Shown: positions 1 through 64,000 of the stretch, one piece after another
Numbering within the stretch: position 1 is the first letter of the stretch
Layout: each line of letters opens with the position of its first letter
Assembly (NCBI RefSeq): GCF_016595495.1
Contig: NZ_JAENIM010000047.1
Location: 79,945-143,944 of the forward strand
Reading direction: 5' to 3'
DNA: 64,000 nucleotides
Source: Persicirhabdus sediminis
GTDB taxonomy: Bacteria; Verrucomicrobiota; Verrucomicrobiia; Verrucomicrobiales; Akkermansiaceae
Position numbers and translations under genes: made by a program
Notes under the pieces: model-generated
Seen by the model: only the letters and a program-made list of their open reading frames with translations
Databases searched by the model: none
What the model was told of the DNA's origin: nothing

Positions 1-1160
1 GTGTCGAAGTCAGGATAAGTAATCTCTGGGAGATTATTACCACCCGTATAGATTCCTGCATAACTTGAACTCGCACTACTGCTCGTTGGAAAATTTGAAG
101 AAGAGTCTGGCTCAGGCTGAAATACAGGTATAGGAATAGGAGCTATCTCCGGCTCACTCCTAACGTAATCCGAAGACTGCTCCATCACGGCTTCATAATA
201 AGCCAAATGCTCCCGCTCCATTTTCTCAAGCTCACTTAATTGATCATCTTCACCTAACGGTCTTTCTAGTTGGACTTGATTATCACGATCAGCTTGCATC
301 TCCTTTTCTAAAAGCATAAGAGTCTCTTGAAGTAAGCGTTCTCGCTCAGCCCGAGCTTCTTCGGCTTCACGAGCCATCTCAGCTTGATGTGCTTGAATGG
401 CTTCCATTCGCTCTTGGCGATCAGCTGCTAACTCATTGTTAAACCTAATAATCTGTGCGGTATTTTTCTTTTGAGCCTCGATGGTACGCGCCTGCACCAT
501 CTGCGCATGCTGGGTTTGCGACTCTCGCTCAGCATGCTTTTCTATCGCCAATGCCGCACTCACTTTAAGATAAACCTGATCAGCCAGCAGCGCAGCGTCA
601 GCTAAAACTCCGGAATAGCCAAATTGAACTTTGTCTGATTCTGCCAAATCAGCCACGCTAACAAATGATGATCCTTCATCGTGGTCGGCCCAAAATCCGT
701 CAGCTTGAAAGTCGCGAGATTTAACATTTTTTAAGCTACGTCCGTCAGCCAAGGTCAACTCGGGTAAACCTGACGGCACTCTAGCGGAACTGCTCACCCA
801 TTGAGTAGGTATGGATCTAGCTGGAGAGAAATCACAGGCAGCAACAAGCATGCGACCGCCGTCTAGCATCTGAGCAGCCTGACCAGCTAGCTTCGCTTCT
901 TCAGCTTGGAGCAAACTATATCTATCTTTTAGCTGAAGGTGTTTCGCTTGCCAGTCATCACGCGAGGCTAGCAAATAATCGTTAGAGCTGGCTAGAATTG
1001 ATTCGCATAATTCCTGCTGCTCTGCGAAGAGCGCGTTCACCTTCTCATCAAGCTGGCTGTGCTCGCCAGCCACTACAACACGCTGCTGCGTTTGCTCGCA
1101 ATTTCCAGCTAGAAATGAACTGGCAAAAAATAGACTCGTTAGGATACTTGACTTCATCAT
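1..1160 (-). CDS. Secreted coiled-coil protein of unknown function, C-terminus outside the window
   Basis: An open frame runs without a stop from the ATG at 1158-1160 to base 3, giving 386 residues; the C-terminus lies beyond the left edge. A second ATG follows immediately and could be the start. Residues 4-19 are a hydrophobic signal-peptide segment; Cys21 lacks a proper lipobox, so a lipoprotein is not claimed. Residues about 128-185 carry a pattern I associate with Verrucomicrobiota surface proteins (LADGR, then HDEG, then FGY near the end). Residues about 195-325 are dense in Glu, Gln, Ala and Arg, as in a long charged coiled coil. A Pro/Ser-rich, probably disordered stretch follows. The function is unknown. 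It lies downstream of, and on the same strand as, the sulfatase-maturating enzyme, but about 110 bases apart. Confidence 0.8.
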   Translation of the reverse strand, partial: MMKSSILTSLFFASSFLAGNCEQTQQRVVVAGEHSQLDEKVNALFAEQQELCESILASSNDYLLASRDDWQAKHLQLKDRYSLLQAEEAKLAGQAAQMLDGGRMLVAACDFSPARSIPTQWVSSSARVPSGLPELTLADGRSLKNVKSRDFQADGFWADHDEGSSFVSVADLAESDKVQFGYSGVLADAALLADQVYLKVSAALAIEKHAERESQTQHAQMVQARTIEAQKKNTAQIIRFNNELAADRQERMEAIQAHQAEMAREAEEARAERERLLQETLMLLEKEMQADRDNQVQLERPLGEDDQLSELEKMEREHLAYYEAVMEQSSDYVRSEPEIAPIPIPVFQPEPDSSSNFPTSSSASSSYAGIYTGGNNLPEITYPDFD

Positions 1161-1233
1161 CGTGGCATGACTTCAGCTTGCCTCACAAAAGAATTGTTCG
1201 GCAGTTACTGAAGACAAAACAACGACAATGAAC

Positions 1234-1254
1234 GTTTAAGTCAAGACCTTAAAC
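1234..1254 (-). terminator. Weak hairpin downstream of the sulfatase-maturating gene
   Basis: A 7-bp inverted repeat (GTTTAAG and CTTAAAC, loop of 7) sits 16 bases past the stop of the gene ending at 1270. No clear U-run follows on the minus strand, so it is only a weak terminator candidate. Confidence 0.25.
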
Positions 1255-1269
1255 TTGCTGAGAGAAGGT

Positions 1270-2544
1270 CTAGATCCCCTTCCACTCGAAGCTGCTCATC
1301 ATCTGCATGATTTCAGCTGGTGGGCGCTGGGCTTTGAGCAGTTGGGCCATAGTTTTCATGTAAGGCTCAGTGTGCTTGAAGAACGCGTAATAACCTTCGC
1401 AGAGGTAGGCGATTTTTTCACCTTCTTCGTTAGTGGTGATACGATGTTTTGGACACTCACCAAAACATGCTGGTAGATATTTACAGCGCAGGCACTGTTG
1501 TGGCAGCGTGGTGTATTTCTTCTCACCAAAGTTTTCCTGGAAAGTTGAGCAGGCCATCTCCTCGAGTGAGTTCTCTTTGATATTGCCAATCTTGAACTCA
1601 GGATAGACGTAGTGGTCACAGGCGAAGACGTCGCCATTGTGCTCCATCACTAGGCCTTGGCCGCAATGTTTACTATGCACACAGGTGCTCGGCATTTGCC
1701 CAGCAAAGGCCTCCAGCGCATTGTCGAATTGTTTGACGTATACACGACCAACATCACGCTGCACCCAGATATTGAAAATCTCTATCAAGAACTTACCCCA
1801 TGCCTCAGGGCTCACACTTTCTTTGGTGACTTGGGCTTCACCTTCGTACTCGTTAGTAACTAACTTAAGCACGGCATTTTCATCCTGAGTGATGCGCTCT
1901 TGGATAGGAATGAACTGGATCCAGCCATCACCGATGCGGCGGAGAAACTCGTAAACTTTGCGTGGTTGCTGAGCATTCAGGCTATTAACCACCACCATGA
2001 GGTTGTAGCGAACGCCGTATTTTTTCAGTATCTTGATGCTCTTGGTCACCCTGTCCCAGGTGCCTTTGTTACCTTTAGTCACGCGGTTGGCGTCGTGGAT
2101 TTCTTTTGGTCCATCAATGGAGATGCCGATGAGGAAATCGTGTTTGGCAAAGAACTTAGCCCATTTTTCGTCGATGCGAGTACCATTGGTCTGCAGCGCA
2201 TTGGCGATGTTGCGACCGTTGGAAAACTCCTTTTGGTATTCAACGGCTTTTTCAAAAAACTCGAGGCCGAGCAGTGTGGGCTCGCCGCCCTGCCAGGTGA
2301 ATTCGATGACAGGCAGTTTGCTCGGCTGCGAGAGAATGAAATTCTGCACATAAGCCTGCAGCACATCGTCATCCATGCGGAAATTCGCTGGCACGCCCTT
2401 CTTGTCTTGGTACAGATTGAGCTTTTCGAGGTAATAGCAGTACGAGCACTGCATGTTGCAGATCGGACCTATCGGTTTGGTCATCAAACTGAAGGCCTTT
2501 TGCCCGCTGGGCTGACGTCTCTTTTTATCAAACTGCTTCAACAT
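1270..2544 (-). CDS. Anaerobic sulfatase-maturating enzyme (radical SAM/SPASM)
   Basis: This enzyme oxidises the Cys or Ser in the active-site motif of type I sulfatases to formylglycine in the cytoplasm, before export, using S-adenosylmethionine and Fe-S clusters. The radical-SAM motif CxxxCxxC is at Cys29, Cys33 and Cys36, followed by YY. The C-terminal third has the Cys-rich SPASM region, including CVHSKHCGQG, FACDHYVYPEF and CLRCKYLPACFGECPKHR, which ligates auxiliary clusters. The length of 424 is slightly above the usual 370-400; the extra is mainly the first 20 residues, and Met21 is an alternative start. The three sulfatases at 39.6-45.7 kb have Cys-type motifs and are plausible substrates, though they are not adjacent. 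Confidence 0.93.
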   Translation of the reverse strand: MLKQFDKKRRQPSGQKAFSLMTKPIGPICNMQCSYCYYLEKLNLYQDKKGVPANFRMDDDVLQAYVQNFILSQPSKLPVIEFTWQGGEPTLLGLEFFEKAVEYQKEFSNGRNIANALQTNGTRIDEKWAKFFAKHDFLIGISIDGPKEIHDANRVTKGNKGTWDRVTKSIKILKKYGVRYNLMVVVNSLNAQQPRKVYEFLRRIGDGWIQFIPIQERITQDENAVLKLVTNEYEGEAQVTKESVSPEAWGKFLIEIFNIWVQRDVGRVYVKQFDNALEAFAGQMPSTCVHSKHCGQGLVMEHNGDVFACDHYVYPEFKIGNIKENSLEEMACSTFQENFGEKKYTTLPQQCLRCKYLPACFGECPKHRITTNEEGEKIAYLCEGYYAFFKHTEPYMKTMAQLLKAQRPPAEIMQMMSSFEWKGI

Positions 2545-2647
2545 AGATAATATAGAAACGACACGGGCCGTGCTTCTTGCTCACCAGCTGGTGCGATTTC
2601 TCACGCATATTTTGCGATCGAAAACGCATCAATTGCTAGCCAGCGAG

Positions 2648-4345
2648 TTAGAACCTGAAGATGCCACCGGCTTTTTTGCCAGCGAGCGTAAATGCCCCAA
2701 TCAGCGCAACACCGAGGAAGACCATCGCCCATACACCCAGCGCGGCTGCCAGTTCGTGGCCGTTACCCAAAGTACTCAATAGCGCGTAAATAGCTTTGGT
2801 GATAGGATAGTGCTCGGCTTGCTGAGCAAGTATCAGACTGTCTGATACTTCCAGCATGGCAAAGGCAAATGCTAAGATAGCACCAGCTGCTAGATTGGCA
2901 CCAATCAATGGTAAAGCAATACGGCGCACCGTACTTTGAGCGGTCGCGCCCATGGTTCTAGCCGCTTCTTCTAAGCTCACGTTGCTCTGCTGCAGGCCAG
3001 CTACAGCGGCGCGCACTACGTAAGGCAAACGCCTAACGGCATAGGCAATAATCAGCAACATCGCAGGGTTATTGCTAGCGCCAACAAGGAAGTCTAGCGG
3101 TTGACCCGGCTGCGAAAGCGCGAGATAACCAAAGGCCAAAACAAGACCGGGAACAGCTAGCGGCAACATCATTAAGGCATCTAGCAAATGACGACCGCGC
3201 ATGGTACTGCGCACAATCACCCAAGCAATGGCAGTGCCCAAAATCAAATCTAAGGCAGTAGCGCCGAGCCCGTAAAACAAGCTATTTTGGATAGATGGCA
3301 CCACTAGTGGATGGCTGAGCCCCTCACCATAGTGCGCCAATGTCATATCAGATGGCAGCATCGTGCCATACCAATCACCAGAAACAGAAAGCAAAATCAC
3401 GCCGATATGAGGAATACAAGCGATAACAAAAATGCTCATGAATACCGCCGAGACGATCATGCCCTTAGCTGGCGACAAGATGCGCTCATTACTGGCGACA
3501 CTAGGTTTTCCTTCCACCACCACCGCCTTATTGGCAAAGAGTGATTTAGAAACCAGATAGATAATGGTAGAAATCAAAACCATCACAAAGATCAACGCGT
3601 AAGGCATTGGGTTTTGGTTCAGGTCTTTGATGCCGTCGTATATTTGTACCGATGAAATCCGCGTATAATCAAAGACCAAAGGCACACCGAGTTCGGTGAA
3701 CGACCAAATAAAGACCACGGCAGCGCCAGAGAAAATACCCGGCATACAGAGTGGCAGAGTAATGCGCTTGAAGCGCTCCCACGGTGGGCAGCCAAGGTTT
3801 TGCGCAGCTTGCTCCATCGCGGGATCTAGCTTTGACAGAGCTGCTAGAACGTTCATGTAGAGAATCGGATAGAGGTGCAGTGCGTTCATTAGAATCACAC
3901 CAAAGAATCGTCCTTGGCCTAACCAATCACGCGGGTTGGTTGCATCCATCATGCCAAACTGAATGAGAATGGCATTAAAACTACCGTGAACGCCGAGAAT
4001 TTCCTTCACGCCAACAGCGCCAACAAATGGCGGCAATACCAGCGGTGCGAGGATCAAAACTCCTAACCACTTCTTTCCTGGAAATACCCAACGATGCGAA
4101 GCTAGAGCGAGAGGGAAAGCGATCAATATGGCCAAAACCATAGAGCCGATGCCAACCCGCAGCGCATTCCACAGGCCTTCTAGGTAGATAGGATTACGGA
4201 AGACACCCAACAAATACTTGAAGGTGAAACCACCGCCGTCAGCTCGAAATGCTGCCTGCAGGGCGTACACCATGGGGAACAAAAAGAATACCGTGAAGAA
4301 TGCGATTACGGCAGCGGTAATTAATATGGCTCTGTTATTCTTCAT
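2648..4345 (-). CDS. Fused double permease of a ferric-type ABC importer (FbpB/ThiP-like)
   Basis: This inner-membrane channel subunit carries two binding-protein-dependent transport domains in one chain of 565 residues, about twelve membrane segments in all. Each half has an EAA loop: EQAAQNLGCPPWERFKRITL near residue 180 and EEAARTMGATAQSTVRRIAL near 480. The duplicated architecture is typical of Fe(III), thiamine and phosphonate/polyamine-type importers. The ATG at 4345 is well supported by the upstream AGGGAG about seven bases away, one of the clearest Shine-Dalgarno sites in the window. The gene begins one base after the stop of the binding-protein gene, so the two are coupled. Substrate is inferred from context: the operon is divergent from feoAB with a possible Fur site between them, which favours iron. 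Confidence 0.9.
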   Translation of the reverse strand: MKNNRAILITAAVIAFFTVFFLFPMVYALQAAFRADGGGFTFKYLLGVFRNPIYLEGLWNALRVGIGSMVLAILIAFPLALASHRWVFPGKKWLGVLILAPLVLPPFVGAVGVKEILGVHGSFNAILIQFGMMDATNPRDWLGQGRFFGVILMNALHLYPILYMNVLAALSKLDPAMEQAAQNLGCPPWERFKRITLPLCMPGIFSGAAVVFIWSFTELGVPLVFDYTRISSVQIYDGIKDLNQNPMPYALIFVMVLISTIIYLVSKSLFANKAVVVEGKPSVASNERILSPAKGMIVSAVFMSIFVIACIPHIGVILLSVSGDWYGTMLPSDMTLAHYGEGLSHPLVVPSIQNSLFYGLGATALDLILGTAIAWVIVRSTMRGRHLLDALMMLPLAVPGLVLAFGYLALSQPGQPLDFLVGASNNPAMLLIIAYAVRRLPYVVRAAVAGLQQSNVSLEEAARTMGATAQSTVRRIALPLIGANLAAGAILAFAFAMLEVSDSLILAQQAEHYPITKAIYALLSTLGNGHELAAALGVWAMVFLGVALIGAFTLAGKKAGGIFRF

Positions 4346-4346
4346 G

Positions 4347-5915
4347 CTATCTCCCTTTGTCAGCCATGTTTTTGACTTTGCTAAAATTCACTCTAAATAC
4401 GGTGCCTTTACGGATACTTTGCTCAACGAGGTCAATTTTGCTACCACTCTCGATGGCGCGCTTAATTTCGTGTTGAGCCTTTTCATAAGACACCTCAGAG
4501 ACATCGTTGAATATCGCCATCGCCCGCACTGGGAAATCTGCGTCTATCAGGCTTTTCCATGCGGACTTCAGCTCATCGTGAGAATCCATACACATCACGC
4601 GGATAATGAAGCGCAGCGAGCCAAAGACATTTTGTGTTAGCTCGGGGTCGTAGACAAAATCGCCACTATTCTCGAATGGCATCGCCTCGGGGTCGGTGAA
4701 CTGGGCTAGGTTTTCTGGAATGTATAAATCTCTGCGTACTGGCAAACGACGCAGCGCTCGCTTGTTAGTACCAATACTAGATCCCGGCTGGCCATTCCAG
4801 AGTAGCTGGCCGCGCTCGCTCATCAGGAAGCTAACAAACTCTTGCGCCAACTCTGGCTCCGCAGCGCCACGAAGAACGGCTACAGGATCGACACTCAAAG
4901 AGGTGCCTCCAACAGGAGCAACCCAGCCCACACGTGAACTGCCGTCAGGCTGCATGAATCTCTGGTTGTAAGTACGTCCATAGAAGTCGATACAGATGCC
5001 AGCGACCGCATCACCTTGAGCTACATCATGCGGGATTTTAGTTGCACTATCAGTAAAGTAGCGGGCATTGGCGGCTATTTTTTGAATCAAGCGAATGCCG
5101 TCAGTCCAACCTTCACGTTTGGTTCTAGCAATGGCTTTGTCCATTGGCTCACCCGGTTGTTGTTGGATATTCTTCAGTCTATCGTGCATTTTCTGCTGCA
5201 CTAACATCTCAAATGCTTTTGCCACCGATCCACTCTTGGTAGGATCAGCTAGAGCTAGTTTTCCAAAGTAAGCTGGGTCAGCTAAGTCGTCCCAAGTTTT
5301 TGGAGCCTCTACGCCAATGGCTCTGAGGCCATCTTCATTATAGACGATACCGAACTGCGACAGGCAGACACCCACCCATTGCTTTTCGTCATCGTAGAAT
5401 GGCTCACCTGTGAATGACGCGGGGATGCTTGAGTTAGCAAACAAGTCGACCTGTTCTGCAAAGACATTCAATTCAACCAGTCTGCCTTTTTGTTGTTCTT
5501 GCTCAAAGAATAGCTGGCCGCCACCAAAAAGCACATCGACACCAATACCGCCATCACCATCACCGTCAGCTACGCGTTTATCAGCTGCCTGATAGAGACT
5601 ATCTAGCACCATGCGGATTTCATTAGAGCCGCCTGGCACTCGCCAGTCGATGTACAAGCTCTCACCGGTTTTCTTTTCCCAATAATCAATAAATGCGGCG
5701 CCTAACTCACGCTGGATCGTCTCGTTATGAGGCGTCATCACGGTGAGTCTGCGGTCTGACGTCCACGACTTAATGGCGCCAGTGCGCTTGAGCATCACTG
5801 GAGCGAGGACGATGGCCAGCAAGGCCAAAAACGTCAGGTAACGTTTTCTCAAATACGGCCTGATAGAGTAGAACAAAATCTTCACAGCAAATGGATCAAT
5901 GCTTAAGAACGACAA
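4347..5915 (-). CDS. Periplasmic solute-binding protein of the ferric-type ABC importer
   Basis: This protein captures the substrate outside the inner membrane for the neighbouring permease. An N-terminal hydrophobic segment (around LTFLALLAIVLAP, residues 28-40) can act as an uncleaved anchor or signal peptide. The fold resembles extracellular solute-binding family 1/6, with typical segments such as WDDLADPAYFGKLALADPTKSG and an EFVSFLMSERGQ stretch near residues 365-376. At 522 residues it is much longer than the usual 330-350 because of a C-terminal extension of unknown role. The longest frame begins with TTG at 5915, overlapping the ATPase gene; a GTG at 5885, just past the ATPase stop, is an alternative. 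The ligand cannot be read from sequence; iron is the best guess from context. Confidence 0.85.
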   Translation of the reverse strand: MSFLSIDPFAVKILFYSIRPYLRKRYLTFLALLAIVLAPVMLKRTGAIKSWTSDRRLTVMTPHNETIQRELGAAFIDYWEKKTGESLYIDWRVPGGSNEIRMVLDSLYQAADKRVADGDGDGGIGVDVLFGGGQLFFEQEQQKGRLVELNVFAEQVDLFANSSIPASFTGEPFYDDEKQWVGVCLSQFGIVYNEDGLRAIGVEAPKTWDDLADPAYFGKLALADPTKSGSVAKAFEMLVQQKMHDRLKNIQQQPGEPMDKAIARTKREGWTDGIRLIQKIAANARYFTDSATKIPHDVAQGDAVAGICIDFYGRTYNQRFMQPDGSSRVGWVAPVGGTSLSVDPVAVLRGAAEPELAQEFVSFLMSERGQLLWNGQPGSSIGTNKRALRRLPVRRDLYIPENLAQFTDPEAMPFENSGDFVYDPELTQNVFGSLRFIIRVMCMDSHDELKSAWKSLIDADFPVRAMAIFNDVSEVSYEKAQHEIKRAIESGSKIDLVEQSIRKGTVFRVNFSKVKNMADKGR

Positions 5916-6978
5916 CGTCTCGCGTACGAGCTAACACAGCGACGTGATCACCGGGCTGACGCATCCAATGCGGGTTGACTTCAGTCACACGCAAGCGCAA
6001 CCCGTCATCACCGCGGAAATGGTATTGTACTGAGCGGCCCAGATAGGTGGACTCTTCAATCACGCCGTTGACGCGATTGAGCACATCTCGGCTATCGTCA
6101 ATGTACATCGCCTCAGGGCGAATGGATACTAAGACTGGCGTACCTTCGCTCGGTCTCCAGTTTGCCTTAGTCACGCGGCCTTGGAAAAATCCAGCACTGG
6201 AGACAACTCGCACACTCATGTGGCGGTCGTCGCGCACGATGCTTTCCACTTCGCCTTCGATCAAGTTGGTCTCACCGATGAAGCTGGCGACGTGAGCGGT
6301 CAGCGGGTCGCGGTAAATTTGCTCAGGAGTACCTACTTGTAGAATTCGCCCTTGGTCCATGATGGCCATGCGGTCAGCCATAGACAGCGCTTCTTCTTGG
6401 TCATGGGTGACGTAAATGCCAGTCAGACCATTTTCTTTCACAATGCGGCGGATCTCGCTGCGCATTTCCATACGTAGTCGCGAGTCTAGGTTAGAGAGCG
6501 GTTCGTCGAGCAATAAGCATTTCGGTTTTACAACAAGAGCCCTAGCCAGCGCTACACGCTGCTGCTGACCACCTGAAAGCTGATCAATAGTACGCTCGCC
6601 GTAGCCAGCTAGCTGGACACGCTCAAGAGCATCATCCACGCGCTCGCGGATTTCTTTGCCCGGCACGCGTCGCTCTTCTAGCCCGAAGGCAATATTTTGC
6701 CCCACTGTCATGTGTGGCCAGAGCGCAAAACTCTGAAACACCATGGCGGCCTCACGCTTGTGCGTTGGCACCTTGTTCATCTCCCGATCGCCAAAAAAGA
6801 TCTGTCCGTGATCGGGGGTTTCCAATCCAGCTATCGAGCGCAGCAAGGTCGTTTTGCCGCAGCCGCTGGAGCCCAGTAAAAAAAAGAGCTCACCTGCCTC
6901 CACATGCAGATTCACGTGATCCAGCGCGCGCTCTTCTCCAAATTCCTTAACCAATGATTCTATGCGAATATCGTCCAT
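5896..6978 (-). CDS. ATPase of the ferric-type ABC importer (FbpC/PotA-like, with TOBE domain)
   Basis: This nucleotide-binding subunit powers the adjacent double permease from the cytoplasmic face. Visible motifs are Walker A GSSGCGKTT, the Q-loop region VFQSFALWPHM, signature LSGGQQQR, Walker B LLLDEPLSNLD and the switch His in YVTHDQEE. The C-terminal third is a TOBE-type domain (ISIRPEAMYI and what follows) as in CysA/PotA/FbpC proteins. I chose the ATG at 6978 (360 residues, beginning MDDIRIESLVKEFG), because the longer frame needs a TTG at 7020 and adds 14 residues without family counterpart. It is the first gene of the operon; its 3' end overlaps the longest form of the binding-protein gene by 20 bases. 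Confidence 0.92.
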   Translation of the reverse strand: MDDIRIESLVKEFGEERALDHVNLHVEAGELFFLLGSSGCGKTTLLRSIAGLETPDHGQIFFGDREMNKVPTHKREAAMVFQSFALWPHMTVGQNIAFGLEERRVPGKEIRERVDDALERVQLAGYGERTIDQLSGGQQQRVALARALVVKPKCLLLDEPLSNLDSRLRMEMRSEIRRIVKENGLTGIYVTHDQEEALSMADRMAIMDQGRILQVGTPEQIYRDPLTAHVASFIGETNLIEGEVESIVRDDRHMSVRVVSSAGFFQGRVTKANWRPSEGTPVLVSIRPEAMYIDDSRDVLNRVNGVIEESTYLGRSVQYHFRGDDGLRLRVTEVNPHWMRQPGDHVAVLARTRDVVVLKH

Positions 6979-7102
6979 CCTGATGCGCTGAATCCTCAGC
7001 CTGTAAGCACCAATTAGCAAGCCAAATGACGTGCCGTAACCTACTCTTAGATAGTTTCTTTGGCCCGTTCGTTAACTAAACAGCAAAAAAAAGCAAAATA
7101 CT

Positions 7103-7126
7103 AATTGCAATCGATTCTCAATTGCG
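7103..7126. promoter_or_regulatory. Possible Fur box between the ABC importer and feoAB
   Basis: The region between the divergent iron-uptake operons contains the inverted repeat GCAAT(9)ATTGC. Read on the minus strand it includes GAGAATC, which matches the core of the Fur consensus GATAATGATAATCATTATC; my best alignment gives about 11 of 19 matches. The location 60-120 bases from both starts suits an iron-responsive operator, but the match is moderate. Confidence 0.4.
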
Positions 7127-7183
7127 CATATTGCTCTTGAAGTGATAGCCGACCTAGCCCAAGACCTGAAAGCCGATAGCGCG

Positions 7184-7393
7184 ATGACCCTGAGTCAAGC
7201 GAGCGCTGGATGTCAGCTGCGTATTCGCCAGCTTGCTGGTCCAGAATGCAAGCGCCTGCGTGAAATGGGATTTTGTGAAGAAATGCAAATCTGCAAACTC
7301 TCCAATGGTCGCAACATGATCTGTTCAGCCTGTGGCACTCGCCTGGCTGTAAATCGCAAGCTTGGTGATCAAGTCCTTGTCGAAATGTGCTAA
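7184..7393 (+). CDS. feoA: FeoA-domain protein of ferrous iron transport
   Basis: This is a small cytoplasmic SH3-like protein that works with FeoB in Fe2+ uptake. The 69 residues show the FeoA pattern: MTLSQASAGCQLRI at the start, then RLREMGFCEEM, and a C-terminal GTRLAVNRKLGDQVLVEM. I chose the ATG at 7184, because MTL followed by G.x.RI is the usual FeoA N-terminus; a GTG at 7142 would add 14 residues. The segment CxxC-like ICSACG is unusual in a region that normally carries a plain turn. It is followed by a hairpin with a T-run before feoB, so feoA may be expressed above feoB. Confidence 0.88.
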   Translation: MTLSQASAGCQLRIRQLAGPECKRLREMGFCEEMQICKLSNGRNMICSACGTRLAVNRKLGDQVLVEMC

Positions 7394-7411
7394 AGCACCC
7401 TAAGTAACCAT

Positions 7412-7436
7412 TCAGCCGCCTTGGCTGATTTTTTTT
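7412..7436 (+). terminator. Intrinsic terminator or attenuator between feoA and feoB
   Basis: The perfect 6-bp stem TCAGCC/GGCTGA with a 5-base loop is followed directly by eight T residues. It lies 19 bases after the feoA stop and about 50 bases before the feoB start, so it should reduce read-through and skew the feoA:feoB ratio. Confidence 0.65.
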
Positions 7437-7488
7437 GCCTATTGCACATAGCAATTTGCTCCCACCACATTCCTAGTCGCACACCACT

Positions 7489-9555
7489 ATGTCATCGATG
7501 GATAAAGTCGCACTTGTCGGAAACCCAAATAGCGGGAAAACCACACTCTTTAATGCCCTCACCGGAGAAAACCAAAAGGTAGGCAACTACCCAGGTGTCA
7601 CCGTTGAGCGGAAAACTGGCAATTTCCGCACTCCGCACGGTCATAAAGTAGAAATTACTGACCTTCCCGGCTGCTACTCGCTGAGTCCAAACTCTCCTGA
7701 CGAAGAAGTCACCCGCGACGCGCTGCTTGGCGACATCCAAGGCGACGACCGCCCAGACATCATCATCTGTGTGGCTGACGCGTCCAACCTCGAGCGCCAC
7801 CTCTACCTCACTCTGCAGTGCATCGACCTCGGCATCCCTACAGTGCTCGCACTCAATAAAATCGATCTCGCGGAAAATGCAGGCATTCGCCTCGACGTGA
7901 CGCAGCTCGCTGAAGAGCTCGGCATTCCAGTGATCGCCTGCCACGCGTCGCGCGGCAAAGGCATCGTCGAAGTCAAACAAGCGCTGCGCCATCCATTCCC
8001 ACCAGTAGCCAAGCGCAGCTGGTCGGTGAGTAAAGACATCGAAAAAGCCATCCACACGCTTTCCTCAGAGCTTTCAGAAAGCCACGACCACGGCGCCCAC
8101 GCACTGCACCTGCTGGCTGACGCAGCCTACCTCAAAGCAACCAATTTAACCATCCCAGCAGAATGGCAGCACCTCGCTGAAAAACAAATCAGCCAGCTGG
8201 AAGCCAACCCAGAAGATGCCATTTCTAAAGCGCGCTTCACCCGCGTGAAAGAAATCTGCTCAGTCTCAGCTCGCCGCCAGCAGGCCATGGAGCTGACCGC
8301 TAGCGACAAGATTGACGAATACCTTCTGCACCCAGTGTTTGGCTGGATGATTTTCACCGCCATTATGTTTGGCATGTTCTGGACGATCTTCAGCTTCGCT
8401 GAAATCCCAATGGGCTGGATTGAAGAAGGCGTTGGCGCTTTCAAAGGCTGGGTCACCCCACTCATTCCCGAAGGTGACCTGCGCGACCTCGTCGGCGATG
8501 GCATCATCGAAGGTGTTGGCGGCGTGATCATCTTCCTGCCGCAGATTCTCCTGCTCTTCCTCTTCATTGGCCTGCTAGAAAGCACCGGCTACATGGCGCG
8601 CGCCGCCTTCATCATGGACCGCTTCATGAGCAAAGTAGGCCTCAGCGGTAAAGCCTTCATTCCCCTACTCAGCTCCTATGCCTGTGCCATCCCCGGCATC
8701 ATGGCTACCCGCACCATGGAGAGCGCCAAGCAACGCCTGCTCACCATTCTCATCGCCCCGTGGATGAGCTGCACCGCTCGCTTGCCCGTCTATTTCCTCC
8801 TCGTTGGCATGCTGCTGGCAGATAAACCTAGCTGGACTCAAGCCGCCCTACTCGCTGGTATTTACCTCTTTGGTACCCTAAGTGCCTTCCTCGCCTCATG
8901 GCTTCTGGCCCCGCGCGTGAAGGGTGAAGAAGAGCCCGTGCACTTCCTCATGGAGCTGCCATCATACCAAAAACCAGATCTCAAATACATCGCCCAGCAA
9001 ATGGGCTCACGCGGCTACGCCTTTGTTCGCAAAGCTGGTACCGTCATCCTCGGCCTGTCCATCCTCCTCTGGGCCATGCAAACTTACCCAAAACCTGCTG
9101 AAGACAGCCCAGCGGCTGACAATCCAGCGCTGGCTCTCGAGCAAAGCATCATGGGCAGCATTGGCAAAACAATCGAACCTGTCGTCGAGCCACTTGGCTA
9201 CGACTGGCGCACTGGAACCGCACTCGTTGCCGCCTTCGCCGCGCGTGAAGTCTTTGTTTCTAACCTCGCCATCTCCTACTCAGTAGACGAGGAAGATGAT
9301 GAGCTAGAATCTAGACTCAGTGATAGGCTCAACAATGCCACCTGGCCAGATGGACGCAAAGTCTACACGCCTCTCACCGTGCTCAGCCTGCTTGTCTTCT
9401 TTGTCTACGCATTGCAATGTCTACCAACTACCGTTGTCGTTAGACGTGAGACTGGTTCGTGGAAATGGGCACTCGCCCAGCTGGGAGGCATGACCGCCAT
9501 CGCCTACATCGCCGCTCTACTCGTTTTCCAAATCGGCAGCTTGTTCGTCAGCTAG
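7489..9555 (+). CDS. feoB: Ferrous iron transport protein B
   Basis: This is a GTP-driven Fe2+ transporter of the inner membrane. The N-terminal G domain has G1 GNPNSGKT (residues 11-18), the G2 region VGNYPGVTVE, G3 DLPG (58-61) and G4 NKID (123-126). A helical spacer leads to the membrane part, with two Gate-like halves. Typical segments are LESTGYMARAAFIMDRFM, SSYACAIPGIMATRTM with its conserved Cys, and FAAREVFVSNLAI. The length of 688 fits the shorter FeoB class. Met4 is a possible alternative start. Its neighbours feoA upstream and a Cys-rich FeoB-associated peptide downstream make the assignment firm. It is likely iron-regulated through the upstream Fur-like site. Confidence 0.97.
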   Translation: MSSMDKVALVGNPNSGKTTLFNALTGENQKVGNYPGVTVERKTGNFRTPHGHKVEITDLPGCYSLSPNSPDEEVTRDALLGDIQGDDRPDIIICVADASNLERHLYLTLQCIDLGIPTVLALNKIDLAENAGIRLDVTQLAEELGIPVIACHASRGKGIVEVKQALRHPFPPVAKRSWSVSKDIEKAIHTLSSELSESHDHGAHALHLLADAAYLKATNLTIPAEWQHLAEKQISQLEANPEDAISKARFTRVKEICSVSARRQQAMELTASDKIDEYLLHPVFGWMIFTAIMFGMFWTIFSFAEIPMGWIEEGVGAFKGWVTPLIPEGDLRDLVGDGIIEGVGGVIIFLPQILLLFLFIGLLESTGYMARAAFIMDRFMSKVGLSGKAFIPLLSSYACAIPGIMATRTMESAKQRLLTILIAPWMSCTARLPVYFLLVGMLLADKPSWTQAALLAGIYLFGTLSAFLASWLLAPRVKGEEEPVHFLMELPSYQKPDLKYIAQQMGSRGYAFVRKAGTVILGLSILLWAMQTYPKPAEDSPAADNPALALEQSIMGSIGKTIEPVVEPLGYDWRTGTALVAAFAAREVFVSNLAISYSVDEEDDELESRLSDRLNNATWPDGRKVYTPLTVLSLLVFFVYALQCLPTTVVVRRETGSWKWALAQLGGMTAIAYIAALLVFQIGSLFVS

Positions 9556-9576
9556 CTGGTGGTAATTTAGCTCATT

Positions 9577-9759
9577 ATGGATCTGCAGGAATTTCTCGCC
9601 ATCGCTGTGGTAATCATCACCATCAGCATCTTTGCCTACCGCATCTTGCGGCCGAAAAAGAAAAATAACTGCGGCCATGGATGTGGGTGCGATGCTCAAA
9701 AACTCGTGCCCAAACAGCCTCACCAAGACGCCATCAAGCAGCTCAAAGGGAAAAAATAA
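9577..9759 (+). CDS. FeoB-associated Cys-rich membrane peptide
   Basis: This 60-residue protein starts 21 bases after feoB. Residues about 6-23 form one transmembrane helix, followed by a basic stop (RPKKK) and the Cys/His motif NNCGHGCGCD near residues 31-38. This layout (one helix, then a short Cys-rich cytoplasmic tail) is that of the FeoB-associated Cys-rich family, which often takes the place of FeoC. The role is not established; metal handling at the cytoplasmic mouth of FeoB or Fe-S-based control is a reasonable inference. It is followed by a terminator-like hairpin and so closes the feo operon. Confidence 0.85.
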   Translation: MDLQEFLAIAVVIITISIFAYRILRPKKKNNCGHGCGCDAQKLVPKQPHQDAIKQLKGKK

Positions 9760-9766
9760 CTTCCTC

Positions 9767-9804
9767 AAAATGCCCCGCAACAACTAGCCCCGTTAGGGCA
9801 TTTT
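9767..9804 (+). terminator. Terminator-like hairpin closing the feo operon
   Basis: AAAATGCCC pairs perfectly with GGGCATTTT (9 bp) around a 20-base loop, and TTTTCTC follows. It begins eight bases after the stop of the Cys-rich peptide. The large loop lowers confidence. Confidence 0.5.
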
Positions 9805-9883
9805 CTCAGCTAGATCGGCAAGCACATTCCATCATTGCTAGATTTCGATTTGATTTATCCACCAGCTCATGCCATTCTAAAGC

Positions 9884-10102
9884 ATGATCGAAATTACAAA
9901 TCTTGGGGCGACAACAATGAGAGAAAGAGAAGACCCCGGTGGCGAAAGGATTTATTCCGTTTCTATCAACAAGTACGGCACAGGTGATAGAGATGTCTTA
10001 GTCAAATTCACCAGTCGTCGCGATGCCGGCCTAGCAGAGTGTTTGAGACGTGCTGCGCAAGCGCTCGAGCTGGCGGAACACAGTCAGGCGACGCATAGCT
10101 AG
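9884..10102 (+). CDS. Small hypothetical protein
   Basis: This 72-residue frame starts with ATG and has a folded-looking composition: a strand-rich first half (MIEITNL, then RIYSVSINKYG, then DVLVKFTS) followed by an amphipathic helix (AGLAECLRRAAQALELAEHS). I do not recognise the family. It has no signal peptide or membrane segment. It lies alone between the feo terminator and a convergent LysM gene. It could be a real small cytosolic protein; the evidence is its composition and the absence of an alternative frame in this interval. Confidence 0.5.
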   Translation: MIEITNLGATTMREREDPGGERIYSVSINKYGTGDRDVLVKFTSRRDAGLAECLRRAAQALELAEHSQATHS

Positions 10103-10123
10103 CCGCTAAACTAAGACACAAAA

Positions 10124-10158
10124 AATGAGAGCACAGACAGATCAGCCACGCTCCCATT
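10124..10158 (-). terminator. Terminator for the LysM gene
   Basis: On the minus strand, AATGGGAGC pairs with GCTCTCATT (9 bp, one mismatch, 17-base loop), followed by a T-run at 10118-10125. It lies 20 bases beyond the stop of the LysM gene. Confidence 0.45.
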
Positions 10159-10177
10159 AGTATAAATTGAGATCTAA

Positions 10178-11170
10178 TTATTTCACTGGCACGTAGAGCT
10201 CAGAGCCCTCAGCCAGCACCTGATTCTTTGACAGAGTCAGCTTATTCAGCGCATTCAGCTGGTCCGTGCTCACCCCATGCTTTCTAGCAAACTCCTCGAA
10301 AGTCATTGGCCTATCGATGTTGATTGGTCGCACTTTTGCCTGCTGGCTCACTTTAGCCACTTGGGCTTCTGGCTCGCTAGCTGGCGCGATACTGGTAGGC
10401 GCAGGGGCTTTACTTGTAGCTGGCTGGGAGCTGCTAGAACTACCAGCCGAGACCAACTTAAGTTTCTGACCCACTCGCATATTTGACGGCTTCACTGTTG
10501 GGTTAGCTGCCATCAATGCTTTTGTGCTCACGCCGTGAGCTTTGCCGATAGAGTAAAATGTATCACCCGGTTTGACCACGTAAGTTCCCGCAGTGTGCGC
10601 ACTATCAGCTGACGGCTTGGGACTTGGTGATTTTCCTGGAGTTTTCAGCACTGGCACTGAGATCTGGCTGGTCGTCGGATCACTTTGCACACCTGATGCT
10701 GGTGGAATAGTGAGCTCTTGGCCAATGTCGAGTTTGGTAGATGACAGCTGGCTCGCTTCCATGATCGCCGCTACAGACACACCCTTGCTGTTGGCAATTT
10801 TATATAGCGAATCACCAGAAACCACCGTGTAAGTCTCACCTTTTGCTGGCGCAGCTTTTACCGCTGGAGCTGGCTTGGCGGCCTCAGGTTTAGCTTCCGT
10901 TGGCGCCTTCTTTTCCTGGCTAACCATCTGGCTGGCATTTGCCGGCACTGATTTAGCGGCTTGCTCACCAATTGGCTTCACTGCCGCCGATTTGTTCGCC
11001 TTAAGCTTAGCAACAAGATCATTGAGTGACTCGTTTTCTTTTTCCAAATGCTGGATTTGGCGTTCTTGCTCTGCACAAATCGCACGCAGATTTTCTAGCT
11101 CTGAGGCACCTAATGCAAATGGACTCAAACAGGCTAGGGTTATCGTGGTGAGGAGGGCGGTCGCTTTCAT
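10178..11170 (-). CDS. Exported LysM-repeat protein
   Basis: This protein probably binds peptidoglycan in the periplasm or cell wall. It has a signal peptide (residues 1-21, ending ALG|A), then a coiled-coil segment (about 24-60, with LRAICAEQERQIQHLEKE), an Ala/Pro/Lys-rich linker, and LysM domains at about 112-155 (YTVVSGDSLYKIANSKGVS) and 193-238 (YVVKPGDTFYSIGKAHGVS). A third, weaker LysM-like unit is at the C-terminus, with FARKHGVSTDQLNALNKL. No hydrolase domain is present, so it is a binding or scaffold protein rather than an enzyme. It is a single gene with its own candidate promoter and terminator. Confidence 0.88.
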   Translation of the reverse strand: MKATALLTTITLACLSPFALGASELENLRAICAEQERQIQHLEKENESLNDLVAKLKANKSAAVKPIGEQAAKSVPANASQMVSQEKKAPTEAKPEAAKPAPAVKAAPAKGETYTVVSGDSLYKIANSKGVSVAAIMEASQLSSTKLDIGQELTIPPASGVQSDPTTSQISVPVLKTPGKSPSPKPSADSAHTAGTYVVKPGDTFYSIGKAHGVSTKALMAANPTVKPSNMRVGQKLKLVSAGSSSSSQPATSKAPAPTSIAPASEPEAQVAKVSQQAKVRPINIDRPMTFEEFARKHGVSTDQLNALNKLTLSKNQVLAEGSELYVPVK

Positions 11171-11490
11171 GAATTAATTTTAGAGGTAAAGGTGGCGCAA
11201 ACAAGGAAAATTTAACATTTCAAAATTATCGATTTAACCGATTAAACGTCGCATATAATTGAGCTTCAATCCATCGAACTAACAATATCCATTTGGTAGA
11301 CAAATGAGAGCGCGTAATTAAAGACGTCATTTAGACAAGCAAACTATCAGAAAACCGTCTGTTATATTTACGCTTGAGTTTCGTCTCCCCTTTCACCTTC
11401 ATCTACAGAAAAAATCAACCCCGCGACGGTTTTAAACGATTGTCAAACTCTCGCTTTCCTTCAGCTGGATAAATTGCTAGCCTGCCTACC
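11171..11490. other. Divergent intergenic region (320 bases)
   Basis: This A+T-rich spacer lies between the divergent LysM and HerA-type ATPase genes. Apart from the promoter candidate listed separately I see no gene, RNA or repeat in it. No convincing promoter for the plus-strand ATPase gene was found. Confidence 0.5.
11241..11269 (-). promoter_or_regulatory. Sigma-70-like promoter candidate for the LysM gene
   Basis: On the minus strand, TTGAAG (-35) and TTTAAT (-10) are separated by 17 bases. The -10 lies about 70 bases before the LysM start codon. It is based on consensus matching only. Confidence 0.35.
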
Positions 11491-13920
11491 ATGCCATTGA
11501 CGATTGATGACTACGAAGGGCTCGGCAGCTTTTATTTAGGTCGCGAATATGATCCCGCTAGCAAAAAGCTAGCTGACGATCCGCTGCTTTATGACTCAAA
11601 AGACCTCGTCACTCATGGCGTAGTTCTCGGCATGACCGGCTCAGGGAAAACTGGCCTTTGCCTAAGCCTGCTAGAAGAAGCTGGCATGGATCACATTCCA
11701 GCCATCGTCATCGATCCAAAAGGCGATATCGCCAACCTCATGCTCACATTCCCGGAGCTGCAAGCTGACGACTTCACCCCGTGGATAGATCCTAACGAAG
11801 CCAGTAAAAAAGGCCTGCAACCAGCTGAAGCCGCGGAGAAAACTGCCCAGCTCTGGAAAAACGGGCTCGCTGACTGGGGGCAAAACGGCGAACGCATCCA
11901 GCAGTTCAAAAACAAGGTAGACGTCAATGTGTTCACGCCTGGCAGCAAAGCAGGCATTCCCGTTTCCATCCTCGGCTCATTGCAGGCACCTGCTGCGGAA
12001 ATTCTCGACGACAGCGAGCTGCTTGGTGATTGTATCGAAAGCACCGTCGCCTCACTACTCACCCTGATAGGCCACAAAGGAGATTCCATCCAGAGCCCAG
12101 AAGCCATCTTGTTAGCCAACATCTTCCAGCACTGCTGGCTGAAACAGCAGGACCTAACACTAGAGACGCTCATCCAGCAAGTGATGCAGCCAAGTTTTCA
12201 TAAAATAGGCGTCATCGACCTCGACAGCTTCATCAATCAAAAGGCTCGCAACGGCCTAGCGATGAAACTCAATGGACTTCTCGCTTCACCGAGTTTCAAA
12301 AACTGGCTCAGCGGACCAGCTCTGGACATCGACGAAATGCTCTATCACCGCGATGGGCGCGCCCGCATCTCTATCTTTTCCATCGCTCACCTCAGTGATA
12401 CCGAGCGCATGTTTTTTGTCAGTTTGCTACTGAACCAAATGTTAGCGTGGATGCGCAGACAAGCTGGCACTGGCAGCCTGCGCGCGCTGCTCTACATGGA
12501 TGAAATCTACGGATACCTCCCACCTACCGCCAACCCAGCCAGCAAAAAGCCGCTCATGACCATCCTCAAGCAAGGACGTGCATTTGGTTTGGGCGCATTG
12601 TTAGCTACCCAGAACCCAGTAGATCTCGACTACAAAGCGCTTTCTAACATCGGCACATGGTGGCTCGGCAGGCTGCAGACAGACCAAGACAAACAACGTG
12701 TCATTGACGGGCTGATGAGCGCCAGCCAAGAACAAGCCAATCCGCTTGATCGCAAACAAATAGAGGAAACACTCAGCGGGCTCAAAAGCCGCGTTTTCAT
12801 GATGAACAACGTGCATGACGACGGCCCCGTTTACTTCCATGTCCGCTGGGTCATGAGCTACCTGCGCGGACCTCTAACTCGCACGCAGATCAAATCGCTG
12901 ATGGATCCTAAACGCGATGAATTTACCCAGCTAGAACCTAGCCAGCCAGCTGTCATTAGCACCGGCATGAGCATGGCCGCCGCCAAAGCTGCCAGCGCAA
13001 ATGAGAATACGCGCCCCACTCTAGCGAGTTCTATCAAAGAATTCTTTGTTCCCGCACAACTAGCTAACAGCCGGATAAGCTACTCACCAGCCCTCCTGCG
13101 CGAGGCCGAGTGCACATTCAGCTCAAAAAAATACCAGCTCGATAAGCTGGTAAAAATCCGCAAGGTCAATGAGATGTTGGCCACCGGCATCGACTGGGAA
13201 GATGAAATCAAGCTCAACATTCCCAGCCAGCAGCTAGAGGATTCCCCAGTTGCCGACGCCAGCTTTTCTCCACTACCAGCCTATGCCGTGCAGCCAGCTA
13301 ACTACAAATCTAGCACGTCTGAATTTGCCGATTGGATCTACCAAAACGAGCGCGCAAAACTACTCACCTGCCCGAGCCTAGATGAACACAGCCAAATCGC
13401 GGAGAGCGAGGCCACCTTCCGCGCACGGCTGAAACAAGAAGCTCGAGAATCTCGCGACCTCGCCGTCGCCAAGGTCGAACTAGCTGTTAGTAAAAAAGTA
13501 CACAGCAAAAAAAGCCAGCTGAAGACCGCTCAGCGCTACCTGAAAAAACAAGAATCAGAAGCCTCCAGCGCTAAGATTCAAGCTGGTGTTTCCATTTTAG
13601 GGAAAATTGTGGGTGCTCTATTTGGCAAAAGAAAGATAGGTTTGAGCACCGTTTCGAGTAGCACAAGCTCCGCAACTCGCGCATACAAACAACACAGCGA
13701 CGTCAAACAAGCTGAAGAGAAAATCGAATCTATCGAAGACGACATCTTAGCCATCGAAGCTGAGCTCCAGCAGGAGATAGAAAAACTAGATCAGCAATTT
13801 GACCCGCAAACCATCGAGCTAACTGAAGTGGAAATCAAACCATACAAAAAGAACATCAAGATCAAGAATGTCGCCATCATTTGGCTGCCGCTAGACATGG
13901 ATGGAAATCCAGCTTGGTAA
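11491..13920 (+). CDS. HerA/FtsK-type ATP-binding protein (DUF87-like)
   Basis: This is a large cytoplasmic P-loop ATPase. Walker A is GMTGSGKT at residues 47-54; IDPKGD at 74-79 and the Walker B stretch LLYMDEIYGYLPP near 325-337 follow, and ATQNPVDLDYKALSN is the motor's sensor-like region. This order is that of HerA-related DUF87 ATPases, which act on DNA ends or as translocation motors. The C-terminal part (about residues 600-770) is lysine/glutamate-rich and predicted coiled coil, with a small glycine-rich hydrophobic patch (SILGKIVGALFGKRKIG) in the middle. No nuclease gene (NurA) or other defence partner is next to it, so the role is open. The next gene, an acyltransferase, follows after 14 bases and may be co-transcribed. 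Confidence 0.8.
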   Translation: MPLTIDDYEGLGSFYLGREYDPASKKLADDPLLYDSKDLVTHGVVLGMTGSGKTGLCLSLLEEAGMDHIPAIVIDPKGDIANLMLTFPELQADDFTPWIDPNEASKKGLQPAEAAEKTAQLWKNGLADWGQNGERIQQFKNKVDVNVFTPGSKAGIPVSILGSLQAPAAEILDDSELLGDCIESTVASLLTLIGHKGDSIQSPEAILLANIFQHCWLKQQDLTLETLIQQVMQPSFHKIGVIDLDSFINQKARNGLAMKLNGLLASPSFKNWLSGPALDIDEMLYHRDGRARISIFSIAHLSDTERMFFVSLLLNQMLAWMRRQAGTGSLRALLYMDEIYGYLPPTANPASKKPLMTILKQGRAFGLGALLATQNPVDLDYKALSNIGTWWLGRLQTDQDKQRVIDGLMSASQEQANPLDRKQIEETLSGLKSRVFMMNNVHDDGPVYFHVRWVMSYLRGPLTRTQIKSLMDPKRDEFTQLEPSQPAVISTGMSMAAAKAASANENTRPTLASSIKEFFVPAQLANSRISYSPALLREAECTFSSKKYQLDKLVKIRKVNEMLATGIDWEDEIKLNIPSQQLEDSPVADASFSPLPAYAVQPANYKSSTSEFADWIYQNERAKLLTCPSLDEHSQIAESEATFRARLKQEARESRDLAVAKVELAVSKKVHSKKSQLKTAQRYLKKQESEASSAKIQAGVSILGKIVGALFGKRKIGLSTVSSSTSSATRAYKQHSDVKQAEEKIESIEDDILAIEAELQQEIEKLDQQFDPQTIELTEVEIKPYKKNIKIKNVAIIWLPLDMDGNPAW

Positions 13921-13934
13921 TCACCACTACAACC

Positions 13935-15038
13935 ATGAACTGGAAACCAATTTCCCTAACTGAGGGACTACTCTACCGCGGGCTAGCCATTCTAATGATC
14001 GCAGCTCACAACTTCTGCCATCACGTTAAAGAACTCCCCGGCGAAAACGAATTTGGCTTTAAAGCATCACGCTTTCGCGACTTCATCCATCTGTGGATCA
14101 GCGACCCGCTAGACGGAATTCGCAATACCATGCACTTCATGGGGCACTACGGCGTGCAGGTATTTCTCTTCCTCAGCGCCTACGGGCTGAGCGTGAAATA
14201 CGCCAAGACATCACCCGCTTGGTGGCCGTTTGTCAAAGTGCGCATTGGCAAACTCTACCCCACCTTTATCCTAGCGATTGCAGCATGGCTACTCTATCAA
14301 GGATGGTTTCTCAGCGGTCCAGAAGCCATGCTCAGCATGCTGCAAAAACACTGGGTTGGTCTCATCACCAAGCTAACATTCACATCCAGCTTCTTCCAAC
14401 AATACGCGTTTTCACCAGTTGGACCGTGGTGGTTTCTTTCCCTAATTGCCCAGTTTTACGTCATCTATCCCTTCCTGCTCAGCTTTTATCAAAAGCGCGG
14501 CGATAAAGGATTGCTCAAACTAACACTGGTCGCCTACCTGATTACCTATTGCTGGCCACACCAATACTTCAACCTATTCTACACCGTCATTCCGCACATG
14601 CCTGAGTTCTGCCTAGGCGTCTATCTAGCTGGTAAGTCTGAGCTGAAAATCAAAGCCAGCTGGCTGTGGGCGTCCGCCGCTGTTTATCTAGCTGGCAATC
14701 TATTCATTTTCCTCTGGTACCCGAGCGTGCTCGCCTCGCTGATCCTCATGTTAGCGTTGTTCCAGTGGATCAGCGGCCAGCTGAAAAGCAGCTCGCCAAT
14801 ACGCAAAGTGTTAGCCTACATCGGCGCCATTTCCATGCCCTTATTTTTTGTTAATGGCTTCATGCGTTACCCTATCATCGGCTGGGCCAAGGAAGAGCAA
14901 ATCTGGTGGTACACGCTCGCTACCTGCGGACTATTCCTCATTACCAGCATCATCATGGCCAGCTTGCTCTACTGGCTGGAAATGAGATTTTCAAAATGGC
15001 GCCAAGCTCGCAAGCAGGCGCGCCAACTAGAAAGTTAG
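13935..15038 (+). CDS. Membrane acyltransferase family 3 protein (OafA-like)
   Basis: This is an integral membrane O-acyltransferase that would transfer an acyl group to a sugar or lipid at the membrane. It has about ten hydrophobic segments across 367 residues. The family's early His is in AAHNFCHH near residue 20, and the segment GVQVFLFLSAYGLSVKY corresponds to the FF.LSGF motif. I used the ATG at 13935, 14 bases past the ATPase stop; the longer frame would need a TTG inside that gene. The C-terminus is basic. The substrate is unknown; cell-surface glycan acetylation is the usual role of the family. Confidence 0.83.
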   Translation: MNWKPISLTEGLLYRGLAILMIAAHNFCHHVKELPGENEFGFKASRFRDFIHLWISDPLDGIRNTMHFMGHYGVQVFLFLSAYGLSVKYAKTSPAWWPFVKVRIGKLYPTFILAIAAWLLYQGWFLSGPEAMLSMLQKHWVGLITKLTFTSSFFQQYAFSPVGPWWFLSLIAQFYVIYPFLLSFYQKRGDKGLLKLTLVAYLITYCWPHQYFNLFYTVIPHMPEFCLGVYLAGKSELKIKASWLWASAAVYLAGNLFIFLWYPSVLASLILMLALFQWISGQLKSSSPIRKVLAYIGAISMPLFFVNGFMRYPIIGWAKEEQIWWYTLATCGLFLITSIIMASLLYWLEMRFSKWRQARKQARQLES

Positions 15039-15039
15039 G

Positions 15040-15600
15040 CTATGCCCAATCGGTCTTCACTTCTTGGATCTGACCTTGCTTGTCTTCATATTTGAGAAAA
15101 CCGTGCTCCACACCGTATTCGTAAACGCACTTGGTCACCTTGACGTCAAAGGCACAGTACTCGGCAATTTTCATCACCCAGCTATGATCGCCAGTCTTTT
15201 TATACTGTTGCCACCAGCGCAGCGCATCCAGACCATCGGCTGATTTTCCTGAACCCAGAGACGCTGACGCCAGCGCATCTAACTTCAGCCGGTGACCTAA
15301 TTCTTTTTCCACCTCCAATAGCATGTCGAGATTCACTGTCTGTTCAGCTAGATCGTAGATGGTATATCCCTGCAGAACTGGGTAATCAAAATAGATATGG
15401 TTGTAGCCAACAACAAGGTCAGCGCGAATCAGCTGGTTCACCAAAGCATCGGCATCGGCTTCCCCATAAATGCGGTATTCATCTAACTTCGTGCTGTAGG
15501 TCACGCCCACAGACATGCCCATTTTGTCTTTATTCGACGCCCCACCAACATCACTGAAGCTTCGCTGAGTCTCTAGATCGAAAAAAACAATATCGCGCAT
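15040..15600 (-). CDS. DnaQ/RNase H-fold 3'-5' exonuclease-like protein
   Basis: This 186-residue cytoplasmic protein has a DEDD exonuclease layout. Exo I is FFDLET near residues 6-11, Exo II is VVGYNHIYFDYPVL near 63-76, and Exo III is YCAFDVKVTKCVYEY near 148-162, where the Asp lies in a YxxxD context as in the DEDDy type. It is shorter than polymerase-associated proofreaders and has no polymerase domain. It resembles predicted PolB-like or ribonuclease H-like exonucleases. It is convergent with the acyltransferase, with one base between the stops, and divergent from the Ni-SOD gene. Its substrate (DNA or RNA) is not known. Confidence 0.8.
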   Translation of the reverse strand: MRDIVFFDLETQRSFSDVGGASNKDKMGMSVGVTYSTKLDEYRIYGEADADALVNQLIRADLVVGYNHIYFDYPVLQGYTIYDLAEQTVNLDMLLEVEKELGHRLKLDALASASLGSGKSADGLDALRWWQQYKKTGDHSWVMKIAEYCAFDVKVTKCVYEYGVEHGFLKYEDKQGQIQEVKTDWA

Positions 15601-15686
15601 GAGGAATTTCTAAATAGCCAGCCAGCCAACGGCAAGCATCAACTCTAGCTTGCGCAATTCAAAGTCTCATCTATCATTATCTCACC

Positions 15687-16139
15687 ATGAAAAAATTCAT
15701 CCTTCCCACACTGCTGGCAGCTACAGCATTCACCCTAGCCCCTACTCCTTCAGCTGACGCTCATTGCCAAGTGCCATGTGGCATTTACGACGATGCTAAC
15801 GTGCTCGCTGAAATGAAAACCGACATCGCTACCATCAAAAAAGCCATGGGCCAAATCACCGAGCTGGCTGGCGATAGCAAAAATGCCAACCAAGTCACCC
15901 GCTGGGTAAATAACAAAGAACAACACGCGCAGAACATCCAGGACACGGTGGCAAAATACTTCCTCGCTCAGCGCATCAAGCTGGATGAATCCAACAGCGA
16001 AGAATACATCAAGAAGCTCACCCTGCTCCACCAGATCACTGTTTACGCCATGAAGTGCAAACAGACCACTGATGTAGAAAATGTCACTAAGTTAGACGCC
16101 GCCTACCAGGCATTCGTCAAAGCCTATCACGCGCATTAA
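15687..16139 (+). CDS. sodN: Nickel superoxide dismutase with a Sec-type signal peptide
   Basis: This enzyme disproportionates superoxide using a Ni ion bound by the N-terminal hook. The hook HCxxPCGxYD is present as HCQVPCGIYDD, beginning at His26; His26, Cys27 and Cys31 would be the nickel ligands (His1, Cys2, Cys6 of the mature chain). Residues 1-25 are a conventional signal peptide: KK, then the hydrophobic LPTLLAATAFTLA, then SADA directly before His26. Signal peptidase cleavage after ADA would expose His1. The mature chain would be 125 residues against about 117 in Streptomyces. No separate SodX-type leader peptidase gene is adjacent. It is followed by a strong bidirectional terminator. 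Confidence 0.93.
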   Translation: MKKFILPTLLAATAFTLAPTPSADAHCQVPCGIYDDANVLAEMKTDIATIKKAMGQITELAGDSKNANQVTRWVNNKEQHAQNIQDTVAKYFLAQRIKLDESNSEEYIKKLTLLHQITVYAMKCKQTTDVENVTKLDAAYQAFVKAYHAH

Positions 16140-16147
16140 TTTTAACC

Positions 16148-16187
16148 AAAAAAATGCCCAGCTGGACCTACCAGCTGGGCATTTTTT
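16148..16187. terminator. Bidirectional terminator between sodN and mtnP
   Basis: An 11-bp perfect stem (TGCCCAGCTGG with CCAGCTGGGCA) and a 5-base loop are flanked by A7 and T6. It lies between two convergent genes and can terminate both. The stem is built from two copies of the CCAGCTGG palindrome. Confidence 0.92.
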
Positions 16188-16194
16188 GTGAAAA

Positions 16195-17094
16195 TTACTG
16201 AGCTGATTTCACTCTAGCTAGAATTGGCTCGAGCGACTTAGCGGTCTCTTCTGGCCAATACTCTACGGGCGTAAATAATGATCCATCAAGGGCTGAATGC
16301 TCTGGCCAGTTAGCTTCAGCTGGAATGGTCGCAATCACGCGCTGCAGCACGCGTTTAGCAGCTGAGGCGTTAGCATGAAGGTGATCCAGAACTGACTGCG
16401 CGCTAACATCTTCTTCCTCTTCGTGCCAGCAATCATAATCCGTCACCATCGACATCGTTGCTAGCGCAATCTCAGCTTCTCTAGCGAGTTTGGCCTCTGG
16501 CAAGTTAGTCATGCCAATCACATCAAAGCCAAGCTGGCGGTTAGCCAGGCTCTCCGCCTTAGTTGAAAATGCAGGTCCGTCCATATTCACATAAGTGCCA
16601 CCATTGTGCACCATGCAGCCTTCTTCTGCGCAGGCTTGATGAAGCAGCTGGCGCAGCCCCTTACTAACTGGCTCACCAAAACTAATGTGAGCGACGATGC
16701 CTTTGCCAAAAAAAGTATGATGCTCACGGCGGCTCGTGCGGTCAAAAAACTGGTCAGGCAGCACAATGTGTCGAGGCGCGTATTCTTTTTTCAAGCTCCC
16801 CACGGCGGTGATGCAAATCAGCCATTTCACCCCAACACTCTTTAACGCCCAGATGTTAGCGCGGTGGTTGATCTCGTGCGGGAGAAATCTATGGCCCTTG
16901 CCGTGACGCGGTAAAAACCAAACTTGGCGACCGTGTAATTTACCGCCAACTAACACATCCGACGGCATGCCAAATGGGGTCTCAACGGTGCGTTCTTCCG
17001 TTTTTTCAAAACCCTCGATCTCGTAGAGTCCACTTCCTCCGATGATGCCAATTGCGTGATCCATAACTGCAAACTGCTCACCCAAGCGGGTCAT
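16195..17094 (-). CDS. mtnP: S-methyl-5'-thioadenosine phosphorylase
   Basis: This cytoplasmic enzyme cleaves methylthioadenosine with phosphate to adenine and methylthioribose-1-phosphate, in polyamine by-product and methionine salvage. Family motifs visible are IGIIGGSGLY near residue 15, LPRHGKGHRFLPHEINHRANI (phosphate and sugar site), ICITAVGSLK, VNMDGPAFSTKAES, and the base-binding DVIGMTNLPEA, then a conserved YDCWHEEEEDVS. The length of 299 is a little above the 280-290 norm; the ATG at 17064 (MDHAIGIIGGSG) would give 289 residues and is the likelier natural start. Some family members accept inosine instead; the MTAP-type motif order favours MTA. Confidence 0.92.
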   Translation of the reverse strand: MTRLGEQFAVMDHAIGIIGGSGLYEIEGFEKTEERTVETPFGMPSDVLVGGKLHGRQVWFLPRHGKGHRFLPHEINHRANIWALKSVGVKWLICITAVGSLKKEYAPRHIVLPDQFFDRTSRREHHTFFGKGIVAHISFGEPVSKGLRQLLHQACAEEGCMVHNGGTYVNMDGPAFSTKAESLANRQLGFDVIGMTNLPEAKLAREAEIALATMSMVTDYDCWHEEEEDVSAQSVLDHLHANASAAKRVLQRVIATIPAEANWPEHSALDGSLFTPVEYWPEETAKSLEPILARVKSAQ

Positions 17095-17200
17095 GGCCAG
17101 CTAAAAAAGATCCGCAACGAAAGACTAATTATGAAACGCCTATTGCTCACCAGAGAAATCAAATTTGACACCACCACTCTTTTCTATTAATAACAAATGT

Positions 17201-17722
17201 ATGAGGTCGCACATTCACATCTTCGCTAGCATCATCATGATGCTCGTTGGCGTGTCATTTGCTACCTGCATGGCAGAGCACTACGGCATCATTGATAACC
17301 CATGCTGCACTCACGAACACAAGCAGCCAGTTGAAATTATCGAATGCAGCAGCCAGCACTGTGATGATTCTCACACAGTTAGCGTCGATGAAACTGAGCA
17401 CGAGCATTCTGAAACTCCAGCTCACCACCATCACCAACACAATACCCACCCCGATGCTTGCTCGCTTTGCCTAATTATCGACAAAGGCTACACTCGGCCA
17501 GACCATGATCTCGGGGTTTCTAGCGTCTTAAATCAACTTCTTTCTAATGACGCCCACCTTTGGCTCAGCCACCTCAGACCGTGGGATCATCTACCTAATC
17601 TCGAGGTTCCTCCGCGAGAACTCATCGATGCTAGTAGCTGGGAGAAATCCCCGCAATTCCTAACATCTTCCATTTTCTATATACCTGTGACCACTCCAGT
17701 GCGTGGTCCAAATTTGGGTTAA
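17201..17722 (+). CDS. His/Cys-rich exported protein at the head of the metal-efflux operon
   Basis: I do not recognise a named family. The 173-residue product has an N-terminal hydrophobic segment (residues about 6-22) and then a region rich in His, Cys and acidic residues: PCCTHEHK, ECSSQHCDDSH and a HHHHQH cluster ending in CSLC. These can bind soft or borderline metals in the periplasm. The C-terminal third is less biased, with WLSHLRPWDHLP. The ATG at 17201 places the signal segment correctly; a TTG at 17165 would extend it. It precedes a CBA-type efflux system, so a sensor, chaperone or sequestration role is inferred. Confidence 0.72.
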   Translation: MRSHIHIFASIIMMLVGVSFATCMAEHYGIIDNPCCTHEHKQPVEIIECSSQHCDDSHTVSVDETEHEHSETPAHHHHQHNTHPDACSLCLIIDKGYTRPDHDLGVSSVLNQLLSNDAHLWLSHLRPWDHLPNLEVPPRELIDASSWEKSPQFLTSSIFYIPVTTPVRGPNLG

Positions 17723-17783
17723 TCGGAGCTCGTCATTACCGCCAAGCATTTTTGGCTGACGATTTTTGCTCCCCTTCATGACG

Positions 17784-17810
17784 ACAAAGGCACCCGCTTT
17801 GTGCCCTTGT
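17784..17810 (+). other. Leader hairpin upstream of the efflux channel gene
   Basis: ACAAAGGCAC pairs with GTGCCCTTGT (10 bp, one mismatch) around a 7-base loop, in the 137-base gap between the His-rich gene and the TolC-type gene. There is no solid U-run, so it may be an attenuator, an mRNA-stability element or a weak terminator. Confidence 0.4.
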
Positions 17811-17859
17811 TTAGCCGGATGATCTCCATCCCCATGTAAGCAATTACCCAAATTTCATT

Positions 17860-19095
17860 TTGAAAAATACATATCTTAAAATCACATCTGTTAGCCTGAT
17901 ATTACTAGCTGGACTCATTCCAGCTGGCGCTCAGGAAAGCCTGCTTCTCACCCTGCGATCTATTCCTGACCGCGTGAAAAAGCAAAACCCAGACCTCGCG
18001 GCAGCTCGCCTACAAGTCAATGAAGCCATCGCGCGCAGCAAGGCAGCTGGCCGCCTCAGCAACCCAGAGTTAGAATTTGAATACGAAGGTACTAGAGGAT
18101 CGAGTGAGGCATCTGGCTCCATTGGCATTGTGCAAAAATTCCCTATCACCAGCCGGCTCAAACTAGAAAAAGCCGTGAGCCTAGCGGAGATAGCAGAAGC
18201 AAAAATCGAGATCCAAGACTTCGAACGTCAGCTGATAGGCAATGCCCAACAACTACTCATTGAAATCCAATCGATTGATAAACAACGCAGCTTGCTCAAC
18301 AAACAAATCGCCAATGCTAACGAACTGGCTGATTTCATCAAACAAGCCGCTGAAAAAGGCGAACGATCAATCCTCGATGCTGGCCAAGCCCGCCTTGAGG
18401 CTGCTCAGCTATCCAATGAAATTCGCCAACTCAAAGCAGAACAAGCCAAGCTCACCGGCGACATCAAGACCCTCCTTGGGCTTCCTGTCAGCGCTCGAGT
18501 AAAAGTGGCCGACAAGCTCCCAGCTATCGAAACTCCCCAGCTAGCAATCACACCGCAGAACCGCGCCGACTACCAGCTAGCCAAACAAAAAGAACTCACT
18601 AGCAGCCAGCTGATAGCGCTCGAACGAGCTAACAGATATGAAGATATCGAAGCTGGCATTCACGGTGGGTTAGAAAAATCACAAGACCATCCAGATCCCT
18701 ACGAAACGGAGACTAAGATTGGCTTGAGCATCACCATTCCCCTGCCGCTGTGGAATAAAAATGAAGGCGCCATCGAAGAAGCCCAAGCACGCCAGATCCG
18801 AAGCCAGAAGGAAACTGTAGCGCTAGAAGCAAATATCAAACAAGAAGCGACCACCGCAAAAGAAGAAATGTTGGAATGGGCGAAGCTAGCTAGAGAAGTT
18901 CAAGCCGAGCTCCTTCCCCTAGCTGAGACACAAGTCGTGCAGCTCAATGAGGCCTACATCAATGGCCAAACTGACCTTCAGTCCGTGCTGAGATCGCGTG
19001 AGCAATTGCTCCATCTATCATCATCCTTGATCAACGCGACTAAGGAATTCCACCTCGCTCGTGTGCGTTTCCTCTGCGCACTTGGCAAAAACTAA
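17860..19095 (+). CDS. TolC-family outer-membrane efflux channel (CzcC/CusC-like)
   Basis: This forms the outer-membrane exit duct of a tripartite metal efflux pump. It starts with TTG at 17860, supported by the signal peptide that follows directly (KNTYLKITSVSLILLAGLIPAGAQ region, residues 1-25). The remainder is almost entirely helical, with the twofold repeat expected of OEP proteins: KKQNPDLAAARLQVNEA early, and ETKIGLSITIPLPLWNKNEG near residue 290 marking the second strand-turn region. The length of 411 is usual. It is the first of four close genes; its stop is 19 bases before the adaptor start. Confidence 0.88.
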   Translation: MKNTYLKITSVSLILLAGLIPAGAQESLLLTLRSIPDRVKKQNPDLAAARLQVNEAIARSKAAGRLSNPELEFEYEGTRGSSEASGSIGIVQKFPITSRLKLEKAVSLAEIAEAKIEIQDFERQLIGNAQQLLIEIQSIDKQRSLLNKQIANANELADFIKQAAEKGERSILDAGQARLEAAQLSNEIRQLKAEQAKLTGDIKTLLGLPVSARVKVADKLPAIETPQLAITPQNRADYQLAKQKELTSSQLIALERANRYEDIEAGIHGGLEKSQDHPDPYETETKIGLSITIPLPLWNKNEGAIEEAQARQIRSQKETVALEANIKQEATTAKEEMLEWAKLAREVQAELLPLAETQVVQLNEAYINGQTDLQSVLRSREQLLHLSSSLINATKEFHLARVRFLCALGKN

Positions 19096-19114
19096 CTCAC
19101 CCACTTTCTCTATC

Positions 19115-20281
19115 ATGAAATTTTTCACCGCTATGGCAGCAGCCATACTCAGTAGCGCCATCATATCACCAGCCCAAGAGAAGGGCATGTCAGCTGAAGA
19201 AATTGCCAATACTATCATCCTCGATGACGCCAAAGTGCGCAACCTCGGCATCAAGGTGGTAGAAACTAACGAAGCTGATTTTGAAACTACGGTCTTCAGC
19301 ATTGGCCGCATTGAAGAAATCCCACGCCAGCACTCAGTACTCAGTAGCCGCATTGCTGGCCGCGTCGTTGAAATTAACGCCGTCGAAGGAGATACAGTTA
19401 GTAAAGGTGACGTCCTCGTCAAAGTGGAAAGCCGCCAGCCAGGCAGCCCGCCACCAGTCATCGAGCTGACATCACCACAAGACGGTCTCGTTATGCTTAG
19501 CCATATTCGCATCGGCCAGCCAGTTGAGCCAGCTAACGAACTCATGGACATTTCCGACCTCTCCACAGTATGGGCCGTAGCTCAAGTCCCAGAAAAAATC
19601 GTTAGCCAACTAAAAACCGGCACCCAAGCCCATATCAGAATTCCCGCGCTTGGCGGCACAAATTTCGACGGTCAGTTGATTCGTTTTGACACTCAGGCGA
19701 GCCGCCAAGGAGGAACGATAGGCGCCATTTTTCAAATCCCTAACCCAGAGCTGAAACTTCGCCCAGGAATGCGCGCTGAGTTTTCTATCGTCACTAGCAA
19801 ACGCCAGAACGTCATGTCAGTCCCGCGCAAAGCCATTCAAGGTGACGTCGCCAAACGAGAAGTTTTCATCAAACACTTCGAGCTGGAAAATACCTACGTG
19901 CGCACTCCAGTAGTCGTTGGCGAGATGAATGATCAATACGCGGAAATCATCAACGGGCTATTTCCCGGCGACCTCGTCGTTACTGATGGATCCTATTCAT
20001 TAGGTTTTGTTGGCGCCGGTAGTGGCATGTCATTAAAAGAAGCGTTAGACGCAGCTCACGGCCACGAACACAACGAAGATGGCACCATTGTCACCGAAGA
20101 ACAAAAAGCAGCGCGAGCTGGCTCCGACGGCCACGATCACGCTGAAGGTTCGGCTTCGTCCAGCCAACTGATCTTCATGCGCATCGCTGTTGGTATTTTG
20201 TTAGTTCTACTTGTCGCCAGCGGCATCAAGTCGTCCAAAGACGCCAAGACCATCGCTCAATTAAGCAAAACTAAAAACTAA
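19115..20281 (+). CDS. RND periplasmic adaptor (membrane-fusion protein, CusB/CzcB-like)
   Basis: This protein bridges the inner-membrane RND pump and the outer-membrane channel. The ATG at 19115 gives a signal peptide (MKFFTAMAAAILSSAIISPAQ, with cleavage near residue 20), whereas the longer frame overlaps the channel gene. Domain order: a barrel-sandwich region with RIAGRVVEINAVEGDTVSKGDVLVKV, a short hairpin, GRIRIGQ-like and MDISDLSTVWAVAQVPE, then the beta-barrel and membrane-proximal domains. The tail has a His-rich stretch (HGHEHNEDG and DGHDHAEG) followed by a C-terminal hydrophobic helix (about residues 355-375), an unusual addition for this family. 388 residues in all. Confidence 0.9.
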   Translation: MKFFTAMAAAILSSAIISPAQEKGMSAEEIANTIILDDAKVRNLGIKVVETNEADFETTVFSIGRIEEIPRQHSVLSSRIAGRVVEINAVEGDTVSKGDVLVKVESRQPGSPPPVIELTSPQDGLVMLSHIRIGQPVEPANELMDISDLSTVWAVAQVPEKIVSQLKTGTQAHIRIPALGGTNFDGQLIRFDTQASRQGGTIGAIFQIPNPELKLRPGMRAEFSIVTSKRQNVMSVPRKAIQGDVAKREVFIKHFELENTYVRTPVVVGEMNDQYAEIINGLFPGDLVVTDGSYSLGFVGAGSGMSLKEALDAAHGHEHNEDGTIVTEEQKAARAGSDGHDHAEGSASSSQLIFMRIAVGILLVLLVASGIKSSKDAKTIAQLSKTKN

Positions 20282-20288
20282 CATTGCC

Positions 20289-23200
20289 ATGCTTAATTAT
20301 CTCATTCGTTTTTCCCTACGCCAGCGGGCGCTGATCATGATGATCGCGCTCACCTTGCTAGCGCTGGGTATTAACAGCGCAATCAAGCTGCCAGTTGAGG
20401 TTCTCCCCGATCTCACCAAACCCACAGTCATTCTGCTAACCGAGTCTCCCGGGCTGGCTCCTGAGGAAGTTGAAACGCTGGTGACTGTGCCACTAGAAAA
20501 CGAGCTCATGGGCGTCACCGGAGTCGATCGCATCCGCAGTATCAATGACGTTGGTCTGTCGCTTATCTATGTGGAATTTGACTGGGGAACTGACATCTAT
20601 CGTGCACGCCAATTTGTCCAAGAGCGGCTTGTTGGCATCACCGAAGATCTACCTAACGGCATCACACCTTACATGACTCCAGCAGCCTCGCTGATGGGGC
20701 AAATCATGCTAGTGAGTGTCACCGATCCCACAGGAAAAACAGAACCTCGCGAGCTGCGGTCTCTAGCTGACTGGACCATTAGCCGACGAATCCAAAGCTT
20801 ATCAGGCATCGCCGAAGTCCTATCCATGGGCGGTGGAGTCAAACAAGTTCAAGTCCAGCCAGACCCAGAACGCATGTTGTCACATGACATCGACTTCGCC
20901 GAACTCAGAGAAGCCGCAGCCAACTCGGTTAGCAACACTACTGGTGGATTCTTGGATGAAGGCAGCCAAGAGATCATGGTGCGCAATCTAGCAATGACCA
21001 GCGATCTCGAGTCAATTAGCAATACCGTGGTCAAATACCTCAACGACAGGCCTATCCTGATCAAGGACGTCGCCGAGGTTGTATGGGGCGTACAGCCCAT
21101 GCGCGGTGATGCCGGAGCTAACGGCCACCGCGGCGTCATCATCTCTATCACCAAGTCTCCAGGGTTTGATACCATCGAACTCACTGAGCGCTTAGACGAC
21201 ACTCTAGCTGAACTGCAAGCCAGCATGCCAGCAGGCGTAGAGGTCAAGGCCATCTACAAACAACGTGAGTTCATCGATCTCGCCATCGGCAATTTGCTAG
21301 AAGCGCTGCGCGATGGAGCCATCATGGTCAGCTTGATTCTCTTCCTCTTTTTGCTCAATTTCCGTATCACCCTGATCACGCTAACAGCTATCCCGCTCTC
21401 TCTGGGAATTGCCTTCTTTGTATTTGACCTATTCGACCTCAGCGTCAACTCAATGACCCTTGGAGGTCTGGCTGTAGCCATTGGCATGGTCGTTGATGAT
21501 GCCATCGTTGATGTGGAAAATGTCTTCCGCCGATTGCGAGAAAATGCCAACTTACCCCTAGCTCAGCAAAAAGCTAAGTTAGACGTGATTGCTTCAGCTT
21601 CCGCTGAGGTAAGAAGCTCCATTCTGTACGCCACTATCCTGATTATTTTGGTATTCATTCCGCTGCTAGGCCTCAGCGGCGTGGAAGGAAAACTATTCTC
21701 CCCCATTGCCATTGCCACGATTGTTAGCATGTCAGCATCCTTTGTGGTCTCGCTAACGGTTATCCCTGTACTGTCATCATTCTTCCTCAATCCAAAGAAA
21801 AACAAAGTCCACCGCGACGGATTTTTGGTGCGTTTGTTAAAGTGGATATTGAAGAATACGTGGCTCAGGTTAGCGCTGGCTCAGCCATTCATGGTCATGG
21901 CAATTGCGGCCATGTTGCTGGTTGCAGCGGCTTTGCTCTACCCGCAGATGGGATCTAACTTCCTGCCAGCATTTCGCGAACCCTCAGCAATGATTGCCAC
22001 CACCACAGCTCCGGGCACCTCGCTAAAACAAACCACACAAATAGCTGAAAAAGCCACCGAGTTACTGCAAGAGATCCCTGAGGTTCAATCAGTCGCCTAC
22101 CGTGTTGGCCGCGCTGAAAATGGTGACCATGTGGTGCCAGTTTCCACCGTCGAGATCGATGTCGAATACAACTACGGCAATGATGCGCGCAGCCGCCAAG
22201 AGGTCCTAGACGACATGCGCGAAACGATGGCATCTATCCCCGGAACCTTCAGTGTCGTTAGTGGCCCACTAGCTGATAGAATAGGTCACATGCTCAGTGG
22301 CGTTCCAGCTAAGGTCGCGGTGAAGATCTACGGCCCCGACCTCGATCAACTGCGAAAAATTGGCACTGATATACAACGAATAGCCAAGTCCATTCCAGGG
22401 CTGGAACAAGCTCGCATCGAGCAACAAGCGTCCATCCCGCAGTTGCGCATCGAGGTGAACCGCGATCGAGCTCAAGCTTACGGCATCTCGCCAGGTGAAA
22501 TTAATGGCCAGCTGGCTACTCTGCTAGGTGGTGAATATATTTCTGAAATCTACGACGGTGAGCGGATTTACGACATCGTGGTTCGCCTGCCGCTAGAATG
22601 GCGCGAATCACCAGACAAGCTCGCTAACATCTACCTAGATACTCAAAGCGGGCAACGAATTCCGCTAGAGTACGTCGCTGATATTAGACAAGCTACAGGC
22701 CCCAATAACATCATGCGGGAAAATACGCTGCGTCGCTTCATCGTTAGCATCAACCCAAGCAGCCAAAACCTAGTCGAGCTCGTTGATGAGCTACAAGAAA
22801 AAGTGAACAACGAACTCACACTACCACACGGTTACTCGGTGAGTTACGAGGGTGAATACGTCGCCCAACAAGAAGCAAAAAACCGCATTTTCATGATGTC
22901 AGCCATCGTGCTCTTTGTCGTCGCCTTCCTGTTATTCAGCTATTTCGGCTCCTCGGTATTCACCCTGCAGGTGCTCGCTGACATCCCAGTGGCGCTCATC
23001 GGCGGCGTTTTCCTCACCTATCTAACTTTGAACAATATCAGCATCGCTACTTTAGTTGGCTTCATCGCCATTACAGGGATTGCCGCGCGCAATAGCATCA
23101 TGATGATTTCTCACTACCTACACCTGATGAGACACGAGGGTGAAGCCTTCACGAGAGAGATGATAGAACGCGGAACACTAGAGCGCTTAGTTCCTGTTTT

Positions 23201-23417
23201 GATGACGGCGATTTCAGCAGGAGTAGCCCTCATTCCGCTCGTTCTAGCAGCTGAAGACCCTGGCAAAGAAATCCTCAATCCTGTGGCCATCGTCATTGTT
23301 GGCGGACTGATCACCAGCACTGTTCTCGGGCTGGGACTCACTCCCGCTGTATTTTGGGCCTTTGGACGAAAGGCTGCTCACCGTGTGGTGAAACGTAAAT
23401 CACCAGCAACTCAGTAA
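20289..23417 (+). CDS. Heavy-metal RND efflux pump (CusA/CzcA family)
   Basis: This proton-driven inner-membrane pump exports metal cations through the adaptor and channel encoded just upstream. The 1042 residues show the RND pattern: one membrane helix at the start (SLRQRALIMMIALTLLALG), a large periplasmic loop, a block of helices around residues 340-530, a second large loop from about 555 and a final helix block from 860. The helix-4 motif reads AIGMVVDDAIVDVEN, fitting AIGx3Dx6EN as in CusA (Cu+/Ag+) better than the DFG form of CzcA. Metal specificity is nonetheless unproven. It starts 7 bases after the adaptor. Confidence 0.93.
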   Translation: MLNYLIRFSLRQRALIMMIALTLLALGINSAIKLPVEVLPDLTKPTVILLTESPGLAPEEVETLVTVPLENELMGVTGVDRIRSINDVGLSLIYVEFDWGTDIYRARQFVQERLVGITEDLPNGITPYMTPAASLMGQIMLVSVTDPTGKTEPRELRSLADWTISRRIQSLSGIAEVLSMGGGVKQVQVQPDPERMLSHDIDFAELREAAANSVSNTTGGFLDEGSQEIMVRNLAMTSDLESISNTVVKYLNDRPILIKDVAEVVWGVQPMRGDAGANGHRGVIISITKSPGFDTIELTERLDDTLAELQASMPAGVEVKAIYKQREFIDLAIGNLLEALRDGAIMVSLILFLFLLNFRITLITLTAIPLSLGIAFFVFDLFDLSVNSMTLGGLAVAIGMVVDDAIVDVENVFRRLRENANLPLAQQKAKLDVIASASAEVRSSILYATILIILVFIPLLGLSGVEGKLFSPIAIATIVSMSASFVVSLTVIPVLSSFFLNPKKNKVHRDGFLVRLLKWILKNTWLRLALAQPFMVMAIAAMLLVAAALLYPQMGSNFLPAFREPSAMIATTTAPGTSLKQTTQIAEKATELLQEIPEVQSVAYRVGRAENGDHVVPVSTVEIDVEYNYGNDARSRQEVLDDMRETMASIPGTFSVVSGPLADRIGHMLSGVPAKVAVKIYGPDLDQLRKIGTDIQRIAKSIPGLEQARIEQQASIPQLRIEVNRDRAQAYGISPGEINGQLATLLGGEYISEIYDGERIYDIVVRLPLEWRESPDKLANIYLDTQSGQRIPLEYVADIRQATGPNNIMRENTLRRFIVSINPSSQNLVELVDELQEKVNNELTLPHGYSVSYEGEYVAQQEAKNRIFMMSAIVLFVVAFLLFSYFGSSVFTLQVLADIPVALIGGVFLTYLTLNNISIATLVGFIAITGIAARNSIMMISHYLHLMRHEGEAFTREMIERGTLERLVPVLMTAISAGVALIPLVLAAEDPGKEILNPVAIVIVGGLITSTVLGLGLTPAVFWAFGRKAAHRVVKRKSPATQ

Positions 23418-23448
23418 TTAAAAACTTACACCTAACTAATACTAATCT

Positions 23449-23967
23449 ATGACAAAAAAATATAACAAACTCGCTCTGCTCTGCAGTACCGCCTTTGCCC
23501 TTTCCGCTGGGATTCTCAGCGCAGAAGAACACAATCACCCAGGTGGCTGCGGCCATGATCACGGCACTGTGAAAAAAGAGGCTCACGCCCATGATCACGC
23601 CGAAGTCGCCGGTCCTAACCATGGCCGCATTCTGCATGATGTGAGCCCACACGCTGAACTATTTGTCACCGCTGATAGACTAGTCAAAATCACCTTCATT
23701 GACGATGAAGGCAAGGCGATCGCTCCAGCTGAACAATCAATCTCAGCGGTCTGCGGCAATCGCTCAGCGCCAACAAAACTCACCTTTGCAAAAACTGGTG
23801 ATAGCTTCACTTCTGAGCAGCCACTACCAGCTGGAACCAATGTGGCCACAGTATTGCAGGTTAAAATGAGCCCCGATGCTCAGACTAAAAATATCCGCAT
23901 CAACCTAAACCTAGCTGACTGCCCGACATGTGATTTCCAAGAATACGCATGCAACTGCGAACATTAA
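23449..23967 (+). CDS. His-rich exported metal-binding protein of the efflux operon
   Basis: This is the last gene of the metal-efflux operon, 31 bases after the pump. It has a signal peptide (about residues 1-26, ending GILSA|EE), then a His-rich segment (HNHPGGCGHDHG, then HAHDHAEV) that can bind metal, a beta-rich central domain, and a C-terminal Cys cluster (CPTCDFQEYACNCEH). Family not recognised; similar small His-rich proteins often accompany CusABC/CzcABC systems. A periplasmic metallochaperone for the pump is an inference from position and composition. Confidence 0.75.
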   Translation: MTKKYNKLALLCSTAFALSAGILSAEEHNHPGGCGHDHGTVKKEAHAHDHAEVAGPNHGRILHDVSPHAELFVTADRLVKITFIDDEGKAIAPAEQSISAVCGNRSAPTKLTFAKTGDSFTSEQPLPAGTNVATVLQVKMSPDAQTKNIRINLNLADCPTCDFQEYACNCEH

Positions 23968-24217
23968 GCCGGCATCTTGAATTCACGTGCTCGATGTTTT
24001 TGTTGGAACGAATCATCAGACCACACCTAATCATGTGTTCATTAGAAATTGAATTCCACATATGAAACGATGCTAATAATGGCTCAGCTTTAATGGATTA
24101 AATTCACCCTGCCTCCCTGATATCCATTAGAGCTGAATCGCAGGCAGATTAGGCTACCTAGCGCCGAAGACATGTTAGCCTGCTCTGCTCCTTCTCAATG
24201 AGGCAAAATGTTGCTTG

Positions 24218-27205
24218 ATGAGCTCTTGTCGCTCAAACATTTTATTCAAACAGTTATCCATCCCATATTCTTTGGACAACTCGTTATTAACCCAAAAATT
24301 GAGACAAGTGTACACACCTAACCAACAAAGCTTCTCACAAAAGCTAATCACAAGTGCTCTACTTGGAGTCAGCCTTACAGCGCTGACAGCTGAGACTATT
24401 GAGCTCCCCATCATTGCCTACTCCGCTAGCAACTACCAAGAAGGTAATCCACCAGCGAATGCCTTCGACAATCTATTAGATACTCGCTGGTCGAGTGACG
24501 AAACAGACGCCAGCCTCACGCTCACCCTTGAGCAAGAAGCGGTGCTAGAATCCATTTCCCTAGCGACCTTTGTGGGTGACACTAGAGTCACCTACTTTGA
24601 CATTGAGTCATCACTAGATGGTGAAACGTGGACGGCGCTGGGAAGTTTTCAAACTTCAGCCACCACACTAGAACAAGAGTCCTATCCACTGCCACAAGTG
24701 ACAGCCAAATTCGTCAAACTGATAGGCAAAGGCAATAGCAACAGCGCATGGAACAGCTACACCGAGATTGACTTGTTGGGCAGCATTCCCATCAATGAAG
24801 AGCAGCTAGAAATAGTTAGCGCGACAGCCACTCATGGCACCAAGCACCCTGCGGAGAACATGCTCGACGGCGATTTAACAAGCCGCTGGACAACTGGAAC
24901 TAAGGGAGCTAGCGCTACGTTCACCTTAGCTGAAGTTTCACAAATTAACTATGCTAACATCGCCTTGTACAAAGGTGATATCAGATCTACCACATTTGAT
25001 CTCGAAGCGTCGATTGACGGTGAAAATTGGACATTCTTGGGCAGCTACGTTTCCTCTGGCGACACTACTGAAAATGTCATTTATGAATTTGATGACACCT
25101 ACGCATCACAGATCCGGCTAACAACATTCGGCAATAGTATTACAAAATGGAATACCTTCAGCGAATTCGCTGTGGTCGGCTCAGTCATTAACAATGACGC
25201 CCCAGTGATCACAGCGGGTGACAGTATCAGCCAGAACATCAATACCAACAATACGCCTAACGCCTTCTCCTTGATTCTCGATGCTGACGACGCTAACGGT
25301 GATGCCTTAACATGGGCAATAAGTTCCCTACCAGAAAATGGATCCGCTAGTGTTGCTGCCAATGGCGTTGTCGCCTACACGCCAGCTCAAGACTACGAGG
25401 GCAATGACAGCTTCACAGTTAGTGTCACCGACCCACTCGGCGCAAGTGACAGCATTGTGGTTAATGTGATCGTTGCAGCATACACTGGAGACCTTGAGCT
25501 CACAGTCGATACCACTGATTTTCTTGGTGCCCAGCCAGCATCAGGCCAGCTATCTAATCTCTACCTCGGCGGCGCGCCAGCTAGCGCAGATCAGGTTTCA
25601 CTCAGCGGCCCTAACGCAGATCTATTCAAGGTCAGCAATGGCAGCATCATCGTAGATCCAGCTGCAGATTTGCCAACTGGGCAATATGACCTCACTCTCA
25701 CTAACAACTCTAACCCAAGCAATACACTGGAGATCACCATTCAGCTAGTAGCTGAAACTCAGCTCTCAGCCTTATGGGGATTTGCTGGTGAGCTTTGGGA
25801 TAGCAGCTCGCGTCTACCTTGGTTTGGTCACAGTGGCTACCAATTTGGCGGCGTTGCCATTCCGGTTGGTCAGCCAGCTACACATAACGTGCTCGACTTT
25901 GGAGCAATTGCTAACGACGGACTCGACGATAGTGACGCCTTTGAGCTTGCGCTTGAAGCGGCAGCTGGTGGTGTGCTTTACGTTCCAGCTGGCACCTACG
26001 AAATCACCAAACAGCTCTACATTACTAGCAGCAACAGCGTGCTACGAGGAGCCGGTCAAGGTGAGACTATCCTCAGCTTCCCGCTAAACCTAGAAGAAGC
26101 TACTGGCGAAGCTGCTGGTACCTTTACGTACCGTGGAGGTTTCATCACCGTGCTCGGCGAACATCTTCATTATGGAGATTACACTCTGCTCGGAGAGGCC
26201 GCTAGAGGAAGTTACTCCTTCGAGTTGAGTGATGTTAGTGAGCTAGCTGTGGGTGACTATTTACGCATTCGTCAGGCAGGAAGTGAAGCTCTCGCCCTAC
26301 ATCTCCACGGTGACAACCCTAGCATCAATCCTGAATCCGATAACGAAACTGTTGAAGTGCTCACTGACTTTATCGCCGAGATTGAATCTATCAATGGCAC
26401 CACAGTGACGCTCGACCGCCCATCACGCACTGATATCAAACCTGAGTGGATTCACTCTATCAACAAATGGGAACCGACTGTGGAGCAAGTTGGCCTTGAG
26501 TCCATGACATTAAAAATGTCTGGGGAAGACCACGAAAGCCACAACTCGGAAACTGGCAACAACGCGATCGTGCTGCAATCTATCGCTCACTCATGGGTGT
26601 ACGACCTCGAGATTCTCGACTCCGACAATGCACTGCAATATTATGATACACGATTCACCACAGCGATTGACTGTGAAATTGGTGTTGAGACCCGCGGTCT
26701 ATCAGACGCTGGTCACCACGGTGTTTGGTTCATCTATTGGTCACAGGACAATCTGGTAGAAAACGTCAACATCTACGGCAAATGGGTGCACGCACTCAGC
26801 GTAGAATCATATTCTAATGGTAACGTCATGCACGATTGCTACTTTGACCGTCTCGAGCAAGACCACCACATGTGGGCGCCGTATGCTAACCTGTTCACCA
26901 ATTTGCATACGCAAGATGCCAGCAGAATATGGCAGTGCGGTGGCGCCAGAAATAAACCACGCGGAACCAATGCCGCGGCGCGCCCGACCTCATGGAACAT
27001 CAGTTACGATGGATCTAGCCTGATGAATCTGCCATCAGCCACTGAGTTTCCTATGCAAAATGTAGTGGGAATTCTCGGTTATACTGAAGCCATTTTGGAT
27101 GCTACTGACACCTCAACCACGGAACGTTGGGTAGAATCGATGGAAAATGTGTACCCGCAAGACCTCTATCAAGCGCAGTTAGAAAAACGATTTAATAACA
27201 ACTAA
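24218..27205 (+). CDS. Secreted protein with two discoidin domains, a cadherin-like domain and a pectate-lyase-type beta-helix
   Basis: This is a large extracellular protein, probably acting on or binding polysaccharide. The ATG at 24218 is given; a GTG at 24308 would place the hydrophobic export segment (LITSALLGVSLTALTA) at a normal distance from the start. Order after the signal: two F5/8 type C (discoidin)-like domains (about residues 70-190 and 195-320 with the repeated DGDLTSRWTTG and WNSYTEI/WNTFSEF patterns), a cadherin-like domain (PVITAGDS ... YTPAQDYEGNDSFTVSVTD), a linker, then a pectate_lyase_3 right-handed helix beginning near VLDFGAIANDGLDDSDAF. No PEP-CTERM tail. Catalysis cannot be assigned. 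Confidence 0.85.
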   Translation: MSSCRSNILFKQLSIPYSLDNSLLTQKLRQVYTPNQQSFSQKLITSALLGVSLTALTAETIELPIIAYSASNYQEGNPPANAFDNLLDTRWSSDETDASLTLTLEQEAVLESISLATFVGDTRVTYFDIESSLDGETWTALGSFQTSATTLEQESYPLPQVTAKFVKLIGKGNSNSAWNSYTEIDLLGSIPINEEQLEIVSATATHGTKHPAENMLDGDLTSRWTTGTKGASATFTLAEVSQINYANIALYKGDIRSTTFDLEASIDGENWTFLGSYVSSGDTTENVIYEFDDTYASQIRLTTFGNSITKWNTFSEFAVVGSVINNDAPVITAGDSISQNINTNNTPNAFSLILDADDANGDALTWAISSLPENGSASVAANGVVAYTPAQDYEGNDSFTVSVTDPLGASDSIVVNVIVAAYTGDLELTVDTTDFLGAQPASGQLSNLYLGGAPASADQVSLSGPNADLFKVSNGSIIVDPAADLPTGQYDLTLTNNSNPSNTLEITIQLVAETQLSALWGFAGELWDSSSRLPWFGHSGYQFGGVAIPVGQPATHNVLDFGAIANDGLDDSDAFELALEAAAGGVLYVPAGTYEITKQLYITSSNSVLRGAGQGETILSFPLNLEEATGEAAGTFTYRGGFITVLGEHLHYGDYTLLGEAARGSYSFELSDVSELAVGDYLRIRQAGSEALALHLHGDNPSINPESDNETVEVLTDFIAEIESINGTTVTLDRPSRTDIKPEWIHSINKWEPTVEQVGLESMTLKMSGEDHESHNSETGNNAIVLQSIAHSWVYDLEILDSDNALQYYDTRFTTAIDCEIGVETRGLSDAGHHGVWFIYWSQDNLVENVNIYGKWVHALSVESYSNGNVMHDCYFDRLEQDHHMWAPYANLFTNLHTQDASRIWQCGGARNKPRGTNAAARPTSWNISYDGSSLMNLPSATEFPMQNVVGILGYTEAILDATDTSTTERWVESMENVYPQDLYQAQLEKRFNNN

Positions 27206-27233
27206 TCAAGTCAGGTCTGACTCAATCCTTCAC

Positions 27234-27273
27234 ACCCTGATCTCATTTTTTTGAGGTCAGGGTTTTCTCTTTT
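27234..27273 (+). terminator. Terminator after the beta-helix protein gene
   Basis: ACCCTGATCTCA pairs with TGAGGTCAGGGT (12 bp with one G.T pair) around a 6-base T loop, followed by TTTTCTCTTTT. It is 29 bases after the stop. Confidence 0.85.
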
Positions 27274-27422
27274 CATGAGCTGTAGACTGTGGCAGAAGCT
27301 GTGCTTGTTGAGCGTGAAAAAAATTCACGAATAAAACATTTGCTTTAAAACACCCTACCTCATACAAATTGTCTAGCGGAAATTCTCTCAGATAAGGTTG
27401 TAACCGAGGTATTCAGATACTC

Positions 27423-28148
27423 ATGAAAGGCATTTTATTAATACTGGCCAATATGCTCATACTCAGCACATTGAGCCACGGGCAAAGATTAACCCCCATT
27501 GACGAATTCAATTACCCTGCGGAAAAGGAACTTGGTAAACCATGGGTCCTGTTTGGCTCTGAGGATCGGCCAATCTGCAGGAAAGATCAACCTGGTAACA
27601 ACGGCTATATCACGTGGGGACCAACAAATGACGCCGATGGAGAAAAAAAGGAGCACGCAGGAGCAAGCCTGCCTATCACCGTCATTCCAACAAAATCTAT
27701 TTACACCTATTTTTTCAGAGTTAGAGCGGATACAGATTCACCTAACCACAGCTTTGGTTTGAGCTCAAAAAAGAAACCAATCAACTTCGACTCGCTAGAG
27801 ACACAAATTCTGTTGCACACCTATGAGGGTTCACTGAGTCTTTTCACTCGCGATGGCGCCGACCTTAAAGTGGCGTTTAGCGATATTGAGCAAGGCAAAT
27901 GGTACAACATCTGGATGGTGGTCAACATGCACAACAAATCATACGACGTCTACCTTACCAGTGATCACAAAGGTAAAGCGACGATGGATGACATGATTGC
28001 TAGAGATCAAAGATTTCGCAACGGCTATATGGACCTGCTGAGTTTCCAGATGATTGCCACTTCTTATGGCACCAATGAAGCCTATGGAGCCTCAATCGAT
28101 GACCTCTATCATGTGCCAAAAAAGTTCTTAGCGAACCCGTCTAAGTAG
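27423..28148 (+). CDS. Secreted protein, LamG/concanavalin-like fold suggested
   Basis: A signal peptide (residues 1-20, ending LSHG|Q) is followed by about 220 residues rich in beta strands. Segments such as YTYFFRVRAD, EGSLSLFTRDG and GKWYNIWMVVNMHNKSYDVYL are what one sees in LamG or concanavalin A-like sheets, where the last is the common 'W.N..WYHV' type strand. No catalytic motif is visible. It stands alone after a terminator; a glycan-binding role is an inference. Its neighbour is convergent, with four bases between the stops. Confidence 0.65.
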   Translation: MKGILLILANMLILSTLSHGQRLTPIDEFNYPAEKELGKPWVLFGSEDRPICRKDQPGNNGYITWGPTNDADGEKKEHAGASLPITVIPTKSIYTYFFRVRADTDSPNHSFGLSSKKKPINFDSLETQILLHTYEGSLSLFTRDGADLKVAFSDIEQGKWYNIWMVVNMHNKSYDVYLTSDHKGKATMDDMIARDQRFRNGYMDLLSFQMIATSYGTNEAYGASIDDLYHVPKKFLANPSK

Positions 28149-28152
28149 GGTG

Positions 28153-29040
28153 CTACTTAGCTTGTTCGTCAAAATATTGAACGATTTTCTGCACATCCTG
28201 GAAGTTATTATTCCAGTGAGCATACTCGATGGCAAAGCGTCCAGTGAACTTAGTTTCACGTAATGTTTTCATCATGTCATCTAGCTGGCCAGCGCCAGAT
28301 CCCGTAACACAATGAGGGCTTTTATTTGCGCCCAGTTCCTCGCAGTCATTAAAATGCAATGATACCAGACGGTTGCGAACTTCTGTTTTTTTCACCTCTT
28401 CAGCTGGATTTACTCCCATACGAATCCAGTGGCCAAGGTCTGGGTTGAGGCCGACCCACTCGGACAGCTCGCCTATGCGGCTGGTGGCCATCTCAGGCTT
28501 CCAGTATTTATTATTTAAGTTCGGGTGATTGTGAATCGCCACCTTGATTTTGTATTGCTGAGCTAGCTCGTCTACCATGGCAAGGTTCTCGTATTTTGGT
28601 TCTGCCACCAGCGTATCTACCCCCCACTGCTGAGCAAATTTCATAAAGGCTTCCCAATTTTCTCTAGTACCAGGAATATGCACGTAGAGTTGTTTGAAAT
28701 TCAAATCGTGATCAGCTAACAATTTTTTCAAATAAGCAGCTTGCTTGTCGTCGAGCTGTAACAATGCCACCTGAGCTTCCTCTGGCTGGCTAAATTTCAC
28801 CTTGGGTCCGAGCTCGATGAAGTCGAGGTCCAGCGCGCTGCACAGAGCTAGCTGGTCTTCCAATGAATAGGCGCCAAATGTCCACACCTGCACACCAATC
28901 TCCCAGCCTCTGGCTGCGGCGGCTGACTTATCGCGCTTGAGCGGATTTTCTTTAGCAAACTCCAGTTCACCAGCCATTGCTCCAGCTGACAAAGCCGCCA
29001 TCGCGACCATCGACATTACCTTTTTCATGTGTGTTTTCAT
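28153..29040 (-). CDS. Exported sugar isomerase/epimerase-like TIM barrel protein
   Basis: This 295-residue protein has the xylose isomerase-like (AP endonuclease 2) fold: WEIGVQVWTFG, ALDLDFIELGP, KVAIHNHPNLNNKYW, GLNPDLGHWIRMG and FAIEYAHWNN carry the expected acidic and His residues for a divalent metal site. The ATG at 29040 puts a signal peptide at residues about 1-27 (MKKVMSMVAMAALSAGAMA|GE), so it is probably periplasmic; the longer frame starts upstream in a terminator hairpin and is rejected. Secreted members are common in Verrucomicrobiota and Planctomycetota. The substrate is unknown. Confidence 0.85.
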   Translation of the reverse strand: MKTHMKKVMSMVAMAALSAGAMAGELEFAKENPLKRDKSAAAARGWEIGVQVWTFGAYSLEDQLALCSALDLDFIELGPKVKFSQPEEAQVALLQLDDKQAAYLKKLLADHDLNFKQLYVHIPGTRENWEAFMKFAQQWGVDTLVAEPKYENLAMVDELAQQYKIKVAIHNHPNLNNKYWKPEMATSRIGELSEWVGLNPDLGHWIRMGVNPAEEVKKTEVRNRLVSLHFNDCEELGANKSPHCVTGSGAGQLDDMMKTLRETKFTGRFAIEYAHWNNNFQDVQKIVQYFDEQAK

Positions 29041-29121
29041 ATTTGTAATCAGGACTTGTACTATACCTATACTATACACGCTGAAAACCAAGATCTCACA
29101 AAAGATCAGCCAGCTGGGAAA

Positions 29122-29156
29122 TAAAAATGGCGTCGCAGGAAATCCCGCGACGCCAT
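29122..29156 (-). terminator. Terminator after ilvE
   Basis: ATGGCGTCGC pairs perfectly with GCGACGCCAT (10 bp, 10-base loop). On the minus strand a TTTTTATTT run follows. It sits 23 bases after the ilvE stop, between that gene and the sugar isomerase-like gene. Confidence 0.88.
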
Positions 29157-29179
29157 GTAAATTGATCAACTATAGCCGA

Positions 29180-30082
29180 TTACTCAGCGTCTTGTTCGTA
29201 AATCTCGGTACTGCTGACGTCGCTATTAACGCACTCAGTGTAAGCGTTGATGAGGTGTTTGGTGATTTCACCAACATTGCCGTCACCAATCTCGCGATCG
29301 TCATATTTCACCACTGGGATCACCTCAGCGGCGGTACCTGTAAGGAAAACTTCATCCGCAGTGTACACATCGTAGCGGGTGAGCGTTTCTTCAAAGATGC
29401 CCACACCCAGCTCATCACAGAGTTCAAAGATCGTCTCGCGAGTGATGCCGTCGAGCGCACCATCGCTGATTTTAGGAGTCGCGATGACACCCTTCTTGAT
29501 GATGAATAAGTTGTCGCCAGTACACTCAGCCACGGTACCATTTTCATTGAGCATGATGCCCTCCATCACGCCAGCCTTCACGCACTCGATCTTGGCCATG
29601 ACGTTATTGAGATAGTTCAATGATTTCACCTGCGGGCTCAGCGTCGCGTGAGACGGACGGCGAGTGGAACAAGTAACGATTTCCAGCCCCTTGGTGTAAT
29701 ATTCCTCTGGGTACAGCTGGATAGATGCCGCAATGCAGAACATCGACGGCGTTTCGCACAGGTATGGGTTCATGCCCAGACCGCCAGCTCCGCGAGTCAC
29801 TACCAGACGAACATAGCCGTCACGCAGCTCGTTAGCGCGAATGGTTTCACAGACGATGTCGCAGACCTCTTCAAGAGTCCACGGCATCTTCAGCATGATC
29901 GCCTTCGCTGAGTTGAACAGACGCTCAACGTGCTCAATCAACTTGAAGACACGTCCATTGTAAAAACGAATGCCTTCAAACACGCCGTCGCCATACAGCA
30001 AACCGTGATCGAATACGGAAATCTTTGCGTCAGCTTGGTTCACAAGCTCGCCATCTAGCCAAATTTTCTGTTCCTTGCTCAT
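29180..30082 (-). CDS. ilvE: Branched-chain amino-acid aminotransferase
   Basis: This PLP enzyme of fold type IV transfers the amino group in the last step of Leu, Ile and Val synthesis. It shows the family N-terminus (IWLDGELVNQADAKISVFDHGLLYGDGVFEGIRFY) spread over residues 7-42, the PLP-lysine segment SPQVKSLNYLNN near 150-160, EGIMLNENGTVAECTGDNLF and the phosphate-binding DGITRETIF near 218. The length of 300 is typical. D-amino acid transaminase and aminodeoxychorismate lyase share this fold; the length and YNGRVF, CSTRRPS segments favour the branched-chain type. It has its own terminator. Confidence 0.9.
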   Translation of the reverse strand: MSKEQKIWLDGELVNQADAKISVFDHGLLYGDGVFEGIRFYNGRVFKLIEHVERLFNSAKAIMLKMPWTLEEVCDIVCETIRANELRDGYVRLVVTRGAGGLGMNPYLCETPSMFCIAASIQLYPEEYYTKGLEIVTCSTRRPSHATLSPQVKSLNYLNNVMAKIECVKAGVMEGIMLNENGTVAECTGDNLFIIKKGVIATPKISDGALDGITRETIFELCDELGVGIFEETLTRYDVYTADEVFLTGTAAEVIPVVKYDDREIGDGNVGEITKHLINAYTECVNSDVSSTEIYEQDAE

Positions 30083-30166
30083 AGCTGGTGTTACGAAATG
30101 CGGAAAATAGCGAGCTATTAAAAAAATGCAACAGGGATATTTAGCTCTCTGTCACCAATTTCTCTA

Positions 30167-31225
30167 CTAAAACGACCAGTCGTAGCCGTCCAGCTCACAC
30201 AGGCAGGCGGTAAGCAAATCAATGCCAGCGGCAATGTCCGTCTTGCTAGCCATCTCTATCGACTGATGAATGTGGCGTGTAGGGATAGAAACGGCGCCGG
30301 CAATCGAGCCACCTGGCACCATGCGCTGCAGGCTAGCTGTATCCGTGCCGCCTGCTGCTAGAATCTCTGGCTGCCAGTCAATTTCATGTTTTCCAGCGAC
30401 TTCCTTCATGTAGGCCACCATGCGGTAATCACAAATCGTCGAGCTATCCATGATCTTGATCGCCGCGCCTTTACCCATAGATGTGCAGCGCTCTTGCGGC
30501 TGAGATCCAGGCGTATCGTAGGCAATCGTCGTATCCAGACCAAATGAGAAATCTGGCTGGATCGCCAAAGCACTCACCTGAGCACCGCGCAATCCCACCT
30601 CCTCCTGCACCGTGAAGCTGGCATAAAAATCATATGCAGGCGTGAGCTTTTCCTCCTTCATCTTGCGCAGTACCTCTAGCAAAAGGAAAACCGACACGCG
30701 GTTATCTAATGACTTCACGTTCACACAATCGCCAATTTCTAGCAACTCACTGCGGCGCGTGATAGGATTTCCAACCTCAACAAACTCAGCCACCTGTTCT
30801 TTATCCATGCCGAGATCGATGAAATAATCTTTGAGCTTGAGATTCTTGCCGCGCTCTTCCGGCTCCATGATGTGAATCGGCTTGCAGCCCATCACGCCAA
30901 TGAGATCTTTTTTGCCGTGCACAATCACTCGCTGCGCGGTTAGCGTTTTCGGATCAAAACCACCTAGCGGATTGAATCGTACAAAGCCATTATCATCAAT
31001 GTGCGTGACGATGAATCCAATCTCATCCATGTGCGCAGCGGCCATGCTCACCATTTCCTCTGAGCGGCCTTTTTTCAGCGCTACCACATTGCCCATGTGG
31101 TCCACGCTAAACTCGTCACAAAGCCCATCCAGCTGGTCAATCACCAGCTCACGGATCGCTTTCTCAAAACCAGGTGCTCCAGGCACCTCACATACTTTTG
31201 CTAGAAATGGAACATCAATAGACAT
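30167..31225 (-). CDS. M42-family metallo-aminopeptidase
   Basis: This cytoplasmic di-metal aminopeptidase of the M42 (PepA/FrvX/tetrahedral) type trims peptides. Metal and catalytic motifs are AHMDEIGFIV (His and Asp, near residues 64-73), a central DNRVSVFLLLEVL, TVQEEVGLRGA with the catalytic Glu pair near 209-212, GLDTTIAYDTPG (metal Asp) and IPTRHIHQSIEM near the C-terminus (metal His). 352 residues is the normal length. Family members were often mislabelled endoglucanase; the peptidase assignment follows the motifs. A 90-base spacer with three CCAGCTGG copies separates it from the upstream ymdB-like gene. Confidence 0.92.
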   Translation of the reverse strand: MSIDVPFLAKVCEVPGAPGFEKAIRELVIDQLDGLCDEFSVDHMGNVVALKKGRSEEMVSMAAAHMDEIGFIVTHIDDNGFVRFNPLGGFDPKTLTAQRVIVHGKKDLIGVMGCKPIHIMEPEERGKNLKLKDYFIDLGMDKEQVAEFVEVGNPITRRSELLEIGDCVNVKSLDNRVSVFLLLEVLRKMKEEKLTPAYDFYASFTVQEEVGLRGAQVSALAIQPDFSFGLDTTIAYDTPGSQPQERCTSMGKGAAIKIMDSSTICDYRMVAYMKEVAGKHEIDWQPEILAAGGTDTASLQRMVPGGSIAGAVSIPTRHIHQSIEMASKTDIAAGIDLLTACLCELDGYDWSF

Positions 31226-31245
31226 GACCCACCAGTAAAGCCTGT

Positions 31246-31306
31246 CCAGCTGGATTCAAGTTCTAACTTGTCCCAGCTGGATCAGCCAGCTAGCCGAGCC
31301 AGCTGG
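31246..31306. repeat. Three copies of CCAGCTGG(A)TT-like palindrome in one spacer
   Basis: CCAGCTGG occurs at 31246-31253, 31273-31280 and 31299-31306, each followed by AT. Spacing is 27 and 26 bases. Between the first two lies a second inverted repeat, CAAGTTCTAACTTG (31257-31270). The function is unknown. Confidence 0.8.
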
Positions 31307-31315
31307 ATTTTTGGC

Positions 31316-32116
31316 TTACGCGCCCAGCTCTAGCAGCTCGTTGTAACGTTTCACCGCAGTGGCTTTGCCAGTGTCTTCGTCGATGTCTACGATCAGCCCG
31401 CAAAGGCGCACTTGACCTTTAGCCACAGGAAAACGTGTCGGCATGCCGGATTTAAAGCGCCAAACAACAGACTCCACGCTGCGCCCTAACACCGAAACAT
31501 CAGGTCCACACATGCCTGCGTCAGTTAGGTGAGCAGTGCCTTTTGGGAGAATTTTCTCATCAGCAGTTTGGCAATGCGTGTGAGTGCCAACCACAGCTGA
31601 AACGGTGCCGTCAAGATGCCAGCCCATAGCGATAGACTCGCTAGTAGTCTCCGCGTGGAAGTCGACAAAAATCACCTTCACGCCTTCCTCTTTGCGCAGT
31701 CGCTTCACTTCTTCCTCCATGGCGAGGAATGGATTTGCCAGCGGCGGGTTCATAAAAGTATTCCCCTGCACATTGATCACCGCCACCTTGCCTTTTTCCG
31801 TATCCACAATCACCGAGCCATTGCCCGGCGTGCCAGCTGGATAGTTCAGCGGGCGCAGCAGTAGCGGCTGCTTGGGAAAATATTCAACAATCTCGCGTTG
31901 ATCCCAGACGTGATCACCAGTCGTCACCACCTGAGCGCCAGCTTTTAGCAGCTCACCACAGATTTTTGGTGTAATGCCTCGTCCGCCAGCGGAATTTTCT
32001 CCATTAACGATGATAAAATCGACATCTTCCTGCGTTTTAATATGATGCAAACGAGACCGCACTGCCTTGCGGCCAGGCTCTCCAACGATGTCCCCTAAAA
32101 ATAAAATTCGAATCAC
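31316..32116 (-). CDS. YmdB-type metallophosphoesterase
   Basis: This is a calcineurin-fold phosphodiesterase related to Bacillus YmdB, which hydrolyses cyclic nucleotides and affects mRNA stability and multicellular behaviour. Motifs: FLGDIVGEPGR (Asp of the first metal ligand), VNGENSAGGRGITP (Asn-Glu), TTGDHVWDQREI (Gly-Asp-His) near residue 63, DFHAETTSESIA near 144 and VGTHTHCQTADEK near 168. I used the GTG at 32116 (266 residues, starting MIRILFLGDIVGE), which matches the family start; the longer frame depends on a TTG. In many genomes ymdB sits by rny; rny is not seen here. Confidence 0.92.
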   Translation of the reverse strand: MIRILFLGDIVGEPGRKAVRSRLHHIKTQEDVDFIIVNGENSAGGRGITPKICGELLKAGAQVVTTGDHVWDQREIVEYFPKQPLLLRPLNYPAGTPGNGSVIVDTEKGKVAVINVQGNTFMNPPLANPFLAMEEEVKRLRKEEGVKVIFVDFHAETTSESIAMGWHLDGTVSAVVGTHTHCQTADEKILPKGTAHLTDAGMCGPDVSVLGRSVESVVWRFKSGMPTRFPVAKGQVRLCGLIVDIDEDTGKATAVKRYNELLELGA

Positions 32117-32220
32117 AAAACGAATCAATCATAGACTACAGCATTCGCCAACCATAAGTAGCCATTTGACCTTTTCTAAATCTAGCCGAGACGTAGCTAG
32201 CATCCCAATCCACCACTATT

Positions 32221-33666
32221 GTGTCAGACCACACCAGCTCATCTTCCAGTCCAATTATCCTTGCCGTCATCGCTCTAGCAGCAGCTGGAGCCGGCGCCTA
32301 TTTCTACCTCCAGCCAGCTGAGCAAGCTGCGCCGCAACCAGCGATCGTCGAGCCAGTAGTAGAACCAGAACCGGAGCCAATCGTTGAAGTCACCCCTGAG
32401 CCAGAACCAGTCGACCCAGATCTCATCGAGGAAAGCGGCGACAAGCCACTAGCCTACGACCCCTATCTAGCAGACCTCGGCACGCGCCCCGACTACAACC
32501 AGCTGGGAATCTATCAGGAAACCATCACAAGACCTGACTTCGAGCGCCTGCTCACCAAGGTCTACGTGGTTGGCGACAGCTGGAAAGAATGGATCAGCCT
32601 GTTTGATGATAGAGCGGAAATCCGCAGCAACCGCCACCAGCCAGATGAAATATTCACCCTGAGATTTGCGCCCGAGCAAGCGACTCAGATGGCCAAGCTT
32701 GCACCAAAATTCTGGCAAAAAGCCGCAGAACTTCCAGCCACCACGATTGACAAACCACTAGCGGATCTGGTGATCGCCATCGACCCTGGCCACATTGGCG
32801 GCGACTATGCTCAAATTGAAGAACGCTGGTACCAGATCGACGACCACTGCCCAGTGATGGAAGGTGAAATGGTTCTCGTCACTGCCGAAATCATCAAAAG
32901 CCAGCTAGAAAATCTCGGCGCTAAAGTCTATCTAGTGCGCGACGAAAACGCGCCAGTTAGTCAGTTGACGATAGATGATTACCAAGCCGCTGCCGCCGCA
33001 AAAGTTGAGCATTACGATATCACCACGCCCGACGCCACCCGCAAACTGCAAGAGCGCTACCTCTACCGTACTGGCGAAATCCGCGCCCGCGCCGAGCTCG
33101 TCAATACACAGATCACGCCAGATCTGGTGCTCTGCCTGCACTTCAATGCAGAGGCATGGGATGACCCTAGCAATCCAACATTAACTGACAAAAACCACAA
33201 CCACACGCTGCTACACGGCGCCCTCACAAAAAGCGAAATTGCCCACGACGACGAGCGCTACGAAATGTTACTCAAGATTCTTCAGGGCGTTCACGACGAA
33301 GAAAAGGAAATTGGCAAAGCCGCGGTGACAGCCATGAGCAAACATACAGGTCTGCCTAACTACGAATACGAAAAGAACTCACGCCGCGCAATCTCAGTGG
33401 ATAATTTCCCCGGGTTGTGGGCTAGAAACTTGCTCGCCAACAGACTCTATCAATGCCCAGTTATCTTCTACGAACCCTACGTGATGAATAACGAAGAAGT
33501 TCACGCTCGTGTGCAAGCTGGCGACTTCGAAGGTGAACAAGAGGTCTTTGGAAAAATGCGCCGTTCTATCTTCCGCGAATACGCCGACGCCGTCACCGAA
33601 GGTTTGGTGAAACACTATGCCGGCGAACGAAAAATCGACAAAGCCAGCCAGAATCTTAGCGAATAA
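32221..33666 (+). CDS. Membrane-anchored N-acetylmuramoyl-L-alanine amidase-like protein
   Basis: This is a probable peptidoglycan amidase of the amidase_3 type. It starts with GTG. An N-terminal transmembrane segment (residues about 11-30) is followed by a Pro/Glu-rich linker with PEPEP repeats (about 36-65) that would span the cell wall space. The catalytic domain has IDPGHIGG (Zn His) near 188, VMEGEMVLVTA with the metal Glu, and LCLHFNAEAW (second His) near 304. It is larger than typical amidase_3 domains because of inserts between these motifs. Zn-dependent cleavage of the amide bond is inferred from the motifs. It overlaps the convergent neighbour by 11 bases. Confidence 0.85.
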   Translation: MSDHTSSSSSPIILAVIALAAAGAGAYFYLQPAEQAAPQPAIVEPVVEPEPEPIVEVTPEPEPVDPDLIEESGDKPLAYDPYLADLGTRPDYNQLGIYQETITRPDFERLLTKVYVVGDSWKEWISLFDDRAEIRSNRHQPDEIFTLRFAPEQATQMAKLAPKFWQKAAELPATTIDKPLADLVIAIDPGHIGGDYAQIEERWYQIDDHCPVMEGEMVLVTAEIIKSQLENLGAKVYLVRDENAPVSQLTIDDYQAAAAAKVEHYDITTPDATRKLQERYLYRTGEIRARAELVNTQITPDLVLCLHFNAEAWDDPSNPTLTDKNHNHTLLHGALTKSEIAHDDERYEMLLKILQGVHDEEKEIGKAAVTAMSKHTGLPNYEYEKNSRRAISVDNFPGLWARNLLANRLYQCPVIFYEPYVMNNEEVHARVQAGDFEGEQEVFGKMRRSIFREYADAVTEGLVKHYAGERKIDKASQNLSE

Positions 33667-35248
33667 GCCGCTGAGCTTTGTCCAGATAGAGCGACACCGC
33701 ATCGTCGCGCATCTTTTCATCGCGCGCGACTTCTTCTAGCAGCTTGCTATAACTTTCGAAATCTCCTGAGACTTCCTCAGCGTTGGTGATTTGATACCAG
33801 TCAAGGTATTGAGTCACTCGCTGGGTGGCAGCTATCATCTGCATACGCAGCAGTTGTAATCTCTCTAACTCTGCCTCAATACCGGGATCTTTACCCGCTA
33901 TGATTGCCTGCACCATCAGCTGGTAGTTAGCTACAATGTCGCGCCTGTAGAGGTCAAAACATCGGTAGCTGAGACGGTCCAAATCAGTAGCCACACCGTA
34001 ACAGGCATAAGCTCTATCAATTGGATCCAGATCCAGTACCTCCTTGTAGTGAGACAAATCGGCTGTCACAACTTCCCCATCCTCGTTGCGGTAACGAAGC
34101 TTCAGGTAGGAGCTCAGTTTCTGCTCGGTTTCGTCGATCGACATCTGGTCAGTTAGACGGGCGTCACCCTCGCGCAACATTTGTTGTTCCCAGAATTTTT
34201 GGATCGATTCCTTGGATAGGTTCATGCCCTGGAAATGCTCGCGCATTAGGTTTTCCACTTCCCCTTTATAACCAGCGACGTCGTTGAGAAACTCAGTCAT
34301 GCCCTCGCGGCCACCACTCTGGGTGATCATTGCCGAAACCAGAGCTCCAGCGCTCGCACGATAGGCAGCATAAGAAACCGCATTCAGCGAAGCAAATTCA
34401 TCTTGTGTGAGCTGCATCACCTTGTCAGGAGGAAATAGCTCCATGTGCTCAGCCAGCGCCTGATAGACTCTTCTATCAGCTTCTGGCTCATTGAGCCGGA
34501 TGGCCTCCATTAAGCCAACTGATAGCCAAGGCCAAACCAATAAGCGCTCGTTGAGGTCAACATTTTGCCCAGACTGCAGGTACCGCTGATAGATCAACAT
34601 TTCCAACACAGCCTGCTGGAGTTTCTCGGTTTCTACACCGCGCGCTAGATGCAAATGCAAGAGCAGCTGGACGCTATCATCTAAGATGTTAATTTCCTTT
34701 GCCAAAGTTCGTTTCGGCGCAGGATCTCCAACTTTTCCGTGCAAACGAATATCGATAATATTTGCACTATCAATCTTCTGGTCTTGCTCACCGCCGACGG
34801 CCTTGCCTTGCTCGTCACGCTCACGCAAAAGCTGAATGAGCTTGCGGTGCACATCATCTGCGAGAGAAGAAATGGCGGTTCGGCTGGCAAAATCACCACC
34901 GTGCAGCAGGAAGCGCCTACTGGCACTCATGCTGGTATCCATGCGCCGTTGCGCATCATCGCCCATACCACCTTCCGCTGCCTCGGAGGCGGCTGATTTT
35001 TTAGCTTCTGCCTCAGCTGCCATCTTGCGACGCATTGCCTCAATCAAAGCAAACTCTTCAGCCTCGGCGTATACTTCTTTGATGGCCTCGCCATCCACCT
35101 GCGTAGGTGTCGGTCCACCGCCAGCTGGAATTTCTTCAGCTGGCAAACTGGTACAAGTCACCGCCATCATACTGGCTGCAGTCAGCCAGCATTTAGCTGA
35201 CACTACAGGCTGAACTTGCACTGGCTGGCGGTTTCTCATCATCATCAT
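33656..35248 (-). CDS. Exported protein of unknown function (530 residues)
   Basis: I do not recognise a family. A signal-peptide-like segment (residues about 18-37, with AASMMAVTCTSLPA) is followed by an alpha-helical, acidic region (AEAEEFALIEAMRRKMAAEAEAKKSAASEAA spread over 60-95) and by a long helical body without Cys-based or catalytic motifs. It starts with four Met codons in a row, so the exact start is unsure. The gene is last in a three-gene minus-strand run (36036-37031, 35258-35911, this gene), with 9 bases to the preceding gene, which suggests that the three work together at the envelope. Confidence 0.7.
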   Translation of the reverse strand: MMMMRNRQPVQVQPVVSAKCWLTAASMMAVTCTSLPAEEIPAGGGPTPTQVDGEAIKEVYAEAEEFALIEAMRRKMAAEAEAKKSAASEAAEGGMGDDAQRRMDTSMSASRRFLLHGGDFASRTAISSLADDVHRKLIQLLRERDEQGKAVGGEQDQKIDSANIIDIRLHGKVGDPAPKRTLAKEINILDDSVQLLLHLHLARGVETEKLQQAVLEMLIYQRYLQSGQNVDLNERLLVWPWLSVGLMEAIRLNEPEADRRVYQALAEHMELFPPDKVMQLTQDEFASLNAVSYAAYRASAGALVSAMITQSGGREGMTEFLNDVAGYKGEVENLMREHFQGMNLSKESIQKFWEQQMLREGDARLTDQMSIDETEQKLSSYLKLRYRNEDGEVVTADLSHYKEVLDLDPIDRAYACYGVATDLDRLSYRCFDLYRRDIVANYQLMVQAIIAGKDPGIEAELERLQLLRMQMIAATQRVTQYLDWYQITNAEEVSGDFESYSKLLEEVARDEKMRDDAVSLYLDKAQRLIR

Positions 35249-35257
35249 CGACTATAA

Positions 35258-35911
35258 TTACAGCGAATCAGGATCGGGAACTTTTGCATCAAAGGTAATC
35301 TTCCCGTCTTCGACAACGATGTTGTAAATATCACTCTGGTACATTTCAGCTTCCTCACTGAGGGCGGCGTAAAGTTGCTTGAAGCTAGACATCACTAACA
35401 CCACGTAGCCACCTGGCGCGTAACATTGACCAAACTGGCCGCCGGGCCGCTCGATGATCAAGCTGCCTTTTTCTTCATCGCGGCTGATTTCAAAAATCAT
35501 AGAAACAGTATGCGGGTAGAGTTTCTCCTGATAATCCGCTTCTCGCTCGATAATCACTTCCGCGCGACCATCGGAAAAGTCGACCCAAATGCCTTTGGCA
35601 TCAATGAAAAGGCCAAATAACCCCTCTTGCTTCACTTCCAGCTTAGCATTGAGATAAATGTTAATTTCTTCCTCTGTGAAAGTCACCGATTGGTCTCTAG
35701 CAATCGCATTGCGCAGGCGCTGCGCCACCTTGCCTTTATCTTCAAAATCACCACTGAGCACTAACTCACGACCAGCAATTCCAGAGAGATCACGCGGTTG
35801 CCACGACAGCCAGATATTGTAGGAAACAAAACCTAACGCCGCAAATAAACCCAAGAAGAAAACCGTCTTAATCAACGATCCACTGCCACCCTTTTTCTTT
35901 TCTTCAGCCAT
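35258..35911 (-). CDS. Single-pass membrane protein of unknown function
   Basis: This 217-residue protein has a charged N-terminus (AEEKKKGG), one transmembrane helix (about residues 14-31, IKTVFFLGLFAALGFVSYNI) and a periplasmic domain of mixed strands and helices, for example VTFTEEEINIYLNAKLEV and IIVERPGGQFGQCYAPGGYVV-like stretches near 150-175. The body resembles small lipid- or protein-binding domains in a general way only, and I do not name a family. It lies between two other unknown membrane/exported genes and is probably co-transcribed with the one that follows. Confidence 0.7.
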   Translation of the reverse strand: MAEEKKKGGSGSLIKTVFFLGLFAALGFVSYNIWLSWQPRDLSGIAGRELVLSGDFEDKGKVAQRLRNAIARDQSVTFTEEEINIYLNAKLEVKQEGLFGLFIDAKGIWVDFSDGRAEVIIEREADYQEKLYPHTVSMIFEISRDEEKGSLIIERPGGQFGQCYAPGGYVVLVMSSFKQLYAALSEEAEMYQSDIYNIVVEDGKITFDAKVPDPDSL

Positions 35912-35929
35912 AGAAATTTTTCAGTCATT

Positions 35930-35956
35930 GTCACTGAGGCCCAGATGCTCAGTGAC
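35930..35956 (-). other. Intercistronic hairpin
   Basis: GTCACTGAG and CTCAGTGAC form a perfect 9-bp inverted repeat with a 9-base loop, about 18 bases before the start of the 217-residue membrane protein. There is no U-run on the minus strand, so it is more likely an mRNA-processing or translational element than a terminator. Confidence 0.5.
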
Positions 35957-36035
35957 GCGTGGGAAAGTAACAAACCACCCGCCTTCTGCATAGGGGATTT
36001 TTTCCAATATCAACGTAGTTTTTAGCGATCTGAGC

Positions 36036-37031
36036 TCATCGCGCGATTTCCACGATCAACCAGCGCACATTCACCAGCTCATCAATCACCGCCGCGCGGC
36101 TGCCATCGCGCAGGTGAGGGAAATGAAACTTCATCACCAAGGGCTCACCAAGTGGCCGGCCGCGCTTGCGGTTGATGAAAAATGCGCGCAGGTCATTAGC
36201 CACCGCTGAGCCACGTTTCACATAGGCAAATACTGGCTCATCCACCGCACTATACGAGAGTCGATAACACATCCACAACGACTTATCGCGAAACTCGTGA
36301 GTATAAAAATGGTCAGGCTCGATAAATACCCTCATCTCCACGGGCTCAAAAGGACGCTCATCGAGCAGCTGGTCCCACGCCATCGTGCCGTAGCGGACGT
36401 CAGTCTCCCAATCGACTAAAAATTTGCCCTTCACATTCTCCACCACCAGATCGCGCTTCTCGCCAGACTCTAGCAACACGGTGAGTTTGAGAAACCCACG
36501 CCCGCCAATTGCCACTGCTTCTTGTTGCAGAATTCTATCAAAATCAGCTGGCTGAAATGATTGCTCAGCGTAATAATCAGCAATCAGTGGTGATACTCGT
36601 TCGCTATGCCTAACCAGACCAATTAGATCCTCGACCGAATCCGCAGATAGATACGCAGCCACAGTTTCATCGAGGCTTGCAGCTAGCACAATTGGATCAA
36701 CTCTAGCTGACATAGAATTTTCCTCTGCAGCTGGCTCTATCCGCCCCTGTGAGAAAATCCCCCAAGCTCCAGCTAGAAAAACTAACACCCCAATCAAAAA
36801 CAACCAGCCAACTGGAGCCACACGTCGAGCACGCTCTTCACTCCAGCCGTCTTCCACCTGCTCTACCAATGGTTGTACGTCCAACAGCTCGACTACCTCA
36901 GGAGCCTGGCTAGCCTGCAACTTGGCAGACTCTCGCCCTAACGAAGCACTCTCAACACGACTCTCATCTACTGGTTTCAGCGGCGGTTTGCTGAGCTTAG
37001 GAATCAATCTATCTGGAGGGCTATCAGGCAT
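36036..37031 (-). CDS. Single-pass membrane protein of unknown function
   Basis: The ATG at 37031 gives 331 residues; the longer frame needs a TTG. Residues 1-70 are soluble, Pro/Lys/Ser-rich and probably cytoplasmic. One helix follows at about 72-92 (VGWLFLIGVLVFLAGAWGIF). The remaining 240 residues are outside, with segments FLKLTVLLESGEKRDLVVENVKGKFLVDWETDV and MRVFIEPDHFYTHEF that look like a ligand-binding beta domain. No family recognised. It is the first of the three-gene envelope run and is divergent from the PEP-CTERM gene at 37206. Confidence 0.7.
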   Translation of the reverse strand: MPDSPPDRLIPKLSKPPLKPVDESRVESASLGRESAKLQASQAPEVVELLDVQPLVEQVEDGWSEERARRVAPVGWLFLIGVLVFLAGAWGIFSQGRIEPAAEENSMSARVDPIVLAASLDETVAAYLSADSVEDLIGLVRHSERVSPLIADYYAEQSFQPADFDRILQQEAVAIGGRGFLKLTVLLESGEKRDLVVENVKGKFLVDWETDVRYGTMAWDQLLDERPFEPVEMRVFIEPDHFYTHEFRDKSLWMCYRLSYSAVDEPVFAYVKRGSAVANDLRAFFINRKRGRPLGEPLVMKFHFPHLRDGSRAAVIDELVNVRWLIVEIAR

Positions 37032-37205
37032 AATCAAGTGAAGTTAAAAAATGCGTCCTTCAGTGAGATAATTAGCACCTCCCAGAAATAATCAAAGCAT
37101 TGTATTGCAATGACGTACAAAAACACACTAACATGAACATTAACCTTTACAGATAATCGATTTACTAGCTAGTACTCAGTTTCGATTATATCCCCTATAC
37201 CTCCA

Positions 37206-38153
37206 ATGAATAAGCAACTCCCCTCATGTTTGCTCGCCCTTTTTTGTGCGAGTACTTCCCACGCCAGTATCATCAATATGTCTGGCATCACGGTTTACGA
37301 TACAGCTAATAACAATGCTCAGCTAAACTCAGAATTTTTCTATGAAGCTGGCAACAATCCCAACCCCGACCTTTATCGCAATACCATTCAAAATGCTATC
37401 TTCACTACTAACGTAGATGACGGCTCATCTGGCTCTGGTACCTACCGAGATCTTTATCGTCTCTCTGATAGTGGAAACAATAATAACGGCGCTGTGGTTT
37501 CTGGTTATAACCGTGAAGATGGCGCCAATACTGTATTTGATACCCAATCACCTAACGGATTCTTTCCAGGTCTCACCATTGGTGAAATGCAGATGAAAGA
37601 CATCAACGGCACATTCTATGTGGAGTTTGCCATTGACCTCAACGAACCGGGCAATGGTAGCGTAGAGTATATCTCACTAGACCGCTTTGGCATCTACCTT
37701 AGTAATTCAGCTGCTCCTGAGCTCACCGACAACTCACACAACTCACTAGCTGCGCTGGGCACCCTAGCATGGAATTTAGATGGACTGGCTGGCGATGACC
37801 CAGCCACCTCAGTACTACTGCCAGCCTCGGGCGGAAGCGGCACAGATGATCTGATTATCAGCATTCCCGCTATGGTTTTTTCTGGCTGGGACTCATCGAC
37901 TCACGTTACCGTCTTTAGTGAATTTGGCGGCGTTGGTGAGCGTTTCAGCGAAAATAGCAATGGCAACCAGTTGCTCGACTTTGGCACTAACGGCGGCGGC
38001 AATGAAGACGTTGCCTTTGCCAAGGGTATCGACAATAACAACCTCTTACTAGACGGTTATAGGCCTCTCGAAGACATCGACGCGGTGCCAGAAGTTTCCA
38101 GCTCCTTGCTTAGTCTGCTCGGTTTGGGGTTATTGATGCGCAGACGCAGATAA
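37206..38153 (+). CDS. PEP-CTERM sorting-signal protein
   Basis: This exported protein is likely to be anchored or released by the exosortase pathway. It has an N-terminal signal peptide (about 1-20, ending ASTSHA|SI), a 270-residue beta-rich body with SSGSGTYRDLYRL, LNEPGNGSVEYISLDRFGIYL and an Asn/Gly-rich composition, and the C-terminal signal: VPEVSSS, hydrophobic LLSLLGLGLL, then MRRRR. The tripartite tail is diagnostic, though the second Pro of PEP is replaced (VPE-V). The exosortase at 55204-56100 is the obvious processing enzyme. It is followed by a strong terminator. Confidence 0.88.
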   Translation: MNKQLPSCLLALFCASTSHASIINMSGITVYDTANNNAQLNSEFFYEAGNNPNPDLYRNTIQNAIFTTNVDDGSSGSGTYRDLYRLSDSGNNNNGAVVSGYNREDGANTVFDTQSPNGFFPGLTIGEMQMKDINGTFYVEFAIDLNEPGNGSVEYISLDRFGIYLSNSAAPELTDNSHNSLAALGTLAWNLDGLAGDDPATSVLLPASGGSGTDDLIISIPAMVFSGWDSSTHVTVFSEFGGVGERFSENSNGNQLLDFGTNGGGNEDVAFAKGIDNNNLLLDGYRPLEDIDAVPEVSSSLLSLLGLGLLMRRRR

Positions 38154-38192
38154 TCGCGAGCTTAGCGGAAGATTTCACCGCGCAACTATTTC

Positions 38193-38230
38193 TACCAGCC
38201 GGGCACATCAGCTCGGCTGGTAATTTTTTT
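38193..38230 (+). terminator. Terminator after the first PEP-CTERM gene
   Basis: TACCAGCCG pairs perfectly with CGGCTGGTA (9 bp, 12-base loop), then A and seven T residues. The T-run overlaps the stop codon of the convergent PEP-CTERM gene. Confidence 0.85.
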
Positions 38231-39189
38231 TAACGTCGGCGGCGGCAGCCTAAAGCGGCTAGCGCGAGTGAAATGAGCGCGGTCTGGCTGGGCTCAGGGA
38301 TTACAGGAAACCCATCTCGTGATCCGGTTGATGCGAGATCATAAAAATCACCATTGGCATCGCGCCACTTGCCTTTTCCATCCTCACGGTATTGCAGATT
38401 TTGCTGGGAAATGATTTCTCCAGTAGCTGGATCCAGCTGCACCATCACTCCGCCACTTTGCCAAGAATTTCCCCACAGCTGACCATTATCATCAAAAGCC
38501 AGCTGGTAAACGCTGCCGACGTTTGCATTCAAAATCGTCATTTCAAATTGTGGGTCGGTCAAATTAATGCGCCAGAATGTGGTCATCAACTCACTGCCTG
38601 AGCCCATAGATGACGAGCCGTACATGAACCCGCTAGTTGAATCGATGGCGATATCGCCAAAGTCACCAAGCCCAGCGCCGGCACTGCCGTCATCCAGCGG
38701 GTTGATTAAGCCTAGATTAAATGGGGTAATCGGGGTTTGCCTACTAATGCCTCTACCATCCTCGGTAAGACTGACCACGTAGATGGATGAGCTCCCGGTC
38801 TCAGGCGTATAGTAGTATCGGCCATTATAAAAATCACCGCCACCACTGCCCGTTTTTCCAGCTGGCATGCCATAGGCGGTCAAATCGCCCATCAGGTATT
38901 CTATGCCCTCATTGACATCGTAGCGGTAAAAATTCGATCCACCGTGGTCCATATAATAATAATTTCCATTAAGCGTATCGTAGGCTAGCTGGTTTGGCGC
39001 CACGCTAGCGGATCCAATGTAGCGAGCGCGTCCTTTTTTAGTTTCCACTTCGTAAAAGGAATTTTCGCGGAATTCACCATTTTCAGAGTTGCCAGTAACA
39101 GCAATAAATGAAGCTGCTTCGAGACAATTCCCACAGAGGAAAATGCTTACGGCACAAGTGATCTTCAGTATGTGTATGGGGATAGACAT
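38230..39189 (-). CDS. PEP-CTERM protein with propeller-like body
   Basis: A signal peptide (about 1-25, with ITCAVSIFLCGNCLEAAS) leads into a body with repeated Asp/Gly/Tyr strands, for example LAYDTLNGNYYYMDHGG, KTGSGGGDFYNGRYYYTP and LAFDDNGQLWGN, as in beta-propeller or YVTN-like repeats. The C-terminus carries the sorting signal: IPEPSQ, hydrophobic TALISLALAALG, then CRRRR. PEP is intact here, unlike the convergent neighbour. Length 319. Likely anchored in the extracellular matrix by the exosortase system. It shares the interval with the other PEP-CTERM gene in tail-to-tail orientation. Confidence 0.88.
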   Translation of the reverse strand: MSIPIHILKITCAVSIFLCGNCLEAASFIAVTGNSENGEFRENSFYEVETKKGRARYIGSASVAPNQLAYDTLNGNYYYMDHGGSNFYRYDVNEGIEYLMGDLTAYGMPAGKTGSGGGDFYNGRYYYTPETGSSSIYVVSLTEDGRGISRQTPITPFNLGLINPLDDGSAGAGLGDFGDIAIDSTSGFMYGSSSMGSGSELMTTFWRINLTDPQFEMTILNANVGSVYQLAFDDNGQLWGNSWQSGGVMVQLDPATGEIISQQNLQYREDGKGKWRDANGDFYDLASTGSRDGFPVIPEPSQTALISLALAALGCRRRR

Positions 39190-39580
39190 AACAAAATAGA
39201 GCAGCTCGATAGGTATTCGTTATCAACGAGCTACACACATATTAACGACCCAAACGACCACTTGTAACACAGCTTTGACCAACTAACTGAAAACGTGCGT
39301 TCAAGTTAAACCTTAAATTGCACGTCACTATGACCGCCGTTTTATACGTTCTTAGATTAAAGAAAGCATTGTCTGCAGCCCGCCCTTATGATTAATTGAC
39401 GACTCGCATTATCGCATAATAAAGAGACAGTTGCCTCCTTATAGATTTGCTCCATTTTGTATGCATATTCTGGCAAAATGGAAGTTCTATGGCACAATCT
39501 TCGTTATGGGTTACGCTAATCCGATATCCATCGCGCCCAGACGGGCGACTAGATTTCTTCGCACCAAATCAACCATATAA
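39190..39580. other. Intergenic region before the sulfatase cluster (391 bases)
   Basis: Divergent spacer between a PEP-CTERM gene and the first sulfatase. I see no gene, RNA or terminator in it. It should hold the promoters of both genes, but no -35/-10 pair stands out convincingly. Confidence 0.5.
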
Positions 39581-41260
39581 ATGAAGCCAATAATGAAACC
39601 AACTAAGTTGGGCCTCTACGGGCTAGCTGCTTTATGCGCTGGCGCTCCAATGATTGCATCTGTCCAAGCGGATGAACGCCCAAACATCTTGTTCATCTTC
39701 AGTGATGACCACGCGCTCAAAACCATCGGTGCCTACAACCCAGAGTTTACAGCTGACAACCCACTTAACGTCACACCAAACATCGACCGCATTGCTGAAG
39801 AAGGCGCTGTGTTTACCCGCAGCTTCTGCACCAACTCAATCTGTCAGCCAAGTCGCGCATCCATCCTCACCGGCAAGCACAGCCATAAAAATGGCGTGAT
39901 CTCCAATGGCTCCAAGTGGGACCCATCACAATTGGTTTTCCCTAGATTACTTAGCGAAAATGGTTATCAAACAGCGATGATCGGCAAGTGGCACATGCAC
40001 CCGACGCCATCTACTGAGTTTGACTACCACAAAACACTCACTGGTCACGGTGGCCAAGGGCGCTACTACCAGCCAAGCTTCATCAACTTTGACGGCGAGG
40101 AAGTCGTCGAGCAAGGGTTCTCAACTGACCTCATCACCGATTACTCTATCGAGTGGATGAAGAACCGCGACAAAACCAAACCATTCCTCATGATGTGCCA
40201 GTACAAGGCACCTCATACCAACGTGGTTCCAGCACTCCGCCACATGCGCGAGTTCAAAGAAGACATCCCTGTACCTGATAACTTCTTTGATACCTTCGAC
40301 GGCCGCAGCGAGTACATGAAAAATACCTGGATGAGCATGCACGGCGTGAGCGCTCCAGAAGTTCTCAAAACCATCGGTAAAGAAGGCACCTACGATGCGG
40401 AAAACTACATGATTCCAAATCCTGATTTCAAACCAGGCCAAAAGGGACGCAATAACCGCCGCACCGTCAAAAACCCTGCATTGTTCATGGTGCCATTCAC
40501 CGCTGAAGAACGCAAAGCATGGCACGCCCACTACGATCCAATCAACGAAGATTACTTCAAGCGCCGCGAGTCTGGCGAGCTAGCTGACGGCACCAAAGAG
40601 CTCTCACTCTACCGCTACCAGCGCTACATGAACGACTACCTCGGCTGTGTACAGGGCATCGATGAAAATGTTGGTCGCCTGCTTCAGTTCCTCGAAGACG
40701 AAGGCCTCGCTGACAATACCATCGTTGTCTACAGCTCAGACCAAGGCTTCCTGCTCGGTGAGCACGGTCTTACTGACAAGCGTACCGCTTACGAAGAATC
40801 TATGATGATGCCATTCGTTATCCGCTGGCCAGGACACATCACTCCGGGACAACGCAACGAGTCCATCATCCAGAACATCGACTACTCAGCTACTTTCCTC
40901 GACGCCGCTGGCATCGAAGTACCTGAAGAAATCCAAGGCCGCTCCATGCTGCCACTCTTCAAGGGAGAAACTCCAGCTGACTGGCGCAAGTCACTCTACT
41001 ACCACTACTACCAGACTGGTGCCTACAACCTGCCTAAGATCGAGGCAGTACGTAGCGAGCGCTACAAGCTGATCCGTGGCTATGGTCATAAAAATGCTAA
41101 GCTGGCTGAAATCGGCGAGCAGTGGGAACTCTTCGACCTAGAAAAGGATCCTAATGAAATGACCAACCTCTACAACAACCCGGAGTACGCATCCGTACGC
41201 CAGCAGATGAAAGAGGAGCTCGACAACATGCGTGAAAAGTACGAAGTCGAAGCTGACTAA
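39581..41260 (+). CDS. Secreted type I sulfatase (N-acetylglucosamine-6-sulfatase-like)
   Basis: This exported enzyme removes sulfate esters from glycans. After a signal peptide (about 1-30, ending VQA|DE) comes the alkaline phosphatase-fold domain: NILFIFSDDHALK with the metal Asp pair, and the maturation motif CQPSR at Cys88, a Cys to be converted to formylglycine. GKWHMHP and the later YSSDQGFLLGEHGL (metal Asp/Gln) complete the site. The GQGRYYQP and CQYKAPHTN segments recall the GlcNAc-6-sulfatase group, a tentative assignment. 559 residues. It is highly similar to the next gene, and the anSME at 1270-2544 could mature both. A terminator follows. Confidence 0.92.
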   Translation: MKPIMKPTKLGLYGLAALCAGAPMIASVQADERPNILFIFSDDHALKTIGAYNPEFTADNPLNVTPNIDRIAEEGAVFTRSFCTNSICQPSRASILTGKHSHKNGVISNGSKWDPSQLVFPRLLSENGYQTAMIGKWHMHPTPSTEFDYHKTLTGHGGQGRYYQPSFINFDGEEVVEQGFSTDLITDYSIEWMKNRDKTKPFLMMCQYKAPHTNVVPALRHMREFKEDIPVPDNFFDTFDGRSEYMKNTWMSMHGVSAPEVLKTIGKEGTYDAENYMIPNPDFKPGQKGRNNRRTVKNPALFMVPFTAEERKAWHAHYDPINEDYFKRRESGELADGTKELSLYRYQRYMNDYLGCVQGIDENVGRLLQFLEDEGLADNTIVVYSSDQGFLLGEHGLTDKRTAYEESMMMPFVIRWPGHITPGQRNESIIQNIDYSATFLDAAGIEVPEEIQGRSMLPLFKGETPADWRKSLYYHYYQTGAYNLPKIEAVRSERYKLIRGYGHKNAKLAEIGEQWELFDLEKDPNEMTNLYNNPEYASVRQQMKEELDNMREKYEVEAD

Positions 41261-41270
41261 TTATTTCCCC

Positions 41271-41308
41271 AAACGCTGCAAGCTTCACGGCCTGCAGCGT
41301 TTCTTCCT
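41271..41308 (+). terminator. Terminator after the first sulfatase
   Basis: AAACGCTGCA pairs perfectly with TGCAGCGTTT (10 bp, 12-base loop), followed by a T-rich tail, 10 bases after the stop. Confidence 0.8.
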
Positions 41309-41401
41309 TATATCCACCAAGAATTTCTGGCAACACAGCCATTAGAGTATAAATTCTTAAGATATTCTAAATCTGTAATATACACGCCAACCAACCATTT
41401 T

Positions 41402-43039
41402 ATGAAAACTAGCCGTTTACAAAAAACCAAGCAGCTAACCGTAGCTGGCATGGCAGCTCTGGCCGCTACCTCATCATTGGTAGCTGAAGACGCCAAGCCG
41501 GACCCACGTCCAAATATCCTCTTCATCTTCAGTGACGACCACGCGCTGAAGACCATCGGTGCCTACAACCCTGAGTACACCGCTGACAACCCGCTGAATG
41601 CGACTCCAAACATTGACCGCATCGCCGAAGAAGGCGCGGTATTTACCCGTAGCTTCTGCACCAACTCAATCTGCCAGCCAAGCCGCGCATCAGTACTGAC
41701 TGGTAAGCACAGCCACAAAAATGGCGTTTGGGGCAATGGCGCACCATGGGATAACCAGCAATGGGTATTTACCCGTGAGCTCGCGAAAAATGGCTACCAG
41801 ACAGCGATGATTGGTAAGTGGCACATGCACCCGTATCCGTCTACTGAGTTTGACTACCACAAAACACTCACTGGTTACGGCGGCCAAGGACGCTACTACC
41901 AGCCACTTTTCATTAACCACGACGGCCAGGAAGTTCAGGAAACGGGTTATTCTACCGATCTCATCACCGATTACTCTATCGAGTGGATGGAGAACCGTGA
42001 TAAAACCAAACCATTCCTCATGATGTGCCAGTACAAGGCACCTCACACCAATGTGATGCCTGCGCTGCGCCACCTGCGTGAGTTCAAGGAAGACATTCCA
42101 GTGCCTGATACTTATTTCGATAACTTCGACGGCCGCAGCGAATACTTGAAACACACATGGATGAGCATGCATGGCCTGCAGGTGCCTGAAGTTCTCAAAA
42201 TCTCACCAAAACTCGGCGAGTACGACCGCGAGAAACTTCACCACACCAACCCGTACCACTACATGGTACCGCTGACACTTGAAGAAGCTAAAGCGTGGCA
42301 CAAACACTACGACCCAATGAACGACGACTACAACAAGCGTCGCGCAGAGGGCAAACTTCAAGACGGCAGCAAAGAGCTCTCCATTTACCGCTACCAGCGC
42401 TACATGAATGACTACATGGCTGTGATTGACGGCGTTGACGAAAACGTTGGCCGCCTGATGAAGTACCTCGATGACGAAGGCATTGCTGACAATACCATCA
42501 TCATCTACTCATCAGACCAAGGCTTCCTGCTCGGCGAGCACGGCATCACCGACAAACGCGTCGCGCTTGAAGAATCCATGATGATGCCATTTATCATCCG
42601 CTGGCCAGGACACATCAAGCCAGGACAGCGCAATGACGCGATGATCCAAAACATCGACTACGCGCCAACATTCCTCGAAGCTGCTGGCATCGAGATCCCT
42701 GCTGACGTGCAAGGCCGTTCATTGCTACCTGTCTTCCAAGGTGAAACTCCTGATGACTGGAGAACATCCATCTACTACCACTACCACCAGACTGGTGAGT
42801 ACAACCTGCCAAAAATCGAATCCGTAAGAAGCAAGCGCTACAAGCTCAACCGCTACTACGGACACCGCGACCCAGAGCTCGCAAAACTTGGCGAACAGTG
42901 GGAACTCTTCGATCTAGATAAAGACCCGCAAGAGCTCAACAACCTCTACAATAACCCTGAAATGGCTCCAGTCCGCCAGGAAATGAAAGAGGAGCTCGAT
43001 AAACTTCGTGAGCAATACGAAGTCCAAGAGCAGGAGTAA
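41402..43039 (+). CDS. Secreted type I sulfatase, tandem paralogue of the previous gene
   Basis: Same architecture as the gene ending at 41260: a signal peptide (to about residue 28, LVAEDA), the metal segment NILFIFSDDHALK, and CQPSR with Cys91 for formylglycine, then GKWHMHP, GQGRYYQP, KAPHTN and YSSDQGFLLGEHGI. By eye the two are near-identical over long blocks from residue 37 on; they differ mainly in the signal peptide, and the first has an insert of about 20 residues near 270-290. 545 residues. A recent duplication with divergence of the loops near the substrate site is inferred. It has its own terminator. Confidence 0.92.
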   Translation: MKTSRLQKTKQLTVAGMAALAATSSLVAEDAKPDPRPNILFIFSDDHALKTIGAYNPEYTADNPLNATPNIDRIAEEGAVFTRSFCTNSICQPSRASVLTGKHSHKNGVWGNGAPWDNQQWVFTRELAKNGYQTAMIGKWHMHPYPSTEFDYHKTLTGYGGQGRYYQPLFINHDGQEVQETGYSTDLITDYSIEWMENRDKTKPFLMMCQYKAPHTNVMPALRHLREFKEDIPVPDTYFDNFDGRSEYLKHTWMSMHGLQVPEVLKISPKLGEYDREKLHHTNPYHYMVPLTLEEAKAWHKHYDPMNDDYNKRRAEGKLQDGSKELSIYRYQRYMNDYMAVIDGVDENVGRLMKYLDDEGIADNTIIIYSSDQGFLLGEHGITDKRVALEESMMMPFIIRWPGHIKPGQRNDAMIQNIDYAPTFLEAAGIEIPADVQGRSLLPVFQGETPDDWRTSIYYHYHQTGEYNLPKIESVRSKRYKLNRYYGHRDPELAKLGEQWELFDLDKDPQELNNLYNNPEMAPVRQEMKEELDKLREQYEVQEQE

Positions 43040-43071
43040 TTCCAGCCAATTTCCCCCATCTAAATCTTCTC

Positions 43072-43112
43072 AACGTCACTCTGACTGCACTCCAGAGTGA
43101 CGTTTTTCTTTT
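43072..43112 (+). terminator. Terminator after the second sulfatase
   Basis: AACGTCACTCTG pairs perfectly with CAGAGTGACGTT (12 bp, 9-base loop), followed by TTTCTTTT, 32 bases after the stop. Confidence 0.9.
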
Positions 43113-43158
43113 AACTTTGTCCTAGTAACAGGTATTTATAACGTGTTCTATAACACTA

Positions 43159-43180
43159 CCTCTCGAATTATTTCAAGAGG
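43159..43180. promoter_or_regulatory. Inverted repeat upstream of the third sulfatase
   Basis: CCTCTCGAA and TTCAAGAGG (one mismatch) are separated by about four bases and lie 20-40 bases before the ATG at 43199. Upstream is a direct repeat of TATAAC. It could be an operator or a leader stem. Confidence 0.35.
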
Positions 43181-43198
43181 TGACACCTTTCCCAAAAA

Positions 43199-45667
43199 AT
43201 GAAAATAAGCAAAATGAAACCAGCGATAATCAATCCGCTCGGAGCACTCGCTGCCCTAGCGCTTTCCGCCAGTGCGCTAGCTGAGCAAAAGATGAATGTC
43301 ATCTTTGTAACCTATGATGACCTCAGCCGCAGCAGCCTTGGCGTTTATGGCTCAGAAGTCGAAGACATCACTCCAAACATGGATCGCATCGCCAACTCCG
43401 GCATGCGCTTTGACCTCGCCCACGTACAAGCCTCCAACTGCACACCTTCTCGCGCCTTCATGATGTCTGGTAAATACCAGCAGAACAGCCGCATTTTCTC
43501 ATTAGGCAAAGCGGGAGCTGGCAATACAGTCAACCGCAATATCGTTTCCAACATCTTCCGTGACGCCGGCTACCACACCGGCATCATGGGAAAAAACCCG
43601 CACCACAACCCATTTGATCCCTACACTGGTGTCGACGTAGAATACGATGATTATGGCTCCACTCGTGACCCTCAGAACGTCTACGAAAAAACTAAGGCAG
43701 CCATTGCAGATGCCCAGAAACTCAATAAACCACTCTACTTCAACCTTAATATCTTTGATCCTCACACCGGCTGGTACGGATGGGATACCGGCTCAGGTCC
43801 AGTGGAAGAAAAATCCAACCACCCGAGCCGCATTTACGGGCCAGACGAAGTGCCCTACCCAGCGTGGTTCCCAACCATGAGCAAAGCAGCTCAAGTGGGC
43901 CTGCCAAAACCTAAAGCTCGCAGAGCAGCCAACAGAAAAGGCCGCAATAATGCCCCAGCTGAAGCGCCTAAGCTGCAAGAAGTCGACATGATGCTCGAAG
44001 TGGCTGCTTACTACAATACGGTAAAACGTGGTGATGACTCACTTGGCAAGATGCTGCAAGCACTCGAAGAAGCTGGCGAGATGGATAATACCATCATCCT
44101 GCTCTACTCAGACCACGGCGTGCAGCTAGCTGGCGGGAAAACTACACTCTACAACGAAGGTACTCTGTCGCCACTGCTCGTTTCCTGGCCAGGAGTAGTA
44201 GAGCCAAAGTCAGTGAACTCTGACCACTTCATCGGCGCCATCGATTTGCTGCCAACATTCTGCGAAATCGCAGGTCAGCCAATTCCACACGATGTAGATG
44301 GCCGATCATTTGTCCCTATGCTGAAAGGCGAAAAGCCAAATGTATGGCGCGACAAAGTGTACATGCAGCAGAGCGACCGCAACAAATCACGTGCGATCAA
44401 AAACCACGAATTCCTCTACATCATCAACCCATGGGCTGATGGCACACAGCGCTTTGGTAGTGTGACTACAGGCATGTTTACTTGGAAACTCTTCAAGGAT
44501 GCACAGAAAAACCCGGAAACTCCAAAAGCTACACGCGACTGGATCGACCGCATCGAATTCCGCACACCTGTCGAGCTCTACGACATCGTCAACGACCCAC
44601 ATTGCATGGTCAACCTAGCTGACGATCCAAAATTTGCGGAACAAAAAGAGCAAATGAGACAGCTCATGGAAGCCGAGATCCTCGCCAGCAAAGATCACTT
44701 CTACTACGACCTGATCAAAGATCCTAGCAACCCAGAGTTGATGGCCAAAACCATCAAATACACCGACGATTACGTCGCCGTGCAGCGCACCAATCCTGAC
44801 TACCTGCGCGCAGTCAACTTCGACCCATACGACGATTACTACATCATCGACCAAACGATCTTTGAGCCAGCTGGCGAATGGGGTATTTGGGCAGCCGACG
44901 GTAAAGGCGCTAGCCACAATGACAAAAAGGGTAACCGTGACTACGGCCTAGGGTGCATCGAACTCAGCGGTAGTGACTCAGCTCGCATGGTGACCTCTAG
45001 CAAGATCAGCGCTCAAAACTTCTCCCACCTCAAACTTGAGCTCAATGCCAACTCAGCGAAACTAGCTAGAGCAGCTAGCCTGAACTTCCAATACAACGAC
45101 GGCAGCGGCTGGAAAACTGTGCAGAGCATCAAAGGCAACCAAATCAACGGTGACCACTCAGTCATCTTCTTTGAGAATGAAGAAATTCCAGCCTCAGTCA
45201 CCATCGGTGTGCAGGCTGAATTTGCCGGCCAAGAAGGTGCTGTATACCTTGACTCCGTGCGCCTCACCGGCTGGCAGGATTGGAAAAATGAAGTCGATGT
45301 AGCTGCAGCTAATAAGCTCGCTGGCCAAGACGCCACGCAGGCAATTGGCGCAACTATCGATGCCAGCCAGCTAGGTATCATAGAAATCGACTACCTATTC
45401 AGCAGCCCGAACTTTGCCGCAGGTGACAAGCTCATCCTCGAGTACAATGACGGCTCAGCATGGCACGAGCTGCTAGCTCACGACTACAGCTATGTGCTTG
45501 TAGCTGGCCAGCAATACGCGGCTAATGCCAAGCTCAAAGCTGACGACGGCCCACTGCCTGCAAAACTTCAACTGCGCCTGCGCAATGCTACAAGTGGCGC
45601 AGACAAAGCGGTGGAAGTAAGCCAGCTGAAAGTGAAATCACGCATTGCGCCAAAGCTCAGCAAATAA
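43199..45667 (+). CDS. Secreted type I sulfatase with C-terminal extension (N-sulfatase-like)
   Basis: A signal peptide (about 1-29, ALSASALA|EQ) precedes a sulfatase domain with VIFVTYDDLSRSSLGVYG (metal Asp pair), the maturation motif CTPSR at Cys81, and LLYSDHGVQLAGGKTTLYN as the second metal site. The start and SNCTPSRAFMMSGKYQQNSR-type context recall heparan N-sulfatase-like enzymes, but that is a tentative comparison. Residues from about 560 to 822 form an additional domain with two similar beta-sandwich-like halves (FSHLKLELNANSAK, then QLGIIEIDYLFSS), probably glycan-binding. The total of 822 is well above the usual 450-550. A Cys-type anSME is available in the window. Confidence 0.9.
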   Translation: MKISKMKPAIINPLGALAALALSASALAEQKMNVIFVTYDDLSRSSLGVYGSEVEDITPNMDRIANSGMRFDLAHVQASNCTPSRAFMMSGKYQQNSRIFSLGKAGAGNTVNRNIVSNIFRDAGYHTGIMGKNPHHNPFDPYTGVDVEYDDYGSTRDPQNVYEKTKAAIADAQKLNKPLYFNLNIFDPHTGWYGWDTGSGPVEEKSNHPSRIYGPDEVPYPAWFPTMSKAAQVGLPKPKARRAANRKGRNNAPAEAPKLQEVDMMLEVAAYYNTVKRGDDSLGKMLQALEEAGEMDNTIILLYSDHGVQLAGGKTTLYNEGTLSPLLVSWPGVVEPKSVNSDHFIGAIDLLPTFCEIAGQPIPHDVDGRSFVPMLKGEKPNVWRDKVYMQQSDRNKSRAIKNHEFLYIINPWADGTQRFGSVTTGMFTWKLFKDAQKNPETPKATRDWIDRIEFRTPVELYDIVNDPHCMVNLADDPKFAEQKEQMRQLMEAEILASKDHFYYDLIKDPSNPELMAKTIKYTDDYVAVQRTNPDYLRAVNFDPYDDYYIIDQTIFEPAGEWGIWAADGKGASHNDKKGNRDYGLGCIELSGSDSARMVTSSKISAQNFSHLKLELNANSAKLARAASLNFQYNDGSGWKTVQSIKGNQINGDHSVIFFENEEIPASVTIGVQAEFAGQEGAVYLDSVRLTGWQDWKNEVDVAAANKLAGQDATQAIGATIDASQLGIIEIDYLFSSPNFAAGDKLILEYNDGSAWHELLAHDYSYVLVAGQQYAANAKLKADDGPLPAKLQLRLRNATSGADKAVEVSQLKVKSRIAPKLSK

Positions 45668-45720
45668 GCTCAGCCGATACAGCTAGCTAATCATCCAGCT
45701 GGAGCAACCATTCATCACCA

Positions 45721-45751
45721 CGCCACCTCGTTCATCGAGGTGGCGTTTTTT
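45721..45751 (+). terminator. Terminator closing the sulfatase cluster
   Basis: CGCCACCTCG pairs perfectly with CGAGGTGGCG (10 bp, 5-base loop), followed directly by six T residues. The rest of the 351-base gap (45668-46018) holds this and the ssb terminator; a short frame in between is not supported as a gene. Confidence 0.93.
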
Positions 45752-45952
45752 ATGGCACGATACTAGCCCGCATAAAGCTAGCGCGGTGAACTCATCCACT
45801 ATGGGCTCATCGCAAAGTCTGCGGCTCATCGCCAATTCATTCTTCAGCAATACAATCTCAAGCCAGCTACGGACAGAGCTCAACCCACCGCCGCTAATAT
45901 TCCAGCTGGCTGGAAAACATCTCAGCCGGATGGCTCAGCGTCGGCACAAAAG

Positions 45953-45984
45953 AAAAGCTCAGCACCGTAAGGTACTGAGCTTTT
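45953..45984 (-). terminator. Terminator after ssb (bidirectional look)
   Basis: AAAAGCTCAG(C)ACC pairs with GGT(A)CTGAGCTTTT (14 bp, one mismatch, loop GTAA). On the minus strand TTTTCTTTT follows. It is 34 bases past the ssb stop; the plus strand also ends in a T-run. Confidence 0.85.
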
Positions 45985-46018
45985 TAAAAAAGTCTTCCGG
46001 TTGAAAAATTCAGCCGAA

Positions 46019-46513
46019 TTAAAAGGGAATGTCGTCTCCGTCGTCGAATTGGTTATTGCTATACGAATCTGCTGGCGGAGCAGGCGATGCCCCACGAGGT
46101 GGTGCTGACTGCTGAGCAGGTGCAGATTGCGCTGGTTCCTGATAGGATTGGCGCTGACCACCGCCATCGCCGGATCCTCCAGCTTTGGGCAGAAACTGCA
46201 TTTGCTCACCAACGACTTTCAGCTTACTACGCTTCTGGCCAGTGGTCTTGTCATCCCAGCTATCAAGCTGTAGACGACCTTCAATGTAGACGCCGTTACC
46301 TTTCTTGAGATACTGTCCAGCCAGTTCGGCTTGACGTCCCCATAAGGTAACATCGACAAAAGTAGTTTCATCAATGCGCTCACCACCTTCGCTCATACGG
46401 GTGCGATTCATCGCCATTCCCATATCAGTGACTGCGGTTCCTTTTGGAGTATAACGCACCTCTGGGTCCCTTGTGAGGTTCCCCATTAAGATTACTTTGT
46501 TTACACTAGCCAT
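46019..46513 (-). CDS. ssb: Single-stranded DNA-binding protein
   Basis: This protein coats single-stranded DNA during replication and repair and recruits partners through its acidic tip. Residues 1-110 form the OB-fold, with MASVNKVILMGNLTRDPEVRYTP, FVDVTLWGRQAELAGQYLKKG and VYIEGRLQLDSW. The linker is Gly/Gln/Pro-rich (about 112-155), and the C-terminus ends DDGDDIPF, the partner-binding tip. The length of 164 is typical. It follows rpsF by 65 bases, the common rpsF-ssb order. Confidence 0.96.
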   Translation of the reverse strand: MASVNKVILMGNLTRDPEVRYTPKGTAVTDMGMAMNRTRMSEGGERIDETTFVDVTLWGRQAELAGQYLKKGNGVYIEGRLQLDSWDDKTTGQKRSKLKVVGEQMQFLPKAGGSGDGGGQRQSYQEPAQSAPAQQSAPPRGASPAPPADSYSNNQFDDGDDIPF

Positions 46514-46578
46514 ATTCGTAAGTCTATGAAGCTCGGGCTGCTAGGACAACCCGAAAAACAGATCAATTCCGATTCGGA

Positions 46579-46866
46579 CTACCCTTGTGTGCGGTAGTGC
46601 TGAAGGAATACAAGATCGTTAAGCTTAAGCTTAGTTTGAATCTTGTCGATGCTAGCTGGCTCAGCGTCGAAGATATAGCTAACGTATTGGCCACCCTCAA
46701 GGTGACGAGCGTTGTAGGCAAACTTCTTGCGGCCAAGCTGTTGGATTTCTTCCATCTTAGCGCCTTCAGCTTCCATTTCTTTGGCTACGGCACTTACCAG
46801 ATCATTAACACTATCTTCTACACCGTGTGTATTAAGAACAATCAAGCCTTCGTATTTTCTGCTCAT
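46579..46866 (-). CDS. rpsF: 30S ribosomal protein S6
   Basis: This small-subunit protein of 95 residues binds S18 on the platform. Typical segments: RKYEGLIVLNT at the start, GAKMEEIQQLGRKKFAYNARHLEGGQYVSYIFDAEP and the final LKLNDLVFLQHYRTQ. It starts 12 bases after the pth stop, so the two are translated from one message, and it is followed by ssb. rpsR and rplI, the usual next genes, are not in this cluster. Confidence 0.96.
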   Translation of the reverse strand: MSRKYEGLIVLNTHGVEDSVNDLVSAVAKEMEAEGAKMEEIQQLGRKKFAYNARHLEGGQYVSYIFDAEPASIDKIQTKLKLNDLVFLQHYRTQG

Positions 46867-46878
46867 CTTGGTTACTAT

Positions 46879-47448
46879 TTATTTTCGTGAATTGTAGGAA
46901 TTGGCGGCAGCGCCAAGCCCCTGAGAAAGTGCAAGCTGCACGGCATCGGCGCTAGATGCAAGTGTGTTTTGCACTTCATTGCGCTCATCGGGTGAAAATT
47001 TGCCTAAAACATGGCCAACAAGCGCTCCTTCGGGGCCACCTATGCCCATTTTTAGACGCGGGAATTCATTGGTCCCCAGGTGAGCAATCAATGATTTGAT
47101 GCCATTATGCCCACCAGCTGAACCTTTCATGCGAAATCTCAGCGTGCCCAGCGGCAAGGAAATGTCATCAAACAATACTAATACCTGCTCAGGCTTCCAT
47201 TTATAAAACTTCATCGCCGCAGCAACTGCCCGGCCACTTTCGTTCATGAATGTCTGCGGTTTCATTAACAAAGCTGAAATACCTGACATTTTTGCCACGT
47301 GGGCGCGCCACTTTAGGTGGTTGGCAAACTTGGCACCATCGCGGCGAACCATCTCGTCGAGCGCGAGGAAGCCGATATTGTGGCGAGTCCAATCGTATTT
47401 TTGGCCCGGGTTTCCTAGGCCAACAATGAGCTTAATCTCTGAGTCCAT
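46879..47448 (-). CDS. pth: Peptidyl-tRNA hydrolase
   Basis: This enzyme releases peptides from peptidyl-tRNA that dropped off the ribosome. Family signature residues are in VGLGNPGQKYDWTRHNIGF (residues about 9-27, catalytic His), PQTFMNESG (Asn) near 61, and FDDISLPLGTLRFRMKGSAGGHNGIKSL (Asp and the second His region) near 95-120. 189 residues is normal. It lies between rplY, with a terminator before it, and rpsF. Confidence 0.96.
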   Translation of the reverse strand: MDSEIKLIVGLGNPGQKYDWTRHNIGFLALDEMVRRDGAKFANHLKWRAHVAKMSGISALLMKPQTFMNESGRAVAAAMKFYKWKPEQVLVLFDDISLPLGTLRFRMKGSAGGHNGIKSLIAHLGTNEFPRLKMGIGGPEGALVGHVLGKFSPDERNEVQNTLASSADAVQLALSQGLGAAANSYNSRK

Positions 47449-47501
47449 GAAGTGCTACGCTTGTGCCCAGCTAATCTGGCAAGCCACCAGCTGAGCGCGA
47501 G

Positions 47502-47539
47502 AAAAAAAACAGCCCGCAGAGCCTAGACTCTGCGAGCTG
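47502..47539 (-). terminator. Terminator between rplY and pth
   Basis: CAGCTCGCAGAG pairs with CTCTGCGGGCTG (12 bp with one G.U, 6-base loop), followed on the minus strand by eight T residues. It lies 25 bases after the rplY stop. Confidence 0.92.
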
Positions 47540-47563
47540 CGTAAAAAATCAATCAATGGATGA

Positions 47564-48142
47564 TTATGCACCAGCTGACTTAGCAGCACGTGTCTTAGCA
47601 ACCAATGCAACAACAACTTTGTCGTTGAGAACTGGTGTCACGCCTTTCGGGAAGTCGATGCTACCGATTGGGTATGACTCAGAAACGTCGAGGTCAGAAA
47701 CGTCTGCCTGGATGACTGCTGTAAGGTCTTGTGGGAAGCACTTCACTTTGAGTGAGTGAACCATCTGCTCGAGCTGACCACCAAGCTTAACACCCTTAGG
47801 CTCGCCAACGAGAACGAGTGGAAGGTCAGCAGTGATGATTGTCTTGTCGTCAACAGCAAGGAAATCAGCGTGAACGATTTCACGTGAAAGTGCGTTGATC
47901 TGCATGTCTTGGATGAAAGCAAGTTGCTCTTTGCCTTCAACATCCAGAGTTACGAGAAGGCTTGTAGAAGCGCTCGCTTTGATAAGATCAGAGAATGCCT
48001 TCTTGTTGATCTTGATGTTCTGGTTTTCACCAGCTGTACCGTAAACTACGGATGGAATCCATCCCTCACGACGCATTTGCTTAAGTACGCCTGAACCAGT
48101 ACGCTTACGTGTTTCTGCAGATAAAGTTGTGATATTAGACAT
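47564..48142 (-). CDS. rplY: 50S ribosomal protein L25/general stress protein Ctc
   Basis: This protein binds 5S rRNA. The N-terminal L25 domain (about 1-90) has LSAETRKRTGSGVLKQMRREGWIPSVVYG and a C-terminal TL5-type domain (about 95-180) has ADLPLVLVGEPKGVKLGGQLEQMVHSLKVKC. This two-domain form (192 residues) is Ctc. I chose the ATG at 48142 (MSNITTLSAE), because the longer frame adds 13 residues from the spacer. It is followed by a terminator; prs lies upstream on the same strand with a 190-base gap, so it may be separately transcribed. Confidence 0.95.
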   Translation of the reverse strand: MSNITTLSAETRKRTGSGVLKQMRREGWIPSVVYGTAGENQNIKINKKAFSDLIKASASTSLLVTLDVEGKEQLAFIQDMQINALSREIVHADFLAVDDKTIITADLPLVLVGEPKGVKLGGQLEQMVHSLKVKCFPQDLTAVIQADVSDLDVSESYPIGSIDFPKGVTPVLNDKVVVALVAKTRAAKSAGA

Positions 48143-48335
48143 AACTATAAAATTTTGAGTGGTTTTGCTTGAGCGGAGCAAAAATCCGCTATCTAGGCCG
48201 ACGAGAGTAGTGTGAGTAACAGCCAGCCAAATAACGGGGCGCGGTGCATACCAATTTTCGTCACGCTAGACAAGCACAATCTCCTCGTGAAGATGAGATT
48301 TTGCCCGCTCTGAGCTTGGTGATGTTGTTTAAAGA

Positions 48336-49277
48336 TTAGCTGCGAGAATCGATATCAAATAGCGAAGTCACAGATTCACCTTTGTGAATGCGCAAGATAG
48401 CATCACCCATCAATCCCGCAATCGATACTGTAGCTACCTTCTCACCGTGTGCCATTGGCACTGAGTCAGTAACAATCAATTCTTCGATCACAGAATCCTT
48501 CAGGCGCTGGCGAGCCATGTCGCCAAGAACACCGTGGGAAACACCTGCAAAGATGCGCTTGGCACCATTTTCTTTCAGAATCTCAGCCGCTGCACAAAGA
48601 GTACCCGCAGTCTCAGTCATGTCATCAACCAGCAGTACATCGCGGCCATTTACATCACCAATCAGGTTTGTTGCCTCTACTTTAGTGGCACTCACGCGGT
48701 GCTTGGCAACGATCGCCAACTCAGCACCAAGAGCATCTGAGTATGAACGCGCCATTTTCACGCCGCCAACATCTGGAGAAACGACAGTCAAATTAGACGC
48801 ATCGTGACCACGTTGCTTCCATAGGTAGTTCACCAAAACTGGCTTAGCATAGAGATGATCTACTGGGATATCAAAGAAGCCCTGAATCTGCGCAGCGTGA
48901 AGGTCCATAGTGACCACGCGGTTTACACCAGCTGCAGAAATGAGGTTCGCTACCAGCTTCGCAGTAATTGGTACACGTGGCTGATCTTTACGATCCTGAC
49001 GTGCATAACCAAAAAACGGCATGACTACGGTGATGCGTCCTGCACTTGCGCGCCGGGCTGCATCAACCATGATCAACAACTCCATCAAGTTATGGTTTGT
49101 TGGAGGAGACGTTGGCTGGATGATGAATACATCTTCACCTCGCACGTTCTCGTTGATTTTTACAAATGACTCACCATCCGGAAATACAGTCACTTCAACA
49201 TCAGTGAGTTCTGTCTTCAAATGTTTGGCAATATTCTCGGCAAGAGCCCTGTGTGATGTTCCGCTGATTAGCTTCAT
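48336..49277 (-). CDS. prs: Ribose-phosphate pyrophosphokinase
   Basis: This enzyme makes PRPP from ribose-5-phosphate and ATP for nucleotides, His and Trp. Motifs: MKLISGTSHRALAENIAK at the start, FVKINENVRGEDVFIIQPT, FFGYARQDRK (ATP site) near residue 98, DLHAAQIQGFF, and the PRPP loop VLLVDDMTETAGTL near 214-227. The ATG at 49277 gives exactly 313 residues, the family norm; the longer frame depends on a TTG. Upstream are 267 bases to the next gene with no feature that I recognise. prs-rplY-pth is a common bacterial order. Confidence 0.96.
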   Translation of the reverse strand: MKLISGTSHRALAENIAKHLKTELTDVEVTVFPDGESFVKINENVRGEDVFIIQPTSPPTNHNLMELLIMVDAARRASAGRITVVMPFFGYARQDRKDQPRVPITAKLVANLISAAGVNRVVTMDLHAAQIQGFFDIPVDHLYAKPVLVNYLWKQRGHDASNLTVVSPDVGGVKMARSYSDALGAELAIVAKHRVSATKVEATNLIGDVNGRDVLLVDDMTETAGTLCAAAEILKENGAKRIFAGVSHGVLGDMARQRLKDSVIEELIVTDSVPMAHGEKVATVSIAGLMGDAILRIHKGESVTSLFDIDSRS

Positions 49278-49544
49278 AGTATCTGGATCGCTGCGCTCGA
49301 CATTGTGTGCCAAATTATTAGCAACTTACAACGCCAAGTTTAAGAAAGTTTGTCTCTCGCCACTGGTCTATGCAAGATCTAAGCAAAATGCACGCTTTTG
49401 CTAAGAAAATATGATCGCAAATTCGCTCACATCTTTACAAATTCCAGCTAATAACAAAAGTAAACCGTAAAAGCCATACGCACTGCTTGCTAGTAGCTTG
49501 CCGATTCAATGACTCACGCTGGACTCGCCAGCTAGCTAGAAAAC

Positions 49545-50534
49545 TCAGCGGCCAGCACGCACTAGCAAAATCACAAAAAATGGCCCACCTAACATTGCCG
49601 TCAATATTCCCACTGGCATTTCAGCTGGCGCAATTAGGCTGCGCGCGAGCACATCACAGGCAACCAGAAAGATGCCGCCAAACATCATGCTAGCTGGCAA
49701 CAACCCTCGATGGTCGGCGCCTACCAAGTGACGGCAAATGTGTGGCACCATCATGCCAACAAATCCAACAGGACCACAAACCGAGACAATAGCGCCCACC
49801 AATAATGAAGTCGTGAAAAATAAAACTAACTTCACCTTCTTCACATCTACACCGCGAGCTACAGCCAGCTCTTCGCCGCTACACACCAAGTTTAGATCGT
49901 GGCTGAAATAGAACATGATCGCAGCGCCGCTCAGCACAAATGGCAGCAAACTAAGCACCGCGTCATAACCAGCCACATCCAGCCCGCCCATCAGCCAGCG
50001 CATGATGCGAACTGAATCCACCATGCTAGACATGTACTGGATAAATAAAATCACACTGGAAAAGAAAAAGCTAATCGCCACGCCAGCTAACAACATCGAG
50101 CTAGTGCGAAACCCGCGCTGCGTCTGGGTGAGCAAGTAAACTAAGGCAATGGCTAACAAAGCGCCTAACATCGCCGCGATACTCAAACCAGAAAAACCTA
50201 GCACCACAAGCGAAACACCGCTCCATACGTAAATGGCCACTCCTAAGGAAGCACCACTAGCGACCCCTAAAGTAAATGGAGTGGCTAGAGGATTGCGAAA
50301 CATCGCCTGAAAAACCATGCCGCAGATCGCCAGCCCGCCACCACATAAATATGCCATCAGCACACGTGGTAGCCGTAGCTCTTTTAAAATGTATTGGTCG
50401 TCAGCTCGCCCAGTTTCATCAGCCAGCGCCGACCACGGTAAAAAATCAGCACCTAACATTGGCGCGATCAACAAACAAGCTAGCGACAAAACCAGCAAGC
50501 CCAGCTGCACCAGCATCAATCTATTTCTCACCAC
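49545..50534 (-). CDS. FecCD/BtuC-type ABC permease
   Basis: This inner-membrane channel of a cobalamin, heme or siderophore importer has about ten membrane helices. Segments typical of the family are LRLPRVLMAYLCGGGLAICGMVFQAMFRNPLATPFTLGVASGASLG near residues 53-97, GWLMGGLDVAG-like RWLMGGLDVAG near 177, and VGFVGMMVPHICRHLVGADHRGLLPASMMFGG near 268-300, the coupling-helix region. The GTG at 50534 overlaps the ATPase stop by 14 bases; the ATG at 50516 is an alternative. Substrate unresolved. Confidence 0.9.
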   Translation of the reverse strand: MVRNRLMLVQLGLLVLSLACLLIAPMLGADFLPWSALADETGRADDQYILKELRLPRVLMAYLCGGGLAICGMVFQAMFRNPLATPFTLGVASGASLGVAIYVWSGVSLVVLGFSGLSIAAMLGALLAIALVYLLTQTQRGFRTSSMLLAGVAISFFFSSVILFIQYMSSMVDSVRIMRWLMGGLDVAGYDAVLSLLPFVLSGAAIMFYFSHDLNLVCSGEELAVARGVDVKKVKLVLFFTTSLLVGAIVSVCGPVGFVGMMVPHICRHLVGADHRGLLPASMMFGGIFLVACDVLARSLIAPAEMPVGILTAMLGGPFFVILLVRAGR

Positions 50535-51315
50535 AACCGCCTCCTTCCATCACATTAGGCAACATCATGCGTCTGCCATTTTGCGGATGGTCGACAAATA
50601 CAAATGACTTCCCGTAAACCGCCTGCAAAACCTCCGCCTGCATAAACCCAGCCACATCACCCTGATAGACTTCTCTGCCGTGATTCAATGCCAATATCTT
50701 ATCGCTACCTAACACAGCCTCATTCAAATCATGCGTCACCGCAATCATGCTCGTGCCGCGTGCCTGCGCTGCCACCAATAACTCGCGCACTTCATCTTGG
50801 TGTTTGGGATCCAAAAATGTCGTTGGTTCATCCAACAATAACAAAGGAGCATCTTGAGCAAATGCCGCTGCTATAAAAACTTTCTGCCGTTCACCACCGC
50901 TCAATGAATCCAGCCGGCGAGCTGAAAATTCCTCAATCCCCGTCCAACTCATCGCTCTATCAACCGCCTCGCGATCTTCAGCTGACGGCGTGCTAAATGG
51001 GCTCAGATGCGGGTAGCGCCCCATCAACACAAATTGCGCCACCGTATAGGGAGGCACAAATCCATCTGCCTGTGGGATGTAGCTCATCAGCTTCGCCAGT
51101 TCACGCTGGCTCAGCGCCCGCTGCTTGCGACCATCAATCTCAATCTCGCCTTCCGCTGCTTGATAGATTCTAGCTAGACATTTTAGCAAAGTCGACTTGC
51201 CCGCGCCATTTGGCCCAACTACCGACATGCGCTCGCCACGCCCCAAAACTAAAGAAACCGATTCTAAAATCGGCTTCCCTTCAATTCGATAACTTAAGTT
51301 TTGGGCTTTGATCAT
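50521..51315 (-). CDS. FecE/BtuD-type ABC transporter ATPase
   Basis: This is the motor subunit for the adjacent FecCD-type permease. Motifs: Walker A GPNGAGKST, Q-loop SYIPQADGF, signature LSGGERQKV, Walker B LLLLDEPTTFLD and His-switch VTHDLNEA. The ATG at 51315 gives the canonical start (MIKAQNLSYRIEG); an ATG at 51363 has a better ribosome-binding site (AAGGG seven bases before it) and would add 16 residues. It overlaps the permease start. Upstream, a toxin-antitoxin pair separates it from the binding-protein gene. Confidence 0.92.
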   Translation of the reverse strand: MIKAQNLSYRIEGKPILESVSLVLGRGERMSVVGPNGAGKSTLLKCLARIYQAAEGEIEIDGRKQRALSQRELAKLMSYIPQADGFVPPYTVAQFVLMGRYPHLSPFSTPSAEDREAVDRAMSWTGIEEFSARRLDSLSGGERQKVFIAAAFAQDAPLLLLDEPTTFLDPKHQDEVRELLVAAQARGTSMIAVTHDLNEAVLGSDKILALNHGREVYQGDVAGFMQAEVLQAVYGKSFVFVDHPQNGRRMMLPNVMEGGGCGEK

Positions 51316-51399
51316 CTCACAAATATCAGCAAACAAAATACCTCTAGCCGAGCGCTCGCTCATGTGCAAGCCCTTCGAGTTGGCTAAAAAGCAACCAGC

Positions 51400-51663
51400 T
51401 TACTTATCTCCGTAATGGCCTCTGGCTTGAGCAATAATCAGCACCTCACCCTCAACTTTGTAAATCAAGCGGTGCTCGCCATCAATACGCTTAGACCACC
51501 AGCCAGATAATTCGTTTTTCAGTGGCTCTGGCTTGCCAATGCCGCCGTATGGATTTTTCTGACTCTCTTCAATGAGCCGCATCAATTTCTTGGCAACTTT
51601 AGGCTGATGGGCCACCCAGTATTTAAGGTCCTCAAAAGCAGCTGGCTTAAACTCCAAGCGCAT
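51400..51663 (-). CDS. YoeB-type toxin of a type II toxin-antitoxin pair
   Basis: This 87-residue RelE-superfamily mRNA interferase would cut mRNA at the ribosome. The catalytic set known from E. coli YoeB is at the same numbers: Glu46 (KPEPL), Arg65 (EHRLIY), His83 and Tyr84 (ARGHYGD). The body fits (FEDLKYWV, LMRLIEESQKNPYGGIGKPEPLK, LSGWWSKRI spread over 10-60). It overlaps the antitoxin gene by 17 bases, which couples their translation, but the upstream gene is not a YefM-type antitoxin. Confidence in the toxin family is high. Confidence 0.92.
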   Translation of the reverse strand: MRLEFKPAAFEDLKYWVAHQPKVAKKLMRLIEESQKNPYGGIGKPEPLKNELSGWWSKRIDGEHRLIYKVEGEVLIIAQARGHYGDK

Positions 51664-51901
51664 CTTTTAAATCATCTAGAGATTCAAAAACGACATGCTC
51701 ATCAGGAGAAGCTGACACAGACTCCAGCAAACGCTGCTTATTTTCAGGGTGAGACAGCAATTCCTCAGTAGTATCCACACCAGAGCTAGGCGCTAGCGTC
51801 CGGCTGAGGATGAAATCTTTCATCGTCATGCCAGCGAAAGTCGCCAGTGTCTTGATCTGCCGATGTTGTTCAGCATCAATCTCTATACTCAAACGGCTCA
51901 T
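51647..51901 (-). CDS. Ribbon-helix-helix antitoxin paired with a YoeB-type toxin
   Basis: This 84-residue protein starts MSRLSIEIDAEQHRQIKTLA and continues MTMKDFILSRTL, a strand-helix-helix as in RHH (MetJ/Arc) antitoxins. The acidic C-terminus (EHVVFESLDDLKDALG) would wrap the toxin. It is not the Phd/YefM fold that normally partners YoeB. As the first gene of the pair it should repress the promoter upstream; the 136-base gap from the binding-protein gene holds a hairpin (51986-52014). Confidence 0.85.
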   Translation of the reverse strand: MSRLSIEIDAEQHRQIKTLATFAGMTMKDFILSRTLAPSSGVDTTEELLSHPENKQRLLESVSASPDEHVVFESLDDLKDALGV

Positions 51902-51985
51902 AACTACAAATTGTCACAATTGTACATTTTGTCAATTTGAGAACCATAGCTGATACATCATTCCTTTGCGTTTTCCCCATCAAGA

Positions 51986-52014
51986 ATGAGCCTGCGAGCC
52001 TAACTCGTGCTCAT
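51986..52014 (-). other. Hairpin upstream of the toxin-antitoxin pair
   Basis: ATGAGC and GCTCAT with inner CGAG and CTCG form an interrupted stem about 24 bases beyond the binding-protein stop and 85 bases before the antitoxin start. It could be a terminator of the first gene or an operator element; no strong T-run. Confidence 0.3.
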
Positions 52015-52037
52015 AGCTCCTCCCACACACATCCCCT

Positions 52038-52934
52038 TCAGCGCGAGGACTTCATTTTCTCAGCCATCAGCTCAAGAAGATCGACCACGCGCGGGCCTGG
52101 TTTCACTACATAATCACCAGCCAATACAAAGACATTGTCTAACTTTACAGCATCTAGCAATGCCTGCCGTTTCCACACTCGCTCCAGCTGGATACTATTT
52201 TCCAGCTCATCCTCCGGTGTCATTTCAAAAATCACCTCAGGATTCATGCGAATCAATCCTTCATGGCTAACAGCTGGATAAGCCACCTCACCGGCGTAGA
52301 CATTTTCGCAGCCTAGCAGGGTGATCAGGTCATCGTAAAAATTGTTGCGGCCAGCGATAAACAAATTCTGCACCGCCGCCTCCCCGGTATTCTGACCAAT
52401 ACTAACCAAGATCTTGCGGCTCGGCTCGTCAACGCGCTGCGCTTTCACCTTAGCAATGCGCATTTCCATATCAGCTACCACCTTCTCGGCTTCAGCTAGG
52501 TTTCCCGTTTTTTCCCCCAGCTGGATCAGGCTTTGCATGATCCCACTCACTGAGCTGGATTCTACCGGCATGACCTCAATATCTAACGCACGCAGGCGTT
52601 GGTGAATCTCAGGGCTCGACGGCAGACAAACCACCAAATCTGGCTTTAACGAAATCAAAGTTTCGTAGTTCAAATCGTAATGGCCCCCCACCTTAGTTAG
52701 TGAATTTGCCTCTTCTGGATACTCACAATAGTTAGTCACACCAACCATCTGGTCACCCGCCCCAACAGCAAAAAGGCACTCAGTAATACTGGGTGCCAAT
52801 GAAACAATTCGTTGGTAGCTAGGATGCGATTCCCCAGCTGGAGCCGGCTCAGAAACCAGCCAGCTGCGAGCAAAAAAACTCACCGCAAAAACCCCAACAA
52901 TAAATGTGAGTAGGTAGAATGATTCTTTTTTCAT
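52038..52934 (-). CDS. BtuF/FecB-type periplasmic binding protein
   Basis: This is the ligand-capturing component of the FecCD-type importer. A signal peptide or anchor (residues about 6-22) is followed by the two-lobe periplasmic binding fold: RIVSLAPSITECLFAVGAGDQMVGVTNYCEYPEE, then LKPDLVVCLPSS, and VSHEGLIRMNPEVIFEMTPE near residue 230. The ATG at 52934 (MKKESFYLL) gives 298 residues. The N-terminal pattern is most like BtuF (cobalamin), but heme or siderophore binding is not excluded. No cobalamin riboswitch is visible upstream; the gene follows the priming transferase by 42 bases. Confidence 0.88.
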   Translation of the reverse strand: MKKESFYLLTFIVGVFAVSFFARSWLVSEPAPAGESHPSYQRIVSLAPSITECLFAVGAGDQMVGVTNYCEYPEEANSLTKVGGHYDLNYETLISLKPDLVVCLPSSPEIHQRLRALDIEVMPVESSSVSGIMQSLIQLGEKTGNLAEAEKVVADMEMRIAKVKAQRVDEPSRKILVSIGQNTGEAAVQNLFIAGRNNFYDDLITLLGCENVYAGEVAYPAVSHEGLIRMNPEVIFEMTPEDELENSIQLERVWKRQALLDAVKLDNVFVLAGDYVVKPGPRVVDLLELMAEKMKSSR

Positions 52935-52976
52935 CGCTCTATTTTCAGGGCGCAAAGTGACAGTTAATAAGCTAAC

Positions 52977-54380
52977 TTACTTAGCTCCCTTGGAGAACAA
53001 CACAGCTGGAATAGTCATCAGCAGCAACTTGATATCTAGGCCCAGCGACCAATTATCAATATATTCGAGGTCCATTTTCACCCAGTCTTCCCACTCGGTG
53101 ATGGTATTGCGCCCACCAGCCTGCCAAGTGCAGGTTATACCAGGTTTCACACTCAATCGGCGCCTATGCTCAGATTTCTCAAACTCTTTGACCTCATAAA
53201 CTGGCAATGGTCTTGGTCCCACTAGGCTCATGTCGCCTTTGAGCACGTTGATCAACTGCGGAAGTTCATCGATGCTGGTTTTGCGTAGAAACCTAGCAAA
53301 TGGAAATACCCGAGGGTCATTTTCCAGCTTAAAAACTGGCCCGCTCATCTCATTCCCTTGATCTTTTTTGACATCAGCCAACAGCTCTTCCGCATTGGTC
53401 ACCATGGTACGGAATTTCCACATTTTGAAGGTTTTCCCATAACGCCCAGCTCGGTCTTGTTTGAAAAATACTGGCCCAGGGCTTTGCTTTTTAATGCCAA
53501 TGTAAGCAACTAACCACAGTGGTGAGGTAGCGGCGATCATGCAAAAAGCCCCCACTCTATCCATCACTTCTTTACACATCAATGCCCATGAAAGTTCAGG
53601 AGTAGAGCGCAGAACCAACATCGGCTTGCCCCCTAAGTTATCAAAAGTTGGCCTAGCCACCTGCGTGCGAATAAAACCAGCGGAAATCCACGCCTCAATA
53701 CCCTGTGCCTCGCAGAGCTCAACTGCTCGCGAGATTTCCCTAAAGACCGCGTGTTTGGCTGCAATGATTACCCGCTCAATCGAATGCTCGATCAAGATGG
53801 CATCAAACTCCTCAGGAGTAACCTGGCTCAAATCTACCTCAGCCATCACCTGCCAGTAGCTCGTCACCTCAGGAGGCATCTCCTCCAAAATCTCTTTCAC
53901 GTCTTTGGGACGGCCAGCCACCAAAATTCGCTCACGGTTTTCTGGTTTTCCAGCCCGTTCCTTCACTTTAAGACGTACAATTTCCTCTCGAATGAGCAAA
54001 AAGATAAAGGTGAAAATCATTGCCAAACCGAGTACAAACCGGCTCTGAACCGAGAGTTTAAAGAAAATCACCGAGACGGCGACAAGCAAGGCAATCACCA
54101 TGACTCCGCGGAAGAGCTGCCACGCCGATTGACTCAGTTTTTTATGCAGCGGGCTACGGTAAAAACCAAACATCTCCAGTACTAGCGGAGTGAATGGAAC
54201 CACTACCATGAGTAACCAAGTGATTTCGTAGAGGCTGATTTCCTCACGATATTCCCCCACCATATCCATCATCGGCACACGAAGTTTCGAGCTGATGAAG
54301 AATGCCAGCCAGACTAAAAATCCGTCTATTATTTGGAGGAACTGAATGGAGAATAACTCACGCTGTCGGGAGGCGAACAT
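52977..54380 (-). CDS. Polyprenyl-phosphate sugar-1-phosphate transferase (exopolysaccharide priming)
   Basis: This membrane enzyme starts repeat-unit assembly by loading a sugar phosphate onto undecaprenyl phosphate. An N-terminal half with about five membrane helices and a nucleotide-binding-like domain (ERILVAGRPKDVKEILEE) precedes the bacterial sugar transferase domain (about 275-467): one more hairpin helix, KQSPGPVFFKQDRAGRYGKTFKMWKFRTM, RFLRKTSIDELPQLINVLKGDMSLVGPRPLP with the catalytic Asp-Glu, and LSVKPGITCTWQAGGRN. It is last in the polysaccharide cluster and adjoins EpsI and exosortase, as in PEP-CTERM loci. Confidence 0.93.
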   Translation of the reverse strand: MFASRQRELFSIQFLQIIDGFLVWLAFFISSKLRVPMMDMVGEYREEISLYEITWLLMVVVPFTPLVLEMFGFYRSPLHKKLSQSAWQLFRGVMVIALLVAVSVIFFKLSVQSRFVLGLAMIFTFIFLLIREEIVRLKVKERAGKPENRERILVAGRPKDVKEILEEMPPEVTSYWQVMAEVDLSQVTPEEFDAILIEHSIERVIIAAKHAVFREISRAVELCEAQGIEAWISAGFIRTQVARPTFDNLGGKPMLVLRSTPELSWALMCKEVMDRVGAFCMIAATSPLWLVAYIGIKKQSPGPVFFKQDRAGRYGKTFKMWKFRTMVTNAEELLADVKKDQGNEMSGPVFKLENDPRVFPFARFLRKTSIDELPQLINVLKGDMSLVGPRPLPVYEVKEFEKSEHRRRLSVKPGITCTWQAGGRNTITEWEDWVKMDLEYIDNWSLGLDIKLLLMTIPAVLFSKGAK

Positions 54381-54432
54381 TAATTTTAGACTAAAGTGAA
54401 ATGATTAAAGTGAAAGATAAAGTTGAGAGTGG

Positions 54433-55191
54433 TTAATGAGTTTCAGCTGTTTTGTCTAGCACCATCGGCATCAACTCTTTGATAAAATCCTGCAATAAGC
54501 GCTCCGTTTGCTCCACACTGAGCACACGACGACTACTTGGCCATACGCCTTGGTCAACAAATGTCTTGCTCACATTAGTGGCAAAAGTTGCATACGCCCA
54601 GCGCTGGTCATAGCCAGCGAGCAAGCGCGCACGAATGTCCTCAAATGTGCGCTCGTAATGGCCTGAGACAATTTTTTCATGCCCAAAGAAAGTATAATAT
54701 TGCACTCGCTGCATATAGATCTGCTTGCCGTCAGGCCCGAGCATCGGCTGGTTCTCCTCGTCAAACAATAAGCGATGACAAAGGATTTTCTTCACCGGCA
54801 GATCGCCGCCATCAGGCAGAACACCTTTTAGCAAAAGGTATTTTTCTTCTTCAAAGGCCCAGCCTTGAGATACCAAACAACGCTCAGGCCGGTGGATAGA
54901 GTTATTCAAATCTTTACCTGAAAAAACCAAGGAAACCTCCAAAGGCATCAAACTCTGGTCGTAGTCGTGAACATAACTTCGACGTTCAAACTCAGTGTCT
55001 TTTGCAAGAAGATCCAGCTCTTTTTCGCCAGGCTGAACTTTCTCCCCCGTCCAATCAGTAACTCTCTCAGGCAAATATCGATGTAATCGTGATGACTTTA
55101 AACTCTCACCATCTGGCAATGCAAAAACCAAAGAGAATCCAGCTGCTAAAATCGCGCTTAGGATATAAATTCTTTTTACTACAGGATCCAT
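54433..55191 (-). CDS. EpsI-family exosortase-associated protein (DUF3485-like)
   Basis: This 252-residue protein has one N-terminal membrane helix (about 9-26) and a periplasmic domain. The EpsI motif is HRPERCLVSQGW near residues 101-112, where the family has His-x-Pro-x-x-Cys...Gly-Trp. It is probably needed with the exosortase for polysaccharide export or PEP-CTERM processing; its biochemistry is not known. It starts 12 bases after the exosortase stop, so the two are co-translated, and precedes the priming transferase. Confidence 0.88.
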   Translation of the reverse strand: MDPVVKRIYILSAILAAGFSLVFALPDGESLKSSRLHRYLPERVTDWTGEKVQPGEKELDLLAKDTEFERRSYVHDYDQSLMPLEVSLVFSGKDLNNSIHRPERCLVSQGWAFEEEKYLLLKGVLPDGGDLPVKKILCHRLLFDEENQPMLGPDGKQIYMQRVQYYTFFGHEKIVSGHYERTFEDIRARLLAGYDQRWAYATFATNVSKTFVDQGVWPSSRRVLSVEQTERLLQDFIKELMPMVLDKTAETH

Positions 55192-55203
55192 GGCTATGAG
55201 AAA

Positions 55204-56100
55204 TTACACCTTCCTAGTGCGTACAGTTTTGCGGTTAGCTTTGAAATTTATTAAATAATCAATGCCAAATAGCCCAGCTAGAGCAATCGGGAAGAAGAAT
55301 AAAATGCCCGCCCAGTCGTGATAGACACCCGAGGCAAAATCTTGAAAGCCCATCTCAGCTAGGATGATAATGGTCATGATTCTCAAAAAATTTCCTAACA
55401 TAGCCAATGGAATTGCACAGGCAAAGAGCAATGCTTTCTTCCACAGCTGCTTCTGAGTGAAATAAGCATAAATAGCCGCAATCATCACCAGTGCCATCAG
55501 AGAGCGAATGCCACTGCAGCCCTCTGCAATGTCGAAATTCCAGCTATTGGTAGCCGATCGAATATCATTACCTGAGTTGATGATATCCATGCCAAATAAT
55601 AGGCCTACCTGATAACATGCTTGCGTCACCCAAACTTGTAAGAAGTTTGTCGCTTGGGATAAGCCGGGCACAGAAACCGCAAACCACCAAAAAAATGCGG
55701 GAAATAACATATAGCGAGCCACCTTCCAGCCAAACACAAACCAAACACCGCCCGAAATCAAGAAGGGCAAACCAACCAATGCTACGCGTGGCTGCATAGT
55801 GCGCACGGAGGCCACATAGAGAAAAATTCCAAAAATAACCCCTATGAGCCCCTCGATCGAGCCTTCACTGGGCTGCTTACACATTCGAGGCCAATCCTTT
55901 ACCACAAAAACAAGAAATAGAACAGGCACGGCCCAACCGTGAACAAAGTCCCCCCCCCAAGCATCCACCATAAAGAAAATCAGACGCTCAGCAGATGTTG
56001 AGGTATTAGCATAAATCGGAACTATCCACAAAAAATATGTCACTACTAAAGATAATATAATGACTGGAAAAACGTAGATATTTTTTTTGGTGCTTTTCAT
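55204..56100 (-). CDS. Exosortase (EpsH-like) transpeptidase for PEP-CTERM proteins
   Basis: This is a multi-pass membrane Cys transpeptidase. The catalytic set in the 298-residue form is Cys195 in AEGCSGIRSL, Arg240 in GNFLRIM and His261 in VYHDWAG. The ATG at 56100 was chosen; a GTG at 56112 would add four residues. About eight hydrophobic helices are visible. The code contains eight A residues at codons 4-7 and nine G residues near codon 48, both possible slippage sites. It is paired with EpsI and lies near two PEP-CTERM proteins in the window, its expected substrates. Confidence 0.92.
   Translation of the reverse strand: MKSTKKNIYVFPVIILSLVVTYFLWIVPIYANTSTSAERLIFFMVDAWGGDFVHGWAVPVLFLVFVVKDWPRMCKQPSEGSIEGLIGVIFGIFLYVASVRTMQPRVALVGLPFLISGGVWFVFGWKVARYMLFPAFFWWFAVSVPGLSQATNFLQVWVTQACYQVGLLFGMDIINSGNDIRSATNSWNFDIAEGCSGIRSLMALVMIAAIYAYFTQKQLWKKALLFACAIPLAMLGNFLRIMTIIILAEMGFQDFASGVYHDWAGILFFFPIALAGLFGIDYLINFKANRKTVRTRKV
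55950..55958 (-). repeat. Homopolymer of nine G (coding strand) in the exosortase gene
   Basis: Nine C on the plus strand spell TGG GGG GGG G on the coding strand near codon 48. Tracts of this length can slip during replication. Confidence 0.9.
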
Positions 56101-56217
56101 AATTATATTCACTGAGCTATTTGGGTAAATTTTAATTTAACTATGCTGTTGTGAATTCCACCACTATAAATATGTTAGTCAATTTGTATAACGTCTCTTT
56201 TTCTACTAACTGAAGCT

Positions 56218-56961
56218 CTATCTCGATATATCCCATTCATCCATCTCTTTTTTCGACGATAGCATATAGACAACGGTGATCAATGCCACACCCAAACCGT
56301 AAAAAATGATAAACTCCCAAAACAAACTGACAGCCCAAGCTAGGGCCAGAGCCATTCGGTAAACAGGTTCGTCAATGTATAAACTGATTCCCTTTTTGAT
56401 TCTCCACCAAAGATTCTTACTTCTTTCATCCTCACGCAGTCTATCAGTTTTATAGATCATAGACTCTTTTAGCCACATCAAGACACATAATGTAGCCCGT
56501 ACCGTCAGGAATAAGGTGAGCAAGCCCAACCCCAAATTTAAAGATGTCTGCTCGACTGTAATCACATAGTCGGATGAAGCATATGCCAAAATACAAGGCA
56601 ACACCATGCCTGAGCTCAAGTCTGCAATTTTATCACTTAATGCACCAAAGCTGCTGCCCTGACCTGTAGCCCTAGCCAAAGGACCATCTGCACAGTCAAA
56701 GGCGTAGCCTAGCTGTAGTCCCACCACTAATACAACGGCGGCCCAAACATTAGACTGTCCAAGATAAGCCGCTAACAAAGCTGAAAGTATAGTTACCCCC
56801 CCCGATATCACGGATATCATATTCGGAGTAATTCCAATTCTCGATGAAAGTAGAGCAAGTACAGCACCAAAGCGGTAACTGATATTTCTCGTTACCCAAA
56901 TTGTCTGTTTGCCATGCATTTGCCAAAAATCATCATAGCTGTATTTTTTTTTCTCACTCAT
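56218..56961 (-). CDS. CDP-alcohol phosphatidyltransferase family protein of the phosphonate cluster
   Basis: This integral membrane enzyme transfers an alcohol phosphate or phosphonate from a CMP-activated donor, or an alcohol onto a CDP-lipid. The complete motif D-x2-DG-x2-AR-x8-G-x3-D-x3-D is present from Asp89 to Asp114 (DCADGPLARATGQGSSFGAL and onward). About six membrane helices are visible in 247 residues. Because a phosphonate pathway with its own cytidylyltransferase precedes it, I infer that it moves CMP-activated 2-hydroxyethylphosphonate onto a lipid or glycan. Classical phosphatidylglycerol or phosphatidylserine synthesis is the alternative. It carries nine A (codons 4-6) and eight G residues as homopolymers. 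Confidence 0.88.
   Translation of the reverse strand: MSEKKKYSYDDFWQMHGKQTIWVTRNISYRFGAVLALLSSRIGITPNMISVISGGVTILSALLAAYLGQSNVWAAVVLVVGLQLGYAFDCADGPLARATGQGSSFGALSDKIADLSSGMVLPCILAYASSDYVITVEQTSLNLGLGLLTLFLTVRATLCVLMWLKESMIYKTDRLREDERSKNLWWRIKKGISLYIDEPVYRMALALAWAVSLFWEFIIFYGLGVALITVVYMLSSKKEMDEWDISR
56796..56803 (-). repeat. Homopolymer of eight G (coding strand) in the CDP-alcohol transferase gene
   Basis: Eight C on the plus strand spell TCG GGG GGG G on the coding strand. The same gene has nine A at codons 4-6 (56944-56952); the neighbouring exosortase has eight A at codons 4-7 (56081-56088). Confidence 0.9.
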
Positions 56962-57018
56962 TTCTCTTGAAATTTCCGCTCACGCCAATTGACGCAAAAG
57001 TTTAAACTCCTTATTTCG

Positions 57019-58161
57019 CTAGATTAACTTCCCTAGTAAAGCCCTCAGGCCAGCTTCAGTTACTAGCCGTGGATTATTATTAACTCGCTGAGGATTGAAA
57101 CCATTCTTAACTAATATATCTATATCAGCCTCAGTTTTGATCCCCAACTTTGTAAGATCAGTCTCTAAACCCAACTCTCTTAGTAAATCTCGAATAGCTT
57201 GTGACGCAGAAGATACATTCTCACAGCCTAGTAATTCGGAAATTACCAATAGCTGACTCTTCACCCATTCATGGCCTCTTTGGTCCAGACAGTCACCTTT
57301 CGAAACCTCATTGTTGTATTCTAAAAACTCGGGAACCAACAATCCTACTGCATGCCCATGCTGCACCCCATAGAATGAAGTCAGAGCATATGACACAGCA
57401 TGAGGTGCCGTCGTTTTAGTCAAATTGATTGCTCTGCCAGCAGAATATGACGCTTGAGCTATGCCATGCAGGGACCTCTCATCCTTGTCGCAAACAGCTC
57501 GTTTAAGCGACTTCCAAGCCAATGATATAGCCTCTTTCGCCAACTCTTGAGACTCAGAGGTCGAATAAATTGACCAATAAGACTCAATCCCCTGGCATAA
57601 CGCATCCATCCCACTAGCTGCCGCTACAGATTGGGGCAGGCTCGCTAGCAGTGACGGAATGATCACTGCTAAATTGGGTAGGATCGCTTCATGAGCTACA
57701 GAAAACTTTTCTTTTCCATGATAAACTACAGCAAAATGAGTCGCCTCACTGCCGGATCCCGCCGTTGAAGGAATAGCAATTAAAGGAATAGTATTAGGCT
57801 CTAGATCCTCATGTCCATCTAGATAACCCACAACTGGATGCGCACTTGACCAAAAAGCTTTTAGTAATTTAGCAACGTCAAGGACACTACCTCCACCGAC
57901 AGCAATAATCGCATCATAGGCATCATCCTTGCCCACAGAGCTTAAAATGCGACAAACATCATCAGCCTTTGGATTAGTTTCAAAATCAGAAACACGTCTT
58001 ACTCTTTTGCCCTTTAAAATCCCCGCCAGAGCAGCCTCTGCTCCCGATGAGCTAAAAGCTGACCGTCCGGTTACAAGTAGAACCGAACGGATCTTAGCAT
58101 CCTCCAAGAACTCCCCAATGACAGACCAACCGTCATCTCCAATATAACTAATTTGATTCAT
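57019..58161 (-). CDS. Iron-type alcohol dehydrogenase, probable phosphonoacetaldehyde reductase
   Basis: This 380-residue enzyme has the group III metal-dependent ADH fold. NAD(P)-binding GGGSVLDVAK is at 89-98 and IPSTAGSGSEAT at 130-141. The metal-site Asp186 is in MDALCQ, His254 in APHAVSYAL and His268 in VQHGHAVG. Where the family usually has a His (DAxxH), Gln190 stands here. Position after the phosphonopyruvate decarboxylase gene suggests reduction of phosphonoacetaldehyde to 2-hydroxyethylphosphonate, as in phosphinothricin and fosfomycin routes. Glycerol or lactaldehyde dehydrogenase would be less consistent with context. Confidence 0.85.
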   Translation of the reverse strand: MNQISYIGDDGWSVIGEFLEDAKIRSVLLVTGRSAFSSSGAEAALAGILKGKRVRRVSDFETNPKADDVCRILSSVGKDDAYDAIIAVGGGSVLDVAKLLKAFWSSAHPVVGYLDGHEDLEPNTIPLIAIPSTAGSGSEATHFAVVYHGKEKFSVAHEAILPNLAVIIPSLLASLPQSVAAASGMDALCQGIESYWSIYSTSESQELAKEAISLAWKSLKRAVCDKDERSLHGIAQASYSAGRAINLTKTTAPHAVSYALTSFYGVQHGHAVGLLVPEFLEYNNEVSKGDCLDQRGHEWVKSQLLVISELLGCENVSSASQAIRDLLRELGLETDLTKLGIKTEADIDILVKNGFNPQRVNNNPRLVTEAGLRALLGKLI

Positions 58162-58224
58162 TTGATTAGACTAGGTTTCTAGCTCAACGAGGAGGATGAT
58201 CTGAAAGTCACCACAACCATCTGG

Positions 58225-59358
58225 TTAACTCATCACATGCTTCATGAAAGCCTCTTTATTCTCTATAGGCGTTGTGGTAGGGCGTCCTAGGTCAGGCCGG
58301 GATCCAGGTAAAACCTGAACTTCGATCAAAGATGGAACCCCCATATTTTTGATACGTTGGATTTCTTGGCGGATAGCCGCTTCTGTATCCACACGGCAGA
58401 CTTCACGATAGCCACAAGCTTTGGCAATTTCTGGAATATCAATATCAAAGCCAATAGTAGGCTGGCCTCCAACTGAATCATGTTTGCCATTATTCACCAC
58501 AATATGAATGAGGTTGCCCCCTTTATATTGTCCTGAGATTCCTAATGATCCCATATGCATAATCACCGCACCATCGCCATCAATACAAAATACCTTTTTA
58601 TCCTTCTTCGATAGAGCTACGCCCATCGCAATTTGAGAGCAATGCCCCATACCTCCTACTGTGAGAAAATCTTGCGCATGTCCCTGTTTAGCCGTTTCTC
58701 TGTACTCGAAGATCTCTCGAGAAATCATTCCTGTGGTCGAAACTACAACATCCTCAGCTGCGATTTCCTCCAAAATAATCGATAGCGCTTCCTCTCGCCT
58801 CAAAGTCAAACTAGAACGAACTGAATCAGCTTGCTGCTTTTGATATTTATCAAAGGTATTTTTTCGAACCACTAAAGCGGTCGGTTGCTGTAGCTCATTA
58901 GCCATAGCAACCATCTTCTGCATCACTAGTTCAGCCTCCTCATCCTTATCAGGTAATATCTGATAGGGGATCCCCATAGCGTCGAGAAGATCAAGGGTCA
59001 CTTCCCCTTGCTTCACATGTTGAGGTTCATCTTTTACTCCAGGCTCACCGCGCCAACCGACCATCAATAACATCGGCACAGAATAAACTTTGGCGTCAGC
59101 TAGGGACAACAGGGGGTTAACAATATTACCCAGTCCAGAGTTTTGCATATAGACCATTGCTAACTCCCCTGTGGCCAGATAACTCCCTATAGCTAACCCA
59201 ACAGCTGCTCCTTCATTAGCTGCAATAATATGCTTATCTGCAGCTGATTTCTCAGTAATGCAGGCGCAGATTTCTTTGAGCAATGAGTCAGGAACGCCTG
59301 CATAGAACCCAACGCCGGCAGCCGATATGGCCTGATAAAAATTATTACAACTAATCAT
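58225..59358 (-). CDS. ppd: Phosphonopyruvate decarboxylase
   Basis: This ThDP-dependent enzyme pulls the unfavourable PEP mutase reaction forward by decarboxylating phosphonopyruvate to phosphonoacetaldehyde. Visible residues: Glu49 in IAANEGAAVGLAIG (ThDP activation), YMQNSGLGNIVNPL at 70-83, and the ThDP/Mg motif GDG (261-263) with NN at 289-290, spaced as expected, followed by GKHDSVGGQP. 377 residues is the normal length for this short decarboxylase class. It follows the PEP mutase gene by 46 bases on the same strand and precedes the Fe-ADH gene. Confidence 0.95.
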   Translation of the reverse strand: MISCNNFYQAISAAGVGFYAGVPDSLLKEICACITEKSAADKHIIAANEGAAVGLAIGSYLATGELAMVYMQNSGLGNIVNPLLSLADAKVYSVPMLLMVGWRGEPGVKDEPQHVKQGEVTLDLLDAMGIPYQILPDKDEEAELVMQKMVAMANELQQPTALVVRKNTFDKYQKQQADSVRSSLTLRREEALSIILEEIAAEDVVVSTTGMISREIFEYRETAKQGHAQDFLTVGGMGHCSQIAMGVALSKKDKKVFCIDGDGAVIMHMGSLGISGQYKGGNLIHIVVNNGKHDSVGGQPTIGFDIDIPEIAKACGYREVCRVDTEAAIRQEIQRIKNMGVPSLIEVQVLPGSRPDLGRPTTTPIENKEAFMKHVMS

Positions 59359-59404
59359 AAGGTTAAAGTGAATTGTATTTGAGTTATTACTATTAGCTAA
59401 TGCC

Positions 59405-60709
59405 TTAGTCAGCGATCAACGTCAGAATTTCCTTCACCGACATACACTCCGAGTCAACCTCTTGGCTTCTCTTGTTACGTAAAATAGTTTCAGCTGTTTT
59501 TTTCATTGCTGGGTATGCACTACGCAAAAGGTGATTTGCATAGATGACTACACTAAAGCCAATTTCAGCTAACTCTTCCTCAAGTAGATGATTATAGCTA
59601 GTAGGCACACAAATCAGCGGCACCTTATTTTCAAATTTCTTATAGGCCTCACAAAACGCCTTAATTTCGGCACCATCTTTCTCACGGCTGTGGATCATAA
59701 TACCATCTGAACCAGCTTCAATGTATGCCTGAGCACGATCCAATGCATCTTCAAGTCCCTGATTAGCAATTAGGCTTTCAATACGAGCAACAATCATGAA
59801 TTCATCAGTCACTTGAGCTTGCTTGCCTGCATTGATTTTTTCACACATTGCCTCTTTTTCTAGCAATACCTGAGGACGCTCCGTGCCAAATAATGAGTTC
59901 TGCTTAAGGCCTTGCTTATCTTCAATAATAACCGCTGAGACCCCAAGACGCTCGAGAGACCTAACCATTTTCGTAAAGTGTTCAGTAATGCCTCCAGTAT
60001 CACCATCATAGATAATTGGCTTAGTCGTTACATCTAAAATATCGTTGATAGTCTGCGCTCTTGAAGTGCGGTCCACAAATTCGATATCAGGCCGTCCTTT
60101 AGCTGTAGAATCAGTCAAACTACTCAGCCAGATTGCATCAAACTCTTCAACAGTACCATTTTCTTCCACTTGTGAATGTTCTACAATCAGCCCGGATAAG
60201 CCGTTATGAGCCTCCATAGCACGCACAATAGGTTTAGCTCCGATCAAACGGCGTAATTTACCTAGACGGACACCAGGAGTCGTTCCAATTTCCTTAACAG
60301 CTTTATTCAAAGCTGTGGAAGACAGCCCTTCGGTATATTTTGGTTCAATGAGCTCCCCACCCCATCCCTTAAGAGCTTCAATCACACGAGCGCGAGTTTC
60401 TTGCTGAGGGCCAGTTTTCCAATCATCACCGTGAACGACGTAATCGGGCTTAATCGCCTCAAGATTCGCAACATAATCTAGCGTATCTTGCGCTACAACT
60501 TTGCTAACACCCTTAACATTTTCTATAATCCTCTTTCTGTGCTCGAAAGGCAAACTAGGCAGTCGCTTATAGCTAGCGATTGCCTTATCGGTCAGAAGAC
60601 CAACAACGACATCACCGTATTCTCTGCCAGTTTCAATGATATTTACGTGGCCTGGGTGGATGAGATCGGCACTCATGCCTATGTACACTGTTTTTTCGTT
60701 TTTATTCAT
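59405..60709 (-). CDS. pepM: Fusion: cytidylyltransferase and phosphoenolpyruvate phosphomutase
   Basis: A bifunctional enzyme for making and activating a phosphonate. Residues 1-140 form a nucleotidyltransferase with HPGH at 18-21, a Lys/Arg-rich segment and SST at 130-132 (the ISST-like motif). Residues from about 155 on form PEP mutase: [18 protein letters not shown] near 194-211, DGDT at 235-238 and the diagnostic EDK-x5-NS at 263-272 ([10 protein letters not shown]), which separates it from isocitrate lyase and PEP hydrolases. PEP mutase converts PEP to phosphonopyruvate. Similar fused or adjacent cytidylyltransferases (PntC type) load CMP onto phosphonates. No transaminase for aminoethylphosphonate is seen nearby. 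Confidence 0.96.
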
Positions 60710-60883
60710 TATGTTTTGGTTGTTACGCGATTATTAGCAAGGGCCTTTATCCAGATCTAAAAAAGATGTGACTTGTTCGTCTCGTGCCGTCTAATCTGGC
60801 CTCAAAGCCCTACAAATCAGACAGAAACGATTATTTGAAGACACAAAAAGGATGACTTAAAGTGTACCTAGACTTAGGACTCC

Positions 60884-63145
60884 TTAATCAGTCAAAAGCC
60901 CCGCCATTTCAAAGTATTTGAGAACTTCTATTGTGGACTCTTCTAACTTAACAGCATCAGATTCACTGCGTCCTGTCATCCTGTTATAATTAGCAATTTC
61001 CGATAACGCTAATGTATAGCAATGAACGGCTCTATCTATTTGCCTCCCCATCCATAGCTCTTCAGCCCGCTTATAGTAAAACTGACCAATCTTATAATGT
61101 AACCGTGTCTCCTTCAATATTCCCCAACCTTGAATTAAGGCTTTAGCCTGCTCAAAATAAAACTCGGCTTCATGCCATTCCTTAAGGCTATCATATGTAG
61201 CTCCAACAGAATATAAGTACTTGGCTTGCTGGATATACCAATCACGATATCTATTTGACGCAGATAACGATGCACTCTGGTCATTTAATTCCACAGCTCG
61301 AAGATAATAGACTCGAGCAGCCTCTCTGTTTTCCTGTTCAATGCTTCTTCCTTGACGATAGCAAAGTTCAGCCCATCTCTTGTAGAGTCCAGTATGAGAC
61401 TCCCTATAGGCTCCGTACTTTTCTGCACGTATAAACGCCTTCTCAGCAGACTCATAGCTTTGAAGATCGATATTAATCAAAGCTTGATTAAGAGCACTCA
61501 TGAAGAAATAAGGGTGCCGCTGTTCAGCCTTTGAATAGTAAATAAGTGCCTTCTCAAAGGCATTTTCTCTTTCGACTGGATCTACGATCCCCACGGCTTC
61601 CATATGATGGATCGTAGCTAACTTGTATGCATGCTCATAATTCGGAGACCTAGAATATGCATCCTCATAACTATCAGTTGCAAGCTGCGGATCAGAAACA
61701 CTTGCAGCATCCCAACCGCTAATACTTGAAAACCCTTTACACTTCAATAAATAAGAAGCCACCCTTACCTCTGGTACAGCTATCCACAAAGAAAGGAGTC
61801 CCAACAAAATTAACATCGCTGAAAAAAATCCCCTCCCTATACTTTTAGGTACAGCAATACAACTAGCCCCCTTCTTAGTAATAGGTAGGCACCATACCAG
61901 ACAACACACTAATAACACTAGGTTTGCTGCAGTATGAGTAGGGAAATCTAGCAATATATGAACAGCCATCACAGCAATTCCAGAACAGCCAGCTATTGCA
62001 TATGCCATAGCATCACTCGATACGTGATTACCATCTCTAGCTATTTGATCTGATAGATTATAGACTCGCTTACAGCCCCAAAAAAAATGGCAGGCAACCA
62101 CACCTACCACGAATAAGAAGCCAACAACTCCATAATCAGCTAATAACTGTAGATACTCATTATGCACAAATTCAGGCGTAGCAGCCCTGGTTTGCAACTC
62201 TTCACTCCACAACCGAAGAGATTCATATGAATAGCTTCTACTGCCAGCACCAAAAATCGGGCTCTGATAAGCTTGCTCTATTGCCATTTTCCAATATGAC
62301 AATCGTACTTCTGAGTCAAATAAAGCTTGCGCAAAAGTACTATCAGTTGATCTCTGCCGAATTGTAAACAAGCCACCTACAATCACTGAAACAGCCCCCA
62401 ACACGACCGGTACTAACGATATCCAGTGTATAGATTTCCGTTGATTACAAGTAAGACTGTGTGAAGACAAGAGTAACAAAAATAGAAAACAACAGCCTCC
62501 AGCAAGCAGTCCCAGAATCCCTGCTCGAGAGCATGAAAATACAACAGCCAAGACGGCTAGAACACCTATGGTAGCTAAACTTAATCTATAGTAACGCCCA
62601 AGTCTACTCCAGACAGATAAAGAGAGGCACAAGTAAGCCACTATCCCTGATAAATTTGCAAAAGTCCCATAATATCCAAACCACCCCGACACCCCATTCT
62701 CATTAAAACCCTCAACTAAATAATCGAGAATGTGCAACCTGGGTAAATCAAGCAATTGTGCATACGACGCAGCTAGATGTATTAAACTCGCTAAAATTAC
62801 ACATGTAACTACGAGCCTACGAAAATTTGCCTTTGCTCCTGCCGTTGTAGCAACAAAGTATAAACATCCAGATAATAGAATTAAAACCAAATCCCCACGC
62901 GCAAGGTCTAACACCGGCGATAGCAGCGCTCGACACAAAAAATAGGACAATGCGATTACAACCAAATATTGAAGCTTCGAACTCCCAATGTACCTCTTGG
63001 AAGTACCACAGTATAAGCCTGATAGTATAGCAGCTACCCCAATCAAACCGAGGCTTACAGAGCCTAAATGCAAACTCCGAGTAACTGCTAGTAAAATAGC
63101 GGTCAATATTGATAACGCTGATAAAATATAAATAATAATATTCAT
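60884..63145 (-). CDS. O-antigen ligase/Wzy-type membrane protein with C-terminal TPR repeats
   Basis: This large polytopic protein polymerises or ligates polysaccharide repeats outside the inner membrane. Residues up to about 460 hold about 12 helices; the Wzy_C-like motif is FVHNEYLQLLADYGVVGF near residue 325, and SCSRAGILGLLAGG lies earlier. The last 280 residues are alpha-helical with TPR-like units (YEDAYSRSPNYEHAYKLATIHH, YYLRAVELND, WHEAEFYFEQAKALI). The ATG at 63145 is taken; a GTG at 63157 is also possible. It follows a glycosyltransferase and precedes the PEP mutase fusion by 174 bases. 753 residues. Confidence 0.86.
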   Translation of the reverse strand: MNIIIYILSALSILTAILLAVTRSLHLGSVSLGLIGVAAILSGLYCGTSKRYIGSSKLQYLVVIALSYFLCRALLSPVLDLARGDLVLILLSGCLYFVATTAGAKANFRRLVVTCVILASLIHLAASYAQLLDLPRLHILDYLVEGFNENGVSGWFGYYGTFANLSGIVAYLCLSLSVWSRLGRYYRLSLATIGVLAVLAVVFSCSRAGILGLLAGGCCFLFLLLLSSHSLTCNQRKSIHWISLVPVVLGAVSVIVGGLFTIRQRSTDSTFAQALFDSEVRLSYWKMAIEQAYQSPIFGAGSRSYSYESLRLWSEELQTRAATPEFVHNEYLQLLADYGVVGFLFVVGVVACHFFWGCKRVYNLSDQIARDGNHVSSDAMAYAIAGCSGIAVMAVHILLDFPTHTAANLVLLVCCLVWCLPITKKGASCIAVPKSIGRGFFSAMLILLGLLSLWIAVPEVRVASYLLKCKGFSSISGWDAASVSDPQLATDSYEDAYSRSPNYEHAYKLATIHHMEAVGIVDPVERENAFEKALIYYSKAEQRHPYFFMSALNQALINIDLQSYESAEKAFIRAEKYGAYRESHTGLYKRWAELCYRQGRSIEQENREAARVYYLRAVELNDQSASLSASNRYRDWYIQQAKYLYSVGATYDSLKEWHEAEFYFEQAKALIQGWGILKETRLHYKIGQFYYKRAEELWMGRQIDRAVHCYTLALSEIANYNRMTGRSESDAVKLEESTIEVLKYFEMAGLLTD

Positions 63146-63161
63146 CTCTATGTACACGCCC

Positions 63162-64000
63162 CTATTTCATAAGATCATGAATAACTTTTTGCCAACTTTC
63201 CTTAAATGCATCTAGAGAAAAACATTCACTAAATTTCAGTCGATTTAAAGCCCCCATCGCAGCCCAATTATCTTGACTCTCTAGAGCTAGTTGTACTGTT
63301 CGTAATAAGGATTCTTCGTCTCTAGGCGAGCACAACCACCCCCCTTTACCATTTTCAACAGCATCAGAAACCGCTCCAACATCAGTAGCAACGATAGGTA
63401 GCGAGTGCATCATTGCCTCTAATATGCTCAAGGGAAACGCCTCCGTATGAGAAGGCATACAGAACAAATCCATAGATTTATAAGCCATGTTTTTATCCTC
63501 CTCGTACACGGCTCCTAACCATTTGATGCGATCACTAAATTGGCTTGCTTTAAATTTTTCTTCTATGATTTTTATGGGTGTAGATACACCTACTCCACCG
63601 TAGAAATAGAATTCTACATCTTCACTAGTTGAGCATATTTTCTCAGCGACAGAAAACATCTCTAACCAGCCTTTTTGTTCATCCATTGCAGAAAGGTAAC
63701 CTACCCGCCTAATCGGGTTTTCAACCTTCACTCCACGGTGACTAGCTGTTGTGGCCTCATCTGCAACTCCATTGCACACGAAGGTACAAGACCTCTCTCT
63801 CAAGGCCGTCGGCCATGTCCCAATTAGCTTTGGGGCACATGCTACGAACAGATCAAATTTATTTATAATGCTTTGGTAGATAAATTTAAAGAAACAAGAC
63901 TGAGACTCTAATTTTAATCGGCTAGGGTCCATGTGAACCCAAGCTACGACCCTCGCCTGGCAGAAATGCTTCGCGAGAACCACAAACAACGAATCTTTAA
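63162..64000 (-). CDS. Glycosyltransferase family 4-like, N-terminus outside the window
   Basis: The frame is open to the window edge, with Lys-Asp-Ser before the first possible TTG at 63989, so this is the C-terminal part of a longer gene. The 279 or so visible residues contain the GT-B donor domain: RRVGYLSAMDEQKGWLEMF, then IKWLGAVYEEDKNMAYKSMDLFCMPSHTEAFPLSILEAMMHSLPIVATDVG (the E-x7-E region). Such enzymes add hexoses to growing repeat units. It lies directly before the ligase-type gene, with overlapping or near-touching ends, in the polysaccharide cluster. Confidence 0.88.
   Translation of the reverse strand, partial: KDSLFVVLAKHFCQARVVAWVHMDPSRLKLESQSCFFKFIYQSIINKFDLFVACAPKLIGTWPTALRERSCTFVCNGVADEATTASHRGVKVENPIRRVGYLSAMDEQKGWLEMFSVAEKICSTSEDVEFYFYGGVGVSTPIKIIEEKFKASQFSDRIKWLGAVYEEDKNMAYKSMDLFCMPSHTEAFPLSILEAMMHSLPIVATDVGAVSDAVENGKGGWLCSPRDEESLLRTVQLALESQDNWAAMGALNRLKFSECFSLDAFKESWQKVIHDLMK

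Follow-up and report, generated by a model that had tools for sequence, protein, structure and literature searches.

A gene at 15687-16139 of the window, the whole 64,000-nucleotide stretch of Persicirhabdus sediminis DNA analysed here, encodes what is most probably an exported nickel superoxide dismutase (Ni-SOD, SodN), which would leave the cytoplasm through Sec, be cut by signal peptidase I and take up nickel in the periplasm. Ni-SOD is commonly portrayed as cytoplasmic and dependent on a dedicated protease. For the enzyme at large we lean towards two deep branches, one that SodX matures in the cytoplasm and one that leaves through Sec, is matured by housekeeping signal peptidase I and receives its nickel outside; the latter would extend over some ten or more phyla and could be exchanged during evolution for Tat-exported Fe/Mn-SOD or for SodC.

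The sodN gene, its surroundings and the predicted fold

The gene and its neighbours read as follows (window positions):

15040-15600, minus strand: RNase_H_2 protein, upstream neighbour of sodN
15687-16139, plus strand: sodN, intact open reading frame, ATG at 15687, TAA ending at 16139, 150 amino acids
15687..15761, plus strand: predicted Sec-type signal peptide MKKFILPTLLAATAFTLAPTPSADA, 25 amino acids, from sequence, charge, hydrophobicity and the -3/-1 residues A-D-A
15762..15788, plus strand: Ni-hook HCQVPCGIY, mature residues 1-9, with H1-C2-x-x-P5-C6 at 15762-15779
15762..16136, plus strand: mature Ni-SOD domain (PF09055), 125 amino acids, predicted four-helix bundle
16149..16187, no strand: probable terminator, a perfect 17-nucleotide inverted repeat ending in T's, 3' of the stop codon
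16195-17094, minus strand: S-methyl-5'-thioadenosine (MTA) phosphorylase (mtaP), downstream neighbour, convergent with sodN
17165-20281, plus strand: OEP outer-membrane factor and HlyD/CusB-type adaptor
20289-23417, plus strand: large RND-type pump, named by reading the sequence
23449-23967, plus strand: small His-rich protein, named by reading the sequence

The sequence-only reading had described a Ni-SOD with a 25-residue signal peptide ending ADA before His26-Cys27, and the open reading frame, strand, frame and motif all bear this out. sodN is a standalone gene between the RNase_H_2 protein and the convergent MTA phosphorylase, with no sodX among the adjoining genes, as had also been claimed. 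The repeat at 16149..16187 is, to judge from its letters, the probable terminator between sodN and mtaP; it is absent from the list of an automated terminator scan, probably because the stem runs into the T's. A heavy-metal efflux set (17165-23967, plus strand) lies ~1 kb downstream of sodN.

We compared the surroundings of sodN at 80 loci from named genomes, the best 80 of at least 568. All-against-all clustering of the 633 open reading frames around these loci gave no cluster present in more than 8 of them, other than sodN itself, and no recurrent peptidase neighbour; this lack of a recurrent neighbour ruled out an operon or a dedicated nickel gene beside sodN at those loci. By reading of the sequences, the neighbourhood of sodN includes genes for a Fur/PerR-like regulator and for a desulfoferrodoxin-like protein at L150, L190 and L208; at L141, L194 and L206, a metal-type ABC transporter and its periplasmic binding protein are encoded within ~3 kb of sodN. 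No NicO-type nickel permease was found in the window's genome. Such permeases occur in 8 of the 145 genomes of the window's family, and their distribution (3 of 69 genomes with SodN, namely G009, G029 and G047, versus 5 of 76 without) ruled out a link to SodN. A tblastn search of phages and a search of viral contigs returned no copies of SodN.

The product matched PF09055 (Sod_Ni), its sole Pfam domain, with 111 bits (cut-off 25). Against the NCBIfam sodN equivalog TIGR02753 it scored 44.3 bits, below the cut-off of 90, so that the protein is a Ni-SOD by Pfam and falls short of the curated equivalog level; for comparison, the SodN proteins of Nonomuraea and Novosphingobium scored 162.6 and 155.2 bits. 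Every one of the 49 aligned precursors matched TIGR02753 (best E 4.8e-16). The hook residues H1, C2, P5, C6, I8 and D11 are invariant across 17 aligned relatives, and H, C, P, C, G, I and D across 49. We take His1, Cys2 and Cys6 to be the nickel ligands by analogy with Streptomyces NiSOD, in whose structures nickel is held by His1, through its free amine and imidazole, and by the thiolates of Cys2 and Cys6.

AlphaFold2, run on the alignment of 49 precursors, returned a model of mean pLDDT 90.9 in which the mature part is a four-helix bundle and residues 5-16 of the leader form a helix of their own outside it. Solved NiSOD structures topped both fold rankings. In VIA, the model matched 1q0d with Z 14.9 and an rmsd of 1.8 over 113 residues (next unrelated fold, Z 12.3); in Foldseek, the best hit was to 3g50, with a weak E of 0.012 and a probability of 1.00. 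By sequence, phmmer with the window protein gave no match in the PDB at E<=0.001, and NiSOD entries were found with a profile only (E 0.002). Such divergence (44 bits against 90 for TIGR02753, PDB NiSOD via a profile only) might suit an exported four-helix protein whose N-terminal His-Cys binds nickel or copper for a purpose other than superoxide dismutation, and other secreted metal binders with an N-terminal His are described in part of PMC12537917. We regard this as very unlikely, since the hook H-C-x-x-P-C-G-x-Y is fully kept and NiSOD structures rank first by fold. Thus, the hook, the Pfam domain and the predicted bundle identify the gene as a Ni-SOD, which would be expected to bind nickel, form the hexamer and be active.

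The leader, its cleavage motif and SodX

The window leader consists of 25 residues with Lys at positions 2 and 3, a hydrophobic core (best 10-residue Kyte-Doolittle mean 2.0) and the end ...P-S-A-D-A, followed by H-C-Q-V-P-C at 26-31; MKKFILPTLLAATAFTLAPTPSADA stops exactly before HCQVPCGIYDD. By the simple rules on which we base the cleavage call (-3/-1 rule, hydrophobicity, charge), its n-region, core and -3/-1 pair are those of a predicted substrate of Sec and signal peptidase I.

To compare signal regions among relatives, we read the leaders at 123 SodN loci of the same family and phylum (69/69 family and 59/61 phylum matches, from partly shared genomes) and at the 80 named loci, the best 80 of at least 568 confirmed, with start codons assigned by rule. 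The two phylum matches left out, G285 and G275, begin at profile positions 23 and 74, so that their leaders are missing. Removal of identical sequences left 177 distinct precursors. In 170 of these 177, an allowed -3/-1 pair lies immediately before the hook His; note that the counts are not fractions of all Ni-SODs, because the named loci were fetched by the pattern HC[QE][VIL]PCGI, which excludes other hooks, and because the sequences are related. Shuffling the last 12 leader residues (2000 rounds) gave a mean of 56.8 and a maximum of 80 of 177. After thinning to <50% leader identity, the rule was kept in 121 of 128 precursors (shuffled mean 39.6). Ala, Gly or Ser at -1, a Lys or Arg within the first 12 residues and a hydrophobic core of at least 1.8 were each found in 171 of the 177.

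The rule is broken in seven precursors (L099, L128, L145, L155, L161, L185 and L204), with Pro at -1 in L128 and L185 and Leu in L155. In the Chitinophagales L145, L161 and L204, a signal peptide is followed by a spacer (...EPV|HC, ...VDPV|HC and ...LANP|HC), and after a signal-peptidase cut 2 to about 25 residues would still precede the His, so that either another periplasmic cut or a hook lacking the N-terminal amine is implied. In L099 (G139:C188, 1001-1387, minus strand), ubiquitin (PF00240, 101 bits) is fused directly to SodN (...LRLRGG|HCQVPCGIFDD). L099 sits in a bacterial assembly, where it is probably algal sequence caught in a metagenome bin; its fusion is a third route to a free His1, through a general protease. 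A lipoprotein was rejected by eye, as the Cys lies at +2 of the cut and none of the 177 leaders has Cys at -1.

The sequence-only reading had allowed either nickel loading outside the cytoplasm or export of the folded enzyme. The window leader lacks RR; the genome does encode TatC, so Sec would not be used for want of Tat. Among the 177 leaders, RRx[FLMIV] occurs in 2 and any RR in 4; the former count favours Sec and ruled out Tat as the main export route. If nickel were instead inserted in the cytoplasm and the folded, loaded protein exported through Tat or another route, to be cut last, the TatC of the window's genome and the twin-arginine leaders on the second Fe/Mn-SODs of its relatives would be in keeping. 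This order of events is nevertheless quite improbable, given the scarcity of twin arginines in these leaders, their lack in that of the window, and the fact that nickel in NiSOD structures needs the free His1 amine, which is absent before cleavage. Of the two possibilities, loading outside after unfolded export through Sec is thus the likelier, and the folded one is disfavoured.

A genome search for sodX had been proposed as a check; in the window's genome (96.66% complete), SodX (TIGR02754) had no match at E<=0.001. None of the 145 family genomes and none of 50 named SodN genomes had a match over the cut-off of 63.25 bits. By itself, this last result is weak, since the cut-off misses two likely true SodX neighbours, whose best NCBIfam model is TIGR02754: that of Nonomuraea (53.9 bits, divergent) and that of Novosphingobium (41.3 bits, downstream). 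Both match Peptidase_S24 and Peptidase_S26, the latter the signal peptidase family. Weaker matches were present in 24 of the 145 family genomes and 16 of the 50 named ones (best 35.4 bits, mostly with partial cover of the model); the best, at L209, reads as an ordinary signal peptidase I.

These weak matches in some relatives leave some room for a cytoplasmic Ni-SOD of the actinobacterial and cyanobacterial kind, with a leader cut inside the cell by a SodX-like peptidase that went unrecognised. A small residue before the His is also found in SodX-type leaders (...VASA|H in Nonomuraea, ...EAQA|H in Novosphingobium), so that -1 does not discriminate and the hydrophobic core is the plain difference between the branches: the two SodX-type leaders have values of 0.14 and 0.43, versus 2.0 in the window. 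As core and positive n-region are present in nearly all precursors and missing in those two, and as the window's genome lacks a TIGR02754 match, the 80 named loci (best 80 of at least 568) lack a recurrent peptidase neighbour and a cytoplasmic-type Fe/Mn-SOD is already present, we consider processing inside the cell unlikely. The proposal that signal peptidase both exports the enzyme and creates His1 remains the best-supported reading, with 170 of 177 -3/-1 pairs and no SodX match.

In a quick tree, the three sequences that make up the SodX-type side (Nonomuraea, Novosphingobium and Streptomyces) stood apart on a long branch (SH-aLRT 95), with most forks on the other side unresolved. By NCBI ranks, that other, signal-peptide side comprises Verrucomicrobiota, Planctomycetota, Lentisphaerota, Bacteroidota, Ignavibacteriota, Calditrichota, Thermodesulfobacteriota, Myxococcota, Elusimicrobiota and several candidate phyla, nearly all as metagenome-assembled genomes. 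As far as sequences indicate, the signal-peptide branch thus covers about ten phyla and is far from the three SodX-type Ni-SODs compared. The leader comparison supports an exactly cut leader as the likely rule for this whole branch and not a peculiarity of the window gene.

Exchange with other superoxide dismutases in the family

If the Ni-SOD is exported, a cytoplasmic SOD is still needed and another exported SOD should not be. SodN is present in 69 of the 145 family genomes. Fe/Mn-SOD is present in 137 of the 145, that of the window included, and in 62 of the 69 with SodN, the remaining 7 being 58-93% complete. Two or more Fe/Mn-SOD matches were found in 2 of 69 SodN genomes versus 37 of 76 without SodN (Fisher p 5.8e-11, shared ancestry ignored). 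In the two exceptions, G017 and G020, the second matches are open frames of 26 and 60 residues, which we take as fragments.

The N-termini of these enzymes differ in type. All 20 SodN genomes read have one bare, cytoplasmic-type Fe/Mn-SOD, which starts with MAHT, MAYE, MAFE, MPHE, MSHQ or the like and continues into the first conserved segment with no leader. In the two-match genomes without SodN (26 of 37 read), 24 of 26 have one bare and one twin-arginine copy (example leader, L218: ...DRRSFLKLSIAAGAAAIAPAARA). Three loci in these counts were assigned by eye: L239 and L243, where an RR lies upstream of the ATG, and L261, whose motif starts VP. The twin-arginine copies are one of each pair in L218-L257, and L279, L287, L288 and L289. 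The two genomes that break the pattern are G070, with two copies lacking twin arginine, and G105, with one split gene.

SodC was found in none of the 69 SodN genomes versus 7 of 76 without SodN (Fisher p 0.014, shared ancestry ignored). Of these 7, five have two Fe/Mn-SOD matches as well and another has four, so the exported-SOD slot is not strictly single. It can also be empty: 38 family genomes without SodN, mostly of genera g3 and g16, lack both SodC and a second Fe/Mn-SOD. The trade-off is kept within mixed genera (Fisher p 0.0025 in g7 and 0.015 in g14). On a tree of the cytoplasmic SOD from 40 genomes chosen by state, there were 4 changes of state, giving 4 independent pairs (p 0.125), too few for the test to reach significance.

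From its exchange with twin-arginine Fe/Mn-SOD and SodC, the Ni-SOD seems to fill the exported-SOD slot in the window's family. The swap with the Tat-type enzyme in relatives independently supports export, and the trade-off with SodC and a second Fe/Mn-SOD fits a SOD role, against the idea of a metal binder with another purpose.

Proposed route and comparison with known systems

On the exported reading, Sec would carry the precursor out of the cytoplasm, and signal peptidase I would cut at Ala25-His26 during export, removing 25 residues. The same cut would give the nickel hook its free N-terminal amine and its His1, making a dedicated SodX unnecessary. The mature chain would fold as a four-helix bundle, presumably into the NiSOD hexamer, and be loaded with Ni(II) in the periplasm, where it would remove superoxide while a separate Fe/Mn-SOD serves the cytoplasm. 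The absence of twin arginine despite TatC makes unfolded export and outside loading likelier. Oxidation of the hook's two cysteines could occur in the periplasm, which we count against this route.

If this is correct, an entire Ni-SOD branch would reside in the envelope and owe its metal site to the general signal peptidase, nickel would have to enter that two-cysteine site outside the cytoplasm, and a sodN without sodX need not mean the absence of an active Ni-SOD. A survey of Ni-SOD diversity reportedly appeared in 2008. In the literature searched, which covered few subscription papers, we found no branch-wide rule, case against SodX or swap with twin-arginine Fe/Mn-SOD, and, in the portions covered, no discussion of Ni-SOD export by signal peptidase except in PMC12537917. 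There the signal peptide of the Ni-SOD of Roseiconus lacunae (WP_230780104.1), a planctomycete of the PVC group, was used as bait and retrieved many Ni-SODs. Ni-SODs with signal peptides are thus already implicit in print. This enzyme and that of the window both have a signal peptide directly before the His; location, SodX independence and SOD exchange are absent from the passages of PMC12537917 consulted.

In Streptomyces, SodN is processed by a cognate peptidase, SodX, encoded alongside (part of PMC3919588). The window enzyme and actinobacterial SodN (1q0d, 1t6u) have in common the hook HCxxPCGxYD, the four-helix bundle and the removal of a leader to free His1. In contrast to the 14-residue, non-hydrophobic leader of Nonomuraea, the window leader is a 25-residue one of Sec type; the window enzyme also lacks SodX and scores 44 bits against TIGR02753, versus 162.6 for Nonomuraea. 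In cyanobacteria, sodN, sodX and sodT are grouped (excerpts of PMC4284471), and the SodN-SodX(-SodT) unit likewise has a Ni-SOD needing leader removal (excerpts of PMC4284471 and PMC8346466), whereas the window has no adjacent sodX and the 80 named loci (best 80 of at least 568) have no conserved neighbour. There are also cyanobacterial strains that carry sodN and lack sodX. In the ubiquitin-Ni-SOD fusions of algae (sections of PMC11354881), His1 is exposed as well; the window enzyme has a signal peptide and no ubiquitin domain.

Closest in proposed role, superoxide removal outside the cytoplasm, are periplasmic SodC and the Tat-type Fe/Mn-SODs, whose folds and metals are unrelated. Copper and zinc are required by SodC, and the twin-arginine Fe/Mn-SODs of the relatives would travel folded. 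Close relatives within one family thus seem to meet the exported-SOD task with either a Sec enzyme given its metal outside or a Tat enzyme given its metal inside, a naturally occurring contrast between the two strategies in related genomes.
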